A program made the translations under genes and the position numbers. A stretch of 64,000 bases of DNA, taken from contig PAPI01000036.1 of the NCBI GenBank assembly GCA_002708845.1, forward strand, positions 1 to 64,000, given 5' to 3'. Below, piece after piece: positions 1 to 64,000 of this stretch; positions within the stretch are counted from its first letter, which is position 1; each line of letters begins with the position of its first letter. The notes beneath the pieces were generated by a model, which was not told where the DNA came from, searched no databases, and saw only the letters and a program-made list of their open reading frames with translations. The stretch is from Leeuwenhoekiella sp. (GTDB lineage: Bacteria > Bacteroidota > Bacteroidia > Flavobacteriales > Flavobacteriaceae).

Positions 1-16
1 AAACGGTAAAGTTTGC

Positions 17-24
17 TATTTTTG
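17..24 (+). promoter_or_regulatory. -7 promoter box upstream of acpP
   Basis: TATTTTTG fits the Bacteroidota -7 consensus TAnnTTTG and lies 30 bases before the acpP start. The matching -33 TTG would fall just outside the window, so only half the promoter can be seen. It would drive acpP-fabF-rnc. Confidence 0.5.
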
Positions 25-54
25 CCTCCTAATTAAAATTTAAAATTAAATATT

Positions 55-288
55 ATGTCAGACATTGCATCAAGAGTAAAAGCCATCATCGTAGATAAAT
101 TAGGCGTTGATGAGAACGAGGTTGTAGCTGAAGCAAGCTTCACTAATGACCTGGGAGCAGACTCGTTAGATACAGTTGAGCTAATTATGGAGTTTGAAAA
201 AGAATTTGACATTCAGATTCCAGACGACCAGGCAGAAAATATAGCTACTGTAGGTCAAGCTATTTCCTATATAGAAGAAGCAAAATAA
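55..288 (+). CDS. acpP: acyl carrier protein
   Basis: Acyl carrier protein, the cytoplasmic carrier of growing acyl chains in type II fatty acid synthesis. The 77-residue acidic protein is full length for the family and has the DSL phosphopantetheine site at Ser37 ([10 protein letters not shown]). The ATG at 55 follows an AT-rich leader with no Shine-Dalgarno, normal for Bacteroidota. fabF follows after 19 bases and rnc comes next, the common bacterial acpP-fabF-rnc order, so the three are probably one transcript. Confidence 0.98.
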
Positions 289-307
289 GAAGAAAGCAAA
301 TTACCTT

Positions 308-1561
308 ATGGAGTTAAAGCGAGTCGTTGTAACAGGTCTTGGTGCGCTTACCCCAATCGGGAACAATATTGAAGAATATTGGGAAGGATTGAGTACTGGT
401 AAGAGTGGCTGTGCCCCTATCACGTATTTTGACGCGGAGAAGTTTAAGACAAAATTCGCTTGTGAGCTCAAAAACTTCAACGCATTAGATTTTTTCGACC
501 GTAAAGAAGCCCGAAAATTAGATCGCTTTGCACAATATGCATTGGTGTCTTCTGATCAGGCTATCTCAGATGCCGGAATTGATCTTGATGAGGTTGATAA
601 ATTTAGGGTAGGTGTAATCTGGGGAGCCGGGATTGGTGGTCTGGAAACTTTTCAGGATGAAGTGATCAACTTTGCTGAAGGTGATGGTACACCGCGTTTC
701 AATCCGTTTTTTATACCTAAAATGATTGCAGATATCGCCCCGGGCAATATCTCAATCAAGCATGGTTTTATGGGGCCTAACTATACTACGGTTTCAGCCT
801 GTGCTTCATCTGCTAATGCAATGATTGATGCTCTTAACTACATTCGTTTAGGGCATTGCGATATCATTGTTACCGGCGGAAGTGAAGCTGCAGTAACTAA
901 GGCAGGTATGGGTGGTTTTAATGCGATGCACGCCCTCTCAACCCGTAATGACAGTCCGGAGACTGCATCAAGGCCATTTGATGCTACTCGTGACGGATTT
1001 GTTTTGGGTGAAGGTGCGGGAGCTCTTATTCTTGAAGAATATGAGCACGCAAAGGCACGAGGCGCAAAAATTTACGCAGAAGTCGTAGGTGGCGGAATGT
1101 CTAGCGACGCGTATCACATGACTGCACCACATCCTGATGGTATAGGTGTAGAGCGTGTAATGCTTAACTGCTTGCGCGATGCTAATATAAAGCCGGAAGA
1201 AGTAGATGCTATTAATACGCATGGTACTTCAACTCCTTTAGGAGACGTCGCAGAACTAAAAGCGATTACCAAAGTTTTTGGTGATCATGCAAAAGATATC
1301 AATATCAATTCAACCAAGTCAATGACCGGTCATTTACTGGGTGCTGCGGGAGCCATCGAAGCCATCGCGTCTATTTTAGCGATGCAACACAGTCTGGTTC
1401 CGCCAACAATTAATCATACAACGGTTGATGAAAATATTGACAATTCGCTTAATTTAACCCTTAACAAAGCGCAAAAGCGTGAAGTTAACGTAGCGATGAG
1501 CAACACTTTTGGTTTTGGAGGTCACAATGCTTGTATCTTATTTAAAAAGTTAAGCGATTAA
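308..1561 (+). CDS. fabF: beta-ketoacyl-ACP synthase II
   Basis: 3-oxoacyl-ACP synthase II, which condenses malonyl-ACP with acyl-ACP in chain elongation. The 417-residue protein has the thiolase fold landmarks: the acyl-accepting Cys165 in TVSACASS, His305 in NTHGTSTPLGD, Lys337 and His342 in STKSMTGH, and the glycine-rich C-terminal FGFGGHN. Length is normal for FabF. It sits between acpP and rnc with short spacers (19 and 6 bases), so co-transcription is likely. The whole sequence reads as FabF rather than FabB. Confidence 0.97.
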   Translation: MELKRVVVTGLGALTPIGNNIEEYWEGLSTGKSGCAPITYFDAEKFKTKFACELKNFNALDFFDRKEARKLDRFAQYALVSSDQAISDAGIDLDEVDKFRVGVIWGAGIGGLETFQDEVINFAEGDGTPRFNPFFIPKMIADIAPGNISIKHGFMGPNYTTVSACASSANAMIDALNYIRLGHCDIIVTGGSEAAVTKAGMGGFNAMHALSTRNDSPETASRPFDATRDGFVLGEGAGALILEEYEHAKARGAKIYAEVVGGGMSSDAYHMTAPHPDGIGVERVMLNCLRDANIKPEEVDAINTHGTSTPLGDVAELKAITKVFGDHAKDININSTKSMTGHLLGAAGAIEAIASILAMQHSLVPPTINHTTVDENIDNSLNLTLNKAQKREVNVAMSNTFGFGGHNACILFKKLSD

Positions 1562-1567
1562 TCACCT

Positions 1568-2314
1568 ATGGGTGCTATTCGCAACATATTTACTTCCCGT
1601 TCTGAAAAGGACGGGAATTTTTTTGGCCTGGTTCAAAAAATCATAGGATTTAAACCAAAGCGTTTACAATTTTATGAGGAGGCTTTCACACACCGCTCGT
1701 TGGGACTTCAAAACAAAAAAGGACATCCGTTTAATTACGAGCGTCTTGAATTTTTAGGAGACGCCATGCTCGGAGCAGTCATCGCTGCCCATTTGTTTGA
1801 TGAAGTAGGGCGGGGGGATGAAGGATACCTTACCAAAATGCGCTCAAAAGTTGTAAGCAGGGAGCATCTTAACGAACTGGGGCGCGATCTGGGTTTACTT
1901 AACCTCGTGCGCGCAGCTATACCAAAAGAGAATTTTGGAGTTAATATACACGGCAATCTGTTTGAAGCCCTAGTGGGTGCTATTTATAAAGATCGGGGAT
2001 ATAAATATGCCAGAAAGTTTATCAATGCTCGGGTCATTGATCCCTATGTAGATATTGAAAAGCTAGAAGGCCGCGTAATCAGTTATAAAAGCCTGTTGAT
2101 CGAATGGTGCCAGAAAGAAAAGAAATCATTTAATTTCAACACTTATGAGGATTCTGGGCAGGACGTCATTCGACACTTTTCAGTTAAGCTGAGTATAGAC
2201 GGTAAGCAGGTGGCTAAAGCACGCGCGACTTCCAAGAAAAAGGCTGAAGAGAAAGCTTCAAAGCGGGCATATTATGTGTTTCAAAACAAAATAGATTTGC
2301 AACAGTTTAATTAA
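1568..2314 (+). CDS. rnc: ribonuclease III
   Basis: Ribonuclease III, a double-strand-specific endonuclease used in rRNA and mRNA processing. The 248-residue protein carries the RNase III signature ERLEFLGD at residues 58-65, which supplies metal-binding acidic residues, and a C-terminal double-stranded RNA-binding domain from about residue 170 with the basic KKKAEEKASKRA end. It starts 6 bases after fabF, so it is the third gene of the acpP operon. Confidence 0.96.
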   Translation: MGAIRNIFTSRSEKDGNFFGLVQKIIGFKPKRLQFYEEAFTHRSLGLQNKKGHPFNYERLEFLGDAMLGAVIAAHLFDEVGRGDEGYLTKMRSKVVSREHLNELGRDLGLLNLVRAAIPKENFGVNIHGNLFEALVGAIYKDRGYKYARKFINARVIDPYVDIEKLEGRVISYKSLLIEWCQKEKKSFNFNTYEDSGQDVIRHFSVKLSIDGKQVAKARATSKKKAEEKASKRAYYVFQNKIDLQQFN

Positions 2315-2380
2315 ATCCTTTTATTATTAGGGTTTACAGTTTGTTAAAGCAAAAGCCTTCCTATTGAAACAGAGTTAGCT

Positions 2381-2388
2381 TATCTTTG
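2381..2388 (+). promoter_or_regulatory. -7-like box very close to the start of the IPExxxVDY gene
   Basis: TATCTTTG matches TAnnTTTG exactly and ends 8 bases before the ATG at 2397. If used, transcription would begin within a few bases of the start codon. No TTG sits at the usual distance upstream (the nearest, 2364-2366, is only 14 bases away), so this is a candidate only. Confidence 0.35.
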
Positions 2389-2396
2389 AAGAACCT

Positions 2397-2879
2397 ATGG
2401 GATCTTATAAACTCTTGCTTGACGAGGCTTTTGATTTTGACTTTAATCTGATCGCAATTCACTGTTCTTTAGAGCAGTACAGGTTGGCCTTTTTAATAAA
2501 TAAATATGCCGGTTTGCGACTGGCAAGTTCAGATGATGTAAACTTTTATGCCAAAAAGGTGAAGTACAGCTTTGGAACCATGAGGTATGAAGATTCTAAA
2601 AATTATCTTAATTATACCTTGATCTCAAATCATTTTAAATTAAGATATTCGCAAGTGCTTGCAGAAAACGGACTTTTTGCAGAATCTGAGCATTCTAAAA
2701 CCTTTAATTTGGTTCCCGAAGTAAAAAATGCTGATTTCCTGCTGAAAATTGAGAGTGATGATGACAAAACGCCGTGTACAAAACTTTTGGGGCAATTAAA
2801 TCGAATTCCCCATATTATTACCGCTTACCAAATAGAGGTAAGTGCTTTAAAATCGAAACAGAATTTAATTTTTGAATAA
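2397..2879 (+). CDS. IPExxxVDY family protein
   Basis: Small conserved Bacteroidota protein of unknown biochemical role, usually found next to pyruvate kinase. The 160 residues contain the N-terminal YKLLLDEAFDFDFNLIAIHC stretch typical of the family and, near the C-terminus, NRIPHIITAYQIEV, a variant of the IPExxxVDYFL motif that names it. No signal peptide or membrane segment is visible. Its TAA overlaps the ATG of pyk by one base (TAATG at 2877-2881), so translation of the two is probably coupled. Function should not be guessed beyond the link to pyk. Confidence 0.85.
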   Translation: MGSYKLLLDEAFDFDFNLIAIHCSLEQYRLAFLINKYAGLRLASSDDVNFYAKKVKYSFGTMRYEDSKNYLNYTLISNHFKLRYSQVLAENGLFAESEHSKTFNLVPEVKNADFLLKIESDDDKTPCTKLLGQLNRIPHIITAYQIEVSALKSKQNLIFE

Positions 2880-4315
2880 TGTCAAACACAAAAAAGACTA
2901 AAATTGTTGCCACATTGGGCCCTGCCACGAGTAAACGGGAAGTTTTACACGATATGATAAAAGCAGGGGTAGATGTTTTCCGTATCAACTTTTCTCACGC
3001 AGATTATGACGCCGTTAAAGAGCGCATAACTATGATTAGAAGCCTGAGTGAAGAGTTTGGGTACAATACGGCAATTCTTGCAGACTTACAGGGACCAAAG
3101 CTGCGCGTAGGCGTTATGAAAGACGAGGTGGTTGTAGAGCCCGGCGATAAGATCATTTTCTCTACAAAAGAAGAGTTTGAAGGCACCAAAGAGCGTGTTT
3201 ATATGAACTACCAGCATTTCCCGAGAGACGTGAACAAAGGAGAACGTATCTTACTTGATGACGGAAAGCTGATTTTTGAGGTTTTAAAGACCGACAATGA
3301 GAATGAGGTTGAAACTGTAGTTATACAGGGAGGGCCGCTTAAATCCCGAAAAGGAGTAAACCTGCCTAATACTAATATTTCGCTTCCGGCATTGACCGAA
3401 AAAGATGTGGAAGATGCCATTTTTGCAATTAGCCAAAAAGTGGATTGGATCGCTTTATCTTTTGTAAGACACGAAGGTGACCTTATCCAGCTTCAGGACC
3501 TTATTAAAGAACACTCGGAGCATAAAATTCCTATCATTTCTAAAATTGAAAAGCCCGAAGCGGTTAAAAATATTGAGAAAATCGTTGCTTATAGTGATGG
3601 TTTAATGGTGGCGCGAGGTGATTTAGGAGTTGAAATTCCTGCGGAAGAAGTGCCGCTTATTCAAAAAGAATTGGTGCTTTCTGCTAAAAAAGCACGTATT
3701 CCGGTAATCATCGCCACTCAAATGATGGAAACGATGATAGACAGCCTTACTCCAACCCGTGCTGAGGTAAACGATGTGGCTAACTCAGTTATGGACGGCG
3801 CTGATGCCGTGATGTTGAGCGGTGAGACTTCGGTAGGTAAATATCCGGTGCAGGTTATAGAGCGTATGGCTTCTATCTGTAAAAAAGTAGAAGATTCTAA
3901 ACTTATTAAAGTACCACATAATCCACCACACATTCGTACCCGTCGCTACATCACCAAGGCAATTTGTTATCATGCTGCCCTAATGGCCAACGAAATTGAT
4001 GCCAAGGCGATTACTACCCTGACCAATTCAGGTTATACCGCGTTTCAGATTTCAGCCTGGAGACCAAGCTCGCATATTTTGGTATTTACTTCAAACCGAA
4101 TTATTCTGAGCCAGCTGAATTTGTTATGGGGTGTAAAAGCATTTTTCTACGATAAATTTGTTTCTACAGATGAGACCGTGAGAGATATTAACCGCATTGC
4201 TCGCGACAGCGGTTACCTGAATATTGGTGATATGGTAATAAGCCTTGCTGCGATGCCAATTAATGAAAAAGGTATGGTAAACACCCTTCGTGTTCGCGAA
4301 ATTCAGGGTAGTTAA
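2879..4315 (+). CDS. pyk: pyruvate kinase
   Basis: Pyruvate kinase, last step of glycolysis (phosphoenolpyruvate + ADP to pyruvate + ATP). The 478-residue protein begins with KIVATLGPAT, has the active-site ISKIEKPEAV segment with its catalytic lysine, the GVNLPN motif that follows the B domain, and ends in the normal allosteric C domain. It overlaps the upstream IPExxxVDY gene by one base and is followed by an intrinsic terminator at 4339-4372. The start at 2879 is supported by the conserved N-terminus. Confidence 0.97.
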   Translation: MSNTKKTKIVATLGPATSKREVLHDMIKAGVDVFRINFSHADYDAVKERITMIRSLSEEFGYNTAILADLQGPKLRVGVMKDEVVVEPGDKIIFSTKEEFEGTKERVYMNYQHFPRDVNKGERILLDDGKLIFEVLKTDNENEVETVVIQGGPLKSRKGVNLPNTNISLPALTEKDVEDAIFAISQKVDWIALSFVRHEGDLIQLQDLIKEHSEHKIPIISKIEKPEAVKNIEKIVAYSDGLMVARGDLGVEIPAEEVPLIQKELVLSAKKARIPVIIATQMMETMIDSLTPTRAEVNDVANSVMDGADAVMLSGETSVGKYPVQVIERMASICKKVEDSKLIKVPHNPPHIRTRRYITKAICYHAALMANEIDAKAITTLTNSGYTAFQISAWRPSSHILVFTSNRIILSQLNLLWGVKAFFYDKFVSTDETVRDINRIARDSGYLNIGDMVISLAAMPINEKGMVNTLRVREIQGS

Positions 4316-4338
4316 CCCCATATTTTAAATTATAGAAT

Positions 4339-4372
4339 AAGGTCATTTGGGAAACTGAATGACCTTTTTTTA
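4339..4372 (+). terminator. intrinsic terminator after pyk
   Basis: AAGGTCATT (4339-4347) and AATGACCTT (4358-4366) form a perfect 9-bp stem followed by a run of T on the plus strand. It closes the pyk transcript and lies just before the convergent 3' end of dinB. Confidence 0.85.
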
Positions 4373-4373
4373 G

Positions 4374-5477
4374 TTAAAAGGCAAATTTGAGCTGTACCGC
4401 GATTTCACGCTCTTTAGAGTCATCTTGCTTCTTATCTTCGGTATTAAGGTTAGCCAGCGTTATACCTAGCAGACGTACACTATTTTCCATTTTCTCCTGA
4501 AAGAGCAGCTCTTTGGCCGTTTCTAAAATCACATCTTTTGATCTCACAAAATAGGGTAGGGTTTTGCTTCGTGTTTTTAGCGTAAAGTCGCTGTATTTGA
4601 TTTTTAAAGTGATTGTTTTCCCCGCAACATCTGATTTTTTGAGTCGGCGTTCTATTTCTTCTGCGATGTTGTTCAGCCTTTCGAGCATAAAAATCTCAGA
4701 CGAGATGTTTTCACTAAAGGTACGCTCGGCGCCCAGTGATTTACGTATACGATCAGGCTTAACGGCGCTATTATGAATACCGCGTACGACATTAAAGTAG
4801 TGGTTACCACTTTTCCCGAAATGTTCCGTTAGATACTCCAGCGTTTTTAGTTTGAGATCAGCACCCGTAAAAATGCCCAGTTGGTACATTTTTTCTGCTG
4901 TGACCTTGCCCACACCATAAAATTTACGAATGTCAAGCGCTTCAAGAAACGCAATTACTTCTTCAGGCGGAATGGTTTTTTGTCCGTTAGGCTTATTGAT
5001 GTCACTGGCAACTTTAGCAATAAACTTATTGATCGAGATTCCTGCGGAAGCATTCAGTCCGGTTTTTTCCTTGATTTTTTCCCGAATTTCCCGTGCTATT
5101 TTGGTTGCGCTGGGGTTACCTTTCTTATTTTCGGTCACATCCAGATAGGCTTCGTCTAATGACAGGGGCTCGACCAAATCAGTGTATTCATAAAAAATCT
5201 CACGTATCTGCTGGCTGATTTCACGATAGCGGTCAAAACGGGTTTTTACAAAAATAAGATCCGGGCATAGTCTGCGGGCCAGACCACCGGCCATGGCACT
5301 TCGCACGCCAAATTTCCGAGCTTCATAACTCGCTGCACTAACCACCCCACGCTCAGAACCGCCACCTACCGCAACGGGTTTACCGCGCAGTTCCGGGTTG
5401 TCCAGCTGTTCTACAGAGGCGTAAAACGCATCCATATCCACGTGTATGATTTTTCGATCTGTAGGGAACTCTTCCAT
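4374..5477 (-). CDS. dinB: DNA polymerase IV (Y-family translesion polymerase)
   Basis: Error-prone Y-family polymerase for synthesis across DNA lesions. The 367 residues hold HVDMDAFYASVEQ with metal ligands Asp14 and Asp16, and SLDEAYLDV with the catalytic Asp108-Glu109 pair. Thumb helix-hairpin-helix and little-finger domains follow. The extreme C-terminus, VQLKFAF, resembles a beta-clamp binding peptide. It is transcribed away from the next gene. No LexA-type palindrome was recognised in the short divergent gap. Confidence 0.95.
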   Translation of the reverse strand: MEEFPTDRKIIHVDMDAFYASVEQLDNPELRGKPVAVGGGSERGVVSAASYEARKFGVRSAMAGGLARRLCPDLIFVKTRFDRYREISQQIREIFYEYTDLVEPLSLDEAYLDVTENKKGNPSATKIAREIREKIKEKTGLNASAGISINKFIAKVASDINKPNGQKTIPPEEVIAFLEALDIRKFYGVGKVTAEKMYQLGIFTGADLKLKTLEYLTEHFGKSGNHYFNVVRGIHNSAVKPDRIRKSLGAERTFSENISSEIFMLERLNNIAEEIERRLKKSDVAGKTITLKIKYSDFTLKTRSKTLPYFVRSKDVILETAKELLFQEKMENSVRLLGITLANLNTEDKKQDDSKEREIAVQLKFAF

Positions 5478-5500
5478 AGCACTACAAAAATACGCACAAG

Positions 5501-5530
5501 TTGAGGTTTAACATGCTTGTTGTATTTTAG
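5501..5530 (+). promoter_or_regulatory. candidate -33/-7 promoter for the NAD(P)-binding protein gene
   Basis: TTG at 5501-5503 and TATTTTAG at 5523-5530 are separated by 19 bases, the spacing expected for the Bacteroidota housekeeping promoter. The -7 box differs from TAnnTTTG at one position. The GTG start at 5546 would leave only a very short leader. Confidence 0.4.
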
Positions 5531-5545
5531 ACTAAAATATGCAAC

Positions 5546-6211
5546 GTGGGAAAAACAGCAATCATATTTGGAATTACCGGCATCACCGGAAAACTTTTGG
5601 CTCAATCTATCCTGGCCGATGCCGCCTATGATAAACTTATCAGTTTTCACCGGCGCAAGTCGGGCCTTGAGCATCCCAAGCTTGAGGAACACGTCGTAGA
5701 TATGTTTGAGCTTAAAAAGCATACAGAAGTTTTTAAGGCTGATGTGGTTTTTTGCTGTATTGGCACCACGCAATCTAAAACTTCAGATAAAGAGGAATAT
5801 AAGGCCATAGATTATGGCATTCCGCTTGCTGCGGCTGAGTTGGCTAAAGAAAACGGGATTCCAAAGTTTATCGTGATTTCGGCTTTAGGTGCAAACCCTG
5901 ATAGTCGTGTTTTTTATAATAGGGTTAAGGGCGAAATGGAGCGTGATATTTTGGTGCTTGGCTTACCTGAAGCTTATTTTCTGGAACCGGCATTGCTCGC
6001 TGCAGAACGTGACGAAAAGCGTACCGCTGAACAACTGGCCATAAAGGCGTTTAAGGTTTTCAACTGGTTTTTGATAGGACCGCTCAAAAAATACCAAAGT
6101 ATCAAACCCGAAAAATTAGTCAGTACGATGAAAACCCTTGCGGTTACGACGTATCCCAAACCACGAATTGAATCAGACGAAATCAAAGAACTTGCCTATG
6201 GCGATGCTTGA
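5546..6211 (+). CDS. NAD(P)-binding oxidoreductase of the atypical SDR type
   Basis: Predicted NAD(P)-binding Rossmann-fold protein of the atypical short-chain dehydrogenase class (YwnB/HTATIP2-like). The 221-residue sequence starts with the dinucleotide loop IFGITGITGKLL and has the later motif FIVISALGANPDSRVFYNRVKGEME, which contains the Tyr-x-x-x-Lys-like pair. The substrate is unknown. The start is GTG at 5546; the ATG at 5539 is in another frame. It begins 68 bases from dinB in divergent orientation and overlaps the next gene by 8 bases. Confidence 0.85.
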   Translation: MGKTAIIFGITGITGKLLAQSILADAAYDKLISFHRRKSGLEHPKLEEHVVDMFELKKHTEVFKADVVFCCIGTTQSKTSDKEEYKAIDYGIPLAAAELAKENGIPKFIVISALGANPDSRVFYNRVKGEMERDILVLGLPEAYFLEPALLAAERDEKRTAEQLAIKAFKVFNWFLIGPLKKYQSIKPEKLVSTMKTLAVTTYPKPRIESDEIKELAYGDA

Positions 6212-6680
6212 AATTGAACGCAAATTTTTAGTCAGGAATACCAACTTTAGAGTTGAAGCTTTTTCTCAAAGCGAAATAAGACAGGGCTACCTGAGTAGTA
6301 ATCCGGCTCGTGCCGTGCGTGTGCGTATCACCGGTGATGAGGCTTTCCTAACTATAAAAGGGGCATCAGATGCCGGCGGGACTACGCGTTTTGAATGGGA
6401 AAAAGCAATTGCACTAAATGAGGCCCAAGAGCTTTTTAAGCTGTGCGAACCCGGAAGTATTCATAAAACCCGGTATTATGTGAAGGCTGATGCGCATACC
6501 TATGAGGTAGATGAATTTTACGGAGACAATGAAGGGCTCATATTGGCCGAAATAGAACTTGAAAACGCAGATCAACATTTTATAAAACCAGATTGGCTGG
6601 GAGAAGAAGTTACTGGCGATAACAGGTATTACAACTCTCAGCTGAGTAAAAACCCATTTACGTTATGGAAAGAAAATTAA
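6204..6680 (+). CDS. CYTH domain protein (triphosphate tunnel metalloenzyme family)
   Basis: CYTH/TTM superfamily protein of about 158 residues. It has the N-terminal ExExK signature as LEIERKFLV, alternating acidic and basic strands (RVRITGDEAFLTIKG, YEVDEFYGDNEGLILAEIELE) that line the tunnel, and binds triphosphate with metal. Bacterial members are often inorganic triphosphatases; CyaB-type adenylate cyclase activity is less likely at this size. The ATG at 6204 (or 6198) is preferred to the longer frame from 6138 because family members begin right at the ExExK strand. It overlaps the previous gene by 8 bases and the next by 16. Confidence 0.88.
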   Translation: MLEIERKFLVRNTNFRVEAFSQSEIRQGYLSSNPARAVRVRITGDEAFLTIKGASDAGGTTRFEWEKAIALNEAQELFKLCEPGSIHKTRYYVKADAHTYEVDEFYGDNEGLILAEIELENADQHFIKPDWLGEEVTGDNRYYNSQLSKNPFTLWKEN

Positions 6681-7165
6681 TTTTTAAACTGGTTGCCGTA
6701 TTGGTTTTTGTGGTGTCTTGTAAAGAGCAACAGGTAAAAGAAGTGCCTGTTCTTAGGGATGAACCTCAAAATAAAAGACTTGTTTCTGATATAGAAGCTG
6801 AACTCAAAGAAGCGGGTTATCTCACGATAAATTATGTGGATGATAAGACTAAGGACACCGTCATTATGCAACAGTATTTTATAGCCTTCTTAAAAAGCGG
6901 TCCTAATCGTGATCAATCACCGGCCGAATCAGACAGTCTGCAGCAACTACACTTAGCGCATTTGGGACGTATGTATGAGTTGGGTTACGCAGATATTTCA
7001 GGGCCTTTTGGAGATGACGGGGAGATCAGAGGTATTACCATTTATAATGTACCCACTTTGAAAATGGCCGATAGTCTTGCAAACCTGGACCCAATGGTAC
7101 AGGCTGGTCGCCTGGAGATTGAAATACACCCATGGTGGGCAGCAAAAGGCTTTGGGTTAAGATAA
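6665..7165 (+). CDS. lipoprotein with YciI-like domain
   Basis: Predicted outer-envelope lipoprotein of 166 residues. The N-terminus is a short hydrophobic signal ending in a lipobox (FVVSC, Cys19). The rest resembles the YCII fold: a beta strand (YFIAFLKSGPNRDQ), a helix around LHLAHLGRMYELGY, the ISGPFGDDGEIRGITIYNV strand-turn-strand, and a C-terminal MVQAGRLEIEIHPWW, comparable to the stretch around the conserved His-Asp pair of YciI enzymes. A catalytic role in the periplasm is unproven. It overlaps the CYTH gene by 16 bases, so the three genes from 5546 form one unit. Confidence 0.75.
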   Translation: MERKLIFKLVAVLVFVVSCKEQQVKEVPVLRDEPQNKRLVSDIEAELKEAGYLTINYVDDKTKDTVIMQQYFIAFLKSGPNRDQSPAESDSLQQLHLAHLGRMYELGYADISGPFGDDGEIRGITIYNVPTLKMADSLANLDPMVQAGRLEIEIHPWWAAKGFGLR

Positions 7166-7166
7166 A

Positions 7167-7195
7167 AAAGCCCGTAGCATATAACTACGAGCTTT
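7167..7195 (-). terminator. intrinsic terminator of the RND efflux operon
   Basis: AAAGCCCGTAG (7167-7177) and CTACGAGCTTT (7185-7195) form an 11-bp stem with one mismatch. A T run follows it on the minus strand (TTTTTT before 7165), so it most likely ends the minus-strand efflux operon; it also sits right behind the plus-strand lipoprotein gene. Confidence 0.75.
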
Positions 7196-7235
7196 AGGGG
7201 CATTCCAATTTAGGGAAAAAAGGCGCCATTTGTTA

Positions 7236-8633
7236 TTACCAGCCTCCACCCAGCGCAGAGTACAGGTTTACAATAGCCTGCAATTGATTGTAACGGGTGT
7301 TGATGAGGTCAAGACTCGAGTTGAGGGCATTTTCACGTGCCGTTAATACTTCGAGATAGTTAGCCAGACCGTTTTCTAATAATTCTTCGGAATAGCCTGT
7401 TGCGAGGTCATAGGCATCCAGTTCGTTTTGTTTCACTTCCAGTTTTTCAGTAGCGATCTCATAGCTGTATAAAGCATCGGAAACTTCACGGGTTGCATCT
7501 AAAAGAGCCTTTCTAAAATTAAGTTTAGCCTGTTCCTGCTGAGCCTGTGCTACTTCGTATTGTGTGCGTATTTTTCGGCCATTAAAAATAGGCTGGGTCA
7601 AACCACCTACAATGGTGGCAAAGAGCGAAGTGGTATCAAAAAGCTTTGAAAAATCAAGACTTTGAAAACCTCCGGTTGCATTAAGGGTCAACGACGGATA
7701 AAAATTGCTTCGGGCTACATTTGTGAGCTCAAAGGCGTTGATAAGACCATATTCTGCCGCGCGAACATCGGGACGGTTGCTCAACAGTTCTGCAGGTACG
7801 CCGGTTTTGAGCGGTGTGTTTATGGTTTGATCTAAAAGTTCGCTTCGGTTTATGGGGCCGGGTTCACGGCCCAGGAGTATCGAAAGGCTGTTTTCCTGCA
7901 GGCGTATTTGCTTCAGAATATCCAGGTTAATCGCTTGAGCGGTATAAAGCTGGGCTTCGGTTTGCTTTACGCCCACTTCAGTAACATTGCCGGCTTCTTT
8001 TAACGCTTTCGTAGTCTCGAGGCTGCTGCTTCGGGTTTCTATGGTGGCTTGCGTGACGCGAAGCTGTTCATCTAAAGCCAAAAGCTGAAAATAACCCGAT
8101 GCAATGGAAGCGATTAACTGCGTTTTTACTGCACGGTGGGCTTCTACAGACTGTAAATACGATGCGGCAAAAGCGCGCTTATTGCTGCGTATCTTACCCC
8201 AGATATCTGCTTCCCAAGAAAGACCGCCACTCACCTGATACACATCAAGGGTAGAAAACTGTCCTCCAAACTGACTGTTTGAAGACAATTCCTGGCGGGT
8301 GTACTGGGCTGTTCCATTTAAAGTAGGAAAGTAAGCCAGCTTACCTTGCTTAAAATAGGCTTCGGCTGCGTTGATATTTTCAAGGGCAACCCGAATGTCA
8401 ATGTTTTCCTCGAGTCCTTCTGCAATCAAATTTTGAAGCAAAGGGTCAGAGAAGAGTTCGTCCCAGCTAATCAAAGCGACATTGGTACTGTCAACGGGCA
8501 GATTATCAGTGCGGTAGTTAAGGTCTTCCACGACTGTTTCCGGCCGCTCGTATTCTTTGGCAGCAAAGCAAGACGCCAGCAACAGCGGAATCCCAATTAA
8601 TACTATGATTCTATAGATGATTTTTCTTTTCAT
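7236..8633 (-). CDS. RND efflux outer-membrane lipoprotein (TolC/OprM family)
   Basis: Outer-membrane factor of a tripartite efflux pump, forming the exit duct. The 465-residue protein has a lipobox (LLASC) after a hydrophobic signal and the two repeated OEP regions of the NodT/OprM group, each rich in coiled-coil helices; the motif LLSNRPDVRAAEYGL is typical. It ends with SALGGGW, a common C-terminus in this family. It is the last gene of the operon, 2 bases after the pump gene. Confidence 0.94.
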   Translation of the reverse strand: MKRKIIYRIIVLIGIPLLLASCFAAKEYERPETVVEDLNYRTDNLPVDSTNVALISWDELFSDPLLQNLIAEGLEENIDIRVALENINAAEAYFKQGKLAYFPTLNGTAQYTRQELSSNSQFGGQFSTLDVYQVSGGLSWEADIWGKIRSNKRAFAASYLQSVEAHRAVKTQLIASIASGYFQLLALDEQLRVTQATIETRSSSLETTKALKEAGNVTEVGVKQTEAQLYTAQAINLDILKQIRLQENSLSILLGREPGPINRSELLDQTINTPLKTGVPAELLSNRPDVRAAEYGLINAFELTNVARSNFYPSLTLNATGGFQSLDFSKLFDTTSLFATIVGGLTQPIFNGRKIRTQYEVAQAQQEQAKLNFRKALLDATREVSDALYSYEIATEKLEVKQNELDAYDLATGYSEELLENGLANYLEVLTARENALNSSLDLINTRYNQLQAIVNLYSALGGGW

Positions 8634-8635
8634 AA

Positions 8636-11600
8636 CTAGTGCGTTTCTTCAGTTTTAGCTTCGGGAGCTCCAGAAATTTTTTCCTGTAGCCATTGGAAAA
8701 GCATAAATAAAACCGGGATTACAAAAACCCCTATGAGTGTTCCGATGAGCAAACCACCTACTGCACCCGTACCAATAGAACGGTTACCGGCTGCGCCTAC
8801 TCCGCTGGCGAAAACCAATGGAAGTAAGCCCATAATAAAGGCAAATGAAGTCATCAAAATAGGTCTGAGTCGGGCTTCGGCACCGTCTATAGCAGCATCC
8901 AGTAGTGATTCACCCGCGCGTCTGCGCTGCAAGGCAAATTCGACAATCAAAATCGCATTTTTAGCCAGCAGACCCAGTAGCATAATCAATGCAATCTGAA
9001 AGTAAATGTTGTTTTGAAGACCCAGCAATTGAGTCGTGAAATAGGCCCCAAAGACCCCAAAAGGCAGGGAGAAAATGATACTCAGTGGCAACAAATAACT
9101 TTCATATTGTGCTGCAAGCAGGAAATACACAAAAACCAGGGAAAGAATAAAAATAACCGTGGTTTGATCTCCGGCATTTACCTCTTCACGGGTAAGACCG
9201 GAGTAGGCAGTGCTGTAATTTGCGGGTAGGCTTTTTGCCACTTCTTCTACAGCGGCAATCGCATCACCTGATGAATAACCCGGATTGGTAGCCGCGGTTA
9301 CTTTAGTCGAGTTAAAAAGGTTAAAACGCGTTACCGATTGTGGGCCATACACCCTATCGAGATTTACAAACTGCGTGATGGGAGTCATTTCTCCGGATCC
9401 GGTGCGTACGTAGAGTTCGTTTAGGTTTTCTTTGTTTGCACGATCTTTTGGCAAAGCCTGAATATATACCCGGTATTGTTTACCAAAACGGGAGAAGTCT
9501 GCCGCAAAAATACCACCTATATAACCCTGAAGCGTACTGAAAATACTGGAGATGGGCACTCCCATTTCTTTGGCTAGCGGCACATTAACGTCCAGTTTAT
9601 ACTGTGGGTAATTGGTGTTAAATGAAGACTGTGCGTATTGAATTTCGGGTCGCTGAGAAAGTTTACCTATAAACTCCTGATTGACTTTGTCGAGTTCGAT
9701 AAAACTTCCTCCCGAACGATCAAGCAGATTGACTTCTACCCCTGCTGAACTCCCAAATCCGGGAATACTAGGCGGCGAAAAGAATACAATCTCTGCACCC
9801 GGAAACTGGGCGGCCACGCCAAACATTTTAGCGGTAATCGCTTCGATAGAAAGCGAGTCGGCATCCCGATCTTCCCAGTCATCAAGCCGTATAAATCCTA
9901 AGCTGTTGTTGCTACCCGCGCCTCCCAGAAAGCTTCGGCCACTCACTACAGAACCTTCTTTAATACCCGGAATCTGTTTGATTTTAGCGTAAACTTCTCT
10001 GTTGATTTCTTCGGTACGGTCTAGAGAAGAACCCGGAGGCAACTGAATGTTCAAAAAGACAATTCCACGGTCTTCATCAGGTACAAAACCAGTTTTAACC
10101 TGTGAAGAAGACCACCAGATTCCGGCTGCAGCAACAACCAGCAAGGCTGCGGTAATCCATTTATGACGGTATAAAAATCCAATGGATTTTCCGTATTTGT
10201 TAATGGTTGCTTTAAAACCGCGGTTAAAGGCTGCAAAAAACCGCTGTAGATAGTTTCCTTTTTTCTTGCCCTCTTTCTCGTCGTGGCTCTTTAGAAAAAG
10301 CGCACAAAGAGCCGGACTCAGCGTCAATGCATTTACTGCCGAAATGATGATCGCTACAATAAGTGTGACCCCAAACTGCTCGTAAAACACACCCGTTGGT
10401 CCCGTTACAAAGGTTACCGGTATAAACACCGCCGCCATTACCAGCGTAATCGAAACAATAGCGCCCGAAATTTCGCTCATCGCATTAACCGTAGCATTAC
10501 GCACGTTGTTCTCGCCTTCGTCAATCTTGGCATGTACCGCTTCAACCACCACGATGGCATCATCTACCACAATACCAATAGCCAACACCAGGGCAAAAAG
10601 CGTTAGTAAGTTAACCGAATAGCCAAAAAGATTCAGGAAGAAAAAGGTTCCCACAATAGAAACCGGTACCGCGATAGCCGGGATAAGCGTAGATCTAAAG
10701 TCCTGAAGGAAGATAAATACCACGATAAATACCAGAATAAAAGCTTCAATAAGCGTATGCACCACTTTTTCGATGGAAGCATTCAGGAAACTGTTGGTAT
10801 TATAGGGGATGAAAATTTTGATTCCATCCGGGAGGTCACCGCGCACTTCATCAAGCCGGGTTTCGATTTCATTGATAATGTCACGGGCGTTAGAGCCTTT
10901 AGTTTGAAAGATACCCAGGTTTACCGCCGGTTTTCCGGCAGTAATTGAGCTTCCGGAATAGGATTGAGCTCCGAGTTCAATATCGGCCACATCGCTTAGC
11001 CTTAAATATTGACCGTCTCCTAATGCTTTAATTACAATATCGCTGTATTGCTCCTGAGTTTTAAAACGCCCGCCGTATTTGATCACATAGCTAAAAGCCT
11101 CGCCGTCGTTTTCACCTAAAGATCCGGCTGCAGCCTCGAGACTTTGCTCGTTAAGCGCTGCTGCTACATCAGACGGAATGAGGTTGTAGGCCGCAAGCTT
11201 ATCTGGGTTTAGCCAAATACGCATGGCGTAATCTTTCCCACCAAAAACATTTACCGCACCCACACCATCTACCCGTTGCAGGGAAGGAATAACGTTAATT
11301 TTCAAGTAATTCTGAATGAAGGTGTCGTCGTAATCGGGGTTTTCACTATAAAATGACATGTACATCAAGGCACTGGTCTGTTGTTTTTGCGTCGTTACAC
11401 CAGTCTGAATCACCGCCTGGGGAAGCAGGGAGTTGGCCCGGGCCACACGGTTTTGCACGTTTACCGCTGCGATATCAGGATCAACCTGCTGATCAAAAAA
11501 AACGGTGATCTCTGCCGTACCATTATTGTTTGCAGTTGAGGTGATGTAGGTCATTCCCTCAACCCCGTTAATTTGCTCTTCAATAGGAATGATCACACTC

Positions 11601-11776
11601 TCTAAAATCGTCTCGGCGTTAGCACCGGGATAGGTTGCTGTAACGCTAATGGTAGGCGGCGCGATATCAGGATATTGTGTGATGGGAAGTTGGGAAAGAC
11701 CCAAAATCCCCAGAATCACAATAATGACCGAGATCACGGTAGAAAGTACCGGTCTGTCTATAAATGTTTTAAGCAT
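8636..11776 (-). CDS. RND multidrug efflux pump (HAE1/AcrB family)
   Basis: Inner-membrane proton-driven drug exporter. The 1046 residues give the normal HAE1 length, with 12 membrane helices and two large periplasmic loops. The N-terminus FIDRPVLSTVISVIIVILG is characteristic. TM4 carries the proton-relay pair in GIVVDDAIVVVEA, and the second half contains LGLLAKNAILIVEFA. It lies between the adaptor (12 bases away) and the outer-membrane factor, so the three pump parts are encoded in one operon. Substrates cannot be read from the sequence. Confidence 0.96.
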   Translation of the reverse strand: MLKTFIDRPVLSTVISVIIVILGILGLSQLPITQYPDIAPPTISVTATYPGANAETILESVIIPIEEQINGVEGMTYITSTANNNGTAEITVFFDQQVDPDIAAVNVQNRVARANSLLPQAVIQTGVTTQKQQTSALMYMSFYSENPDYDDTFIQNYLKINVIPSLQRVDGVGAVNVFGGKDYAMRIWLNPDKLAAYNLIPSDVAAALNEQSLEAAAGSLGENDGEAFSYVIKYGGRFKTQEQYSDIVIKALGDGQYLRLSDVADIELGAQSYSGSSITAGKPAVNLGIFQTKGSNARDIINEIETRLDEVRGDLPDGIKIFIPYNTNSFLNASIEKVVHTLIEAFILVFIVVFIFLQDFRSTLIPAIAVPVSIVGTFFFLNLFGYSVNLLTLFALVLAIGIVVDDAIVVVEAVHAKIDEGENNVRNATVNAMSEISGAIVSITLVMAAVFIPVTFVTGPTGVFYEQFGVTLIVAIIISAVNALTLSPALCALFLKSHDEKEGKKKGNYLQRFFAAFNRGFKATINKYGKSIGFLYRHKWITAALLVVAAAGIWWSSSQVKTGFVPDEDRGIVFLNIQLPPGSSLDRTEEINREVYAKIKQIPGIKEGSVVSGRSFLGGAGSNNSLGFIRLDDWEDRDADSLSIEAITAKMFGVAAQFPGAEIVFFSPPSIPGFGSSAGVEVNLLDRSGGSFIELDKVNQEFIGKLSQRPEIQYAQSSFNTNYPQYKLDVNVPLAKEMGVPISSIFSTLQGYIGGIFAADFSRFGKQYRVYIQALPKDRANKENLNELYVRTGSGEMTPITQFVNLDRVYGPQSVTRFNLFNSTKVTAATNPGYSSGDAIAAVEEVAKSLPANYSTAYSGLTREEVNAGDQTTVIFILSLVFVYFLLAAQYESYLLPLSIIFSLPFGVFGAYFTTQLLGLQNNIYFQIALIMLLGLLAKNAILIVEFALQRRRAGESLLDAAIDGAEARLRPILMTSFAFIMGLLPLVFASGVGAAGNRSIGTGAVGGLLIGTLIGVFVIPVLFMLFQWLQEKISGAPEAKTEETH

Positions 11777-11788
11777 AATGGCTTTTCT

Positions 11789-12925
11789 TTATCTGAATGA
11801 TTTTTTGATGGGTGCAGCAATGCTGTCAAAAGGGGTTTCTTGAGGCTTGATGGTCGTAGTACCCTTCAAACTCTGAATGCCTTTGGCCACGATGCGATCG
11901 CCTTCTGATACTCCATCGCTTACGATATAGAGATTGTCAATCTCGTCTTTTATGGTGATCTCGGTGGCTGCGGCTTTATTTTCAGAATCTAGTTGATACA
12001 CGTAGGTGCTTCCCTGGCGTTCTAACGTAGATTCTATAGGTACCACAACCACATCCGTATAGGTTTTAGGAATGCGTAGCGTGGCGCTATTACCATTGGT
12101 AAGCAAGCGTTGCGGGTTGTCAAAAACAGCTCTAAAGTTTACACTTCCTGTATTCTGATTTACTTGTGAATTTACAGTCTCGATGGTGCCCTCTTGCGGG
12201 TATTCTTCCCCATTGGCCAAAATGAGTGTTACCTTAGGCAGGTTTTTGATTTTTTCATCACGTACACCTCCGTCTGCAGCCATGATAAAATCCAGATATT
12301 CTTTTTCATTCATCGCAAAATAGGCATATACCTTGTCTATTTCAGAAACGGTCGTAAGCGGGGTTTGGCTTGATGGACTTACCAACGAACCGGCGCGCAA
12401 ATTAATCGCTCCCACATAACCATCTACCGGACTCTTTATAGTCCCGTAGCCTATGTTTGCGGCGATACTATTATAGGCACTTTCAGCTTGCTTTAATTTG
12501 GCTTTTGCCGTTTCGAGCTGTACCTCGCTGATGATGTTTTTTTCCACCAAAGGCTTTAGTTTATCAACCTCTACCTGAGCCGCATTAACATTGGCTTTTG
12601 CAGCAGCAGCATCCTGATTGAGGGATTGGGTTTCCAGACGAAAAAGCACCTGTCCCTTGCGCACTTTCTGACCTTCATCAACTACCACATCAGTTATATA
12701 GCCGGAAATTTTTGCAAAAACCTGAGCGTTAACAACACCTTCAATACGAGCAGGATATGTTTTATAACCGGTAAGCGTTTTTAACGGAAGCTCAATCACG
12801 GGTAGAGAAGGTGTTTGAGGTTCCGCTGCCTGCTGGTCTGCCTTGCTCTCTCCGCAAGAAGTAAAACCGGCTAGTAAAACCGTTAATAATGCAGCAGTTA
12901 CTAAATGATAAAAATTCTTTTTCAT
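11789..12925 (-). CDS. RND efflux periplasmic adaptor (membrane fusion protein)
   Basis: Periplasmic adaptor joining pump and outer-membrane channel. The 378-residue protein has a lipoprotein signal (LAGFTSC), a lipoyl-like half motif around GYITDVVVDEGQKVRKGQVLF, an alpha-helical hairpin (residues about 95-160), the second lipoyl half (GTIKSPVDGYVGAINLRAGSLV), then beta-barrel and membrane-proximal domains. It is the first pump gene, 6 bases after the regulator. Confidence 0.95.
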   Translation of the reverse strand: MKKNFYHLVTAALLTVLLAGFTSCGESKADQQAAEPQTPSLPVIELPLKTLTGYKTYPARIEGVVNAQVFAKISGYITDVVVDEGQKVRKGQVLFRLETQSLNQDAAAAKANVNAAQVEVDKLKPLVEKNIISEVQLETAKAKLKQAESAYNSIAANIGYGTIKSPVDGYVGAINLRAGSLVSPSSQTPLTTVSEIDKVYAYFAMNEKEYLDFIMAADGGVRDEKIKNLPKVTLILANGEEYPQEGTIETVNSQVNQNTGSVNFRAVFDNPQRLLTNGNSATLRIPKTYTDVVVVPIESTLERQGSTYVYQLDSENKAAATEITIKDEIDNLYIVSDGVSEGDRIVAKGIQSLKGTTTIKPQETPFDSIAAPIKKSFR

Positions 12926-12931
12926 GTTGAT

Positions 12932-13435
12932 TTATTCGTTTTTAAGCTTGTCTGCGACTTTCTCGCGTATTTTTTCAACTGAATTTTGGGCTTGCTCGAT
13001 GTAGTTGATAAAGTCTTTGTGAAACTCCAATTCAAAAATAGATTCGCCTGTTTTTGAATTGAGTTCGTTGTATTTTTCTTTATAATTCATCACTTCCAGA
13101 TGCAGCTCTTTTTCCTGTTCCCAACTTTTGAGCATACTATCCAGACTTATTAATAGACTTTTGGGGTTTGTTATAAAATATTTCTTGCGATCACCACAAA
13201 TCGTAAAGTACGTGATACGTTCTGCCTGTTGTAACGAATTGAGATGGGTTGAGATCGTGCTTTTACTCGCCTGAAGGCCGGTGACCAGATCATCAAACGT
13301 GCAGCCTTTTTTTCCGCTTAATACCAAAGTTGCCATGATCCGTGCAGCAAGCGGGGGCAATTGATCTTTTTTCTCCATGAAAATGCCCAGCCGTTCAATA
13401 AGCGCTTCTTTTTGCTTTTCAATCTGATTTGACAT
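12932..13435 (-). CDS. GbsR/MarR-type transcriptional regulator
   Basis: Winged-helix DNA-binding protein of the GbsR branch of the MarR superfamily. The 167 residues contain PPLAARIMATLVLSGKKGCTFDDLV followed by the recognition helix region ASKSTISTHLNSLQQAERI, then a C-terminal helical part for dimerisation. As first gene of the efflux operon, 6 bases from the adaptor, it most likely represses its own operon; two palindromes upstream (13441-13490) are candidate operators. Inducer unknown. Confidence 0.9.
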   Translation of the reverse strand: MSNQIEKQKEALIERLGIFMEKKDQLPPLAARIMATLVLSGKKGCTFDDLVTGLQASKSTISTHLNSLQQAERITYFTICGDRKKYFITNPKSLLISLDSMLKSWEQEKELHLEVMNYKEKYNELNSKTGESIFELEFHKDFINYIEQAQNSVEKIREKVADKLKNE

Positions 13436-13440
13436 AATTC

Positions 13441-13490
13441 CTTTTGTGATTTACAAAAGTACGTTTGGTTCGGAAGCAACCGAACTAAAC
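13441..13490 (-). promoter_or_regulatory. operator/promoter region of the efflux operon
   Basis: Two inverted repeats lie directly before the regulator start. CTTTTGT (13441-13447) and ACAAAAG (13453-13459) form a perfect 7-bp palindrome with a 5-base gap. GTTTGGTTCGG (13463-13473) and CCGAACTAAAC (13480-13490) match over 11 bp with one mismatch. On the minus strand the first overlaps TACTTTTG (13461-13454), a perfect TAnnTTTG -7 box. Dimer-binding sites over a promoter suit autorepression. Confidence 0.6.
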
Positions 13491-13525
13491 AAAACCTAAG
13501 TCTTTGTTAAATGTGCGACAACGTT

Positions 13526-15880
13526 TTAGTCAGTATTTTCGGGCGTGGCGTAGCGAATACGCAGCTTACGCGAAATGCTGTTGCCCGCACTGTCTGTGGC
13601 CGAGAGGAGGTAGTCGCCCGGTTTCAGAATGAGACTGAGTTGATGAAAGGTGGTGGTAGCGCCCAGGTACAAATCATCGAGATACCAGTAGACCGTGGTA
13701 TCTGCGTCGCGATGGGCCAGTTTAAAAACGGTTTCCTGTTTTTCGCCGTCAAAATCACGGGGTATCAGGATCACTTCGCCCGGTTTAGGAAAAATGAACT
13801 CCATGGGTTTTTCGCTTTCGCGGAAACATCCCGGTAAATAATCGGGGAGCGGTTGGTATTCGGGATGTAGTGGGGTGTAATAATATTCCCATAATGGTGG
13901 AAGGCTAAACCAGGATTGAGATACTAGTTGTCCCAAAGGATAACAGTCAGCATTTACCTGATGGGTTCGTTCCGCATTAAGGAAGATTTGCCGGTGAAAG
14001 GTACAGGCTTCGGTACGGGTTCCTTTTTTGGGAATCCACTTCAGTTGGGTTTCGGGGCAATACAAGCCGCTCAGTTTTCCGCTTTGCTTACAAATTTCAG
14101 CTTCTACTAATTCATCATAAGGCATTTTAAACCAGCCGGAAGCAGGCAGAAGATCAAGCACTTCAAAAAGCAGGGGTGCTGCTGCCTGAATACCGGTAAT
14201 CCCCGGCCGGCCCTCACCATCTGCATTGCCCACCCAAACGCCTATAGCATAAGAGGGAGTCACGCCTACCGCCCAGGCATCTTTAAAACCGTAACTCGTG
14301 CCGGTTTTCCAGGCTATAGGCTGAGCATCGCTAAAAAACTCCCAGTTTTCAGAACCTTCGGGTCTGTTAACCTCACGTAGTGTTTGAAGGGTCTGGTAAA
14401 TTGCTCCGGCATCATAAAGCTCCGGAAGCGCTTGCCTTTCCCTCAAATCATAAACCCTGTCTTTGAGGTAGACGGGTTCATTAAAAGCGTGAAGGGGGTA
14501 TTCACTCGAAGACCGGTTAAAAAAATTAAGAGTCGCCGCCATACCTGCGTAGGAATTGGTGAGTTCCCACAGGCTGCTTTCGGCACCGCCCAGAATAAGC
14601 GAGAGGCCGTAATGATCGGCAGGACGGTTTATGTTTTTAATATGGAGTTTTTGCAGGTTGTTGTAAAAGCGTTTTAAGCCGTAGCGACGTAATAAATTAA
14701 CTGCAGGTACATTAAGTGATTGTGCCAATGCCTGGGATGCAGGTACCGCGCCGTGATGGGTTTTGTCAAAATTCTGCGGATTGTAGCCGTTAATCGTTGT
14801 CGGGACATCGGCTACCAGCTCATGCGGCAAAAGCTCCCCCGAGGCCAGCATGGCGCTGTATAAAAAAGGCTTGAGTGTACTGCCCGTACTACGTCGGCCT
14901 AAAACCATATCTACATAACTGGCATGCTCGCGGCTTGTTGGGGCATTACCAACATAGCCCAGTACCCTTCGGGTTTTTACGTCAAGAACCAGAATGGCCA
15001 GGTTGTGTATTTGATTTTGACTCAGGCGGTAATGCGCATCAGCCGCAATACCATTAAGTCGTTTTTGTAAGCTATAATCCAGACTGCTTATTACTCTTTC
15101 TCCCTGGTGTTCCTGCACCATGCGCTCGGTGAAATGCGGGGCCAGGTCAGGAAGTTCCTGCGGAGGTCCCGGTAATTCTTCGGCCAGGGCCAGAGAATAG
15201 GTAGTCTCGTCGATGATATTTTCAGTTTTTAATTTAAGGAGCAGGCGATCGCGTTTTTCCCTGAAAATGGTTTCATTCCTTCCCGGAAAAACCAGTGACG
15301 GGGCATTGGGTAATACGGCAAGTGCAGTCGCCTGTCCCCAACTCAACTGCGCTGCCGGAATACCAAAATACCGCCACGAAGCGCTTTCGAGACCTACCAC
15401 GTTGCCTCCAAAGGGAGCGTGTGAGGCATACAGGCTTAGGATTTCATCTTTAGAATAACCGGCTTCGAGTCGCGTCGCCATTACTGTTTCTGTAAATTTT
15501 TCTAAATAAGTGCGTTTGGGATTTTCGCGCGAAAGTCGAATCACCTGCTGGGTAAGCGTACTGCCCCCCCGGCGGTTTTCTGAGGTTAAATTAGACCACA
15601 GGGCTTTAGTCATAGCAACCGGATTAAAACCCAGATGCCGGTAAAAATAAGCGTCTTCAAACTGCAGGATTGCCGTCTTAAACCGAAAGGGAACCGAGTC
15701 TCCCGCCGGAAAGCGCCATTGCCCGTCATCTGCGATACGCGCGCCCAACAAATCACCATTCTTGCTGGTAACAACCGTTGCTGTCGGACTTTTAAAAAGA
15801 GGTTGCGGCAGGCTGAAGTACCAAAGCAGCAAAACAAGAACGATGCCTGTAACAACAAGGTATTTGCGCTTTAACCGCAT
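13526..15880 (-). CDS. pbpC: penicillin-binding protein 1C
   Basis: Class A penicillin-binding protein, PBP1C type (784 residues). An N-terminal anchor helix (YLVVTGIVLVLLLWYF) is followed by a GT51 glycosyltransferase domain with EDAYFYRHLGFNP and GGSTLTQQVIR, then a transpeptidase domain with the active-site STLKPF, SLN and KTGTS motifs, and a C-terminal beta-rich domain of the PBP1C type. It follows the alpha-2-macroglobulin gene by 28 bases, a pairing known from Escherichia coli (pbpC-yfhM), and likely shares its transcript. Confidence 0.95.
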   Translation of the reverse strand: MRLKRKYLVVTGIVLVLLLWYFSLPQPLFKSPTATVVTSKNGDLLGARIADDGQWRFPAGDSVPFRFKTAILQFEDAYFYRHLGFNPVAMTKALWSNLTSENRRGGSTLTQQVIRLSRENPKRTYLEKFTETVMATRLEAGYSKDEILSLYASHAPFGGNVVGLESASWRYFGIPAAQLSWGQATALAVLPNAPSLVFPGRNETIFREKRDRLLLKLKTENIIDETTYSLALAEELPGPPQELPDLAPHFTERMVQEHQGERVISSLDYSLQKRLNGIAADAHYRLSQNQIHNLAILVLDVKTRRVLGYVGNAPTSREHASYVDMVLGRRSTGSTLKPFLYSAMLASGELLPHELVADVPTTINGYNPQNFDKTHHGAVPASQALAQSLNVPAVNLLRRYGLKRFYNNLQKLHIKNINRPADHYGLSLILGGAESSLWELTNSYAGMAATLNFFNRSSSEYPLHAFNEPVYLKDRVYDLRERQALPELYDAGAIYQTLQTLREVNRPEGSENWEFFSDAQPIAWKTGTSYGFKDAWAVGVTPSYAIGVWVGNADGEGRPGITGIQAAAPLLFEVLDLLPASGWFKMPYDELVEAEICKQSGKLSGLYCPETQLKWIPKKGTRTEACTFHRQIFLNAERTHQVNADCYPLGQLVSQSWFSLPPLWEYYYTPLHPEYQPLPDYLPGCFRESEKPMEFIFPKPGEVILIPRDFDGEKQETVFKLAHRDADTTVYWYLDDLYLGATTTFHQLSLILKPGDYLLSATDSAGNSISRKLRIRYATPENTD

Positions 15881-15908
15881 AAAGTTTTGCTTTTAATTGC
15901 GATCCTAA

Positions 15909-18900
15909 TTATTGAAAAACCCTAATCCAGTTTCCTTTGTTTCGGGCAAAATAGTCGTTATCGTACATCGCTTCGGCCTGTGTACCCGGTAAATAATAGG
16001 TTCCTAAAAACGAGGCGTTGAGGTCAATCTCAAAGGTGCGTGATTCTTTTGATTTCAGATCAAAGTAAAAATACACCCTATCATCCCGTATATCGGTATA
16101 GCGTGCTTTACCACTTGCACCCCCTCCAAGAGCGGTAAAACTGGTATTGACAATTTCCCAGCCGCTGGGGATATACTGGGCAAGAGCAATATGATCTACT
16201 TCGTTAAGGGAGGTATTTGTTACCGTAACCTTTGCTTTAAAACCGGTTCCCTGCCGCAGGCGATCCGCGTAAAGTGTTTTTCCGGCATTATCCACAAAAA
16301 CGGTTTTCACGCTGAGGTTGCGCTGTTCGGCTAGTTCTTCTCCCAGGGGTAATTTGCCTTGCTGCACCAGGCTTACATACACCTTATTGGCGTTCTCGTT
16401 TTTGATGGTCACCTTTTGCTCGTTGTCTGCAACCGGCAGATCTGAAGTAATAAAGCCTTTTTTGGTATTGAGTTTCTGTTGCCCGGCCTGTACGGCAATG
16501 CTTTTACCGCCATTTGCTATGAGTAATTTGCTGAGGCTTAATAGCGAGAACGCCGTGGTTTGCGTGCTGTACCAGTTACCAGAAGAAAGATCTTTGGCAA
16601 TAGACTCTGCCAGTTCCTGCTCGCGTTTGTCGCCAAGCAAAATCATGGTTTCTAAAGCCATCGCTTTGTTGCGCAATACCGAACCGTACGAATACTGCAA
16701 CTCCCTGTTGTTATTAAATTCCAGATTGGCTTTTGCTGCAAGTGCATTAGCCACCTGTTTTTTACCGGCCAGGGCGTAGGCTGCAGCCAGCCTCCAGCGA
16801 GAGGAATTTGTGAGTTCGCCAGATTCGCGTAAGCGGTTCATTGCTGCCAGTTCGGGTTGCCCTGCCAGGGCCAGGGTATACAGGCGGTAGGCTTGAGTAA
16901 GGCTGCTGTTGTACGAGGTCGCCCCGTTACGCCATTGGCGTGCCGCGTTTTTCTGGTAGTTGAGCCAATTGGACAAAAAGGTAAGTGGTAAGGTATAGCC
17001 TTGTTTTTGCGCTTCAAGCATAAAATGCCCGGCATACGAGGTTGCCCAGGCATCGGCATCGCGTTCTCCCGGCCAGTAGCTCACCCCTCCTTCGGGTCTT
17101 TGCAGCATTCCCAGGCGGTCTATGGTCGCTTTAATATTCTTCTGGGTTTCCTTTTGTTGAGTGCTGTTGAGTTCAAAAATCGCATTGAGATAAAGTTGTG
17201 GGAAGCCGCTTGAGGTCGTTTGCTCTGCGCATCCGTACGGATAGCCTATGAGGTATTGCAGGCGCTTGGTAAAATCAATCTGCGGCAGGGTTGAAAATTC
17301 TAAAACCGCGGTATTGGTGCCCTTAACGCCAAAGCTCGAATAGCTAATCTCAAGCTCTTTATTAGGCTCAAGGGTGTAATGTTTGGTGCGTTGTGAAATG
17401 GGGTTGGGGTTTTCTACATCAATCTCTACCGAATACGTTGCGCGTTCCCCGCCGCCGGTAGCAGTAATTTCAAACTTCTGAACGGCGTTGGTGCGTTTTA
17501 CATCAAAGTCAAAATTTACCAGTTGTTCACCTGTTTCAGTAAAACGAATGTTTTGGGTGCTTCCGTTTTTGGGTGAAAGCGCTTCAGAGGTTTTGATGCT
17601 TACGGTAACGTCACGCACTTTTTTGTCCATCGCAAATACGGTCACCGGAAGCGTCAATTGCTCGCCTGGTGCCAGTTTTCGCGGTAGTGAAGCCAAAACC
17701 ATTAGTGGTTTGCGTACCGGTGTAGTAGCTTCGGCACTGCCATAAGCCCCGGTGCGGGTGTTTCCGGCCACTACCATCGTACGTACCGAACCTATATAAT
17801 TAGGCATCTGTATTTGATGACTTGCTGTTTGGCCTGCTTCCAGATAAAAGGGTCCTAAGAATTTGACCACGGGTTTAAAGCGGTCTGCTTTTCGGTTTTT
17901 TGCTCCTGCAGCCATATCACCACCACCAATGGCAAAAATATTATCAACACTGCCCGAGAACGCCCCAATGACATCATCATACATATCAAAGGTTTTAACA
18001 CCCAGTGCCTGACGGGCGTAAAAAGCGTTGTGAATTTGTGGGGTTTCATAGCGCGTAAGATCAAGTAAACCCTCATCGACCACCGCCAGGGTATAGGCCA
18101 TTGCTTTACCATTGGTTTCGCTAACCTTAACCTTAAATGATTCTTCAGGCTTTAGCTCTGAAGGCATTTGAATTTTAGGTTCAAGCCGGGTTGCAGGGTC
18201 TTCTACGAGTAAAGGTATTATACCGTAAAGGCGTATAGGCCGATCATTGAGTGTTTGCGCGTGTGGCTGCAGCAAACTGATGTGCACATAAACGTTAGGA
18301 GCCATAGTGCTAGTGATGGGTATACGTACAAGCGTTTCCTGAGCTTCAGTATCTACCCATCTTTTAGAAAGTACCTGTGTTCCGTTTTCAATACTGAGCA
18401 AAGCTTTTCCGGCTTTTTGAGAAGGGAATTTGATCACGGCTTCATCCCCTACCTGATAGGTCTCTTTATCAGAAGAAAAAACCAGCATTTTAGCACTATC
18501 GCCTTCACCTGCAGGAAGGTTGCTCCAATTGCGGAAGAAATAGGTGGTAAGACCTGTGGCGTGGCTCGAATTTTTATCAATAACACGTAATAAATATCTG
18601 CCGCTTTCTTTTTCGGGAACCGTAATTTTTGCCACTGCTTTCCCATTGGCGTTTGTCGTGACATCAAAGTTTTGCACGGGTTTATAAACCGAAGTGTTTT
18701 CGTAGTGTGAAAGATTATCTGAAGAACGGCTAAACCACCAGCGCCATTCAATCTTAAAAAGTTGTACCTGCAGTACCCGGCCGGAAGCAGGTTTGCCGGC
18801 TTCGGTGACACTTGCCAGATCAAATTTGACTTCCTCATCGGTATAATAGGAATCGTACTCGCGGGTTTCGGGTGCGTGAATACCTGCAAAGTGCGTATAG

Positions 18901-21476
18901 GGAGCCAGTTTTTTTGAAAACACATCTACCGAAAAATCCCCGCCGCCTTCATAAACTTTGGTCAAGAAAGTAGCCTGAAGCATTCCGGGGGCTTTACCGC
19001 TCAATTCAATTTTTTTAGTGAAATCAAGCTTTCCATCAGCATTCAGCTCCTGTTGTTCTAAAATTGGGATTTCAACCTCATTAAAGCGGCGTACAGGATC
19101 TGTGAACGTATAGTTTTTAAATTCCGGAAAATCAGCTGATGTACTTCTCAGCGTTGCGGTGATATCTGCTTTGAGATTGCGTGCGGGAGCACCGTGCAAC
19201 CAGGAGGCGCTAATGCTTCCGTCAACGGGTTTTGATGCGGTTAAATAGGTGTCTTTAAAATCAAGTTTGATCTTGAGTCTGTTGGGTTTTACCGTCGCGA
19301 CCCGTAATCTTTTGGTAAACTTTACCCCGCCTACGGTAATCGTGGCCGTCCAGTTTCCGGTAGGATCGGTTTCATTCGTTCTAATAGGAAAATAGTAAAA
19401 TCCGTGATTGCGATCGCCGGGCATACCTTTATCAGATAAGGACGAACTGATCACATTGCGCAGTACGAGTTTGCCTCGGGCATCGGTCACCTCAAGCTTT
19501 ACCGGGTGTTCTGCCGGCAGCGGATTTGCCAGATCGTTAAGCACAAAAGTGAGGTGTATGCTGTCGCCGGGACGATGTACTCCCCGTTCAGTATAGATGT
19601 AGCCCTGAAGCCCTTTTTCTAACTTATTGCCGCTTATGTCAAAATTGCTAAGGGATAGGGCATTTCCGTCTTTAAGATCGGCATAGGCATAGTTATTACG
19701 TTGCTGCGCAACTGCAAAAGCAACCTGCCTGTCATTTTTGAAGGATGCCAGGCCGTCAAGATCTGTTTTAAGGGATTTGATAAGTTGCTGCTGGTAGTTG
19801 TACAGGCGTATTTCTACTCCCATCTCAGGCTGGGCGGTAATGAGATTGGAGGTGGCGAAATCGTAATTTCCGTTTTCACTCTCTTTAACGATTAAGCCCA
19901 GATCAGAACCCAATACATTGGTTTTTGCAAACCGGTCTTCGTTATAATAGGCCGGGTGACACGGGTTGTCTTCTTCTTCCCAATTGTAAACCCGATTACG
20001 CCAGGAGTAACGCATATTATCCCAGTATTCCATTTCGCGAACGTCAGCATCATCCTGCGTATCGTAATACTCTTCATAGGCTTCTTCGAGGTAGGCTTCT
20101 TCTTTGGTTTGAGTGTCGTCAGAAGACGCATCCGGGCAGGGATAAAGGCTGTAGCCGGGTTCAAAACTGAATTCCACACGGTACAAAGCTCCCGGGTCTG
20201 CCTTAAAAAACTCAGAAAGATCAAGAGCATAGGCGCGCCAGAGTCCGTTTTGGGCAATACTGTTGTCTACTAGCGGAATGGTTTTTTTTGCAATACGACG
20301 GCCCACACGGTTAAGATCGTAGCTGTCAGTGCTACTTAAAGAGGTCGACTGTAAATACTGCAACATGTTGTTTTGGTACACCTTAATGACACGAACATCA
20401 ACCGCAGAAAGATTGACAGCCTCAAAATAGAGTGGTGTTTTAGAAGAAGCGGGTAGAATGCTACCGTTAGAGATTAAACGCACCTGAGGTTTGAGTTGTT
20501 CAAATGAAATTTGCTGTGTTGTTTCTTCTCTTAAGGCAGAGCCATAAGCATTGCGTATTCCTTTATTTAGGGTAAGCTTAACGCTGACGGTAAGTTGCTC
20601 TCTTGGGTAAACGGTAAGTACATTGCCCTGTACCTCGTACCTTAAATTTTGAAGACTGTCTAATTCTACCAGGCCTTCAAAATTTTGCTCCATTTCAAGG
20701 GGATCTGAAAAGTTGATGCTTACTGAAGTTTCTGGAGCCAGGGCTGTAGTAACATCGACTACGGTAAATCGTGATTGTGCAGGTATGTTTAAGGTACTCT
20801 GTCCTTGATTTTTGCTTCCTATAGGTTTGCCGTCCCAAGCGATGCGTATTTGTGAATTCTCTTTTTTGCGGTGAATGCTGTCTATCGTAAAATTAAAAAA
20901 TGAAGCTTTTGCAGTGTCAACAGGCCAGTCAATGCGGAGTGCTTTGCCTTCCTGGCTGGCTTTGATGAGTTTTTTAACAGCACTGATGGTAGAGCGGTCT
21001 GCGGTCTCTATTGAGCCGGTAAGATATTGCCACTCCTGATTATAGGATTGCAGGTTGCCCAAATTGATTTTAAAATTTGGGGTAATGGTTTTAAAACTAA
21101 ACGTATAGCTGCGATACTCGGGCGCAACATCCTCGAAGAATCGACTCAGCTTAAGCGTGATGGTATATTCGGTATCGGGAATGAGCGGTTCTTCAGGCAC
21201 AAACACAAGTGAGGTTCCGTTTTTAAGAAGTAGCTGACCTTCTGTTTTAGGGTATACAATGAGATATTCTGAAGGTATTTTTTGATCGCTCTCAAACTGC
21301 GTGGCGGGTTTTGCCAATTCTATTTTAATAGGTGCTGTTGCAGGTACCCGTCCAAAAGTATTGAAGGCGATATATTCCTTGAATTTAAAAATATTATCAT
21401 CTTCTTTTTGATTTTGATGACAACTGGTGAGTATTAAACCAATTAATAGAACAAGAAGTACAGAAATACGGTTCAT
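15909..21476 (-). CDS. bacterial alpha-2-macroglobulin (thioester protease trap)
   Basis: Large periplasmic lipoprotein of the MG2 family, 1855 residues. Bacterial members are thought to trap foreign proteases and protect the envelope when peptidoglycan is being repaired by PBP1C. Visible landmarks: a lipobox LILTSC (Cys19), macroglobulin beta-sandwich repeats, GYIYTERGVHRPGD, a flexible region mid-protein, the thioester motif GCAEQ with Cys1416, then an alpha/alpha toroid. CAEQ replaces the commoner C-[GL]-EQ, but Cys, Glu and Gln are kept. The ATG at 21476 is chosen because the signal peptide begins there; the frame stays open to 21512. pbpC follows. Confidence 0.93.
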   Translation of the reverse strand: MNRISVLLVLLIGLILTSCHQNQKEDDNIFKFKEYIAFNTFGRVPATAPIKIELAKPATQFESDQKIPSEYLIVYPKTEGQLLLKNGTSLVFVPEEPLIPDTEYTITLKLSRFFEDVAPEYRSYTFSFKTITPNFKINLGNLQSYNQEWQYLTGSIETADRSTISAVKKLIKASQEGKALRIDWPVDTAKASFFNFTIDSIHRKKENSQIRIAWDGKPIGSKNQGQSTLNIPAQSRFTVVDVTTALAPETSVSINFSDPLEMEQNFEGLVELDSLQNLRYEVQGNVLTVYPREQLTVSVKLTLNKGIRNAYGSALREETTQQISFEQLKPQVRLISNGSILPASSKTPLYFEAVNLSAVDVRVIKVYQNNMLQYLQSTSLSSTDSYDLNRVGRRIAKKTIPLVDNSIAQNGLWRAYALDLSEFFKADPGALYRVEFSFEPGYSLYPCPDASSDDTQTKEEAYLEEAYEEYYDTQDDADVREMEYWDNMRYSWRNRVYNWEEEDNPCHPAYYNEDRFAKTNVLGSDLGLIVKESENGNYDFATSNLITAQPEMGVEIRLYNYQQQLIKSLKTDLDGLASFKNDRQVAFAVAQQRNNYAYADLKDGNALSLSNFDISGNKLEKGLQGYIYTERGVHRPGDSIHLTFVLNDLANPLPAEHPVKLEVTDARGKLVLRNVISSSLSDKGMPGDRNHGFYYFPIRTNETDPTGNWTATITVGGVKFTKRLRVATVKPNRLKIKLDFKDTYLTASKPVDGSISASWLHGAPARNLKADITATLRSTSADFPEFKNYTFTDPVRRFNEVEIPILEQQELNADGKLDFTKKIELSGKAPGMLQATFLTKVYEGGGDFSVDVFSKKLAPYTHFAGIHAPETREYDSYYTDEEVKFDLASVTEAGKPASGRVLQVQLFKIEWRWWFSRSSDNLSHYENTSVYKPVQNFDVTTNANGKAVAKITVPEKESGRYLLRVIDKNSSHATGLTTYFFRNWSNLPAGEGDSAKMLVFSSDKETYQVGDEAVIKFPSQKAGKALLSIENGTQVLSKRWVDTEAQETLVRIPITSTMAPNVYVHISLLQPHAQTLNDRPIRLYGIIPLLVEDPATRLEPKIQMPSELKPEESFKVKVSETNGKAMAYTLAVVDEGLLDLTRYETPQIHNAFYARQALGVKTFDMYDDVIGAFSGSVDNIFAIGGGDMAAGAKNRKADRFKPVVKFLGPFYLEAGQTASHQIQMPNYIGSVRTMVVAGNTRTGAYGSAEATTPVRKPLMVLASLPRKLAPGEQLTLPVTVFAMDKKVRDVTVSIKTSEALSPKNGSTQNIRFTETGEQLVNFDFDVKRTNAVQKFEITATGGGERATYSVEIDVENPNPISQRTKHYTLEPNKELEISYSSFGVKGTNTAVLEFSTLPQIDFTKRLQYLIGYPYGCAEQTTSSGFPQLYLNAIFELNSTQQKETQKNIKATIDRLGMLQRPEGGVSYWPGERDADAWATSYAGHFMLEAQKQGYTLPLTFLSNWLNYQKNAARQWRNGATSYNSSLTQAYRLYTLALAGQPELAAMNRLRESGELTNSSRWRLAAAYALAGKKQVANALAAKANLEFNNNRELQYSYGSVLRNKAMALETMILLGDKREQELAESIAKDLSSGNWYSTQTTAFSLLSLSKLLIANGGKSIAVQAGQQKLNTKKGFITSDLPVADNEQKVTIKNENANKVYVSLVQQGKLPLGEELAEQRNLSVKTVFVDNAGKTLYADRLRQGTGFKAKVTVTNTSLNEVDHIALAQYIPSGWEIVNTSFTALGGGASGKARYTDIRDDRVYFYFDLKSKESRTFEIDLNASFLGTYYLPGTQAEAMYDNDYFARNKGNWIRVFQ

Positions 21477-21920
21477 AGAAATCTTATATAGAATAGACGG
21501 CGTGTATAACACAAACAGGATTCGTGTAAAGGTAAAATACGTTTTTTAGACGGCATAGTGGTTTTCAAAAGGGAAATGTGACGCTCTTTAAAATTTAATT
21601 CCTGACTATAAATGGGTTATGCACAAGTTTAATTTCAATTATCTTCACAGTTCTTACATTTCAAATAAAAATATAGTTGATGACGATTTAGTGTAATTTC
21701 TTATCGATGAAATGCACAAATAGTCAATTAAACGATTTAGCTTATAATTACCTTAAGTCGACAAAAGGCATTTTATGAAGTCTAAAAGTGTTAAAGTTTA
21801 TATTATTTTTGTTAAAAAATAGCTTAATATCGACGAAATACACAAAATGGCTGTTTAAAGGTTGTAGGAATAAAAAATCCTACTTATGTTTGTCTCAACA
21901 TAACTCATAAACCCCAAATC
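21477..21920. other. non-coding divergent region between alpha-2-macroglobulin and CAP genes
   Basis: About 440 AT-rich bases without a credible gene. It holds two near-identical 19-base copies, TATCGATGAAATGCACAAA at 21702-21720 and TATCGACGAAATACACAAA at 21828-21846 (17 of 19 identical, 126 bases apart), and at its right end the CAP gene promoter with an inverted repeat. Confidence 0.6.
21862..21892 (+). promoter_or_regulatory. promoter with internal inverted repeat for the CAP gene
   Basis: TTG (21862-21864) and TATGTTTG (21885-21892) are 20 bases apart and match the Bacteroidota -33/-7 pattern, the -7 box exactly. Between them GTAGGA (21864-21869) and TCCTAC (21878-21883) form a perfect 6-bp inverted repeat, which could be an operator. 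The start codon is about 28 bases downstream of the -7 box. Confidence 0.6.
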
Positions 21921-22482
21921 ATGAGAACTTTTACTACAAGCCTTTTGGCTCTTACTTTTACTGTATTATTTTCCAGCTGTTCACAAGATGAAGAGCTGAT
22001 GCCAACTGAAGAAGCAACTTTAGAAGTTGCTGCAAACCTTACTGTCGAAGAAGCATTTGCACAAGAGGTGCTTGCTGAAGTGAACCAACACCGCACAAGT
22101 ATTGGTTTGTCTCCGCTTAAGGCTAACAATGACTCTAAGGGTCAGGCGTCAAATCACTCTAAGTATATGGCTACCAAAGGACAGATCAGCCACGATAATT
22201 TTTTCAAGCGTTCTGATTATTTAAAATCTAAAGGAGCTGGTCGTGTAAGTGAAAATGTAGCTTTTGGCTATCGTACTGCAAAAGAGGTGGTTGCAGCCTG
22301 GATTAAGAGCGACAGTCACCGTGAAGCGCTTGAAGGAAATTTCACTCATAGTGGAATATCAGTAGTGAAAAATGATAAAGGAACTGCTTTTTTTACACAA
22401 ATCTTTATCACCAAATAAGCCCCAAATCATGATTACCCCAGATCATAATTAAACAAGTCAATTACAACAAACCCCAAATCAT
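21912..22482 (+). repeat. dispersed CCCCAAATCAT motifs around the CAP gene
   Basis: The 11-mer CCCCAAATCAT occurs at 21912-21922 (running into the CAP start codon), at 22420-22430 directly behind the CAP stop codon, and at 22472-22482. A one-base variant, CCCCAGATCAT, is at 22436-22446. TCAATTACAACA is also present twice between 22450 and 22530. Confidence 0.75.
21921..22418 (+). CDS. CAP (SCP/PR-1) domain lipoprotein
   Basis: Secreted or surface lipoprotein with a CAP domain. The 165-residue protein has a signal with lipobox FSSC, an acidic spacer, then the domain with its hallmark segments: the conserved helix around EVNQHRTSIGLSPL, HDNFFKR with the metal-region histidine, SENVAFGY, and AWIKSDSHREALEGNFTHSGISV. 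Bacterial CAP proteins are widespread but their activity is poorly known. It stands alone with its own promoter; hairpins follow at 22581-22682. Confidence 0.9.
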   Translation: MRTFTTSLLALTFTVLFSSCSQDEELMPTEEATLEVAANLTVEEAFAQEVLAEVNQHRTSIGLSPLKANNDSKGQASNHSKYMATKGQISHDNFFKRSDYLKSKGAGRVSENVAFGYRTAKEVVAAWIKSDSHREALEGNFTHSGISVVKNDKGTAFFTQIFITK

Positions 22483-22580
22483 TTTTTAAAACCCCAAAAC
22501 CCCAGGATTACAAAATCAATTACAACATTCACAACATTTACAAAATTCAAGACTTTAAGTTGGTTTTGTTATGTTAGATG

Positions 22581-22600
22581 CAGCAGGTGGGGACCTGCTG
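22581..22600. terminator. perfect hairpin downstream of the CAP gene
   Basis: CAGCAGGT (22581-22588), a GGGG loop and ACCTGCTG (22593-22600) form a perfect 8-bp hairpin, followed by TTTCGCTTT. The T run is weak, so it may be a terminator or a structured 3' end. A tandem AGTCCGGA/AGTCCGGC follows directly. Confidence 0.55.
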
Positions 22601-22639
22601 TTTCGCTTTAAGTCCGGAAGTCCGGCAACGGGTTTAACC

Positions 22640-22682
22640 AAAGAAATCCCTTCGCAACTCATGTGTGAAGGGATTTTCTTTT
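22640..22682. terminator. intrinsic terminator between CAP gene and ABM pseudogene
   Basis: AAAGAAATCCCTTC (22640-22653) pairs with GAAGGGATTTTCTTT (22667-22681) with a single bulged base, and T-rich ends occur on both strands. It can end transcripts from both the CAP side and the ABM side. Confidence 0.7.
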
Positions 22683-22700
22683 ATATAATGTGAGTATATC

Positions 22701-23017
22701 TTATTCTGCGATACGTTTAAAATGATATTCACGTTCCACTTTACAAACACGCACGCTGTAGTTGTCGTACCATGTTGTTTTGCCCAGATGTTGTGCTTTT
22801 AGATGCTCGAGATTGTTTTCCAGTTGAGAAGATCTGCTTCGGTTTGCCAGTAAGAGATGGTAATACCTACTTCGCTTCGGGTGTGGTCCATACCCAAATA
22901 GCCTGTTTGCTGTTGAGCAAGATGTTCCATTTGTGCAGCCATCTCGTTATAACCTGTAGTGTTTTCGCTTTGCGTAGAAGTAAAAATCACTGCGTAGTAA
23001 GGTTTGAATACCTGCAT
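22701..23017 (-). pseudogene. ABM-like monooxygenase gene with a one-base frameshift
   Basis: Antibiotic-biosynthesis-monooxygenase-like protein (ferredoxin-like fold, usually a small dimeric oxygenase or a protein of unknown activity). The reading frame from ATG 23017 (MQVFKPYYAVIFTSTQSEN, then GITISYWQTEADLLNWK) hits a stop at 22799. Moving one base in the four-A run at 22816-22819 restores a coherent C-terminus, NNLEHLKAQHL then WYDNYSVRVCKVEREY, ending with TAA at 22701. One missing A would give a 105-residue protein of normal family length. It is either a real inactivating mutation, a slippage site or a sequence error. Confidence 0.8.
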
Positions 23018-23060
23018 GTTTAATAGTATTAGTCGGGACTTATATAAGTGGAAAGCATTC

Positions 23061-23618
23061 TTATTCTTTAGTTGGAACCTCTGCTGTATCGAGATTATTC
23101 AATACCTGTTGTGCGGCAATTTTGGCCTCATTAACATAGCCGCTATCTTTTTGGGTAATGTATTCTAAATCTTTGCGGGATTTAGTTTGATACTGATTGA
23201 TGAATTTTTGAATTTTTTGTTGTTCTCTTTTCTTCTCCAGATTAATTTCTTCTTCCAACGAAGATTTATGAGGGAAAGCGGAATCAAGCAAATCTTTGTT
23301 AGTCGCTATAAATGCAATGCTAAGCACAATGAAGGTAATGTTAAGGCGTAAAAATATCAGGCTGAAAGTTAATTTTACCACAAATGGATCATATAGGTTT
23401 AGAATACCTCCAGCCAGTGTTAGTGTAAATACAATAACATAGGACTTTTTGTGTCTTAAGTATAAAAATAATGAGCTGCTGAATAAGGCAAATCCTATAT
23501 AATAATCAAGCGTTAATTGGTTTCCGGTTATGATTACTAAGATTACTGATACAATGAAAAGAACAATGGCTATGAGTAATGCAGTGAGCTCAACGTAGTT
23601 AACCTCTTTAGTCTTCAT
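23061..23618 (-). CDS. membrane protein of unknown function
   Basis: I do not recognise a family. The product (185 residues from the ATG at 23618) has four likely membrane helices in the first 110 residues, among them VELTALLIAIVLFIVSVILV and NITFIVLSIAFIAT, then a charged helical tail (about 65 residues, EEEINLEKKREQQKIQKF) likely to form a coiled coil in the cytoplasm. The ATG at 23618 is preferred to 23636. It overlaps the end of the peptidase gene by 11 bases, so the two are probably translated together. Confidence 0.7.
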   Translation of the reverse strand: MKTKEVNYVELTALLIAIVLFIVSVILVIITGNQLTLDYYIGFALFSSSLFLYLRHKKSYVIVFTLTLAGGILNLYDPFVVKLTFSLIFLRLNITFIVLSIAFIATNKDLLDSAFPHKSSLEEEINLEKKREQQKIQKFINQYQTKSRKDLEYITQKDSGYVNEAKIAAQQVLNNLDTAEVPTKE

Positions 23619-24666
23619 TCTCCCCATAAATCCCAAGGGTTAACTCCCCCTGATCGTTCATATAAGCGCGGTACATCCCTTCAGTATTAAATTCCATGGA
23701 TGGGTTGCCGTAGTGATCTAAAGCGACAATACCACCGGTTCCGCCCAGTTTGGTCAGTTTTTCCTGAATGACATTATGCGTTGCGTCTTTCAGGTTTTTT
23801 CCGGCATATTCCATCTGAGCACTGATGTCGTAAGCAACCTGCCCACGGATGAAATACTCACCCCAACCGGTTGATGAAACGCCGCAAGTAGCATTATTGG
23901 CATAGGTTCCACTTCCTATAATCGGGGAGTCGCCAATACGGTTATATCTTTTATTGGTCATTCCGCCTGTAGAAGTTCCCGCGGCTAGATTTCCATTTTT
24001 GTCCAGAGCAACACAACCTACCGTACCAAACTTTTCATCTTTGATAAAGGGATCAATAAAAGCCGAAGCTGCAGTTACGGAGTCATTTTTCTCCCGCTCC
24101 AGAATGCGTTGTAAGGCGTCATAGCGGTTTTGAGTAAAGAAATAGGAAGGATCTACCAGCTCAATGCCCTTTTCAGCAGCAAACGTTTCGGCTCCCTTCC
24201 CGCTTAATAAGACATGTTCTGATTTGGTCATCACTTCATAAGCCAGATTAATGGGGTTTTTTACATTTGTCACCCCTGCAATGGCTCCGGCATTGAGCGT
24301 AGCGCCATCCATAATAGAAGCATCTAGTTCGTTAACGCCCTCGTGATTAAAAACCGCTCCTTTTGCAGAATTGAATAATGGAGAATCTTCCATTATATTT
24401 ATAGTGCGCTGTACCGCCTCCAGACTGGTTCCTCCATTTTTTAGAATCTCATATCCTGTTTTAATGGCTTCACTAAGCTTTGCTTTGTAAGCAGATTCTA
24501 GCGAATCGGTCATATTTTCTTTAAGGATGGTTCCTGCACCGCCGTGAATAATTATAGCAAAATCCTGTTGTTCAGGTGTGTTTTGTGCTGTTTTGGTCTC
24601 TGTGTTTTCCTGCTTGCAGGCTACAATAAAAACGAGGAGTAGAAAAAGGAGTAAATGATTCTTCAT
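23608..24666 (-). CDS. isoaspartyl peptidase/L-asparaginase (Ntn-hydrolase), lipoprotein
   Basis: Plant-type asparaginase that splits isoaspartyl dipeptides and L-asparagine. The 352-residue precursor has a lipobox (FIVAC, Cys17), so the enzyme is probably periplasmic. It should cleave itself before Thr215 in FGTVGCVALD, freeing the N-terminal nucleophile; the following GTSTGGMTNKRYNRIGDSPIIG segment supplies substrate-binding residues. HGGAGTI near the N-terminus is also typical. A membrane protein gene follows with an 11-base overlap. Confidence 0.94.
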   Translation of the reverse strand: MKNHLLLFLLLVFIVACKQENTETKTAQNTPEQQDFAIIIHGGAGTILKENMTDSLESAYKAKLSEAIKTGYEILKNGGTSLEAVQRTINIMEDSPLFNSAKGAVFNHEGVNELDASIMDGATLNAGAIAGVTNVKNPINLAYEVMTKSEHVLLSGKGAETFAAEKGIELVDPSYFFTQNRYDALQRILEREKNDSVTAASAFIDPFIKDEKFGTVGCVALDKNGNLAAGTSTGGMTNKRYNRIGDSPIIGSGTYANNATCGVSSTGWGEYFIRGQVAYDISAQMEYAGKNLKDATHNVIQEKLTKLGGTGGIVALDHYGNPSMEFNTEGMYRAYMNDQGELTLGIYGENED

Positions 24667-24809
24667 AGTTTGATTTTTATAGCTTCTAAAATACGGAAAA
24701 AGCAGGGTTAATGCTCCTAATCGTTTTGTTTCTACAACAGCATTGCACGAGAAGCCTTTATTTTTTTACCGTAATTAATATTGTAATTTTAGCTGTAAAC
24801 AAAAGTAGT

Positions 24810-25343
24810 ATGTCAATTGCAAAACCCTTTAATCTAACCCAATGGGTGGAAGAAAACCGCGAATTACTCAAGCCGCCGGTAGGAAATAAAAACCTGTACA
24901 AAGATGCCGATGATTATATCGTGATGGCTGTTGCCGGGCCCAACGCCCGTAAAGATTATCATTATAATGAGACCGAAGAATTGTTTTACCAGCTCGAAGG
25001 TGAGATTGAAGTACACATCCAGGAAGATGGCAAAAAACGTACGATGAAATTAGGCCCGGGCGATATGTACCTGCATCCTGCAAAAGTGCCGCATTCTCCG
25101 GTGCGTAAGCCGGGTTCAATAGGTCTTGTAGTTGAGCGAAAACGCGCTGACCTGGAAGGCAAAGACGGTTTGTTATGGTTTTGCGACAACTGCAATCATA
25201 AATTATATGAAGTCTATTTTCCTTTAAACGATATTGAAAAAGACTTCTTAAAGCACTTTAAAGAATTCTACGGAAATAAAGAATTGCGTACCTGCGACAA
25301 TTGCGGGACGGTGATGGAAGCCGATCCACGTTTTACGGAATAA
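24810..25343 (+). CDS. nbaC: 3-hydroxyanthranilate 3,4-dioxygenase
   Basis: Opens the ring of 3-hydroxyanthranilate in the kynurenine pathway, giving the precursor of quinolinate. The 177-residue cupin has iron ligands His51, Glu57 and His95 with the exact family spacing, and the C-terminal rubredoxin-like metal site of bacterial and fungal enzymes (Cys125/Cys128 and Cys162/Cys165). The start at 24810 (MSIAKPFNLTQW) fits the family; the frame open from 24711 adds a non-conserved extension. A terminator follows, so it may be a single-gene unit. Confidence 0.95.
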   Translation: MSIAKPFNLTQWVEENRELLKPPVGNKNLYKDADDYIVMAVAGPNARKDYHYNETEELFYQLEGEIEVHIQEDGKKRTMKLGPGDMYLHPAKVPHSPVRKPGSIGLVVERKRADLEGKDGLLWFCDNCNHKLYEVYFPLNDIEKDFLKHFKEFYGNKELRTCDNCGTVMEADPRFTE

Positions 25344-25364
25344 GCTTTTAATAATAAAATAAAG

Positions 25365-25389
25365 AGTGCGCTACAAGGCGCACTTTTTT
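25365..25389 (+). terminator. intrinsic terminator after 3-hydroxyanthranilate dioxygenase gene
   Basis: AGTGCGC (25365-25371) and GCGCACT (25378-25384) form a perfect 7-bp stem with a 6-base loop and a run of six T. Confidence 0.85.
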
Positions 25390-25575
25390 GGCACCACCAA
25401 ACGGGTTTAATACTCCCGAGGCTTCCATGGAAATTAAAAATTATTTCTAACGCATGCCTCGTGTGCTTACCTCAATGTGTTTTATTGCGAATATGCTAAA
25501 TAATGCTTTAAAACCCTTTTTGAATTTATTAACTTCGAAAGGTTTAAAATACAATTCTAAGAAAACTATAAAATA

Positions 25576-27129
25576 ATGGCAGATACCTTGACCAATACAG
25601 CTATAACCGAAGCCCTAAAAGCTTTGGAACTCGAACCCCAAAATTCAGGTACTTCTACCGGTTCTAAGTGGATGAATGGCGGCTCAACTTTTGAGTCGGT
25701 TTCACCTGTTGACGGTGCGATCATTGCAAGCGTTACGCAAACAACACCCGAAGAATACGAGCAGGTGGTGCAAACTGCACAGGAAGCATTTAAAACCTGG
25801 AGGGTGATGCCGGCTCCGCAGCGGGGAGAAGTGGTGCGCCAATTTAATGCAGAACTGCGCCGCTTAAAGGAACCTTTGGGCAAATTAGTTTCTTATGAAA
25901 TGGGAAAAAGCTATCAGGAAGGTCTGGGCGAAGTACAGGAGATGATCGATATCTGTGATTTTGCGGTGGGATTATCACGTCAATTGCACGGTTTGACTAT
26001 GCACAGTGAGCGTCCTGGGCATCGTATGTACGAGCAGTACCATCCGTTAGGGATTGTGGGGATTATTTCGGCATTTAATTTTCCGGTAGCTGTATGGTCC
26101 TGGAATACGGCTTTGGCCTGGGTTTGCGGGGATGTGTGTATCTGGAAGCCTTCAGAAAAAACACCTTTAACAGGTGTTGCCTGCCAAAAAATAGCAGCCC
26201 GTGTGTTTGCAAAAAACAATCTGCCTGAAGGGATTTCGTGCCTTATAAACGGAGATTATAAAGTAGGCGAACTGATGACTCAGGACGAGCGGGTGCCTCT
26301 AATTTCGGCTACCGGCTCTACCCGAATGGGAAAACAGGTCGCGCAAACGGTAGGTGCGCGATTGGGTAAGTCGCTTTTAGAATTAGGCGGAAACAATGCG
26401 ATTATAGTAACTCCGGATTCGGATTTAAAAATGACGGTAATCGGGGCGGTGTTTGGTGCGGTAGGAACCGCCGGGCAACGCTGTACATCTACCCGCAGGT
26501 TGATTATTCACGAAAGCATTTACGATAAAGTTAAAAATGCGATTGTAGATGCCTATGGTCAATTGCGTATCGGGAACCCGCTGGATGAAAAGAATCACGT
26601 AGGTCCGTTGATTGACAAAGACGCCGTAAAAAACTATCAAAATGCTTTGGAAAAAGTAGTTCAAGAGGGCGGAAAAATTATTGTTGAAGGTGGAGTACTC
26701 GAAGGCGAAGGTTATGAAAGCGGCTGTTATGTAAAACCGGCCATCGCCGAAGCTCAAAATGATTTTGAGATTGTACAGCACGAAACCTTTGCACCTGTTT
26801 TGTATTTAATGAAATACAGTGGAAGCGTAGAAAATGCCATCGAACTGCAAAACGGCGTACGTCAGGGATTATCATCTGCGATTATGACCAACAATCTACG
26901 TGAAGCGGAGCGCTTTTTAAGTGTTGCCGGCAGTGATTGCGGGATTGCTAACGTCAATATTGGCACCAGTGGTGCTGAAATTGGTGGAGCATTTGGTGGC
27001 GAAAAAGAAACTGGTGGCGGTCGTGAGAGCGGTAGCGATGCCTGGAAAGTGTATATGCGTCGCCAGACCAATACGATTAATTACACAACCGAGCTTCCGC
27101 TGGCACAGGGGATTAAGTTTGATTTGTAG
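25576..27129 (+). CDS. ALDH7-family aldehyde dehydrogenase
   Basis: NAD-dependent aldehyde dehydrogenase, 517 residues, with catalytic Cys303 in GTAGQRCTSTRR and general base Glu269 in LLELGGNNA. The C-terminal NVNIGTSGAEIGGAFGGEKETGGGRESGSDAWK is the hallmark of the ALDH7/antiquitin branch, whose known members oxidise alpha-aminoadipate semialdehyde (piperideine-6-carboxylate) in lysine breakdown. That substrate is the best guess. The nearby 3-hydroxyanthranilate dioxygenase could suggest the aminomuconate semialdehyde step, but that is an ALDH8-type job, and a terminator separates the genes. Confidence 0.92.
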   Translation: MADTLTNTAITEALKALELEPQNSGTSTGSKWMNGGSTFESVSPVDGAIIASVTQTTPEEYEQVVQTAQEAFKTWRVMPAPQRGEVVRQFNAELRRLKEPLGKLVSYEMGKSYQEGLGEVQEMIDICDFAVGLSRQLHGLTMHSERPGHRMYEQYHPLGIVGIISAFNFPVAVWSWNTALAWVCGDVCIWKPSEKTPLTGVACQKIAARVFAKNNLPEGISCLINGDYKVGELMTQDERVPLISATGSTRMGKQVAQTVGARLGKSLLELGGNNAIIVTPDSDLKMTVIGAVFGAVGTAGQRCTSTRRLIIHESIYDKVKNAIVDAYGQLRIGNPLDEKNHVGPLIDKDAVKNYQNALEKVVQEGGKIIVEGGVLEGEGYESGCYVKPAIAEAQNDFEIVQHETFAPVLYLMKYSGSVENAIELQNGVRQGLSSAIMTNNLREAERFLSVAGSDCGIANVNIGTSGAEIGGAFGGEKETGGGRESGSDAWKVYMRRQTNTINYTTELPLAQGIKFDL

Positions 27130-27150
27130 TCCTTTCAATTAGAGGAAAAT

Positions 27151-27189
27151 AAAAAGAGGCTGTCCCGTTTTGGAGACAGCCCCTTTTTT
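27151..27189. terminator. bidirectional intrinsic terminator
   Basis: GGCTGTC (27158-27164) and GACAGCC (27175-27181) form a stem flanked by A and T runs, with T-rich tails on both strands. It serves the dehydrogenase gene and the convergent collagen-like lipoprotein gene. Confidence 0.85.
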
Positions 27190-27210
27190 AGATAATAATT
27201 AAACTGAAAA

Positions 27211-27867
27211 TTAGTCGGTAATATTATAGTAACGTTTTACCGCATCGTAGTCTGAGTAGTCCAATGTAGTTTTTCCCTCTTTAGATTTTACATTTATGGT
27301 AGGTGGAATAATCACATATCTAAATTTGTTTCCACGATCAGGACTTATCGTAAACTCTGTTAATGCACTACTTGAAGTGGAGCGTGCAGTAATACTTATA
27401 TCTGAAGCGACTGCAGACCCGCTCCCAAAACCAAAGGTGAATTGAGCACCCCTAAAATTAAGTACCGGTAATAAATATACGTTGCCATCGCCATATCCGG
27501 TAAAGTAGACCAATATTACGTGCGTATCTTTAATACTAAGAGAACTAGGTAGTGAAGCAGGGAAATCAATATTCATAAATTTTACGATATCTGAAGAGCC
27601 CGTAAATGCAGCCGGAATCCAGTCGCTGTAATAGACTTCGGCATTCCCATCTTCCCCATCCTGACCATCCTGACCGTCAGCGCCATCTGCTCCATCCTGA
27701 CCTGCCGGTCCCTGCGCTCCTTGAGGTCCTGCAGGTCCTTGTTCACCCTGAGGTCCCTGTGGCCCAATCTCGCCATCTTCCGGAGAACAGGAATTTAATC
27801 CGATAGTTAATACTAAGGCCAGCATGATTTTTGTGGCCAGTTTAAAATGCGTGTTGCTTGTTTTCAT
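27211..27867 (-). CDS. collagen-like repeat lipoprotein
   Basis: Predicted surface lipoprotein of 218 residues. After a signal peptide with lipobox (LNSC, Cys27) comes an uninterrupted run of about 15 Gly-X-Y triplets (residues 32-76), rich in GPQ, GPA and GxD. Such stretches form collagen-type triple helices. The C-terminal 140 residues (beta-rich) are probably the trimerising or binding head; this head is common in flavobacterial collagen-like proteins and has no known function. The gene is monocistronic. Confidence 0.85.
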   Translation of the reverse strand: MKTSNTHFKLATKIMLALVLTIGLNSCSPEDGEIGPQGPQGEQGPAGPQGAQGPAGQDGADGADGQDGQDGEDGNAEVYYSDWIPAAFTGSSDIVKFMNIDFPASLPSSLSIKDTHVILVYFTGYGDGNVYLLPVLNFRGAQFTFGFGSGSAVASDISITARSTSSSALTEFTISPDRGNKFRYVIIPPTINVKSKEGKTTLDYSDYDAVKRYYNITD

Positions 27868-27960
27868 AATAGAGTATTTAAGTTTTACTCTTTATGATTG
27901 TATTCCGGCTAAGGTTAACGTTGAAGATGAATTTTTTTATTCAGCTTGAATACCTGCAAA

Positions 27961-29052
27961 TCAGTTACTGAATAAATAAACTACCACGAGCAGGAGCAAT
28001 ACTGCCAGTACAGCAAAAAAGATCTTCCAAAACGAATACGGGCGTTTTCCTGAAATACTTCCGTTTTCACCATTTACAAAAAAGCTGTAATCTTTATTTT
28101 TATAACGGTAGGCACTTATATACACCGGAAGCAGAATGTGTTTGAAGGTTTCTTCCTCAAGCTGAATATTAAGCTGGTTCACGCGTTGCTCGTCACCGCC
28201 TATGTCCCTGCGGGCCCAGGTTGTTGCGATATTGCGCATTTCGTCCTTGGCTTCCAGATGACCCTGATTTAAGGGAATGGTGTATTTTTCGGTTACAAAA
28301 CCGGCCAGAAAACCACTTTCAAAGGGCTGTAGTTTTTTTAAGTCCCAGCGGCTTACACCTCGGGGCACTTTACCGGTGTGTTGCTTAGAAGCGTTAATGA
28401 GGGTGTCGTCTACAAACCCCTGTATGTTTCCTGATACGGGTGACCAACGCGTCTTACGCACGCGGCGGGTCTGCCTGCGTCCTTTAGAATCGCGGTAACT
28501 TTCAGTCTCGTAATAATAATCTCCTCTTGAACCGGTATAGCGGCCGAAAAGCTGTGCGTCAAAAGTCCAATAGGGCAGATACAGGCCTTTTGTAAACTGC
28601 GGATCAAGGCTGGCTTTTTGCAAATCATTAGGTGCCCACCACAGGCCTTTTACCCATTTTTTAAATCGTACAAGAGCTTCCTGTTGCGTAAGTTGAAAAG
28701 GCAATACTCCACCCGGAAGAATCCACTGCTCAGTGACTGCATCTTCACGAATAAGCGGCGTGCCGCAATATACACAATGCAGGGATTTGTAATTTTCTTC
28801 TACGTGCTGATTTGCGCCGCAGTTTTTGCAATGCAGCAGACTTATTTCTACCGAATTGGCCTGTGCTCCCATTTTCTGCAGATACTCGCGCAAGGGTAGT
28901 TCTTTGACTGTATCAAGGCTTAGGTCTAGTTCTTCTTTATAACCGCAATAGTCACAGGTAACCTGTGTGGTGCCGGGCTTGTACGTAAGTTCGGCACCAC
29001 AGTTTTTACAGGCTTTTTTAAGTTCAGATTTCTGTATAACTGGATCGCTCAC
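27961..29052 (-). CDS. zinc-ribbon membrane protein (YdjG-like partner of SPFH protein)
   Basis: Membrane protein of 363 residues with two N-terminal zinc ribbons (CKNCG...CDYCG at about 15-37 and CKNCG...CVYCG at about 75-97), a central soluble domain and one C-terminal helix (FWKIFFAVLAVLLLLVVVYL). It follows the SPFH gene by 18 bases. The same pairing of a zinc-ribbon membrane protein with an SPFH protein occurs in the Bacillus subtilis ydjGHI envelope-stress locus, where PspA is recruited. No PspA is encoded nearby here. It is sometimes mislabelled as a helicase because of the zinc ribbons; there are no helicase motifs. Confidence 0.8.
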   Translation of the reverse strand: MSDPVIQKSELKKACKNCGAELTYKPGTTQVTCDYCGYKEELDLSLDTVKELPLREYLQKMGAQANSVEISLLHCKNCGANQHVEENYKSLHCVYCGTPLIREDAVTEQWILPGGVLPFQLTQQEALVRFKKWVKGLWWAPNDLQKASLDPQFTKGLYLPYWTFDAQLFGRYTGSRGDYYYETESYRDSKGRRQTRRVRKTRWSPVSGNIQGFVDDTLINASKQHTGKVPRGVSRWDLKKLQPFESGFLAGFVTEKYTIPLNQGHLEAKDEMRNIATTWARRDIGGDEQRVNQLNIQLEEETFKHILLPVYISAYRYKNKDYSFFVNGENGSISGKRPYSFWKIFFAVLAVLLLLVVVYLFSN

Positions 29053-29070
29053 CGGGTGATTGTTGTCAAA

Positions 29071-30201
29071 TTACTGAGCCGGTAATGGAGGAGGCGTGTT
29101 TCCACCTAAGAAGGGTTTGAGCTCTTCTATTTCCTGCAGCGCTTTCCATTCAGTCATACCTTGTTTCCAGATCAAAGAATTGCGATTAATAGTACGTGCC
29201 GCAAATAACGACTGCAGTTGCTCAAAGCTAACCGGCCCCTGCTGCTGGTTGTTGTTTGCATAATAATATTGTGTAACAGCAGGCATAGGCGGTGGCGTTG
29301 CCGCGGGCTGTACAGGTCGTGGTGCTTGTGCAGCACCACCTAGCATTGCGCCGCCCATTTGTTGTGCGAGGACAAAGCCCATTCCCATTCCCATTCCGGC
29401 GCCGGCTGTGCCGCCTTCGTTATTAGCAGCCGCTTCAATAGCTTTTGCGGTTTTAAATTTGGTCAACTTATCAAGATCCAGCTTGTCGATACGGCTGTAC
29501 TCAAAGATTTCTTTCTTAAGCTCTTCGGGCATTGAGACGTTTTCGATAAAGAATTTTTCAAGCGAAATCCCAACCGAAGCGAACTCGGGCTGCATCACTT
29601 CTTTACAGGTTTCTGAAAGCTCAGTCGTATTTGCCGCGTAGAGTTCGATAGGTAACTTGGCTTCACCTACCGTATCTGTAAAACGGGTAGCGATTAGACT
29701 TTTAAGATGCTCGTTAATCTCAAAATTGGTAAAATTGTTGTCTGTCCCTACGATGTCTTTAATAAATTTTCCGGCATCGCTGATGCGAAATGCATACGTA
29801 CCAAAAGCTCTGATTTCTACCAGACCAAAACGCTCATCGCTTAGCGTAATAGGATTTTTAGTTCCCCACTTTTCGTCTGTAAATAAATGCGTGTTTACAA
29901 AATATACTTCGGCTTTAAACGGACTATCAAAACCGTATTTCCAACCTTTAAGAGTTGTTAGAATAGGAAGGTTTTTCGTATTTAAGGTATATGTACCGGG
30001 ACCAAAAACGTCTGCTAACTGACCTTCATTGACAAAAACTGCAGTCTGGCCTTCACGCACGATGAGTTTTGCGTTATTTTTTATTTCGTTTTGATACCGT
30101 TCAAACCGGTGGGCAATGGTGTCTTGTGTATAATCGAGCCACTCGATAATGTCTATAAATTCGTGGCTGAGTTTTTCTTTGATTTTGTCAAATAGTCCCA
30201 T
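29071..30201 (-). CDS. SPFH domain protein with C-terminal GYF domain (YdjI-like)
   Basis: SPFH (band 7) protein of 376 residues related to B. subtilis YdjI and to virion core proteins. The SPFH domain covers about residues 25-235; a helical part and a Gly/Met-rich linker (AGAGMGMGMGFVLAQQMGG) follow, then a Pro-rich stretch and a GYF_2 domain (YYYANNNQQQGPVSFEQL... IWKQGMTEW). No transmembrane helix is visible, so membrane contact would go through its partner 18 bases downstream, a zinc-ribbon membrane protein. Likely role: membrane scaffold in envelope stress. Confidence 0.85.
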   Translation of the reverse strand: MGLFDKIKEKLSHEFIDIIEWLDYTQDTIAHRFERYQNEIKNNAKLIVREGQTAVFVNEGQLADVFGPGTYTLNTKNLPILTTLKGWKYGFDSPFKAEVYFVNTHLFTDEKWGTKNPITLSDERFGLVEIRAFGTYAFRISDAGKFIKDIVGTDNNFTNFEINEHLKSLIATRFTDTVGEAKLPIELYAANTTELSETCKEVMQPEFASVGISLEKFFIENVSMPEELKKEIFEYSRIDKLDLDKLTKFKTAKAIEAAANNEGGTAGAGMGMGMGFVLAQQMGGAMLGGAAQAPRPVQPAATPPPMPAVTQYYYANNNQQQGPVSFEQLQSLFAARTINRNSLIWKQGMTEWKALQEIEELKPFLGGNTPPPLPAQ

Positions 30202-30521
30202 AATTACTTTGTTTACCGGTTATTGAATGTGGTTATTAGTTGCTTGAATTCAGAATTTGTTTCAAACTAGTCAATTTTTTTAAAATACCCTTTCCTATTT
30301 TAAGAGTATTCCATTCTCCAATTGAGCTGTGTAGAACACGAGCAGAGCGGCTTCTGTGACTGGAATTTTTGCGGTTTGTGATTTGAATATCGACTGATTA
30401 ATTATCTTAAAATTAACTGATTATCAATGAGTTGATTTGGCTTTTGTTTAACCCGTTTTACTGAATATTTAAGACATCGTCTGGTTAGCTTTACAGCTAT
30501 AAACCAAAAAAGCAAAAGATC
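30202..30521. other. divergent non-coding region
   Basis: 320 bases between the SPFH gene and the coiled-coil gene with no credible reading frame. TTAAAATA (30280-30287) and TATTTTAA (30296-30303) form a perfect 8-bp inverted repeat. No convincing -33/-7 pair was found on either strand. Confidence 0.5.
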
Positions 30522-31124
30522 ATGGAAATAAATTGGATGATTGCAGGCCCTGTGTTGGCCGGGATTTTAGGGATTGTAATAGGTTATCTTTTGGGATATG
30601 CTACTAAGATATCCCCTGATTCTAAAAAGGAACTTGAAGCCTGGGAAAATAAGTATGAGGCGAAAAACCGTGAACTAAATACTTCTCTTGAGAAGCGTAA
30701 GGAGCTGGAGAATACAATTTCTAATCTGCAAACTCGCTTGAGCAATGTAGAATCTGAGTTGGCCAGTTCGAAATCAAAACTGAATGCGGTTCAAAATATT
30801 GCCAGCGGAACGACTGAAACCCCGAATAGCTTTCGATCAGAAGAAGCCAGAGCTGCATACGGTCAGGATGTAATTCAGGATGATCTGACTATCGTTGAAG
30901 GTATAAACATTGAAGTTGCTTCTTTATTGAAACAAAACGGTATCAACACCTGGAAGGAACTTTCAAATACTTCGGCTGAAAGATGCAGAGAAATTCTTAC
31001 GGGCAGCGGTCGCGCTACTGATGCGCATCACCCAGCTACCTGGCCAGATCAGGCACGTTTAGCCTATGAAGGTAAATGGGAAGAATTGCGAGAATGGCAG
31101 AATAATCATAAAGTGGTAGCCTAA
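30522..31124 (+). CDS. membrane-anchored coiled-coil protein with helix-hairpin-helix end
   Basis: Protein of 200 residues without a firm functional name. One N-terminal membrane helix (about residues 5-27) is followed by a coiled coil (residues about 35-90) and a C-terminal region beginning DDLTIVEGINIEVASLLKQNGI, which has the helix-hairpin-helix look of predicted 5'-nuclease-like or ribosomal-L21-associated proteins, ending in a conserved-looking HHPATWPDQARLAYEGKWEEL. DNA binding is possible, catalytic activity not shown. It is monocistronic and closed by a clear terminator. Confidence 0.75.
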   Translation: MEINWMIAGPVLAGILGIVIGYLLGYATKISPDSKKELEAWENKYEAKNRELNTSLEKRKELENTISNLQTRLSNVESELASSKSKLNAVQNIASGTTETPNSFRSEEARAAYGQDVIQDDLTIVEGINIEVASLLKQNGINTWKELSNTSAERCREILTGSGRATDAHHPATWPDQARLAYEGKWEELREWQNNHKVVA

Positions 31125-31139
31125 CTACCTAATTATTAA

Positions 31140-31168
31140 AACCGAAGTTTAACGCTTCGGTTTTTTTA
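31140..31168. terminator. bidirectional intrinsic terminator
   Basis: AAACCGAAG (31140-31148) and CTTCGGTTT (31156-31164) form a perfect 9-bp stem with a T run on the plus strand and a shorter one on the minus strand. It overlaps the last bases of the convergent phosphatase gene. Confidence 0.85.
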
Positions 31169-31897
31169 TGCGTTACGACCATCTTCTTCGGGGTATAATT
31201 TATAAACCGGGTCGCTTTGCCAGTATTCCTTAGTATCCACATCAATTACTGAAAGTTTTCCGTAGAAAGCCGCACCGGTATCTACATTCCACACATTAGC
31301 CATTTGTGTAGGAACATCACGATTGATGCGAGTCACAGGAGTGTGCCCGATGTAAATCTCTTTATGATGGGTAAGGCGTTTAGGGTACTCGAGATCATCA
31401 GATTTTAAATTCTTGTCTAGACCTACAGCCATTTCCCAGAAGGTGCGGTCCCAGTAAAAGGCAGTGCTGTGATGCTCGTATTGAGGACCATTGTGATTTT
31501 GAAAACCGGCATGTACAAACATGCGATTTTGATCATCAATGTGATAATCCTGCAAATCTTCAATAAAGGTTTTGTGTTGTTCTTTTTTTTCTTCGGAATA
31601 GTTCTGGTAGGATTTAATAGTGCTTTTTCCGCCGTGATTTATCCAGGTTTCATTGGTTTTGCCGGTTACAAGCCAGTCGTAGACCAAGGCGTCGTGGTTT
31701 CCGCGAATAAAGATGCAGCTCTGAGTCTTATTTAATTCGATTAAATAATCAAGGGTTTGAGCACTTTCGCTCCATCCGTCCATATAATCGCCTAAAAAAA
31801 TGAGCAAATCTTCGGGGTGTACTTTTACCCGTTCTAAAACCTGTTTTAAAGCTTTTAAACCTCCATGAATATCTCCGATCGCCAGTGTGCGTGCCAT
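31166..31897 (-). CDS. calcineurin-like serine/threonine protein phosphatase
   Basis: Metallophosphoesterase of the PP1/PP2A-like bacterial group, 243 residues. The metal-binding motifs are complete: GDIHGG (Asp9, His11), GDYMDGW (Asp37) and RGNHDAL (Asn67, His68), with later histidines in FVHAGF and YIGHTPV. Substrate may be a phosphoprotein or a nucleotide such as diadenosine tetraphosphate. Its ATG overlaps the stop of the upstream AlbA_2 gene by one base (TAATG on the minus strand), so the two are translationally coupled. Confidence 0.9.
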   Translation of the reverse strand: MARTLAIGDIHGGLKALKQVLERVKVHPEDLLIFLGDYMDGWSESAQTLDYLIELNKTQSCIFIRGNHDALVYDWLVTGKTNETWINHGGKSTIKSYQNYSEEKKEQHKTFIEDLQDYHIDDQNRMFVHAGFQNHNGPQYEHHSTAFYWDRTFWEMAVGLDKNLKSDDLEYPKRLTHHKEIYIGHTPVTRINRDVPTQMANVWNVDTGAAFYGKLSVIDVDTKEYWQSDPVYKLYPEEDGRNA

Positions 31898-33033
31898 TAA
31901 TTGTATTTTACTTTACGCAGGATGCGTATGTTTTCTTTATAGGATTGATATAATTTACTGTCAAACTTACGTAGAAAAGGCCTGATGCTTTCCAGTTTTT
32001 CTAAGGCAGATTCAAAACCATTGAGGTAGCAAATGAGATACGTAGCCGGCAGATTATATAAATCCTCTGTTTCTCCTTTATTCAGCGTATCGCCCGAAAG
32101 CACTTTTTGTAGGATAGCATTGTTGTTATTGTAAATGTGATGCAGCACTTTTTTATCATACTGTGGGGGCTCAAAGACCAGATCACTGTCTATATGATAA
32201 GAACCATTTTCATTAAAATATAACGTGAGCTCTTCAAGCGGATAGTATTTATTGTTGCCCTGAAGGCCTAGCAAAACGTATTCTAAGATGGTAAAAGAAT
32301 CCTCGGTCATGCTGATCGATACTTCATCTAAAGCCGAATAAAAAATACGCACCTGTTCATTGATCAATTCAATATCGACCCGGCTAAAATAGGTTTCACC
32401 CTTGACTTCTTTTCGGTTGCCCGCCCAGCAAACCACAAACTGCTCTTTAAAAACTTTGTACTGCGTATGCAAATCGGCGTGTCGCACATTTATGAAGTCG
32501 ATTACACCGTCAAGCGTGTGCTCAATGCTGTTGTGCGAATGTTTCTCAATAGTAGCGACCAGTTCGCTATTAACGTCCAGAATTTCGCTTTTAAAAGATT
32601 TGGTCATGGAGATACTTCCGTCCCGGTAAAAGACTGTGCCGCCCCAATATTTCCAGATATTTTTTTTGAGAGCGGTAAGCTTGTTTAAAGGTCTTATGGT
32701 CACCAAACCCACTACAATATCTGCCGGCAGGTGCGGAAACGGTATGTTTTCGTAAGAAACAATAGGCGGATTATCCAGATACGCGTTGATCAGATTTTGA
32801 ATCTTGCTGTCGTCAAAAAACGGCACCCCAACAATCTCATTGCTTTCGTCTTCGACGCCAATAACGATATAACTGTTGTTCTTGGGATTGGAGTTTGAAA
32901 GTGCACAGATGTGTTTTAAAAATTTGGCTTTACCTTCCTTATTACTGATATCCACTTTACGCTTCTTATCATAAAAACTGTTCTCGTCATTATGCGCGAG
33001 TAAGTTTTTAATGAGAAGGCGTTTGTTGATCAT
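31897..33033 (-). CDS. AlbA_2 (Schlafen-type) putative DNA-binding protein
   Basis: Protein of 378 residues with an N-terminal AlbA_2 domain: KAKFLKHICALSNSNP, then the strand-loop IVIGVEDESNEIVGVPFFDD and the typical ADIVVGLVTIRP. These domains bind nucleic acid in many regulators and some defence proteins; databases often call them ATP-binding. The remaining 240 residues are not recognised. The start codon is followed closely by the phosphatase gene through a one-base overlap. A four-helix-bundle cassette lies 36 bases upstream of its start. Confidence 0.8.
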   Translation of the reverse strand: MINKRLLIKNLLAHNDENSFYDKKRKVDISNKEGKAKFLKHICALSNSNPKNNSYIVIGVEDESNEIVGVPFFDDSKIQNLINAYLDNPPIVSYENIPFPHLPADIVVGLVTIRPLNKLTALKKNIWKYWGGTVFYRDGSISMTKSFKSEILDVNSELVATIEKHSHNSIEHTLDGVIDFINVRHADLHTQYKVFKEQFVVCWAGNRKEVKGETYFSRVDIELINEQVRIFYSALDEVSISMTEDSFTILEYVLLGLQGNNKYYPLEELTLYFNENGSYHIDSDLVFEPPQYDKKVLHHIYNNNNAILQKVLSGDTLNKGETEDLYNLPATYLICYLNGFESALEKLESIRPFLRKFDSKLYQSYKENIRILRKVKYN

Positions 33034-33045
33034 TGTGTTATTGCA

Positions 33046-33066
33046 ATTATTATTTTTATTGCTATT
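33046..33066. repeat. left arm of a 21-bp inverted repeat
   Basis: Positions 33046-33066 are the exact reverse complement of 33489-33509 (21 of 21). The arm contains TTTTTATTGCTATT and runs into the 3' end of the four-helix-bundle gene, which stops at 33070. Confidence 0.85.
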
Positions 33067-33069
33067 CTT

Positions 33070-33459
33070 TTAATCAAATTTACTTCCTCGTTTTTCTGAT
33101 TTTTTCAAATAGTTTGAGAATTTACCGATTTGATCTATCAATTCTTGAGCTTCAGTATTAAGTTTTTGAAATGAATCTTTATCTAAGTAGTTTCGATCTA
33201 AACATCTTATTAATTGCGATTTTGTTTCACAGCACGAACCTTTTGCAAAACCTAAAAAGTTGATAAATTCCTTGTTACCTCCTCTTCCAAATCCCTCTGC
33301 AATATTATCCATTATAGATCCAGAAGAGGCATTTATTTGATTCCTAAGTTCAAAATCCTGTTTCAATTCTGTAGTTTGAATAATTTCCCAAACATTTTGA
33401 GAGAGCAAACGAGCTTTCTTGAAAACCTCAAGGTCTTCAAATGAATTGTAATGTGCCAT
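33070..33459 (-). CDS. four-helix-bundle protein (S23/IVP family)
   Basis: Small helical protein of 129 residues from the family of 23S rRNA intervening-sequence proteins and diversity-generating-retroelement Avd proteins. Family marks are FEDLEVFKKARLLSQNVW at the start, QINASSGSIMDNIAEGFGR in the middle and FLGFAKGSCCETKSQLIR. The ATG at 33459 (MAHYNSFEDL) fits better than 33477. No rRNA or reverse transcriptase is nearby. Hand count over 33121-33360 gives 76 GC of 240 bases (about 32 percent), lower than sampled neighbours (38-47 percent), and a 21-bp perfect inverted repeat flanks it: a cassette-like insertion. Confidence 0.88.
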   Translation of the reverse strand: MAHYNSFEDLEVFKKARLLSQNVWEIIQTTELKQDFELRNQINASSGSIMDNIAEGFGRGGNKEFINFLGFAKGSCCETKSQLIRCLDRNYLDKDSFQKLNTEAQELIDQIGKFSNYLKKSEKRGSKFD

Positions 33460-33488
33460 CACAGAATACTTTATCAAAAAGTAATAAT

Positions 33489-33509
33489 AATAGCAATAAA
33501 AATAATAAT
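33489..33509. repeat. right arm of a 21-bp inverted repeat
   Basis: Exact reverse complement of 33046-33066. It lies between the end of the SDR gene (33512) and the start of the four-helix-bundle gene (33459). If read as part of one minus-strand transcript, the two arms could pair and put the whole small gene in the loop. Confidence 0.85.
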
Positions 33510-33511
33510 AG

Positions 33512-34267
33512 TTATTGCTTATTCACGACCGTACTCGAAGCCTGGTCCACACTCATAACCACAAGATCGGCAATATTCACATGGTAAGGTCTGGTAACCA
33601 CAAAATGAATGATGTCTGCAACGTCTTCAGCCTGTAGTGGTTTAAAACCCTGGTAGACTTTATCGGCTTTTTCAGAGTCTCCTTTAAAGCGCACATCGCT
33701 GAATTCGGTTTCTACCATTCCCGGATTTACTGCTCCCACGCGTATATTGTATCCATTCAAATCGAGTCGCATCCCCTGATTGATGGCGTCTACCGCGTGT
33801 TTACTGGCACAGTAAACATTGCCTTTGGGATAAACTTCTTTTCCGGCAGTAGAGCCAATATTGATGATATGACCACTGTTTGCCTTGATCATTTTTGGGA
33901 TGATAACATCGCTTACATACAGCAAACCTTTTACATTGATGTCGAGCATTGCGTCCCAATCATCAGTGCTACCATCCTGAATAGGATCAAGACCGTGAGC
34001 ATTACCTGCATTATTGATAAGGATGTCTATTTGCTGAAAATCTTCAGGCAAACCAGATATAGCTTGCTGCACCGCTTTCTTGTCACGAACGTCAAAATTT
34101 AAGGTGTGAACCTTAACACGCTTGCTCAAAGCCCCTTGAAGTACATCCAGACGATCCTGCCTTCTTCCACAGAGAATAAGATTGATTCCGTTTGCTGCGA
34201 AATGCGTTGCAGTTGCTTTACCAATCCCGCTGGTGGCACCGGTTATAAATGCTGTTTTTGTTTTCAT
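33512..34267 (-). CDS. short-chain dehydrogenase (YdfG-like)
   Basis: NAD(P)-dependent short-chain dehydrogenase of 251 residues. It has the cofactor loop TGATSGIG (residues 9-16), NNAGNAHG, and the catalytic set Ser139, Tyr152 and Lys156 (GSTAG and YCASK). The overall sequence, including AVNPGMVETEFSDVRFKGD and the DVADIIHFVVTRP end, is close to the YdfG branch that acts on 3-hydroxy acids such as serine and on malonic semialdehyde. The ATG at 34267 is preferred to 34288. Confidence 0.92.
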   Translation of the reverse strand: MKTKTAFITGATSGIGKATATHFAANGINLILCGRRQDRLDVLQGALSKRVKVHTLNFDVRDKKAVQQAISGLPEDFQQIDILINNAGNAHGLDPIQDGSTDDWDAMLDINVKGLLYVSDVIIPKMIKANSGHIINIGSTAGKEVYPKGNVYCASKHAVDAINQGMRLDLNGYNIRVGAVNPGMVETEFSDVRFKGDSEKADKVYQGFKPLQAEDVADIIHFVVTRPYHVNIADLVVMSVDQASSTVVNKQ

Positions 34268-34418
34268 AAATTTAATTTTTTTAGTCAAATGAAAAATAAG
34301 GTTTTACCTACGCTGCGCTCCTTAAAGCAATACTAAACTTCGTTAATTGCCGTTAAAGGATTTGATAATGAGCCCTAGGCACAACATCTTTGGGAAATCT
34401 AATCTTAAAAATTAAACA

Positions 34419-35258
34419 ATGAAAACTATATTTAAATTAAGTATGCTATTTGTAGCATTTATAGCATTCACTTCCTGTAGTGATGATTCTAATTCTTCTG
34501 AACGCGGAACTGCAGGTATGTCCCTGAGACTGGTAGATGGTCCTGGCGATTATGATCACGTTTTTATCGATGTGGAAGCAGTTGTTGTTAAATATAACGA
34601 GGACTTTGATGATAACGATGATGCAACAGACGATGATGACTTTGAAAGAGATGAGTACGAATTGCTTGTAGACCCAGAAATTTATGACCTTCTTGAGTTA
34701 ACCGGTGGTTCTTATGCTTTGCTTGCTGATGAAAATATTCCCGCTGGAGCTATCAATCAGATTAGACTTATCTTAGGTTCAGATAATACCGTGGTTGTGG
34801 ATGGTCAGGCATATCCACTTCAAACCCCCAGTGCACAACAATCGGGTTTAAAAGTTCAGTTTAACCAGAATCTTGAAGCTGGTGTATTTTATACTGTAGT
34901 ACTCGATTTTGATGTTAAAAAATCAATTGTTACACAAGGCAACGGGAGTTACCTACTTAAACCTGTAATTCGGGCAAGTGCTATTGAAGCAACCGGTGCA
35001 ATTTCGGGTAGTGTATTTACTACTGGCGATGTAGTCATTCCTGCTACCGTGAGTACTTTAGTAGGTGGTACCGAAGTTTCTACCTCGACCAATGCCGATG
35101 GAGATTTTGAATTAGTAGGCTTACCTGAAGGAAATTATGATTTGACTGTAAGAGCTGAAATTACTGAAGGTGTTATCACTACTTTTATTGTGGAAGATGT
35201 TACCGTAGAAAACGGGGAGACAACAAGTGCTGGTGTAATCACTGTCGTCGAAGAATAA
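34419..35258 (+). CDS. DUF4382 lipoprotein with carboxypeptidase-regulatory-like domain
   Basis: Predicted surface lipoprotein, 279 residues: signal with lipobox (AFTSC), a DUF4382 beta-sandwich (about residues 33-185, LVDGPGDYDHVFIDVEAVVV and IPAGAINQIRLILG), including an acidic stretch with many Asp (about 65-85), then a C-terminal carboxypeptidase-regulatory-like domain (GAISGSVFTTGDVVIPATVS, FELVGLPEGNYDLTV). The two-domain order is common in Bacteroidota; function unknown, probably binding or adhesion. Monocistronic with a terminator. Confidence 0.88.
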   Translation: MKTIFKLSMLFVAFIAFTSCSDDSNSSERGTAGMSLRLVDGPGDYDHVFIDVEAVVVKYNEDFDDNDDATDDDDFERDEYELLVDPEIYDLLELTGGSYALLADENIPAGAINQIRLILGSDNTVVVDGQAYPLQTPSAQQSGLKVQFNQNLEAGVFYTVVLDFDVKKSIVTQGNGSYLLKPVIRASAIEATGAISGSVFTTGDVVIPATVSTLVGGTEVSTSTNADGDFELVGLPEGNYDLTVRAEITEGVITTFIVEDVTVENGETTSAGVITVVEE

Positions 35259-35279
35259 ATACGAAATACCCTATATTTG

Positions 35280-35310
35280 AAAAGCAATCTGAAAAGGTTG
35301 CTTTTTTTTT
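35280..35310 (+). terminator. intrinsic terminator after the DUF4382 gene
   Basis: AAAAGCAA (35280-35287) and TTGCTTTT (35298-35305) form a perfect 8-bp stem followed by a run of T. Confidence 0.85.
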
Positions 35311-35329
35311 GCAACAAATCATTTTTAAA

Positions 35330-35382
35330 CCAGTCATTAGAGACACTACAGTCAGGTGGTTTCTAATGTGAAGTTTGACTGG
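35330..35382. promoter_or_regulatory. nested inverted repeats upstream of the Bat operon
   Basis: CCAGTCA (35330-35336) is complementary to TGACTGG (35376-35382), and inside it CATTAGA (35335-35341) is complementary to TCTAATG (35362-35368). The two helices can stack with a bulge on the 3' side. It lies 85 bases before the moxR start and after a terminator, so it could be an operator or a structured leader. Confidence 0.45.
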
Positions 35383-35466
35383 GGTTTTAACGAGAGCTTA
35401 ACGCACTCATCTTAAAGAAAATTTAACCTTTAGAATGTAAAATATACATTAATAGCATAATAGATT

Positions 35467-36471
35467 ATGGAAAATACCGGCGCATCTGTTGATATTGGAG
35501 CCATCAATGAAAAAATTGAAAGAGAAAGTGCTTTTGTAAAGATCCTAACGATGGAAATGAATAAGGTCATCGTAGGACAAAAACATATGGTCGAAAGACT
35601 TTTGATAGGCCTGCTGGGTCGCGGACACATTCTGCTCGAAGGGGTTCCCGGTCTGGCAAAAACCCTGGCGATTAATACCCTCTCACAGGCTGTTCACGGG
35701 AGTTTTAGCCGTATTCAGTTTACGCCCGATCTACTTCCTGCCGATGTCGTGGGAACACTGATTTACAATATGAAGCTGAATGATTTCAGCATTAAAAAAG
35801 GACCCATCTTTGCCAATTTTGTACTGGCCGATGAGATCAACCGGGCTCCGGCAAAAGTACAGAGTGCTTTGCTTGAAGCGATGCAGGAAAAGCAGGTGAC
35901 CATTGGGGATGAAACCTTTAAACTGGATGCTCCATTTCTGGTAATGGCTACCCAAAACCCGGTGGAACAAGAAGGTACTTATCCATTGCCTGAAGCTCAG
36001 GTAGACCGTTTTATGTTGAAAACGGTTATCGATTATCCAAAACACGCCGAAGAACAACTCATCATCCGTCAAAATCTTAAAGGGTCTTATGAAAAAGTAA
36101 ACCCGGTGGTTTCAGTAGAGCAGATTTTACGTGCTCAGGAAGCAGTGCGTGAGGTCTATATGGACGAAAAGATTGAAAAATATATTTTAGATATCATTTT
36201 CGCAACGCGTTACCCTGAAAACTACAAACTAGCCGATCTAAAACCACTTATCAGTTTTGGTTCGTCTCCACGGGGTAGTATCAACCTGGCTACCGCGTCT
36301 AAATGTTATGCCTTTATCAAAGGGCGTGGCTATGTGATTCCTGAAGATGTGCGTGCTATTGTACACGATGTATTGCGCCACCGTATCGGGATTACCTATG
36401 AGGCAGAGGCCGAAAATGTAACTACCGAAGAAATCATCAACAAGATCGTAAACGAGATCGAAGTACCTTAA
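35467..36471 (+). CDS. MoxR-family AAA+ ATPase
   Basis: MoxR-type AAA+ ATPase of 334 residues, chaperone-like, probably working with the von Willebrand A proteins encoded downstream. Walker A is GVPGLAKT, Walker B is VLADEINRAP, and sensor motif ATQNPVEQEGTYPLPEAQVDRF is intact. It is the first gene of the Bat (Bacteroides aerotolerance) operon, followed after 81 bases by the DUF58 gene. Confidence 0.94.
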   Translation: MENTGASVDIGAINEKIERESAFVKILTMEMNKVIVGQKHMVERLLIGLLGRGHILLEGVPGLAKTLAINTLSQAVHGSFSRIQFTPDLLPADVVGTLIYNMKLNDFSIKKGPIFANFVLADEINRAPAKVQSALLEAMQEKQVTIGDETFKLDAPFLVMATQNPVEQEGTYPLPEAQVDRFMLKTVIDYPKHAEEQLIIRQNLKGSYEKVNPVVSVEQILRAQEAVREVYMDEKIEKYILDIIFATRYPENYKLADLKPLISFGSSPRGSINLATASKCYAFIKGRGYVIPEDVRAIVHDVLRHRIGITYEAEAENVTTEEIINKIVNEIEVP

Positions 36472-36484
36472 AACCAGATAAGCA

Positions 36485-36545
36485 GTCTCAGTTTGCAGTT
36501 TATATTTCTTTTTGGAAACTGCCTGCTGCTACTGCCTGCTGATTC
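36485..36545. repeat. short direct repeats and hairpin in the moxR-DUF58 gap
   Basis: ACTGCCTGCTG occurs at 36518-36528 and again at 36531-36541 (period 13). GCAGTTT (36495-36501) and AAACTGC (36516-36522) can form a hairpin. CTGCC-type repeats like these look like a dispersed intergenic element rather than a site made for this operon; that is inference. Confidence 0.55.
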
Positions 36546-36552
36546 CTGAATT

Positions 36553-37419
36553 ATGGATACTAAAGAGCTTTTAAAAAAAGTACGCAAGATTGAGATCAAG
36601 ACCAGGCGACTGTCTGATCATATTTTTGGAGGAGAATACCATTCTACCTTTAAAGGGCGGGGTATGACTTTTAGTGAAGTGCGTCAGTATCAGTTTGGTG
36701 ATGATGTGCGTAATATAGACTGGAATGTGACTGCGCGCTACAGCGAGCCGTTTGTAAAGGTTTTTGAAGAAGAGCGCGAACTAACCATGATGCTTATTGC
36801 TGATGTGAGTGGGTCAGAATTCTTCGGTACAGACCAGCAGTTTAAATCGGAGATCGTAACCGAGATCGCGGCAACGCTTGCCTTTTCGGCACTTCAAAAC
36901 AATGATAAAATCGGTTTGATTTTGTTTTCAGATGGTATTGAGCTTTACATTCCGCCTAAAAAAGGAAAGTCTCACGTGCTGCGCATCATACGCGAACTAC
37001 TTGAGTTTAAGCCCAAAAGTAAACGTACCGATGTTGCTCAGGCACTTAAATTTTTATCAAGTGTGATGAAGAAGAAAGCTATAGTTTTTGTGCTTTCAGA
37101 TTTTATAGCAGATGATTACAACGATACGATGAAAATCGCGGCCAAACGTCATGATATTACAGGTATTCGAATTTACGACCGTCGCGAAGAGGAAATTCCC
37201 AGTCTGGGAGTGGTGCAGATGGAAGATGAAGAGACGGGCGAACTGCTTTTGGTTAATACCACTTCGCGAAAAGTGCGCGATAATTATGCCAGCTACTACC
37301 GTGACCGCGTGGGCTATTTTAAGGAAAGCTTTACGCGCAGTGGAGCAGGCGTGATCGATGTACGTACTGATGAGAGTTATGTAAAAAAATTGCTTGGTTA
37401 TTTTAAAAGAAGAGGATAA
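36553..37419 (+). CDS. DUF58 domain protein of the Bat operon
   Basis: DUF58 protein of 288 residues with a degenerate von Willebrand A fold. The family core appears as FSEVRQYQFGDDVRNIDWNVTARYSEPFVKVFEEERE, followed by MLIADVSGSEFFGT, which has a DxSxS-like MIDAS start (Asp-Val-Ser-Gly-Ser). No membrane segment is visible, so it is probably cytoplasmic, near MoxR. It is second in the operon; the next gene starts 7 bases after its stop. Confidence 0.92.
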   Translation: MDTKELLKKVRKIEIKTRRLSDHIFGGEYHSTFKGRGMTFSEVRQYQFGDDVRNIDWNVTARYSEPFVKVFEEERELTMMLIADVSGSEFFGTDQQFKSEIVTEIAATLAFSALQNNDKIGLILFSDGIELYIPPKKGKSHVLRIIRELLEFKPKSKRTDVAQALKFLSSVMKKKAIVFVLSDFIADDYNDTMKIAAKRHDITGIRIYDRREEEIPSLGVVQMEDEETGELLLVNTTSRKVRDNYASYYRDRVGYFKESFTRSGAGVIDVRTDESYVKKLLGYFKRRG

Positions 37420-37426
37420 TAGCACA

Positions 37427-39112
37427 ATGAATAATAACCCTAAAACATTCCCAAAGTCTGCAGGTTTTAAACTAACGCTCAAACATCTGTGCCTAGGTCT
37501 GCTGCTTGTTTTTCAGATTAATCTGTTGCAGGCTCAGCAGGTAAAGGCCGGTGTTGACAGTACTAATGTTTTAATAGGGGAGCAAATTACCTATGCCATC
37601 AATGTAGAGGCAGACTCTACAGACCTGGTTATGTTTCCTGAAGGACAGAGTTTTGTGCCGCTTGAGGTGATTGAAACCTATAAGACCGACACCTCGTATG
37701 CGGGTGCAAAAATGAACCTGATCAAGCGATACGGGCTTACCCAGTTTGATAGCGGTAGTTATACGATTCCGCGACAGGTTATTAGCATTAACCAGAAACC
37801 TTTTTATACCGATTCGATATCGGTTGAGGTTAATAATGTCGCAGTCGATACGACCAAACAGGGGCTTTATGACATTAAAGAAATTGTTGAAGTAGAACGG
37901 GCTACCAGTAAAATCTGGGAGTATTTGTTGTACTTTTTACTACTGGCAGTTGTAATTGGTATTTTCTTGTTTTTCATCATTCGTAGAAGCCGCAAGAAAG
38001 CCGAAGCAGCACGGAAACTTCCTCCGTTTGAGCAGGCAATGGTTTCGCTTAAACAATTGGATGAAGAATATAAAGAACCTGCACGCGGACTTTCGGCGCA
38101 GGATGTTTCAAAAGCCTATTATTCTAAGCTTACTGATATTGTAAGACATTATCTGGATGAGGAGGTCTACGACCGCTCTATGGAAAGTACTTCGGGCGAA
38201 CTTATTGAGCGTCTGCTTGAGGAAAAACAAAAAGGCAGAATAGACCTGAGCAAAGAGACCATTCTTAAACTCGATCAGATTTTAAAACGTGCCGATTTAA
38301 CCAAGTTTGCACGAACAGCACCAGGCGAGGGACAGGCGCAGGCAGACCGTATTGTCGCTGAAGAAATTGTTAAGGAAACCAAAGAATCAATCCCTGAACC
38401 TACAGAAGAAGAATTGATGCGGGATGCGGCATATCGTGAAGCTTTGGCTAAACGTCGCAAGCGCAAATTAATTCTCACCGGCGTATTGGGAGTCTTTGCC
38501 ATACTGGTAATCTCCACCGGAATTTTAATTGCAACAAAAGGTTTTGATTTTGTCAAAGATAACTTTATAGGTCACCCGTCTAAAGATTTACTAGAAGGCG
38601 ACTGGGTACGTAGCGAGTATGGTTATCCACCTATTATCGTGAGCACGCCCCGCGTGTTGGAGCGAGGAGAAATTCCTATGCCCGATTCTTTAGCCGTCAT
38701 GATGAATATGAACACTTTTGCTTACGGAAGCCTTATTGATCAATTTTATGTAGCGGTTAATAATGTGCGTTATTCCGCTAAACAGGAAGCCAATCTGGAT
38801 GGCGCTGTTCAGGGAATGATCAGCACTCTGGAAGCCAATGGTGCCAAAAATCTAGTTGTTAAAACCGAAAAATACACCACGCCGGAAGGAACTGAAGGCC
38901 TGCGTGTCTTTGGCTCGGGTGAGTTCCCCCAGACTTTGAATAAGAAGAAATTTGACGCCGGTGAATATGAGCTCTTGCTCTTTACAACTCCCGGAGTGCT
39001 TCAGCAGGTGATGGTAACCTGGCGTGAAGATGACCGGTATGCCGCTCAGATAGCGCAGCGCATCATCAATTCAGTAGAACTTCAAAAAACAGTACCTACT
39101 AATGTTAAGTAA
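37427..39112 (+). CDS. Bat operon membrane protein, BatD-like N-terminal domain
   Basis: Unnamed member of flavobacterial Bat operons, 561 residues. A signal peptide (LCLGLLLVFQINLLQAQ) leads to a periplasmic beta domain (residues about 35-150, GVDSTNVLIGEQITYAINVEAD) like those in BatD and DUF4381 proteins. A first membrane helix (YLLYFLLLAVVIGIFLFFI), a long cytoplasmic helical part, a second helix (LILTGVLGVFAILVISTGILI) and a periplasmic C-terminal domain follow. The ATG at 37427 fits the signal peptide better than 37394. It overlaps batA by 11 bases. Confidence 0.82.
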   Translation: MNNNPKTFPKSAGFKLTLKHLCLGLLLVFQINLLQAQQVKAGVDSTNVLIGEQITYAINVEADSTDLVMFPEGQSFVPLEVIETYKTDTSYAGAKMNLIKRYGLTQFDSGSYTIPRQVISINQKPFYTDSISVEVNNVAVDTTKQGLYDIKEIVEVERATSKIWEYLLYFLLLAVVIGIFLFFIIRRSRKKAEAARKLPPFEQAMVSLKQLDEEYKEPARGLSAQDVSKAYYSKLTDIVRHYLDEEVYDRSMESTSGELIERLLEEKQKGRIDLSKETILKLDQILKRADLTKFARTAPGEGQAQADRIVAEEIVKETKESIPEPTEEELMRDAAYREALAKRRKRKLILTGVLGVFAILVISTGILIATKGFDFVKDNFIGHPSKDLLEGDWVRSEYGYPPIIVSTPRVLERGEIPMPDSLAVMMNMNTFAYGSLIDQFYVAVNNVRYSAKQEANLDGAVQGMISTLEANGAKNLVVKTEKYTTPEGTEGLRVFGSGEFPQTLNKKKFDAGEYELLLFTTPGVLQQVMVTWREDDRYAAQIAQRIINSVELQKTVPTNVK

Positions 39113-40106
39113 TTTTGAATTTCAAAATCCTGAATTTTTCTGGCTGCTTTTGGCTTTGCCAATTGCTGCGGTTTGGTATTTCTTAAAACGAAATAAACTC
39201 ACGGCACAGGTAAAACTTTCGAGCCTTAAAGGTTTTAAAGCAGGAAGCGGGTTGCTTGCAAAACTGCGCCCCATACTTTTTATTTTACGTTTGCTTGCTC
39301 TTGCCTGTCTTATTACTGCTTTGGCTCGCCCACGCAACGTTGATGTTTCTACCCGTACCAAAACGACTCGAGGTATAGATATTGTCATAGCCATTGATGT
39401 TTCGGCGAGTATGCTCGCACGTGATTTACGGCCCAACAGGCTAGATGCCTTAAAAGATGTAGCTGCAGAGTTTATACGCCAGCGCCCTAATGATCGTATT
39501 GGCCTGGTTGAATATGCGGGCGAAAGCTATACACGCACCCCCATCACCAGCGATAAAGCCATTGTGCTGAGTTCGCTTGACGATGTAAGTTATAACAGCA
39601 TAATTGAAGGTGGCACCGCTATAGGAATGGGACTGGCCACCTCAGTAAACCGTTTAAAAGATAGTAAGGCGACCAGCAAAGTGATTATTTTGATGACTGA
39701 TGGGGTGAATAACGCAGGTTTTATAGAGCCTGCTATTGCCAGTGAGCTCGCTCAGGAATATGGTATTAAAGTGTATACCATTGGTCTGGGGACTAACGGT
39801 ACCGCGCTTTCACCCACAAACATAAGACCTGATGGTAGTTTTATTTACGGCAGAATCCCGGTTGAGATAGACGAAGAATTGCTTAAAACCATAGCAGACG
39901 AGACTGGCGGGCTCTACTTCCGGGCGACTGATAATGAAAAACTGGAACAGATTTATGCCGAAATCAACAAGCTCGAAAAGACCGATGTTGAAGAATTTAA
40001 GTATACCAATTATGAAGAAAAGTACCGTCCGCTGGTGATTTTGGCAGGGCTGTTGCTTTTGTTTGAATTGCTGTTGCGCTACACGGTTTTCAGGAGTTTT
40101 GTTTAA
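39102..40106 (+). CDS. batA: BatA, von Willebrand A membrane protein
   Basis: Membrane-anchored von Willebrand A protein of 334 residues. Two N-terminal helices (FFWLLLALPIAAVWYF and LFILRLLALACLITAL) precede a VWA domain with an intact MIDAS motif, DVSAS, and the later TDGVNN. A last helix (LVILAGLLLLFELLLRY) closes the protein, leaving the VWA domain outside the membrane between helices. Aerotolerance proteins of this type affect oxygen resistance in Bacteroides. It overlaps the previous gene by 11 bases. Confidence 0.93.
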   Translation: MLSNFEFQNPEFFWLLLALPIAAVWYFLKRNKLTAQVKLSSLKGFKAGSGLLAKLRPILFILRLLALACLITALARPRNVDVSTRTKTTRGIDIVIAIDVSASMLARDLRPNRLDALKDVAAEFIRQRPNDRIGLVEYAGESYTRTPITSDKAIVLSSLDDVSYNSIIEGGTAIGMGLATSVNRLKDSKATSKVIILMTDGVNNAGFIEPAIASELAQEYGIKVYTIGLGTNGTALSPTNIRPDGSFIYGRIPVEIDEELLKTIADETGGLYFRATDNEKLEQIYAEINKLEKTDVEEFKYTNYEEKYRPLVILAGLLLLFELLLRYTVFRSFV

Positions 40107-40184
40107 CAGTTATAAACATTCAGCTCTGCTGCGTCAAAAGCTGATTTGAATAGAAATAATAACAATAGTAATAGATAATAATCT

Positions 40185-41234
40185 ATGTATTTATTGGAAG
40201 AAAAAATATGGTTTTGGGCCCTGCTTGCCATCCCGGCAGTAGTGTTGCTGTATCTGGCAGTAAGCCTCTGGAAACGCAATGCACAAAAACGCTTTGTGGC
40301 CAACCGGGAGTTGTTGGGTGCGCTTACTCCGCAACGTTCGGTATTTAAGCCGGTGTTTAAACTGGTTTTGATCTGCCTGGCCATAGCTTTAATGGCTGTT
40401 GCTCTGGTAAATCCCAAGATCGGCACGAAGCTGGAAACGGTTAAGCGGGAAGGGGTTGATGTGGTATTTGCGGTTGACGTTTCAAAAAGTATGGATGCCG
40501 AAGATATCGCACCCAGCCGTATGGAAAAGGCCAAGCAGTTGGTAACCCAAATCATAAATAATCTGGGGAGTGACCGCGTGGGAATCATTGCCTATGCAGG
40601 TAGTGCGTATCCCCAATTGCCTATAACGACCGATTACAGCAGTGCCAAAATGTTCCTCAACGCGATGAATACCGATATGCTTTCAAGCCAGGGAACGGCA
40701 ATTAAAGACGCTATTGAGTTGGCCAAGACCTATTACGATGATGACGAGCAGACCAACCGGGTTTTGGTGATTATTTCAGATGGGGAAGACCATGCCGGTA
40801 ATGCCGCAGCGATCGCAGAGTCTGCGCAAGAAGAAGGCATCCGCATTTTTACAATTGGCGTGGGTACTGAAGCCGGTGACCGCATTCCCATTAAGCGGAA
40901 CGGTGTGGTGCAGTCTTACAAAAAAGATCAGGATGGCGAGACGGTTATTACAAAGTTAAATCCCGAAACGCTGCAGGAAATTGCCAAAGAAGCTAATGGA
41001 GAATACATCAATGGCAACAGTACTCAGGAGGTGGTTGATAAGATGAGCACCGCTTTTGGTCAAATGGATAAAAAAGAGTTTGAGGCTAAGCAGTTTGCCG
41101 ATTTTAAAGACCAGTTTCAGTGGTTTGTAGGCGCGGCATTATTCTTGTTATTTTTGGATGTGTTTCTGCTTGAGCGTAAAACCGCCTGGGTACGTAAACT
41201 CAACCTGTTTAACGAAAACAAAAAAGATAATTAA
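40185..41234 (+). CDS. batB: BatB, von Willebrand A membrane protein
   Basis: Second VWA protein of the Bat system, 349 residues, paralogous to the previous gene product. It has N-terminal helices (FWALLAIPAVVLLYLAV and LVLICLAIALMAVALV), a VWA domain with MIDAS DVSKS and the ISDGEDHAG motif, and a C-terminal helix (FQWFVGAALFLLFLDVFLL). A 78-base AT-rich gap separates it from batA. BatA and BatB are expected to form a complex with MoxR. Confidence 0.93.
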   Translation: MYLLEEKIWFWALLAIPAVVLLYLAVSLWKRNAQKRFVANRELLGALTPQRSVFKPVFKLVLICLAIALMAVALVNPKIGTKLETVKREGVDVVFAVDVSKSMDAEDIAPSRMEKAKQLVTQIINNLGSDRVGIIAYAGSAYPQLPITTDYSSAKMFLNAMNTDMLSSQGTAIKDAIELAKTYYDDDEQTNRVLVIISDGEDHAGNAAAIAESAQEEGIRIFTIGVGTEAGDRIPIKRNGVVQSYKKDQDGETVITKLNPETLQEIAKEANGEYINGNSTQEVVDKMSTAFGQMDKKEFEAKQFADFKDQFQWFVGAALFLLFLDVFLLERKTAWVRKLNLFNENKKDN

Positions 41235-41244
41235 GATTTTGAAG

Positions 41245-42102
41245 ATGAAGAGAGCGATAAAATCAAAAATGACGATTCTGGCAACATTACTAATGTTGGT
41301 ATCTGGGAGTCTTTTCGCGCAAAGCGAAAAACCAAATCCCGCTATTATAGAGGCGCAGGATTTTGTAGCTGAAGGTAATGAGGAGTTTGTGTCTAAAGAA
41401 TTTACGGCTGCCGAAACTTCGTATCGAAAAGCTGTTGCTAAAGACCCCGCAAATGTTGCAGCAAAATACAATATGGGCAACAACTACTACCGAAACAAAA
41501 AATACGATGAGGGTATGACGCGCTACCTTCAGGCAGCTGAAGTTGCCACTACCAAAGCTCAAAAGCACAAAGCCTATCACAATCTGGGTAACGCATTTTA
41601 TCAGCAGAAAGACTATAAAAAGGCTGTTGAAGCCTATAAAAATGCATTGCGTAACGACCCCACAGATGACGAGACCCGTTATAATTTAGCTTTGGCTAAA
41701 AAAGAAGAAGAGAAAAACGGTGGAGGTGGCGACGATAATAAAGACGATCAGAATCAGGATCAAAACCAGGATCAAAAAGATCAGAATGGTGAGGGTGATG
41801 ATCAGGAAAGCGATGATGGCAAACCCAAAGACGGTGACGGAGATAAGGAGAGCGATAAAGGCGAGGATAAGGAAGAAGACAAAGGCAAACCTAAGGACGG
41901 AGAAGGCGATCAGAAAGATCAGGGAGAAAATGGAGATAAGCCAAAAGATCAGCCTAAGCCACAGCCCGGTCAGGGACAGCTTTCACCTCAGCAGGTGAAG
42001 AGTTTACTTGAAGCCATGAAAAATGAAGAAAATAAAGTGCAGGAAAAAATAAACGCCGAGAAAGTTAAAGGTGCCAAAGTCAAAACAGATAAGGACTGGT
42101 AA
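41245..42102 (+). CDS. batC: BatC, TPR protein with acidic repetitive C-terminal region
   Basis: TPR protein of 285 residues starting at ATG 41245 (signal peptide MTILATLLMLVSGSLFAQ). TPR repeats cover about residues 40-155 (AAKYNMGNNYYRNKKYDEG, AYHNLGNAFYQQKDYKKAVE). A low-complexity region follows (about 160-250) rich in Asp, Glu, Lys, Gln and Asn, built of short DQNQDQ, GKPKDG and EDKGE-like units, then a final helix (PQQVKSLLEAMKNEE). The 10-base gap to batB points to one transcript. The low-complexity part may act as a flexible charged spacer. Confidence 0.9.
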   Translation: MKRAIKSKMTILATLLMLVSGSLFAQSEKPNPAIIEAQDFVAEGNEEFVSKEFTAAETSYRKAVAKDPANVAAKYNMGNNYYRNKKYDEGMTRYLQAAEVATTKAQKHKAYHNLGNAFYQQKDYKKAVEAYKNALRNDPTDDETRYNLALAKKEEEKNGGGGDDNKDDQNQDQNQDQKDQNGEGDDQESDDGKPKDGDGDKESDKGEDKEEDKGKPKDGEGDQKDQGENGDKPKDQPKPQPGQGQLSPQQVKSLLEAMKNEENKVQEKINAEKVKGAKVKTDKDW

Positions 42103-42125
42103 TCACTTTTAAGGTAAAAGCAGCA

Positions 42126-43874
42126 ATGATGATGAAGATGCAGATAAAATTTTTGCTCATCCTGATTTTTACAGGCTTTACGGCCTGGTCTCAGGTAAAA
42201 TTTGATGCCCGGGTGAGTAAAGAGACGCTTGGAGTTAATGAGCGTCTGCGTGTTGATTTTGAAATGAATCAGGATGGAGACAACTTTCGACCACCCAGTT
42301 TTCAAGGTTTTACCGTGGTAGGAGGTCCCAATCAGAGTATCAGTAAACAGTGGGTTAATGGGAAAGCAAGTTTTTCTAAGACCTTTTCGTACTTCCTGCA
42401 GCCCAAAGCTACAGGAATGCTTAAAATAGGTCAGGCTGAGATTGATATTGATGGTACTACCTATAAAACCCTTCCGGTAGAAATTAATGTTACCGGTGCT
42501 GTTGATTTGCCCAAAGATCCAAATGATCCCGTTGTTTCGGCAGCAGAAAATGTGCATCTGGTCGCTGAGGTATCGAAATCAGATCCTTATTTAAATGAAG
42601 CTTTTACAGTAGCTTACAAGCTTTATGTCTCTCGTGAAACTTCTGTAACTGGTTGGAACGAAGTTGATGCACCAAAATTTTCAGATTTCTGGAGCCAGAG
42701 CGTAGATGAGAAGCAGTTTAAAATATATGATGGCAGCTATAACGGCAAACCCTATAGATATGTCATCTTAAGGCGTACACTCCTTTATCCTCAGAAAACA
42801 GGTGAACTTACCATAGAACCACTTGCGCTTAATATCAATGTAGAAGCACCTACCAATCGCCGGGATATTTTTGGGATGCGTATCACGCGTCCTGCACAGA
42901 TCACAGTTACTGCACCTACCCGAAAGGTAAACGTAAAGCCATTACCCGAGGACGGTAAGCCCGAAAGTTTTACAGGAGCAGTAGGAACTTTTGATTTTGA
43001 TGTAACAGCGAGCAAAACTAAACTGGATGCGCAGGAGGCCCTTGACCTGACGCTTAGCGCAAAAGGTAATGGGAATCTAAAACTTTTTAATTTACCCAAG
43101 CCTAAACTACCCAGCTCTCTGGAAGTTTATGAGCCCGAAAACGAGCAGGACATTCGTGTTTCCATCAATGGGATGAGTGGTAAAAATGCACAGCGTTATA
43201 CCATAGTCCCTCAGCAAAAAGGTAATTATCCCATTCCGCCTATAAAATTCTCTTATTTTGATCCGGTTACTGAGCAGTATAAAACGCTGAGTAGCGACGA
43301 GATTATTATAGATGTAGAAAATGGCCCGGCCGCTCTGGTTCAGAATACTAACAAGGTGCCGGTTGAGGCTCAGAAACAATTTAGCTACATCAAGTCTGAA
43401 GCTAATCTTAATCTCAGAAACCGGGAAAGCTTTTTTGGGACTACCCTGTTTTGGAGTATGCTGGGTACTCCGGTTTTATTGATTCCGCTGGTGATATTTT
43501 TTGGACGTAAAAGGCGTGAATACCAAAATGACGTCAAAGGCAACAGATTGCGTAAAGCCGATAAACTGGCGCGTAAGTATCTGAGCGAAGCCAAAAAGAA
43601 TTTGGGTGATCAGACCGCGTTCTATCTAGCTCTTGAAAAATGTTTGCACAACTATCTTAAGGCAAGGTTAAATATTCAAACCAGTGAGATGAGTAAAGAG
43701 CGCATTAGCCAGTTGTTACAGGAGCGCGGTGTAACGGTTGAGACTACAGCAAACTTTCTCAAACTCTTAGAAAGTTGTGAGTTTGCACGCTACACGCCTG
43801 CAAGCAGCGATGCCATGCAGCACGATTATGATCAGGCTTCACAGGTTATTTCAGATATAGATAAGCAATTGTAA
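42126..43874 (+). CDS. batD: BatD, oxygen-tolerance membrane protein
   Basis: BatD/DUF11-type protein of 582 residues. It has a signal peptide (FLLILIFTGFTAWSQ), periplasmic beta-sandwich domains (SKETLGVNERLRVDFEMN, GSYNGKPYRYVILRRTLLYP), one membrane helix (FWSMLGTPVLLIPLVIFF) and a cytoplasmic helical tail (KCLHNYLKARLNIQTSEM). The family is known for oxygen tolerance in Bacteroides. The start is the first of several Met codons (42126). It is 23 bases from batC and 20 from batE. Confidence 0.92.
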   Translation: MMMKMQIKFLLILIFTGFTAWSQVKFDARVSKETLGVNERLRVDFEMNQDGDNFRPPSFQGFTVVGGPNQSISKQWVNGKASFSKTFSYFLQPKATGMLKIGQAEIDIDGTTYKTLPVEINVTGAVDLPKDPNDPVVSAAENVHLVAEVSKSDPYLNEAFTVAYKLYVSRETSVTGWNEVDAPKFSDFWSQSVDEKQFKIYDGSYNGKPYRYVILRRTLLYPQKTGELTIEPLALNINVEAPTNRRDIFGMRITRPAQITVTAPTRKVNVKPLPEDGKPESFTGAVGTFDFDVTASKTKLDAQEALDLTLSAKGNGNLKLFNLPKPKLPSSLEVYEPENEQDIRVSINGMSGKNAQRYTIVPQQKGNYPIPPIKFSYFDPVTEQYKTLSSDEIIIDVENGPAALVQNTNKVPVEAQKQFSYIKSEANLNLRNRESFFGTTLFWSMLGTPVLLIPLVIFFGRKRREYQNDVKGNRLRKADKLARKYLSEAKKNLGDQTAFYLALEKCLHNYLKARLNIQTSEMSKERISQLLQERGVTVETTANFLKLLESCEFARYTPASSDAMQHDYDQASQVISDIDKQL

Positions 43875-43894
43875 GGTTTTAAAATCGCTATAAG

Positions 43895-44704
43895 ATGATT
43901 AACAGTATAGAATTTCTTAAACCGAAAGAAGCAGCCTTTAGCTTGAATTTAGCCAAGTTAATTCCTCTTGCCATACTCCTTTTGAGCGTGTTTGGATTGA
44001 ATGCTCAGACACCGGAACAGCTTTTTGAAACCGGTAATTCTAATTATGCACAGAATAATTTTGAGGAAGCAATTAAGAACTACGAAAAGGTTCTGGAAGC
44101 CGGGTATGAGTCTGCAGCCGTTTATTACAATCTGGGTAATGCAAATTATAAACTCAATCGTATTGCACCCAGTATTTATAATTACGAAAAAGCATTACAA
44201 CTTAAACCCAATGATCAGGAGATCAAGAACAATCTTGAATTTGCGCAGAATATGACCGTAGATGCCATAACTCCCCTGCCTCAAAACACCTTTAAGAAGT
44301 GGTACCGGGCTATTCTTGGATTATTTAGTCTTAACGGCTGGGCGATTTTGACCGTGGTTCTGCTGGGTATTTTTACACTGTGCTTTCTGGTCTATTATTT
44401 TACGGCTTCAACTTCTTTTAAAAGAGCCTTTTTTACCATATCATTTCTGGCTTTAGGACTGGGGCTGTTAAGTCTTACCATGGCATTTCAGACTCAATCT
44501 GATGACCAAAACCGAAATTTTGCAATTGTTTTTTCACCGGAGGCTGAAATAAAAAATGCACCTAATCTTTCTGGAGAGAGCAGTTTTGTACTACACGAAG
44601 GCACAAAGGTGAAGGTTTTAGAGCAGGATGTAAATTGGGCACGTATTCAACTGGCAGACGGGAAAGAAGGATGGATTCCAGTTTCGGACCTAAAAGTTTT
44701 ATAG
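43895..44704 (+). CDS. batE: BatE, TPR and SH3 membrane protein
   Basis: Last Bat gene, 269 residues. A signal peptide (LIPLAILLLSVFGLNAQ) is followed by TPR repeats (QLFETGNSNYAQNNFEEAIK, AAVYYNLGNANYKLNRIAPS), two membrane helices (AILTVVLLGIFTLCFLVYY and AFFTISFLALGLGLLSLTM) and a bacterial SH3 domain at the end (VFSPEAEIKNAPNLSGESSF, WARIQLADGKEGWIP) that may touch the cell wall. No clear terminator follows. Confidence 0.92.
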   Translation: MINSIEFLKPKEAAFSLNLAKLIPLAILLLSVFGLNAQTPEQLFETGNSNYAQNNFEEAIKNYEKVLEAGYESAAVYYNLGNANYKLNRIAPSIYNYEKALQLKPNDQEIKNNLEFAQNMTVDAITPLPQNTFKKWYRAILGLFSLNGWAILTVVLLGIFTLCFLVYYFTASTSFKRAFFTISFLALGLGLLSLTMAFQTQSDDQNRNFAIVFSPEAEIKNAPNLSGESSFVLHEGTKVKVLEQDVNWARIQLADGKEGWIPVSDLKVL

Positions 44705-44754
44705 ATTTAAAATTTTACTGGTACTAATTTGAAATAACTTTTATAAATTTATAG

Positions 44755-45066
44755 TTGTTAACAAAATTTTCACTTTTGAACGGCAACTGTATTTTTCTCT
44801 TAGCGCTATTCCTGTTTTTCTTAAACAGCCCGGTTCTTGTGCGCGCTATGGAAGCCCACGATGACCTTTGTATGATAGACGGTATTGATGGGGAACATAA
44901 CTGTTCTAATCTTTTAGATTTAAAAGATTCATTCAAAAAAAGCAACAATCTTTTTGATTTTGAAATCGTGTTGGCCGAAAATCTTCAGGCAATATCAGCT
45001 TCAAACATTGAGACACCTGGCCTTATTTATCTTGATTTAATATCGCCACCTCCAAAAAAAGACTAA
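44755..45066 (+). CDS. small exported protein of unknown function
   Basis: Possible secreted peptide of up to 103 residues beginning at a TTG codon (44755, or 44776); no ATG is available before the mature part. The N-terminus is a strong signal sequence (CIFLLALFLFFLNSPVLVRA), then a short acidic mature region containing two cysteines (DLCMIDG and HNCSNL) and a proline-rich end (SPPPKKD). I recognise no family. It precedes carbonic anhydrase and the transporter gene and may belong with them. Start codon and reality are less certain than for its neighbours. Confidence 0.5.
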   Translation: MLTKFSLLNGNCIFLLALFLFFLNSPVLVRAMEAHDDLCMIDGIDGEHNCSNLLDLKDSFKKSNNLFDFEIVLAENLQAISASNIETPGLIYLDLISPPPKKD

Positions 45067-45171
45067 TTTCCTTATTGGATATTGAATTTAATCCGCTTTA
45101 AACTAAGCCTGGGATTCCTGGCTCTTACACTATCGTATTTAGTATTTCACAATCACAAACCAATTTTTAAT

Positions 45172-45804
45172 ATGAATATTCAGCAAATCTTTGAAAATAA
45201 CAAAGAATGGGTAGCACAACGTCTAAAAACTGAGCCCGATTACTTTAGAAAACTATCAGAAGGACAAGCTCCTAAGATTTTATACATAGGCTGTAGCGAT
45301 AGCCGTGTGACTTCAGAAGAGCTTATGGGAATGGGTCCCGGCGATGTATTTGTACATCGTAACATAGCTAATATGGTGCCCAATACAGATTTGAGTTCGA
45401 TGTCTGTAATAAACTATGCCGTTGAACATTTAAAAGTAGATCACGTAGTGGTTTGCGGGCATTATTACTGCGGGGGTGTAAAAGCAGCAATGCAATCTGC
45501 AGATTTGGGCTTACTAAACCCCTGGCTACGAAACATACGGGATGTATACCGCATTCATAAAGATGAGCTTAATGAGATAGAAGATGAAGATGCCCGTTAT
45601 AAAAAGTTTGTAGAACTTAACGTGCAGGAGCAGTGCGTTAACGTGATTAAAACAGCTGATGTTCAGAAGGCTATACGCACCCGTAAACTCACGGTTCACG
45701 GTTGGGTTTTTGACATTCATTCCGGTAAGCTGATTGATTTGAATATTGACTTTGAGAATATTCTTCAAAATATCATGGAAATATACAGATTGGATGCCCT
45801 GTAA
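45172..45804 (+). CDS. beta-class carbonic anhydrase
   Basis: Zinc enzyme interconverting carbon dioxide and bicarbonate, 210 residues. Zinc ligands Cys41, His97 and Cys100 and the Asp43-Arg45 dyad are all present (IGCSDSRVT and CGHYYCGG). The start at ATG 45172 (MNIQQIFENNKEWV) fits the family. The frame stays open upstream to a TTG at 45082 with a hydrophobic stretch, but family members start at the later Met. The SulP-type transporter gene follows, which suggests a bicarbonate supply system. Confidence 0.96.
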   Translation: MNIQQIFENNKEWVAQRLKTEPDYFRKLSEGQAPKILYIGCSDSRVTSEELMGMGPGDVFVHRNIANMVPNTDLSSMSVINYAVEHLKVDHVVVCGHYYCGGVKAAMQSADLGLLNPWLRNIRDVYRIHKDELNEIEDEDARYKKFVELNVQEQCVNVIKTADVQKAIRTRKLTVHGWVFDIHSGKLIDLNIDFENILQNIMEIYRLDAL

Positions 45805-45908
45805 GAATGAAAACCCATCCTGATCTGATAAGCTTAAGTGGATATTGAGACGTGTCAATAGTATTTGGCGGCACAGAAGATTTAAAACAATCTAAAAACC
45901 AAAACATC

Positions 45909-47507
45909 ATGTTTAAACATTTAAAAAATGATTTTCCGGCAGCGGTAGTGGTATTTTTTGTGGCCATCCCACTATGTCTGGGAATTGCGTTGGCGAGTGG
46001 TGCCCCACTATTTTCCGGACTTATATCGGGTATCGTAGGCGGTATCGTGGTGGGTGCAATAAGTGGCTCAAGCCTGGGAGTTAGCGGCCCTGCAGCTGGT
46101 CTTACTGCAATTGTTCTCGTTGCTATTACTTCGCTTGGTGGGTATGAAAACCTGTTAGTTGCAGTAGTGCTGGGTGGTGTTATACAGTTATTATTTGGTG
46201 TGCTTCGGGCAGGGATAATTGGTTATTATTTTCCTTCTTCGGTAATCAAGGGAATGCTTACCGGAATAGGTATTATAATTATTCTCAAACAAATACCCCA
46301 TTTTTTTGGATATGACGCGGACCCTGAGGGAGATTGGGGTTTTTTTCAGGTAGATGGAGAAAACACCTTTTCAGAACTGGGGAATATTGTGGGCAACATA
46401 AGCCCGGGAGCGACCCTTATAGCCTGTATTGGTATGGGAATATTAATTCTTTGGGAATCTGTACTCAGCAAAAAAGGTAAATTTTTTAAACTTGTTCAGG
46501 GTCCGCTGGTGGCTGTTGCTGCCGGTATTTTGTATTACCTGTTCACCCAAGGTTCTGAATCTTTGGGTATTGCGGCAGAGCATTTAGTTTCTGTACCGGT
46601 ACCAGAGAATTTTGATGATTTTATAGGACAGTTTACTTTTCCCAACTTCGCTATAATTGGACAACCGGCGGTATGGGTCACGGCATTTACGCTTGCTTTG
46701 GTCGCAAGCCTTGAAACCTTGCTTTGTGTAGAAGCTACAGACAAGCTTGATCCCAGAAAAAGAACGACTCCCACCAACCGCGAGTTGTTTGCACAGGGAA
46801 CTGGTAACATCATTTCGGGCTTGATAGGAGGATTACCGGTAACGCAGGTAATTGTGCGAAGCTCTGCAAATATTCAGTCGGGTGGACAAACTAAAATGGC
46901 TGCAATACTTCACGGTTTTCTGTTATTGATTTCGGTGATTTTAGTGCCCAATATTTTGAACCTGATTCCACTTTCAGTTTTAGCTGCTATCCTTTTTTTA
47001 GTAGGTTATAAACTGGCAAAACCGGCAACTTTTAAACGTATGTTTTCTTTGGGTTGGAAACAGTGGGTTCCCTTTATGATTACAGTACTGGGAATTGTCT
47101 TTACCGATTTGCTGATAGGTATAAGCATGGGTCTTGCGGTGGGTATAGTTGTTATCCTCATTAAAAACTATCAGAATTCACATTTCCTGCATATTCGCGA
47201 TGAGGAAGAAACGGGATTAAAAGTGGTTAAAATGACCTTGGCAGAAGAAGTTACCTTCATCAACAAAGGGGCGATTTTAAAAGAATTAGATAAATTGGAG
47301 CCCAATTCGTACCTGGAAATTGACGTGTGTAAAACCCGATATCTCGATCATGATATTATTGAGATTTTAGACGATTTCCGTTTCAGGGCAAAAGATAAAA
47401 ACATACAGGTTAAAATAATCTCAGAACGTGGAATAGTTGAAAATCCTGAAAGTTACGAGGCATTTTTTAAGGAAGCCAAGATTGAAGAATACCGTACAAC
47501 AGGTTAA
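45909..47507 (+). CDS. SulP-family anion transporter (probable bicarbonate uptake)
   Basis: SLC26/SulP transporter of 532 residues. About 12-14 membrane helices are visible (DFPAAVVVFFVAIPLCLGIALASGA start; SSLGVSGPAAGLTAIV motif), and a C-terminal STAS domain begins near residue 430 (GLKVVKMTLAEEVTFINKGAIL). The link with beta-carbonic anhydrase 104 bases upstream suggests bicarbonate rather than sulfate as substrate, as in BicA-type systems; that is inference. The ATG at 45909 (MFKHLKNDF) is chosen over 45852. Confidence 0.92.
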   Translation: MFKHLKNDFPAAVVVFFVAIPLCLGIALASGAPLFSGLISGIVGGIVVGAISGSSLGVSGPAAGLTAIVLVAITSLGGYENLLVAVVLGGVIQLLFGVLRAGIIGYYFPSSVIKGMLTGIGIIIILKQIPHFFGYDADPEGDWGFFQVDGENTFSELGNIVGNISPGATLIACIGMGILILWESVLSKKGKFFKLVQGPLVAVAAGILYYLFTQGSESLGIAAEHLVSVPVPENFDDFIGQFTFPNFAIIGQPAVWVTAFTLALVASLETLLCVEATDKLDPRKRTTPTNRELFAQGTGNIISGLIGGLPVTQVIVRSSANIQSGGQTKMAAILHGFLLLISVILVPNILNLIPLSVLAAILFLVGYKLAKPATFKRMFSLGWKQWVPFMITVLGIVFTDLLIGISMGLAVGIVVILIKNYQNSHFLHIRDEEETGLKVVKMTLAEEVTFINKGAILKELDKLEPNSYLEIDVCKTRYLDHDIIEILDDFRFRAKDKNIQVKIISERGIVENPESYEAFFKEAKIEEYRTTG

Positions 47508-47529
47508 ATCTCTTAGAATAGTTCATTTC

Positions 47530-47568
47530 AAATCCGTTAGATTTCTAATAATCTTACGGATTTTTTTA
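47530..47568 (+). terminator. intrinsic terminator after the SulP gene
   Basis: A 14-bp stem with one mismatch, AAATCCGTTAGATT (47530-47543) with AATCTTACGGATTT (47550-47563), is followed by a T run. It overlaps the 3' end of the convergent cvpA-like gene. Confidence 0.88.
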
Positions 47569-48166
47569 TTGGAGCCGCATAAGGGATATAATAAGATGAG
47601 GCTTGCTTTGAGGTAGTTTCCTGGGTTTTTGTTACTTCCTCTTCGATTGGTTCTTCGTTTTCCTTTTCGTCCCGAAGTTTTTCGAGTTCGTTTAAAACAT
47701 TCGGTAAGATTGCGGGAGCTAAAGGTTTTACAATAGGATATAAAACTGAAGAATCTTTGGTTTCCTCATCAATTAAATTAAGACGTTCGGTTATTGAAGA
47801 AACAAACATCAGAATAACGCTGAGGATAAAAGCCGACTTTAGAAGACCGAATGCACCACCCAGAATTTTATTGAGAATGCCTAACATAATAATGCTGGCC
47901 AATTTGGTAAGCAATTTACCTGCAAGACTAATAATTAGTACGATAACTATAAAAGTAAGAGCAAAGGCAATGAGATTAAGCGTTGCAGGTTCCCAGTCTG
48001 TACGTTCATTCAAATAATCTGCAGCATAAAAGGAAAAGTGAATAGCACCATAAACGCCCAGGATTAAAGCAAGTAAAGATGCAATTTCAATAAGCAATCC
48101 GTTCTTGATGCCTTTATAAAGACCTATGAGCAATATAACGCCCAGAATAATATCTAAATAGTTCAT
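47537..48166 (-). CDS. CvpA family membrane protein
   Basis: CvpA-type integral membrane protein, 209 residues, with four membrane helices (IILGVILLIGLYKGIKNG, LIEIASLLALILGVYGAI, LIAFALTFIVIVLIISL, SAFILSVILMFVSSI). The GxxxG-type loop NKILGGAFGLLKSAFILS is typical. Family members affect envelope homeostasis and colicin V production. A charged tail with many Glu follows (KENEEPIEEE). The 3' end overlaps a terminator; transcription runs away from the next gene. Confidence 0.88.
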   Translation of the reverse strand: MNYLDIILGVILLIGLYKGIKNGLLIEIASLLALILGVYGAIHFSFYAADYLNERTDWEPATLNLIAFALTFIVIVLIISLAGKLLTKLASIIMLGILNKILGGAFGLLKSAFILSVILMFVSSITERLNLIDEETKDSSVLYPIVKPLAPAILPNVLNELEKLRDEKENEEPIEEEVTKTQETTSKQASSYYIPYAAPIKKSVRLLEI

Positions 48167-48268
48167 GGGTTTAAAGATACTGATTTTCTTAAGCCAGAGA
48201 ATATGCTAAAATTTTGCGAAACCTAAGCTTAACTGGATTATGCTTAATCAATACTAGGGCTTCTTGAC

Positions 48269-48276
48269 TATATTTG
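48269..48276 (+). promoter_or_regulatory. -7-like box almost touching the start codon
   Basis: TATATTTG matches TAnnTTTG exactly and ends 4 bases before the ATG at 48281. If used, transcription would begin at or next to the start codon and give a leaderless message. No TTG is at the expected distance upstream. Confidence 0.35.
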
Positions 48277-48280
48277 CGGC

Positions 48281-48637
48281 ATGGCACGAGATGAACAACT
48301 TAAAGAACGCTGGGAGCAAATAGTGCATAAATTATCAGCCCGTTTTGCAGATGGAGAGCGGCTTGATCTGGATGCAATTATTTATTTGATAGGCGTACAG
48401 GAGCTGGGACAACCCGGTAGACGCTTTAAAAAGGATGATAAGGTCAATTTAATGCATATTGCCATTTGCCGTTTGTTAGAGCCTTTTGGCTTTTACCGGT
48501 TTGATTATCAGGACGAAGATGGGTGGCCTCATTATGAAATGCTGGAGCAATTGCCAGCCTTAAAGTCGGGAGAGCAATCGGTTCTTATGAAAGAAGCTAT
48601 CGTGACTTATTTTTTAGAAAAAGAATTGATTCATTAA
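48281..48637 (+). CDS. conserved protein of unknown function
   Basis: Protein of 118 residues without a known domain that I can name. It looks soluble and mostly helical: RDEQLKERWEQIVHKLSARF, then DLDAIIYLIGVQELG and NLMHIAICRLLEPFGFYRFDYQDEDGWPHYE, ending in an acidic helix. No signal peptide or membrane segment. It resembles uncharacterised Bacteroidota proteins and lies 11 bases before a predicted membrane enzyme, so co-transcription is likely. Confidence 0.72.
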   Translation: MARDEQLKERWEQIVHKLSARFADGERLDLDAIIYLIGVQELGQPGRRFKKDDKVNLMHIAICRLLEPFGFYRFDYQDEDGWPHYEMLEQLPALKSGEQSVLMKEAIVTYFLEKELIH

Positions 48638-48648
48638 TCTGGTCAAAG

Positions 48649-49347
48649 TTGCTGTTACTTACTTTTTTACAACATACGTTTCCCAACGATTCCGGGCCCA
48701 TCTACAAAGAGACGGTTGCCGGGAGATTTCCTGTGGAGCCTTTTAATACCTACAGCAACTTTATTTTTCTGTTTATAGTTCTCTATTTCTTCTTAAAGAT
48801 TTACAACAGGCCCAGGCAGCATTGGTTTTTGATGATTACCTTACCTCTTATTTTTGTGGGCTACGTGGGCGGAACACTTTATCACGGTTTGCGCAGTGCA
48901 GAGATTTGGTTGTTGCTAGACTGGGTGCCCATACGCGGTCTGAGCTTTCTGGCGGTGCTCTATTTTATTTTTAAGTGGAAAGACACCTGGTCCCAGCGAA
49001 TACTTTTTATTTTGGCTATTGGAGCTGCCTTTATTGGCCTACGCTACTTACCTGTACCGGAAAATATAGAACACAATTTGGGCTATCTTATTAATGCTCT
49101 GTCTATTTTAATACCGGTTATAGGATATCTAAGTAAAACAAGCTGGAAACACGCTGCTTGGGCTTTTTCGGGCTTTTTTATATTTGGCTGCGCCATCGGT
49201 TTTCGGTTTATAGACCAGCGTCTGGATTTTGAGGTGTTTTGGATGGGAACCCACTGGTTGTGGCATCTTTTAGGCGGGCTGGCCGTATTTTGTATTCTCA
49301 ACTATATTTTTCTGGACAATAAAGCACAAGCCGAAGGGATTTCCTAA
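48649..49347 (+). CDS. CREST/ceramidase-like integral membrane protein
   Basis: Seven-helix membrane protein of 232 residues with the pattern of the CREST hydrolase superfamily (alkaline ceramidases, PAQR receptors): FNTYSNFIF with a Ser and an Asn, GGTLYHGLRSAE with a His, LLLDWVPIRG with an Asp, and GTHWLWHLLGG with two His four residues apart near the last helix. Those residues would bind zinc. Substrate unknown; a lipid amide is plausible because many flavobacteria make sphingolipid-like amides. The start is TTG (48649) as no ATG fits. Confidence 0.75.
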   Translation: MLLLTFLQHTFPNDSGPIYKETVAGRFPVEPFNTYSNFIFLFIVLYFFLKIYNRPRQHWFLMITLPLIFVGYVGGTLYHGLRSAEIWLLLDWVPIRGLSFLAVLYFIFKWKDTWSQRILFILAIGAAFIGLRYLPVPENIEHNLGYLINALSILIPVIGYLSKTSWKHAAWAFSGFFIFGCAIGFRFIDQRLDFEVFWMGTHWLWHLLGGLAVFCILNYIFLDNKAQAEGIS

Positions 49348-49424
49348 ATTTGTGCATTTACAAAATAGCGGTCTTTTTGAGCCTCAATGCTGAAAATACG
49401 ACCCGCTGATTGAACTCTTAGACT

Positions 49425-50441
49425 ATGTTAGATAAAATAAAAGAGCGTATTGCCGAAGCAAAAGCATTCACCACAAATTCACTAGATGAGGTGGAAGCTT
49501 TCCGCATTAAATATTTGGGAAAAAAGGGTTTGTTTAATGAGTTTTTTGCAGAATTTAAAAACATCCCAAACGAGCAGAAAAAAGAGTTTGGCCAGACCAT
49601 AAATAAACTCAAAGCAGTCGTTCAGGAACGAATAGATGCTCTTAAATCTGACTTGGAAACTGTTGAGGAAAAAGGTGTTTACGGGGATCTTACCCGTCCC
49701 GGAGATATTGTTTCTTTAGGATCAAGACATCCTATTTCTATCGTAAAAAATCAAATCATTGATATTTTTGCGCGTATAGGCTTTAATGTTTCAGAAGGAC
49801 CAGAAATTGAAGATGACTGGCACAACTTTACTGCATTAAATTTACCTGAATACCATCCTGCGCGTGATATGCAGGATACCTTTTTTATTCAGACCGACCC
49901 AGATATTTTATTACGTACCCATACATCATCAGTTCAGGTCCGATATATGGAGGCTAACAAGCCGCCTATACGTACGATTTCACCGGGAAGGGTGTATCGT
50001 AATGAGGCCATATCGGCACGCTCACATTGCTTCTTCCATCAGGTGGAAGGTTTGTATATAGATAAAGACGTTTCGTTTGCAGATTTAAAGCAAACACTTC
50101 AGCATTTTACTACAGAGATGTTCGGTAAAAGTAAAATACGCCTGCGTCCCTCGTATTTTCCGTTTACAGAACCCAGTGCCGAAGTAGATGTATACTGGGG
50201 GCTTGAGACCGAAACCGATTACCGAATGACTAAAGGTACCGGATGGCTCGAGATTATGGGCTGCGGAATGGTTGACCCTAATGTATTGGCTAATTGCGGT
50301 ATTGACCCCAAAGAGTACAGCGGCTTCGCATTTGGTATGGGTATAGATCGTATTGCGCTGCTGTTACATCAGATATCAGACATCCGTTTGCTGAGCGAAA
50401 ATGATTTGAGGTTTTTGGAACAATTTAAGAGTGCCCTATAG
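49425..50441 (+). CDS. pheS: phenylalanine-tRNA ligase alpha subunit
   Basis: Catalytic subunit of phenylalanyl-tRNA synthetase, 338 residues. N-terminal coiled-coil ([21 protein letters not shown]), class II motif 1 region, motif 2 ([22 protein letters not shown]) and motif 3 ([15 protein letters not shown]) are intact. pheT is not adjacent, as in many Bacteroidota. An inverted repeat lies in the leader (AGCGGTC 49367-49373 with GACCCGCT 49400-49407) and a TAAATTTG -7-like box at 49345-49352 overlaps the previous stop codon. Confidence 0.96.
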
Positions 50442-50488
50442 CTTTTAAAACGACTTTTGTATCTAATGTATTTTAAAAAATACCGGAT

Positions 50489-50656
50489 ATGAAAAAGTAT
50501 AGTATTATAGGCCTATTAATTTTTATCGCAATTGTAATTGCCGTGCTAACCTTTGCAATAGGCTTTATTAAAATTATGATCGGGAGCGTTTTCCTGGTAA
50601 TAATGGGTATTGCGATACTGGCATTGTGGATAATGTGGAAGGTTAAAAAAGACTAA
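50489..50656 (+). CDS. small two-helix membrane protein
   Basis: A 55-residue reading frame from ATG 50489 to TAA 50656. Nearly all of it is hydrophobic: two helices (IIGLLIFIAIVIAVLTFAIG and SVFLVIMGIAILALWIMW) end in a basic tail (KVKKD). No named family. The next gene starts after 2 bases, which supports a real operon. Confidence 0.65.
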   Translation: MKKYSIIGLLIFIAIVIAVLTFAIGFIKIMIGSVFLVIMGIAILALWIMWKVKKD

Positions 50657-50658
50657 TT

Positions 50659-51054
50659 ATGCGTAAGGATATTGATATTCCTAAAAGCGACGGTGTTTAT
50701 GTGGCTGCTGTAAAGGAGTTCAACGAAACCCACCGCACTAATGACTGGAATGCCTATATCATCAACGATCTTAACGAACCGCTGGAACTTGTGCTCATTG
50801 TTTCTAACGGCTACAACGATCAAAAAGTAACCAGCCAGATGCGTCATAAATTGCAAATACTTCCGGCAAAAAGCTATGCCAAAATTGAATTTATAGAAGA
50901 CAGCGTGCTTGAACTTACTAATGAGTTTGCGGTCACCTATTTTTTAGACGGAAAGCTGTTTGAAAAGAAATTTGTTTTTGAAGCCTCTTCTATTTCTGAT
51001 ACCACAGCTGGACCTATCCCCGTTATGCCTAAAGAAGGAGTGCTGGCAGTATAA
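50659..51054 (+). CDS. conserved cytoplasmic protein of unknown function
   Basis: Protein of 131 residues with no known domain. Its mainly beta pattern (DGVYVAAVKEFNETHRTNDWNAYIINDL, ELVLIVSNGYNDQKVTSQM, YAKIEFIEDSVLELTNEFAVTYFL) suggests a small beta-sandwich, soluble because no signal or membrane helix is visible. Flavobacteria carry homologues near pheS; database names that call it a synthetase fragment come from that neighbourhood. It starts 2 bases after the small membrane gene. Confidence 0.72.
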   Translation: MRKDIDIPKSDGVYVAAVKEFNETHRTNDWNAYIINDLNEPLELVLIVSNGYNDQKVTSQMRHKLQILPAKSYAKIEFIEDSVLELTNEFAVTYFLDGKLFEKKFVFEASSISDTTAGPIPVMPKEGVLAV

Positions 51055-51062
51055 TTCTGCCC

Positions 51063-52052
51063 CTAATCCAATTTCTCCGTAAGTTTTTTGAAAGTCTTTT
51101 TAGGATCTTTGCCTTTATATAAAACTTCGTAAACGGCGTCAATAATGGGTGTTTTAGCTCCAGTTTTTTCTTTGATTTTATAGGCGCTTTCTGCGGCGTA
51201 ATAACCTTCAGCCACCATACTCATTTCCATTTGGGCGCTCTTTACCGTATAGCCTTTACCAATCATGTTTCCAAACATACGGTTACGGCTAAATATGGAA
51301 TATCCTGTCACCAATAAATCTCCTAAATAAGCCGAATCATTGATGTTACGTTTCATCTTGTGCACTTTTTTGATGAACTTTTTCATCTCGCGTATGGCGT
51401 TACTCATCAACACGCTCTGAAAGTTATCACCGTAGCCCAGCCCGTGGGCAATACCCGCAGCAATTGCGTAAATGTTTTTTAGCATTGCGGCATATTCGGT
51501 ACCAATAGTGTCGTCTGTAATGGTCGTGTTGATGTAGTCACTGCCCAGATATTTGGCCATAATTTTTGCGTGCTCCTCATCTGCACAGGCAATCGTTAAA
51601 TACGAGAGACGCTCTAGCGCAACTTCTTCAGCGTGGCAGGGCCCGGTGATAACGCCTATATTTTCGTAAGGAATCTCATAAGCGTCGTGAAAGTGTACGC
51701 CAACAATTTTACCGGTTTCAGGTACAATACCCTTGATTGCTGAAAACACAACTTTGTTTTTAAAATTGCTGCTTACTTTTTCAAGCTCCTTACCAACAAA
51801 GGCAGAGGGTATTGCAAAAATCAGGTAGTCAGCATAATCGATGATTTCGTTGATATCATTGCTCAGCTTAAGCCGGGTAGTGTCAAACTCTACAGCACTC
51901 AGGTAATTGGGGTTATGTTGCTCTTTTTTAAGATGCTCCAGCGCATAAACGCTGCGCATATACCAGCCTACTTCCTCAAGATTTTCAGAAAGCATTTTTA
52001 CAATGGCGGTAGCCCAGCTACCTCCCCCAATAACACCAAATTTTAAGGCCAT
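51063..52052 (-). CDS. gpsA: NAD(P)-dependent glycerol-3-phosphate dehydrogenase
   Basis: Makes sn-glycerol 3-phosphate from dihydroxyacetone phosphate for phospholipid synthesis. The 329-residue protein begins with the Rossmann motif GVIGGGSWATAIVK, and has the central IYAIAAGIAHGLGYGDN and LGDLLVTGYSIFSRNRMFG segments of the substrate domain with catalytic Lys in AAMLKNIYAIAAG. Length is typical. It is convergent with the pheS cluster (8 bases between stops) and faces a long leader on the left side of the next gene. Confidence 0.95.
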   Translation of the reverse strand: MALKFGVIGGGSWATAIVKMLSENLEEVGWYMRSVYALEHLKKEQHNPNYLSAVEFDTTRLKLSNDINEIIDYADYLIFAIPSAFVGKELEKVSSNFKNKVVFSAIKGIVPETGKIVGVHFHDAYEIPYENIGVITGPCHAEEVALERLSYLTIACADEEHAKIMAKYLGSDYINTTITDDTIGTEYAAMLKNIYAIAAGIAHGLGYGDNFQSVLMSNAIREMKKFIKKVHKMKRNINDSAYLGDLLVTGYSIFSRNRMFGNMIGKGYTVKSAQMEMSMVAEGYYAAESAYKIKEKTGAKTPIIDAVYEVLYKGKDPKKTFKKLTEKLD

Positions 52053-52208
52053 AGTGAGTCAAGATTTACCTCAAAAGAGGTTCAGTTACTACAGAAGTAC
52101 CTTGCTTAAAATCAATTTTATATCTGCGATTTTCAAAGCGTTTCTTCTCCTTAAATGTACAGATTTTAAAGCGGACCTAAAATCTTGAAATACATTGATT
52201 TAATTTTT

Positions 52209-52223
52209 TGGCACAGCCTTTGA
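52209..52223 (+). promoter_or_regulatory. possible sigma-54 promoter
   Basis: TGGCAC (52209-52214), five bases, then TTGA (52220-52223) matches TGGCAC-N5-TTGC except for the last base, with a T-rich run before it as usual. It would give a leader of about 100 bases before the lipoprotein gene at 52339. One mismatch at a key -12 position keeps this tentative. Confidence 0.35.
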
Positions 52224-52338
52224 ATATCTGTTAATACAATTCAGGCAAGACGTCAAGGCTAAGAATTAGTTAAGCTGAAAGACTTTCGCGTTAAGCGTAA
52301 GTACAATTTCAGAAGTAGTAACTTAAAGAAGAACAATT

Positions 52339-53262
52339 ATGAAAGCAATACAATTACTTGGAGGCCTGGCTCTGTTTCTTAGCGTATTTACTTCGTGTGT
52401 AACCGATGTTTATATTGAGGATGAGATTGTAGAACCGGCAGTACCTTTATCTGTAGTACTTAGTGACTATGAACTTTGGTACGTAGATATAAACCAGACA
52501 CAAGGCAACGGGACTATTCCTTTTATGGAAAAGGCATTTACGCTTTCATTTTTAAGTGGTGATGTCTGGGCAAATAACAATCTCGCCGGGATAGGTGATC
52601 AGGGTGCGGGTTATGGTATTGAAGTGGGTTACTACGATATATTTGATTATGATCTGGATATTAGTCACGATATAGATGGGTTTTACTCCTTTGAAGTAAT
52701 CCCGGTCAATAGAAATACGATTGAACTATATCACAGACCTACGCAAACGTCTTTTTTCTTAAAAGGATACCAGCGTTCAACCTTTGATTATGACCGTATA
52801 TTTTACGACAACATACATTTCTTCTTGCAGGAATATGCAGCCTGGGAGAAAATATATACTTCGGCAAGCGGCTTGTCAAATGAATTTGATGCAGAAAACT
52901 TTTTAAGCTTTTACCCGGCAAATGGGGGCGGAAACTTTCAGAGTTCGCAAGATGCCAGAGGTACTTCGGTAAACAATCTGTATTGGGATTATACCGGTAT
53001 TTATGATGTGCAAAATGTCACCGGTAATGCCTACCTGAAGACTCTTACGTTGGATTATGATTATTTTGAAAATGAATTTTTTGAATTGTCAATTATAGAT
53101 GATAACACCATCTCGCTGTATCACCCCGCATCAGGAAGTGAATACCGCTTTAGAGGAAAAGGCTATATAACCTATAAGACTCCTGAAGAAGGTAAAAGCA
53201 GGTTAAAGCAAAGTGTGATTGAGCAAAGCATTAAGCAATTGCAAAAAGCAAAGAGTAAATAG
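52339..53262 (+). CDS. lipoprotein with two repeated domains, unknown function
   Basis: Lipoprotein of 307 residues with lipobox VFTSC. No enzyme motif is visible. The mature part holds two copies of one domain: FEVIPVNRNTIELYHRPTQ followed by LKGYQ (about residues 116-145) aligns with FELSIIDDNTISLYHPASG followed by RGKGY (about 249-278), and the preceding 'Y-x-x-W' stretches (DYELWYVD, EYAAWEKI) also line up. The tail is basic. Homologues are often misnamed nicotinate mononucleotide adenylyltransferase, probably because they lie near nadD; there is no nucleotidyltransferase motif. Confidence 0.75.
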   Translation: MKAIQLLGGLALFLSVFTSCVTDVYIEDEIVEPAVPLSVVLSDYELWYVDINQTQGNGTIPFMEKAFTLSFLSGDVWANNNLAGIGDQGAGYGIEVGYYDIFDYDLDISHDIDGFYSFEVIPVNRNTIELYHRPTQTSFFLKGYQRSTFDYDRIFYDNIHFFLQEYAAWEKIYTSASGLSNEFDAENFLSFYPANGGGNFQSSQDARGTSVNNLYWDYTGIYDVQNVTGNAYLKTLTLDYDYFENEFFELSIIDDNTISLYHPASGSEYRFRGKGYITYKTPEEGKSRLKQSVIEQSIKQLQKAKSK

Positions 53263-53290
53263 TTAGATTTTTTGGTTAGTTAGTTAGTTG

Positions 53291-53325
53291 AAATCGTCCT
53301 GTTAGTTAAGTAGCAGGGCGATTTT
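53291..53325 (+). terminator. intrinsic terminator after the duplicated-domain lipoprotein gene
   Basis: AAATCGTCCTG (53291-53301) and CAGGGCGATTT (53314-53324) form an 11-bp stem with one wobble pair, then a short T run. The gap to the next gene (211 bases) holds also a GTTA run at about 53275-53289. Confidence 0.65.
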
Positions 53326-53473
53326 ATGTTTTTAAAGTGTTTAAACATTAGGCAAAAGGCCAAATATTCACATAGTTTTACCGAAGTCTTGGGTGGGTCT
53401 TAAGCATCGATTTTGTAATTTCCATTTCAATTAGACTAACTAATCTCGGGAAACCGGAAAGAATTTAAAAATT

Positions 53474-53968
53474 ATGGGATTATTTTCATTTATTAAAAAT
53501 GCCGGAGCCAAAATAGGCATAGGTAAAAGTAGAGCTGAAGAAGCTGCAGAGAAGAAAGCCGAAGCAGCGGCAGCCGCAGAAGCTGCAAATCGCAAAGCGG
53601 AAGCTTCTTTAAAGGAAACCATTCAGGATTTAGGCCTTGAGGTTGAAAACCTTCAGGTTGATATTAACGGAGAAACTGTGGTTGTAAGCGGAAAAGCCAA
53701 AGATCAAACCACTAAAGAAAAAGTGGTTTTGGTAGTAGGTAACGTTGAAGGTATCGCTCAGGTAGACGACCGCCTGGACGTGGAGCATAAAGAACCAGAG
53801 GCACAATTCCACACGGTTGAATCTGGAGATACATTAAGTAAAATCGCTAAGAAATTTTACGGGAATGCGATGAAGTATCCGGTGATTTTTGAAGCCAATA
53901 AACCGATGCTTAAAGATCCAGATAAAATTTATCCGGGGCAGATGCTACGCATTCCTAAGCTGGATTAA
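53474..53968 (+). CDS. BON and LysM domain protein (Kbp/YgaU-like)
   Basis: Protein of 164 residues with a short N-terminal helix, an Ala/Glu/Lys-rich coil, a BON domain (about residues 48-105, VDINGETVVVSGKAKDQTTK) and a LysM domain (about 112-162, FHTVESGDTLSKIAKKFYGN...IYPGQMLRIP). The same layout in Escherichia coli binds potassium ions (Kbp/YgaU). No signal peptide is visible, in line with a cytoplasmic role. Monocistronic with a strong terminator. Confidence 0.9.
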   Translation: MGLFSFIKNAGAKIGIGKSRAEEAAEKKAEAAAAAEAANRKAEASLKETIQDLGLEVENLQVDINGETVVVSGKAKDQTTKEKVVLVVGNVEGIAQVDDRLDVEHKEPEAQFHTVESGDTLSKIAKKFYGNAMKYPVIFEANKPMLKDPDKIYPGQMLRIPKLD

Positions 53969-53987
53969 CAAGCATGAAATCATATTG

Positions 53988-54022
53988 AAAACTCTAAGGT
54001 TTGCTCCTCAGAGTTTTTTTTA
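53988..54022 (+). terminator. intrinsic terminator after the BON-LysM gene
   Basis: AAAACTCTAAGG (53988-53999) pairs with CCTCAGAGTTTT (54006-54017) over 12 bp with one mismatch, followed by further T. Confidence 0.88.
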
Positions 54023-54136
54023 TGTTAAACTTTCAGCATAAGACATTTGTAGTCAGAAAGCTATAAAATACTCCTATTTGTTAAGAAAACTGAATCTTGA
54101 TCTAGTTCGTAAATACAAGTATAAAACCAATAAGCT

Positions 54137-54718
54137 ATGAAAATTAAAACCCTATTTGCGAAAGCAGGAGTATTAGTCCTGACTTCGCTATTATTTTTAA
54201 ACTGCTCAGACGATACAGAAGCTATTAATGCTCCAGATGATGCGATCGTTGCTCCTTATACGGTCGCCGACTTTAAAGCGTCGGTTTCACAGGAAGAAGC
54301 TTGCTTTTCCAGAGATTTGATTGCCGGCCAAAATCAGGTGGTAGGCCAGGTAACTATAAACGTTAATGAGGATGGAAGCTGGACATTAACTTATCACACT
54401 ATCAACGGATGGTCTTTGCGAGAGACACATCTAAGCCTAAGCCCCGATTGTGAGAATCTTACTTTCCCGGTAACTAAAACAGGAAATCCTAAAGTAGGTA
54501 AATTTGAATATGCCGCATCACACGAAGCCGGCATCGACACCGTTGAATACACGATTTATCAGGATTCATTCAGTTGGGAGTTTTGTTTCGCAGCTCACGC
54601 AGTAGTTGATGGGCCCAAAGGAAAAGAAACAGCCTGGGCCGAAGGAGAATCTTTTGATGGAAAGAACTGGGCTATGTATGTACACGCCTTTCTGCTAGGG
54701 TGTTTAGAGCAAGTTTAA
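54137..54718 (+). CDS. lipoprotein of unknown function
   Basis: Predicted lipoprotein, 193 residues, lipobox LFLNC (Cys23). The mature part is beta-rich with four or more cysteines that could pair (EACFS, PDCENL, EFCFA, GCLEQ); no named domain. It ends convergently with nadD, the two coding regions overlapping by 4 bases (54715-54718). Function unknown. Confidence 0.75.
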   Translation: MKIKTLFAKAGVLVLTSLLFLNCSDDTEAINAPDDAIVAPYTVADFKASVSQEEACFSRDLIAGQNQVVGQVTINVNEDGSWTLTYHTINGWSLRETHLSLSPDCENLTFPVTKTGNPKVGKFEYAASHEAGIDTVEYTIYQDSFSWEFCFAAHAVVDGPKGKETAWAEGESFDGKNWAMYVHAFLLGCLEQV

Positions 54719-55302
54719 GACCTGTAAAAGTTCATTTCGTCAATATAGCGCCATACCGGTTGCGGTAATAAAGGTCGGCAGTTTTTGCCGGCCTTTATTG
54801 CTTTACGAATAAAGGTGGCTGAGATTTCTACTACAGGGGCGTCTATGATATTTATACTGGGGTGCTCTAAAAGTTTAGGACGATCTGGGTTAGCTTGTTC
54901 TGCTATACGGGGATATACATAAATAGCGTGATGCTCTAAGAGGGTTTCATAGTTTTTCCATTTGTGGAGTGTACGCAGATTGTCTTCGCCCATTATAAGG
55001 CTAAACTCATAGTCCGGATATTTTTCCTGCAAATGAGCTAAGGTGTTTGTGGTATAATTGGGTTGCGGCAGATTAAACTCAACAGTACTGGCTTCAATTT
55101 TAGGATAATCTTCTACAGCTTCAAGTACCAGCTGATAGCGATGATGGTTATCGAGGAGTGTTTTTTTCTTCTTAAATGGATTGTGGGGAGTGATAACCAT
55201 CCAGATTTTATCGAGGTCGCTGTATTCGGCAAAATGGTTTGCGATGATGAGGTGTCCTATATGCACCGGGTTAAATGTGCCGAAGTACAGACCTATTTTC
55301 AT
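54715..55302 (-). CDS. nadD: nicotinate-nucleotide adenylyltransferase
   Basis: Makes deamido-NAD from nicotinate mononucleotide and ATP. The 195 residues contain the nucleotidyltransferase motif GTFNPVHIGHLIIANH near the N-terminus and the SATFIRKAIKAG motif near the C-terminus. It lies 2 bases after gmk, so gmk-nadD and the yicC-like gene upstream of gmk form one unit. Confidence 0.96.
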   Translation of the reverse strand: MKIGLYFGTFNPVHIGHLIIANHFAEYSDLDKIWMVITPHNPFKKKKTLLDNHHRYQLVLEAVEDYPKIEASTVEFNLPQPNYTTNTLAHLQEKYPDYEFSLIMGEDNLRTLHKWKNYETLLEHHAIYVYPRIAEQANPDRPKLLEHPSINIIDAPVVEISATFIRKAIKAGKNCRPLLPQPVWRYIDEMNFYRS

Positions 55303-55304
55303 AG

Positions 55305-55880
55305 CTATTCTTTAACGAAATTGTGTACCAAGGCATAGGCTTCTTCAAGGGCAGTATCCAGATCATTATTCTCTATGATGTAATCAAACTGGGGAGCCGT
55401 TGCCAGCTCAATACTTGCCTTTGCGACGCGCATATTGATGCGATCTTCACTTTCGGTTTTGCGTTTTTTGAGTCTGATTTTTAATTCTTCAATACTCGGA
55501 GGTTTTACAAAAACTGCCAGCGTACGCTCCGGGTAGAGTTTTTTAATATCCAGACCGCCTACCACGTCAATATCAAATATTACGTGCTTACCATGTTTCC
55601 AGATACGTTCTACCTCGCTTTTTAAGGTTCCGTAGAAATTATCGCGGTAAACTTCTTCCCACTCCAGAAATTCTTCGGCTTTGATGCGTCTTTTAAATTC
55701 TTTTAGCGAAAGGAAATAATAATCAACACCGTCTTTCTCATTAGGTCTGGGTTCGCGTGAAGCAGCCGAAATGCTAAACTCAAGATTGAGTTCTTCTTTA
55801 GCTAGTAACCAGCGCACAATAGTTGTCTTACCACTTCCACTGGGAGCAGAAAAAACAATGAGTTTGCCTGAACCTTCCAT
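55305..55880 (-). CDS. gmk: guanylate kinase
   Basis: Phosphorylates GMP to GDP in the cytoplasm. The 191 residues contain the P-loop SAPSGSGKTTIV, the GMP-binding ISAASREPRPNEKDGVDYYF and the central IFDIDVVGGLDIKKLYP. It overlaps the YicC-like gene by one base (TAATG on the minus strand), as in many bacteria where these genes travel together. Confidence 0.97.
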   Translation of the reverse strand: MEGSGKLIVFSAPSGSGKTTIVRWLLAKEELNLEFSISAASREPRPNEKDGVDYYFLSLKEFKRRIKAEEFLEWEEVYRDNFYGTLKSEVERIWKHGKHVIFDIDVVGGLDIKKLYPERTLAVFVKPPSIEELKIRLKKRKTESEDRINMRVAKASIELATAPQFDYIIENNDLDTALEEAYALVHNFVKE

Positions 55881-56740
55881 TACAGTACGTTTAAGAGTTG
55901 TTCTTTTATCTTTTCGAGTTCGTCTTTCATCCGCACTACAACCTGTTGCATTGGCGCGTAGTTTGACTTTGAGCCTATGGTATTAATCTCGCGACCCATT
56001 TCCTGACTTATAAAAGCCAGCTTTTTTCCATTAGAATCAGAAGAATTGAGAGTTTTTGAAAAATACTCCAAGTGATTACGCAGGCGTACTTTTTCCTCGG
56101 TGATGTCATACTTTTCAAGATAGTAGGTGAGTTCCTGTTCAAAACGATTTTCATCAACCGTAGTTTTAAGGTCTGCAACTGCCTTATTGAGTCGCTCACG
56201 CACACCTTCCATACGTTCAGGATCTATTTTTTTTACTTCGTCCAGGTATTTAGAAATATTGCTGATGCGCAGTTCAAAATCTTCTTTTAAAACCTGGCCT
56301 TCATCAGCTCTATATTTATCAATGCTTTCAAGTGCCTCTTCAACACCTTTTAAAATCGCCTGATATTCGGCTTCATCTATCTCATCTTTTTCGGTCTTGA
56401 GCGCATCAGGAAGTCGTATTGCCATTTTCAACAACTCTACCGCGTCAGCATCGGGAGTAACTTCGCGCAATTGCTTGATGTATTGTTTAACCACATCTGC
56501 GTTGATTGCGGTAGAGGTTTCCTCACCATTCAGTTCCACGTAAAGGCTGAAATCAATTTTACCGCGTTGCAGTCTTTGGGCTATTAAATTACGCAACTCT
56601 AATTCCTTTTCCCGATAAAAGGATGGGATTCGCGCATTGAGATCCTGATTTTTACTGTTGAGTGATTTAATCTCAATAGTAATTTTTTTGGAAGGTAATT
56701 GGGTTACAGATTTCCCAAAACCGGTCATTGATTTAATCAT
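55880..56740 (-). CDS. YicC/YloC family endoribonuclease
   Basis: YicC-type protein, 286 residues, starting with the family signature IKSMTGFGKS. The rest matches the two family domains, YicC_N (about residues 3-155) and DUF1732 (about 200-286), with the final INTIGSKSNYAPMQQVVVRMKDELEKIKEQ segment. Members are endoribonucleases in E. coli and B. subtilis. It is the first gene of the yicC-gmk-nadD unit. Confidence 0.93.
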   Translation of the reverse strand: MIKSMTGFGKSVTQLPSKKITIEIKSLNSKNQDLNARIPSFYREKELELRNLIAQRLQRGKIDFSLYVELNGEETSTAINADVVKQYIKQLREVTPDADAVELLKMAIRLPDALKTEKDEIDEAEYQAILKGVEEALESIDKYRADEGQVLKEDFELRISNISKYLDEVKKIDPERMEGVRERLNKAVADLKTTVDENRFEQELTYYLEKYDITEEKVRLRNHLEYFSKTLNSSDSNGKKLAFISQEMGREINTIGSKSNYAPMQQVVVRMKDELEKIKEQLLNVL

Positions 56741-56851
56741 GAGGCTACATTAGACGGCAAATATAGCAAATCAACGCGGGCTTAGAAACCCTGAAACACA
56801 GGAAGCGCAATTGTTAAAATTTTAAGTTTAAAATTAAAAAATGTTAAATAA

Positions 56852-56902
56852 TAGGGTTAATTATTGTTAAGTATTTATAAATTCACCGCAACATTAACCC
56901 TA
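56852..56902. promoter_or_regulatory. inverted repeat before the metalloprotease gene
   Basis: TAGGGTTAAT (56852-56861) and ATTAACCCTA (56893-56902) are perfectly complementary over 10 bases with 31 bases between. The right arm ends 14 bases before the ATG. It may be a regulatory dyad or a structured leader; no clear -33/-7 pair is visible. Confidence 0.45.
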
Positions 56903-56916
56903 ATAACAAATTTTTT

Positions 56917-58011
56917 ATGAAAAAAGCAGCACTAGCTTTAGGAGTAGCATTTGTAGCCATGCTCTCGTGTACAGACAACGTTGAAGAGAATAACGAAGTC
57001 CAAAAAAGTGTAGATCAGGAAGTTGCCGTAGATATGAGCGACTTTTATTTATATACCGATGATTTTACGAATGGTAAATCAAGTGTAGGAAAAGATCCTA
57101 AAGTTTGTTTTACTATGGCAAACTTGAACAGACAACTCAATGAAGATGATAAGTTGTATGATAAGATGTTTGGTATAGAAAAGAAATCACGTGCATTTAT
57201 TGCAGCCAAATCTAGCAACGGAAAAGGAAAACCAGGATCCGGTGGCGGTGGCGGTGGCGGTGGAACAACTCCTCCTGTTGATGATGGTCTTGGTGTAATT
57301 AACATTCCGGTAGTTGTACACGTAATTTACAGCAATGATAATGAGAACATCAGCGATGCACAAATCGCGTCTCAAATTGCGGTACTTAATGATGACTTTA
57401 ATGCTACAAATTCTGACGTAAGCCAGGTGCCTTCTGAATTTGCAGGCTTTGTAGCAGACTCTGACATTAATTTTACATTAAGCCAAACCATTCGTGTGCC
57501 TTCTAGCCGCACTTCCTGGGGTACGCGCGATGAAATGAAGTTTTCTTCAAATGGCGGTTCTGATGTGGTTAGTCCTTCAACGCACCTTAACATTTGGGTG
57601 TGTAATATAGGTGGTGGAATATTGGGCTATGCTCAATTCCCAGGTGGATCTGCATCTACTGATGGTGTTGTAGTTGGACCAGAGTTTTTTGGTAATACAG
57701 GCTATGTTGCTGCTCCTTTTGATGAAGGACGTACAACAACTCACGAAGTAGGACATTACCTTAACCTACGTCACATCTGGGGGGATGGTCGTTGTAGACA
57801 GGATGATTTTGTTGCTGATACTCCTTCTTCTGATGGCCCTAACTACGGTTGCCCATCATACCCAACTGTAAATTGCAAGTCGACTGATATGACTATGAAC
57901 TACATGGATTATGTAAACGATGCATGTATGTATATGTTCTCTGAAGGTCAAAAAGCACGTATGCGTGCTATTTTTGCAAGCGGCGGTCCACGTTCTGCAT
58001 TTTTGAATTAA
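56917..58011 (+). CDS. M43-family (pappalysin-like) zinc metalloprotease lipoprotein
   Basis: Exported metalloprotease, 364 residues. The N-terminus is a lipoprotein signal (VAMLSC). A flexible linker contains eight Gly in a row (about residues 109-116, encoded by GGTGGC repeats at 57240-57264). The catalytic domain has HEVGHYLNLRHIWG with three zinc-binding His in the HExxHxxxxxH pattern, and the Met-turn MTMNYMDYVNDACMYMF, both typical of pappalysin-like peptidases. Six or more cysteines in the domain fit disulfides. There is no type IX sorting tail. Confidence 0.92.
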   Translation: MKKAALALGVAFVAMLSCTDNVEENNEVQKSVDQEVAVDMSDFYLYTDDFTNGKSSVGKDPKVCFTMANLNRQLNEDDKLYDKMFGIEKKSRAFIAAKSSNGKGKPGSGGGGGGGGTTPPVDDGLGVINIPVVVHVIYSNDNENISDAQIASQIAVLNDDFNATNSDVSQVPSEFAGFVADSDINFTLSQTIRVPSSRTSWGTRDEMKFSSNGGSDVVSPSTHLNIWVCNIGGGILGYAQFPGGSASTDGVVVGPEFFGNTGYVAAPFDEGRTTTHEVGHYLNLRHIWGDGRCRQDDFVADTPSSDGPNYGCPSYPTVNCKSTDMTMNYMDYVNDACMYMFSEGQKARMRAIFASGGPRSAFLN

Positions 58012-58038
58012 GCTTATAAAGGCTCTTAAAACAGTTTG

Positions 58039-58067
58039 AAAAGGTGCTCAATAAGGGCACCTTTTTG
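58039..58067 (+). terminator. intrinsic terminator after the metalloprotease gene
   Basis: AAAAGGTGC (58039-58047) and GCACCTTTT (58057-58065) form a 9-bp stem with a T tail, ending 16 bases before the next start codon. Confidence 0.82.
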
Positions 58068-58082
58068 TATTTTAATACTAAA

Positions 58083-58508
58083 ATGAATTTTATGAATTAT
58101 ATACTCGGATTTTTTATGGTATTCTTTGCTGCCAATGGTTGTGAGGAGCAATTTAATTTCAGCAGCATAGATTATGAGGCTGCTTCTCGCGGGGTTTACC
58201 ATCATGTGCGAGTGGAAGGTAATACTCTGATCTCTGAATACGCGCGAGACGGAAGCGACAGGATAACAAAAGAACTTACTGCATCGCAGGTGAATGAACT
58301 TAACCGTCTCGCACAGACTTTTGTCGCAACTACAGCAGATGATATCGAGAATCCTTCAGAGTCTGCAGACCGTGATGCAGGGGTGCCAGTCAAAGTTCTT
58401 GTGGTTGGTGATACTTACAGCAGAAGTGCTTCATTTGATCGTGGGAATCCGCCTGCTCGTTTAGCTCCTTTAGTAGGCAGGTTGCTACTTCTTGCTCAAG
58501 CTCCATAA
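58083..58508 (+). CDS. small lipoprotein of unknown function
   Basis: Predicted lipoprotein of 141 residues beginning at ATG 58083 (a later Met at 58092 is possible). The signal YILGFFMVFFAANGC ends in a lipobox-like AANGC. The mature part has no recognised domain; SQVNELNRLAQTFVA and VPVKVLVVGDTY are its best-defined segments. A terminator separates it from the protease gene, so it needs its own promoter in a very short gap; none was seen. Confidence 0.6.
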   Translation: MNFMNYILGFFMVFFAANGCEEQFNFSSIDYEAASRGVYHHVRVEGNTLISEYARDGSDRITKELTASQVNELNRLAQTFVATTADDIENPSESADRDAGVPVKVLVVGDTYSRSASFDRGNPPARLAPLVGRLLLLAQAP

Positions 58509-58530
58509 GATAAGAATAGGCTTAAATAAG

Positions 58531-58566
58531 AAAACCCCCATACGTTGACGTATAGGGGTTTTTTCT
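58531..58566. terminator. bidirectional terminator at the end of the DUF1080 cluster
   Basis: AAAACCCCCATACGT (58531-58545) pairs with ACGTATAGGGGTTTT (58548-58562) over 15 bp with one mismatch and a 2-base loop, with T runs on both strands. It ends both the small lipoprotein gene and the minus-strand carbohydrate cluster. Confidence 0.88.
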
Positions 58567-58581
58567 AAATAACTTATTTTT

Positions 58582-59385
58582 TTACAGCTTACGCACCCAG
58601 ATATTGCGATAACTCACAGGATTTCCGTGATCCTGTAGTTTTAAAGGAGCCTCGCCGTGCGCCTCATTTTTAGGTTTTCCAATATATTCGGTTGTGCCTT
58701 GTATTTCTATATGATCCTGAACCAAAACGCCGTTATGCAAAATAGTTACAGTTGCAGATTTTGTTTTGTTTCCGTCAGCATCAAATTTGGGCTGGTGGTA
58801 AATAATGTCATAAACCTGCCATTCGCTGGGTGCCTTTGTTGCATTTACCAGCGGAATACTCTGCTTATATATTGCTGTGGCCTGACCGTTAGAATAGGTA
58901 CGGTTATCGTAACTATCTAAGATCTGCACTTCGTAGCGGTTTTGAAGAAATATACCGCTATTACCACGCCCCTGGCCTTCACCTTCAACTACTTGTGGGG
59001 CACGCCATTCTAAATGCAACTGGATATCACCAAAACTTTCTTTGGTCTGAATATCTCCGGTACCACCAGCAACGGTCACAGAGCCATCACTGTTTATCGG
59101 CCAGGGCGCATTTACGATTGAATCTTTAGTGCTTTCCCAGGCATCCAGATTTTCACCATTAAATAAAACGATTGCATCAGATGGAACACCATTCTCATTA
59201 AATGTGACCACTTCGGGTTCTGGTTCCCATACTTCGGTAGCTTCAGGGTCTGTAATGGGAGCTTCTTCAACTACGGCCGTAGTATCTGTTGCAGGCACTG
59301 TCTCTTCGGCGTTTTTTTCTGTGGAAGTATTACACGAAAGAATCAAGCCCGAAGCCAACAGCGGAAGGATAAATTTGGTATTCAT
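58582..59385 (-). CDS. DUF1080 (3-keto-disaccharide hydrolase family) lipoprotein
   Basis: DUF1080 protein of 267 residues, lipoprotein signal (LILSC). Its concanavalin-like fold shows VLFNGENLDAWES, EWRAPQVVEGEGQGRGNSGIFLQNRYEVQILDSYDN and the C-terminal LKLQDHGNPVSYRNIWVRKL. Members act on 3-keto-glycosides in the periplasm, splitting the bond by elimination or hydrolysis. It follows its paralogue by 2 bases and ends the cluster. Confidence 0.9.
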   Translation of the reverse strand: MNTKFILPLLASGLILSCNTSTEKNAEETVPATDTTAVVEEAPITDPEATEVWEPEPEVVTFNENGVPSDAIVLFNGENLDAWESTKDSIVNAPWPINSDGSVTVAGGTGDIQTKESFGDIQLHLEWRAPQVVEGEGQGRGNSGIFLQNRYEVQILDSYDNRTYSNGQATAIYKQSIPLVNATKAPSEWQVYDIIYHQPKFDADGNKTKSATVTILHNGVLVQDHIEIQGTTEYIGKPKNEAHGEAPLKLQDHGNPVSYRNIWVRKL

Positions 59386-59387
59386 GC

Positions 59388-60125
59388 TTAAAGTTTTTTG
59401 ATTTTAATATCCCGGAAGGAAACCGTATTGCCGTGATCTTGCAGAGCGATATGGCCGGTTTTTGATTTTCCGAAAAGAGGCCAGTCAGCAAATTTTGATT
59501 TGGCTACCATAGCATCCCATTCTTCTCCTTCTACCGGAAAGCTTACTACCTCGGTACCATTGAGAACCACGGTGCCTTTATTGTTAGCATAGTCAATGGT
59601 GATGAGATAGCTATTCCATTCACCGGCAGGTTTTACAACGCCTGCAGGTGCAGCAATCATGTCATAAAGTGCGCCTGCCCTGTGGGTGGTGCCCGCTTTA
59701 GCATCTGGGTGGCGCTCATCATCCAGAATCTGAATTTCGGGACCTGTTAAATAAGGCTCGCTTAAGGAATCGCGCTCCTGAACAGCCCACATTACGCCAC
59801 TGTTTCCACCTTCTGAGATTTTCCAGTCGAAACTTAGTTTAAAATTTTCAAAGGTCTCGTTGGTAATGAGGTTCTCGCTTCCTCGGCGATTTTCAGCCGG
59901 AGTAAAAACCAGATTTTCCCCTTCTATTTTCCACTGTGTGGGAGCTTCGCCATTATAAGCGTGCCAGCTATCGAGATTGCTCCCGTCAAAAAGGGTGATC
60001 CATTCGTTTTCAGGCTCAGAAAGTTCTACTTCTTCAATAGCTACTTCTTCGGTTTTTTCTGCTTTTTCCTTACAGGAGGTAAATGCGAGTAGCGCAAATG
60101 CAGAGAGGTAAATGATTTTTTTCAT
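59388..60125 (-). CDS. DUF1080 (3-keto-disaccharide hydrolase family) lipoprotein, paralogue
   Basis: Second DUF1080 protein, 245 residues, lipobox FTSC. It has TLFDGSNLDSWHAYNGE, FDWKISEGGNSGVMWAVQER and GHIALQDHGNTVSFRDIKIKKL. The two neighbours share the fold and end but differ enough to have separate substrates. Positions equal to catalytic residues were not established. It starts 6 bases after the isomerase gene, so it belongs to the same transcript. Confidence 0.9.
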   Translation of the reverse strand: MKKIIYLSAFALLAFTSCKEKAEKTEEVAIEEVELSEPENEWITLFDGSNLDSWHAYNGEAPTQWKIEGENLVFTPAENRRGSENLITNETFENFKLSFDWKISEGGNSGVMWAVQERDSLSEPYLTGPEIQILDDERHPDAKAGTTHRAGALYDMIAAPAGVVKPAGEWNSYLITIDYANNKGTVVLNGTEVVSFPVEGEEWDAMVAKSKFADWPLFGKSKTGHIALQDHGNTVSFRDIKIKKL

Positions 60126-60131
60126 GGTTTT

Positions 60132-61187
60132 TTAGTTTATGCCTAGTATGCGTTTAAGTTTAGCTTCATCGGTTTTCGCACCTGCAAAATCATCAAATTT
60201 CTTTTGGGTCGCTTCAATTATATGACTTGCGATAAAGGGAGCGCCTTCTCTAGCGCCCTGCTCGGGGGATTTGATGCAACATTCCCATTCCATCACAGCC
60301 CACACGTCACAACCATACTCGGTGAGTTTGGTGAAAATGGTTTTAAAATCAATCTGGCCATCACCCGGTGAGCGATAGCGACCTGCTCGGTCGATCCAGT
60401 CTCCATAGCCTCCAAAAGCTCCTTTTTTTCCGGTAGGATTAAATTCTGAATCTTTTACGTGAAACATTTTGATAAACTCGTGGTAATTATCAATGTATTC
60501 TATGTAGTCCAGTTGTTGTAAAACAAAGTGACTGGGATCATACAGAATATTTGCCCTTTTGTGGTTGCCTGTCGCCTCTCGGAAACGCTCAAAAGTCACC
60601 CCATCGTGAATATCCTCCCCAGGATGCACCTCATAACACACATCAACTCCCTGCTCATCAAAAGCATCAAGTATAGGTTTCCAGCGGTTGGCCAGTTCTT
60701 TAAAGCCTAGTTCTACAAGACCCGGTGGACGTTGCGGCCAGGGATGCCAGGTGTGCCAGAGTAAGGCTCCGCTAAAAGTACCGTGTACATCGATGCCCAG
60801 ATTTCTGCTGGCTTTAGCTGCACTTATAAGCTGATCTACTGCCCATTCCTGACGTTTTTTAGGATTGTTTTTATATCCATCAGGAGCAAAGTTGTCAAAC
60901 ATCTCGTCGTAAGCAGGGTGCACGGCTACGAGTTGACCTTGCAGGTGGGTACAAAGCTCAGTGATCTCTAGGTCATAGCTTTGTACTTTGCCTTTGAGTT
61001 CATCGCAATAGGTCTTGCTTTCTGCCGCTTTTTTAAGGTCTATGAGCCGACTTTCCCAGGTGGGGATTTGTATGCCCTTATATCCCAAATCACTAGCCCA
61101 TTTGCATAAGCCGTCAAGCGAATTAAAAGGTTCTTTATCGTCCATGAACTGAGCCAGAAATACGGCTGGTCCTTTTATGGTATTCAT
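60132..61187 (-). CDS. sugar phosphate isomerase/epimerase (TIM barrel)
   Basis: Xylose-isomerase-like TIM barrel protein of 351 residues. It has WASDLGYKGIQIPTWESRLIDL, HPGEDIHDGVTFE, NILYDPSHFVLQQLDYIEYI and MFHVKDSEFNPTGK, with the His, Glu and Asp residues that bind metal in this family, and GRYRSPGDGQIDFKTIFTKL near the end. Related proteins in 3-keto-sugar clusters isomerise or epimerise keto-sugars. It sits between the oxidoreductase (30 bases upstream) and the DUF1080 genes. Confidence 0.9.
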   Translation of the reverse strand: MNTIKGPAVFLAQFMDDKEPFNSLDGLCKWASDLGYKGIQIPTWESRLIDLKKAAESKTYCDELKGKVQSYDLEITELCTHLQGQLVAVHPAYDEMFDNFAPDGYKNNPKKRQEWAVDQLISAAKASRNLGIDVHGTFSGALLWHTWHPWPQRPPGLVELGFKELANRWKPILDAFDEQGVDVCYEVHPGEDIHDGVTFERFREATGNHKRANILYDPSHFVLQQLDYIEYIDNYHEFIKMFHVKDSEFNPTGKKGAFGGYGDWIDRAGRYRSPGDGQIDFKTIFTKLTEYGCDVWAVMEWECCIKSPEQGAREGAPFIASHIIEATQKKFDDFAGAKTDEAKLKRILGIN

Positions 61188-61217
61188 AGTTTTTGGTTTG
61201 TTAAATTATGGTTTGTC

Positions 61218-62372
61218 TTAGTTTCCCTTGAGACTTACCCAGGATGCGTTGTTGTCATTTGAGGCAACCGAAGCATAAATAAATTGCATTCCTCTAAGAC
61301 CATCATGAATGGTTGGGAAATCAGGTCGTTCAGAAATTGAGTTTCCGTCCATTACTGAATGGACTTCTTTTACGAAACTTCTGTAAATGGTCGCAAAACC
61401 CTCAAGGTAGCCTTCCGGATGCCCGGGAGGTACACGCGTGTATTCAGTGGATTCTTCGTAAGTACCGTTACCACCCGGCGTATAAATCTGCTTGGGTTTA
61501 TCAAGCCAGTATGCGGTTAGTTCGTTAGGGTTTTCCTGATACCAGGCGACGCTTCCTTTAGTACCATAGACCCGTATGCCCAGATTGTTTTCTTCTCCGG
61601 TGGCGATTTGTGAAATCGTCATACAGCCTTTGGTATCGCCTTCAAGACGCAATAAGATATTGCCGTCATCATCCAGCACACGTCCGGCACCGAAGCTGCT
61701 GAGATCTGCAGCGACTTTCTCAATTTTTTTACCGGTGATGTATTCCGTTAGGTTTTCAGCATGAGTACCAATGTCGCCCAGAGCACCACCAATTCCAGAT
61801 TTTTTAGGATCAACCCGCCAGGAAGCCTGTTTGTTTTCGGTTTCTTCTACAGCAGTAGATAGCCATCCTTGCAGATACTGAACCACAACTTTACGTATTT
61901 CGCCCAACTCCCCATTCTGAATCATCAAACGGGCCTGTTTAACCATCGGATAACCGGTATAATTGTGGGTTAAGGCGAAAACCTTTCCACTTTCTTTAAC
62001 TGCCTTTTCTAACTCAAAGGCTTCATCTAGCGTTAGGGTTACCGGTTTATCACAAATCACATGAAACCCGTTTTCAAGCGCCAGTTTTGCCGGTGGAAAG
62101 TGCATATGGTTTGGCGTTACGATCGAGACAAAATCCATACGCTCACCCTCGGGTAATTCTTTTTCTTTTTTGATCATCTCCTCAAAACTCTTGTAAGCTC
62201 GATCGGGAGCCACCCCAAGTTCTTCGGCAGACTCCAGGCTGCGTTGCGGGTTGCTGCTAAATGCGCCACACACCAGGTCAACCATTCCGTCTATACGGGA
62301 AGCTCTACGGTGTACATCGCCAATAAACGAGCCTTTACCGCCGCCTACCATTCCCATTTTTAATTTTTTCAT
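61218..62372 (-). CDS. Gfo/Idh/MocA family oxidoreductase
   Basis: NAD(P)-dependent sugar oxidoreductase, 384 residues. The N-terminal Rossmann motif is MVGGGKGSFIGDVHRRA; ICDKPVTLTLDEAFEL holds the family Lys, and GGALGDIGTHAENL the conserved catalytic Asp/His segment. The C-terminal alpha/beta domain follows. In glycoside-breakdown clusters such enzymes oxidise C3 of the sugar or reduce 3-keto products. It is placed between the MFS gene (with a hairpin in the gap) and the isomerase gene. Confidence 0.93.
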   Translation of the reverse strand: MKKLKMGMVGGGKGSFIGDVHRRASRIDGMVDLVCGAFSSNPQRSLESAEELGVAPDRAYKSFEEMIKKEKELPEGERMDFVSIVTPNHMHFPPAKLALENGFHVICDKPVTLTLDEAFELEKAVKESGKVFALTHNYTGYPMVKQARLMIQNGELGEIRKVVVQYLQGWLSTAVEETENKQASWRVDPKKSGIGGALGDIGTHAENLTEYITGKKIEKVAADLSSFGAGRVLDDDGNILLRLEGDTKGCMTISQIATGEENNLGIRVYGTKGSVAWYQENPNELTAYWLDKPKQIYTPGGNGTYEESTEYTRVPPGHPEGYLEGFATIYRSFVKEVHSVMDGNSISERPDFPTIHDGLRGMQFIYASVASNDNNASWVSLKGN

Positions 62373-62401
62373 TGTAGTTGATTTTTGGTCAGAGAAATTA
62401 A

Positions 62402-62434
62402 AAAGGCACTTAGTGTTAGTGTTTAAGTGCCTTT
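62402..62434 (-). terminator. hairpin between the MFS and Gfo/Idh genes
   Basis: AAAGGCACTTA (62402-62412) and TAAGTGCCTTT (62424-62434) form a perfect 11-bp stem. On the minus strand the stem is followed by a short T run (positions 62406-62399), so it could be a partial terminator inside the cluster. Confidence 0.7.
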
Positions 62435-62441
62435 ATGTGAT

Positions 62442-63671
62442 TTATACTTTTTCTCCTTTATATTCTATTTTTTCATTTTTAAATGCAATCAGGAAAAACA
62501 GGAATACCAGCGCGGCAAAGCCTGCGGGATAGACCCAGATCGTTCTCCAGTCATGCAACTCGCCAATAAGATACGTATCTGTAATCTGGCCTGCAACCCA
62601 GAAACCGATCAACATTCCCACACCATAGGTTGCCAGGGTAATTAAGCCCTGTGCCGCACTCTTGTTATCTGATCCGGCTTTCGAATCGGTGTAAATTTGA
62701 CCCGAAACGAAAAAGAAGTCATAACAAATACCGTGTAATGCGATACCAATAATTAGCATAAACGACAGCTCGTCTGCGTTACCAAATGCGAAAAGCAAAT
62801 AGCGAAGCACCCAGGCGATCATACCAAAAAGTAAAGTTTTCTTGATGCCGAAGCGCAATAGAAACACAGGTAAAAGCAACATAAACAGGACTTCAGAAAT
62901 TTGACCTATGGACTGCTTGAGAGTCGGATTTTCCATTTTCAATTCAGTTAAAAATGGATTGGTATTTTGATAATAAAAAGCCAATGGAATACAGATCAAT
63001 ATTGAAGAAATAAAGAAGATCAAAAAGTTCTTGTTTTTCAGCATAGTGATCGAACTGAGTCCTGTTTTCTCAAGAAGAGATTGCTCTTTATCTGATTTTA
63101 CCGGCGGGGTTTTAGGTAGCAGAAAGCTGAAAACCCCAAGAATTGCTGAAGCAATTGCAGTCATCGTAAACGTATTGTTTAGTAAACCTTCCTCAATACC
63201 CGTTTGAGAATCCCAGCCCAAAAGACTGATTAAAAACCCGGCTACAATCCAGCCGATGGTACCAAAAACTCGAATCCACCCAAAGTCTTTAGAAGGATTT
63301 TTCATCTGTCTGAATGCTACGGAGTTTACCAAAGCTAAGGTTGGCATATAGGCAATCATATATCCTAAAACATAAGGATAAAATGCTGCGAAGTCTGTGG
63401 TTTGACTCATTTGATACATCAAAAAAGCTCCGGCCAGATGCAAAACACCTAAGATGCGCTCTGCATTAAAAAATTTATCGGCAATAAGACCTATAATAAA
63501 AGGAGCGATGATAGCTCCCCAGGACTGTGTGGAAAAGGCCATCGCACTTTGTGCGCCGGTAGCTTCCAGATTATTTCCTAAAAAGGTTCCTAATGTCACA
63601 AACCAGCCCCCCCAGATAAAAAACTCCAGGAACATCATGAGTGATAATTGAAATCGAACGTATGGTTTCAT
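62442..63671 (-). CDS. MFS transporter, NupG (nucleoside:H+ symporter) type
   Basis: Major facilitator protein of 409 residues with 12 membrane helices. It starts RFQLSLMMFLEFFIWGGWFVTLGTFL, typical of the NupG-like group found in Bacteroidota sugar clusters, and has WGAIIAPFIIGLIADKFFN between helices 2 and 3. Substrate is probably a sugar or glycoside rather than a nucleoside in this setting. It begins 6 bases after the partial isomerase gene. Confidence 0.92.
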   Translation of the reverse strand: MKPYVRFQLSLMMFLEFFIWGGWFVTLGTFLGNNLEATGAQSAMAFSTQSWGAIIAPFIIGLIADKFFNAERILGVLHLAGAFLMYQMSQTTDFAAFYPYVLGYMIAYMPTLALVNSVAFRQMKNPSKDFGWIRVFGTIGWIVAGFLISLLGWDSQTGIEEGLLNNTFTMTAIASAILGVFSFLLPKTPPVKSDKEQSLLEKTGLSSITMLKNKNFLIFFISSILICIPLAFYYQNTNPFLTELKMENPTLKQSIGQISEVLFMLLLPVFLLRFGIKKTLLFGMIAWVLRYLLFAFGNADELSFMLIIGIALHGICYDFFFVSGQIYTDSKAGSDNKSAAQGLITLATYGVGMLIGFWVAGQITDTYLIGELHDWRTIWVYPAGFAALVFLFFLIAFKNEKIEYKGEKV

Positions 63672-63677
63672 AAATAA

Positions 63678-64000
63678 TTAGTTAAGATTTTGAGCAGATT
63701 TAATTAGTAATTCTTTTGTGAGTTTTATGCCTTCCTCTTCACTGAGGTCTTCTCCTTCATATTCGATACCTATAAAACCAGTATAGCCGGCATCTTTGAC
63801 GATTTTAAGGATTTTAGAATAATCCATTGATGTTTCCTGACCTTCTTCATTAAAGTTGTACGTTTTGGCGCTTACCGCAAGCGCTTTGGGCATGAGTTCT
63901 TCAATGCCCTGATAACGCGGATACTCTTTAATGCAGTCAGCACCCCACATTTCGCCATTTTCGCGTTCCATGCAAAAGTTGCCAAAATCGGGTAGAGTAC
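63678..64000 (-). CDS. sugar isomerase/epimerase, partial at right edge
   Basis: C-terminal part of a TIM-barrel isomerase (AP endonuclease-2/hydroxypyruvate-isomerase-like). The frame is open to the window edge: the bases upstream of the Met at 63971 read LPDFGNFCMERENGEMWG, so this is not the true start. The end, SMDYSKILKIVKDAGYTGFIGIEYEGEDLSEEEGI, is typical. It is the most upstream gene seen in the cluster; its 5' part lies beyond 64000. Confidence 0.85.
   Translation of the reverse strand, partial: TLPDFGNFCMERENGEMWGADCIKEYPRYQGIEELMPKALAVSAKTYNFNEEGQETSMDYSKILKIVKDAGYTGFIGIEYEGEDLSEEEGIKLTKELLIKSAQNLN

Follow-up and report, generated by a model that had tools for sequence, protein, structure and literature searches.

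The cassette and its neighbours

The window, a stretch of 64,000 nt of Leeuwenhoekiella sp. DNA (contig PAPI01000036.1), contains a small gene framed by two inverted arms in the spacer between a short-chain dehydrogenase (SDR) gene and a gene for an SLFN/AlbA_2 and DUF5929 protein (Table 1). All three genes share one direction, on the minus strand. The AlbA_2/DUF5929 gene is present in all 13 members of the genus, with the SDR gene upstream.

Table 1. Features of the cassette and its host genes in the window
Feature	Position	Strand	Remarks
SDR (short-chain dehydrogenase), upstream host gene	33512..34267	-	PF00106, E 6.9e-55 for 33515-34264; stop codon 2 nt from 5' arm
5' (left) arm, degenerate 6-nt repeat, (ATTNNT)n on coding strand	33489..33509	-	exact reverse complement of 33046-33066
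FHB / 23S rRNA-intervening-sequence-type protein gene, 129 aa from ATG	33070..33459	-	PF05635, TIGR02436
3' (right) arm, (AATANN)n on coding strand	33046..33066	-	pairing to 33069 at 96%; absent with the gene in G001
SLFN/AlbA_2 + DUF5929 protein, downstream host gene	31897..33033	-	PF04326, PF19351; start codon 12 nt from 3' arm

The small gene is a member of the PF05635/TIGR02436 four-helix-bundle (FHB, or IVP) family. It scores 110.4 bits against PF05635 (E 6.5e-32; curated cut-off 33.8) and 105.2 bits against TIGR02436 (E 2.1e-30; cut-off 24), and these family matches are the basis on which the four-helix-bundle fold is assigned. The first-pass annotation had already placed the gene in the 23S rRNA intervening-sequence protein family, and it was right as well about the arms, which match as exact reverse complements at all 21 bases, and about its hand count of about 32 percent GC. 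The GC content is 31.0% in the FHB open reading frame (ORF) and 28.4% in the whole cassette, compared with 39.5% and 43.7% in the neighbours and 42.2% in the window. Pairing of the arms lengthens to 24 nt at 96% identity. When the + strand from 33030 to 33525 was folded as a single strand, the arms paired (z = -2.97) and none of 100 shuffles was equally stable.

The arms are built from degenerate units that we read as 6 nt, (AATANN)n. Their sequence is not unique, because further copies lie elsewhere in the genome: a motif search gave 24 matches in total including both arms, that is, 1 further exact copy and 21 near copies with at most 3 mismatches, and the reversed-pattern control gave 8. At six other genomic loci with the window arm motif there was no FHB gene, and none of the six matched the FHB flanks at E 1e-20. 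It had been suggested that the case for an element would fail if the arms were simple AT-rich sequence common everywhere; this holds in part for the arm sequence, but the control genes described below show that it does not hold for the matched pair. Thus, the unusual feature is the matched inverted pair framing an FHB family gene and not the letters of the arms. An 8-nt direct repeat (GCAATAAC) occurs at the cassette, but it may be part of the 6-nt repeats themselves and we therefore claim no target-site duplication here.

An Rfam scan of 32000-35000 found no family at gathering score, the window FHB protein had no match in a phage collection at E 0.001, and PADLOC gave no defence-system match for three FHB proteins. 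The nearest named plasmid matches were from Riemerella, at 48% identity, which agrees with placing the window genome and its relatives in the Bacteroidota (Flavobacteriales).

Copies across the Bacteroidota

Besides the copy in the window, its genome has two further PF05635 genes, for a total of three. One separates sufC from sufD and is framed by an inverted repeat of 33 nt at 73%; the other separates hisH from hisA, with a repeat of 20 nt at 90%. Each copy has a repeat of its own that differs from the others. The family is present in 42 of 60 relatives and in 157 of 198 genomes across the phylum. For a statistical comparison we used 86 loci, kept from 112 FHB ORFs in 31 genomes (phylum inferred) for being intact, distinct and provided with enough flank. 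FHB gene GC was lower than that of the flanks in all 86.

The arms were scored by aligning the 5' flank to the reverse complement of the 3' flank. The window cassette scored 22. The mean over the 86 loci was 14.1, compared with 9.2 for mispaired flanks; 54 loci lay above the 95% point of this mispaired null and 28 above its 99% point. With 150-nt flanks, a score of at least 13 was reached by 45 of the 86 FHB loci and by 1 of 370 controls; the latter were ordinary genes taken from the window and from twenty 20-kb stretches, and their best score was 14. With 250-nt flanks, 22, 3 and 1 of the 370 controls reached 12, 13 and 15, respectively, and when the 86 loci were collapsed to 41 syntenic sites the mean score was at least 12 in 29. 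Clear arms are not universal, since 32 of the 86 loci scored below 12. Because of these low scores, and because one mispaired null pair reached 44.5, higher than every true pair, a single arm score proves little. The score is also partly blind to arms that run into the FHB ORF; the plasmid locus L173, for instance, scores 9.5 with arms that are plain by eye. In a further phylum-wide set of 30 loci (from 33 FHB ORFs), 18 scored at least 12.

In the Bacteroidota the cassette is nearly always co-oriented with its neighbours. Both neighbours were on the same strand as the FHB gene in 84 of 86 loci, compared with 188 of 372 control triplets (51%), and 26 of the 28 phylum-wide loci with both neighbours known were co-directional. 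Flanking pairs confirmed with NCBIfam are sufC-sufD, hisH-hisA, atpA-atpG, scoA-scoB and sdhA-sdhB. Other pairs are those that we take to be fadB-fadA, fadA-acyl-CoA dehydrogenase, ffh-folD, adk-obgE and rfbB-rfbA. Additionally, an FHB gene has been reported between the genes for guanylate kinase and nicotinic acid mononucleotide adenylyltransferase in Flavobacterium columnare (PMC5524665). In a tree of the Bacteroidota FHB proteins, the sequences group mostly by site, across genera, so many of these copies are probably old; this pattern suits early insertions that were passed on and lost better than it suits frequent jumping.

Arm structure

In the 54 Bacteroidota loci that scored at least 12, the arms are degenerate tandem repeats, with a lag-7 identity of 0.60 on both sides compared with 0.33 after shuffling. 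The best period among 45 arms of at least 20 nt was 7 in 33, 6 in 7, 8 in 4 and 9 in 1. Bacteroidota arms have a median length of 26 nt. Left arms are G-rich (G>C in 38, C>G in 5, the rest equal) and right arms C-rich (39 versus 7). GC-rich matched arms exist too, for example at L111 and L165.

The arms are matched within each copy and different between copies. The 45 loci had 37 distinct arm consensus units, with the same unit in both arms in just 9, so that the two arms agree less closely than in the Nostocales loci described below. Of 60 within-site comparisons, which are non-independent, 44 favoured own over swapped arms.

Filled, broken and empty junctions in the genus

The first-pass annotation had expected an empty site at the SDR-AlbA_2 junction in close relatives, and had taken presence in all relatives as evidence against a mobile element. 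Among 13 genus members, the FHB gene at this junction is intact in seven (G000, G004, G005, G007, G009, G011 and G012), broken in two (G002 and G003) and reduced in G010 to a start fragment with arm traces, identified by eye. The three remaining genomes have no FHB gene. In G001, the expected empty site, the junction is clean, with 6 nt from stop to start codon and no arms; G006 has a different small ORF, and G008 a spacer of slightly more than 100 nt. The genes in G003 and G007 belong to another FHB lineage with 7-nt GTTGCAG-type arms, whereas the window lineage has (ATTNNT)n arms. Thus, this one spacer has housed two unrelated cassettes, each with its own arms.

We read 50 junction states at four junctions in the genus (sdhA-sdhB in 12 genomes, atpA-atpG in 13, sufC-sufD in 12 and SDR-AlbA_2 in 13). 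The gene was intact in 17, broken in 5 and present as a remnant in 1; 27 were FHB-free, counting the 29-nt atpA-atpG gap of G007 (L313). A near-identical 22-nt sdh spacer is common to five genomes and a near-identical 29-nt atp spacer to three, both with no arm. These comparisons show broken genes, arm remnants and clean junctions at the same places in relatives.

Some FHB-free gaps retain repeats. We scored 17 gap sequences, which stand for the 24 FHB-free gaps at sdhA-sdhB, atpA-atpG and sufC-sufD, and in seven of them a 24-nt stretch had a lag-7 identity of at least 0.70 (shuffle p 0.002-0.016). Such stretches occurred in 1.4% of the 60-nt regions upstream of 370 control genes. As these gaps keep 7-nt repeats, arm repeats can outlast the FHB gene, and some of them may also have preceded it. 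Scar-like 7-nt arrays are seen before the next start codon in the FHB-free junctions L317 (G004 sufC-sufD), L301 (G010 sdhA-sdhB) and L305, L313 and L314 (atpA-atpG). The FHB-free sufC-sufD gap of G004 folded no better than its shuffles (z -1.05).

A reverse transcriptase was considered as a helper and rejected, because RVT_1 did not follow FHB number in the genus. RVT_1 was found in 4 of 13 members. G003 and G004 have 8 and 9 FHB matches and no RVT_1, and G008 has RVT_1 and no FHB gene.

Cyanobacteria and Nostoc plasmids

Searches with tblastn placed FHB genes on cyanobacterial plasmids, including the arrangements cas6-FHB-cas4 and cas10-FHB-cmr3. At L168, L171 and L174 the FHB gene lies with matched arms within type I-D (cas6-cas4) or type III-B (cas10-cmr3) CRISPR operons; these genes are perhaps passengers and not Cas proteins. 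Among the first 12 plasmid loci, which include one Riemerella and one Azospirillum locus, 7 scored at least 14.5, L173 has the plain but partly missed arms mentioned above, and four (L166, L167, L169 and L175) had no arms. In the Riemerella record, L164, which is called a plasmid, an FHB gene with matched arms accompanies lepA and an iron-sulfur assembly gene; such genes are chromosome-like.

One plasmid operon could be compared in nine Nostoc copies that are 90-100% identical over 1201 nt, and in Halotia at 78.5%. Before its 288-nt gene, three plasmids (pC052_D, pNsp_a and pNPM1) have a filled junction, and four (pNsp_c, pC052_B, p057_H and pNsp_b) have a gap of 3 nt with no arm. At this junction p057_A has another small ORF and Halotia differs; the site could not be read in pC052_A. 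The plasmid pNsp_c is filled at the next junction (505 nt), which in eight others measures -1 to 4 nt with no arm; Halotia again differs. A third junction, after the 1542-nt gene (the L177 site), holds a cassette in pC052_A; its arms are (TTCGTAA)n and (TTACGAA)n, and about 200 bp of the target, counted by eye, have been replaced. Short repeats at the Nostoc plasmid junctions are ambiguous as target-site duplications. The FHB proteins at the first two sites are about 40% identical to each other, so these fillings are separate events. At a junction, the gene and its arms occur or are missing jointly, as a single unit.

The copy at the first junction in pNPM1 (L181) is about 180 nt longer than its homologues (a gap of 602 versus 420 nt). 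The FHB gene in it is truncated, and a second, small insertion seems to be the cause. The subfamily of L173 has AGTCAGR-type arms at three unrelated sites (L173/L176/L181; L184/L186; L185). One FHB subfamily thus bears one arm flavour at several unrelated sites.

A scan of genome contigs for the L177 subfamily gave 69 loci, nearly all Nostocales and one Haloflavibacter, with 51 intact and distinct genes among 79 FHB ORFs. In this set 47 of 51 loci scored at least 15; of the control genes in these loci, 2 of 96 did. The median arm is 35 nt, or five heptads, and lag-7 identity is 0.86-0.87. Own arms scored 27.8 and swapped arms 18.6, the own pair being higher in 43 of 51 loci. There was no same-direction bias (28 of 44, compared with 40 of 58 control triplets). 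In the cyanobacteria, L166, L170, L172, L222-L224, L227, L230 and L280 are antisense to both neighbours. Most antisense copies keep strong arms, for example L172 (nrdB-nrdA); L166 does not. Because Nostocales copies lack a sense bias and antisense copies keep their arms, transcription with the operon is not required for arm upkeep.

The two arms change together

In 41 of 47 Nostocales loci both arms have the identical consensus unit, compared with a mean of 13 and a maximum of 22 after shuffling; the loci are related, and hence we attach no probability to this figure. There are eight distinct consensus units, such as AATTCGC, AATTCGT, AAGTCGG and AAGTCGC. L189 and L258 each have a non-repeat insertion in one arm and the same insertion, inverted, in the other.

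Selection on a sense-strand RNA stem was considered as a cause and is unsupported, since G:U mismatches were not enriched over A:C in any set. Under loose scoring there were 188 G:U and 265 A:C mismatches (expected 189 and 238), and under strict scoring of three sets there were 37 and 49, 10 and 20, and 20 and 21, respectively; we saw no excess of G:U in either. Strand-neutral copying thus explains the concerted arms better than point-by-point selection on RNA, and both arms are probably rewritten jointly by DNA copying.

A probable mobile cassette in operon spacers

In sum, we think it likely that the window contains one copy of a mobile cassette that is widespread and about 450-500 bp long, in the order 5' repeat arm, FHB gene and 3' inverted arm, here set in an operon spacer. 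The first-pass annotation had raised the idea of an intervening-sequence-like element, relocated or mobile, in an mRNA context, and the filled and empty junctions in the genus and on the Nostoc plasmids support it. Taken together, these patterns indicate that gene and repeats form a little-noticed mobile element.

We have weighed this explanation against several others. The cassettes could be old and inherited, having entered early, descended vertically and been lost frequently, with little or no present mobility and with arms kept by local copying. The broken and remnant states at the junctions we read would fit, as would the finding that FHB proteins at one site are mostly of one clade across genera. 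However, unrelated FHB types share junctions in relatives (at SDR-AlbA_2, type A versus G003/G007; L003 versus L055/L068; L111 versus L102/L108), and one subfamily occupies several unrelated sites. Homologous Nostoc plasmids are also filled at three junctions of one operon, with different arms and divergent proteins at the first two. We therefore consider old inheritance an unlikely explanation.

It is also conceivable that the heptamer repeat, an STRR hairpin, is itself the mobile unit, moved in trans, and that the FHB gene is a passenger. Most tested arrays stand alone: just 3 of 30 TAACTGA loci have an FHB gene, all three on one G184 array, and many of the 30 are overlapping windows on the same arrays. 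Arrays without an FHB gene also occur at the same junctions. The filled and empty plasmid pairs speak against this idea, as their arms occur solely alongside the FHB gene, and so does the specificity of matched arms to FHB genes among the genes tested. Moreover, 86 of 112 FHB ORFs passed our filter for intact and distinct genes with enough flank, so the gene is not simply decaying baggage. This makes the idea improbable in our opinion.

Less probable again is that the FHB gene is an ordinary operon gene whose repeats form a regulatory hairpin, acting in attenuation, coupling or stability, with no mobility. The sense orientation beside co-directional genes would suit such a role, and the hairpins of cyanobacterial STRR sequences have been suggested to stabilize transcripts or to couple translation (PMC2670836). 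A regulatory part of the operon does not account for the empty junctions in close relatives, the GC content below that of the flanks in every one of the 86 loci, the unrelated host operons or the antisense Nostocales copies that are still armed, and we regard this role as very improbable. Finally, chance repeats in low-complexity, AT-rich DNA can practically be discounted, since the recurrence of the arm motif elsewhere in the genome is outweighed by the mispaired-flank null, the control genes and the GC-rich matched arms of other loci.

Our model of the mobile cassette addresses how it may be tolerated and how its arms may be maintained. We propose that the cassette is transcribed together with its host operon and that, as in rRNA intervening sequences, its arms pair into a long stem enclosing the FHB message. 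RNase III or another nuclease could cut the stem, and the cut would be tolerated because it falls between cistrons. We hypothesize that this rRNA-like mechanism extends to cassettes in mRNA spacers. At the DNA level, the concerted changes suggest that one arm serves as the template to rewrite the other, either by inverted-repeat template switching or by regeneration upon movement of the element. We found no transposase, reverse transcriptase or confirmed target-site duplication in the element. For the FHB protein, binding to the arms or to a hairpin-ended intermediate is most likely. The solved relatives 2gsc and 2rld have five chains per entry, and our guess is that each of the five heptads of a Nostocales arm corresponds to one protomer in an FHB ring of five subunits.

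A broader proposal, which we offer tentatively and would not ourselves back at even odds, is that FHB genes with matched arms are a distinct class of transposase-free mobile elements in mRNA spacers of the Bacteroidota and Cyanobacteria. Their arms would be rewritten in concert in each lineage, so that the design and not the letters is inherited; rRNA intervening sequences would be a branch that landed in rRNA, and some STRR arrays and hairpins would be scars of such elements.

The many filled and empty pairs, including Nostoc plasmids of more than 90% identity, make RNA processing, arm rewriting and movement directly testable. They also call for caution, since genes annotated as "four helix bundle protein" in conserved operons, including CRISPR operons, may be passengers and not parts of the pathway.

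Comparison with known systems

Like MITEs and insertion sequences, the cassettes are short and multicopy and have inverted ends. They differ from these in that conservation of the arm sequence does not extend from one subfamily to another, the FHB gene is the only gene seen and no duplication was confirmed. A distant likeness is to bAvd, the accessory protein of diversity-generating retroelements. The L173 FHB protein is a distant relative, at 33 bits against PF22296 (under the cut-off of 40), and the window protein gave no bAvd match at E 0.001. Unlike in such retroelements, the neighbours in the window are not retroelement genes, and the sole RVT_1 match of the genome is on contig C17, whereas the window is on C36.

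Degenerate heptanucleotide repeats that pair into a hairpin are also known from the P6b stem of the cyanobacterial tRNA-Leu(UAA) group I intron, where copy number changes and extra non-repeat insertions occur (PMC3488679). That stem belongs to a group I intron, however, and the passages on its repeats mention no FHB gene (PMC3488679).

The STRR sequences of filamentous cyanobacteria, whose function was described as unknown, can form hairpins (PMC2670836). In Beggiatoaceae, Cyanobacteria and Bacteroidetes, TAACTGA arrays are 7-nt tandem repeats in spacers, and those of Beggiatoaceae lie mostly right before start codons (PMC4679880); passages of another paper restate this report (PMC4853749). 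The cassettes share with them the 7-nt tandem arrays in spacers, and a 7-nt period is found in 33 of 45 Bacteroidota arms but not in the window arms, with their 6-nt units. The difference is that these reports cover arrays alone, whereas the FHB cassette has two inverted arrays framing a gene. The main text of PMC4679880 does not contain the terms "four helix", "S23" or "intervening", and searches of the open PMC library yielded no description of operons in which inverted heptamer arrays enclose an FHB gene. The idea that STRR arrays are always linked to an FHB gene was rejected on the count of TAACTGA loci given above.

Among the nearest known counterparts are the intervening sequences of 23S rRNA, whose common sites are helices 9, 25 and 45 and whose origin and function were called unclear in 2016 (PMC4990558). 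That of Coxiella is 428 nt long, with a 28-bp terminal inverted-repeat stem, GC below that of the genome and a patchy presence (PMC4990558). The protein family (an S23/IVP ORF), similar size, terminal inverted repeats, low GC and sporadic presence are all shared; the window cassette, too, has an IVP-type ORF within inverted repeats and is sporadic among relatives. In contrast to the rRNA elements, it lies outside rRNA with protein genes on both sides, and FHB cassettes have arms of tandem 6-8-nt repeats and occur in many copies at many sites. IVS-type genes in matched heptamer arms, in dozens of spacers with empty counterparts, thus link two puzzles, that of the intervening sequences and that of the STRR arrays.
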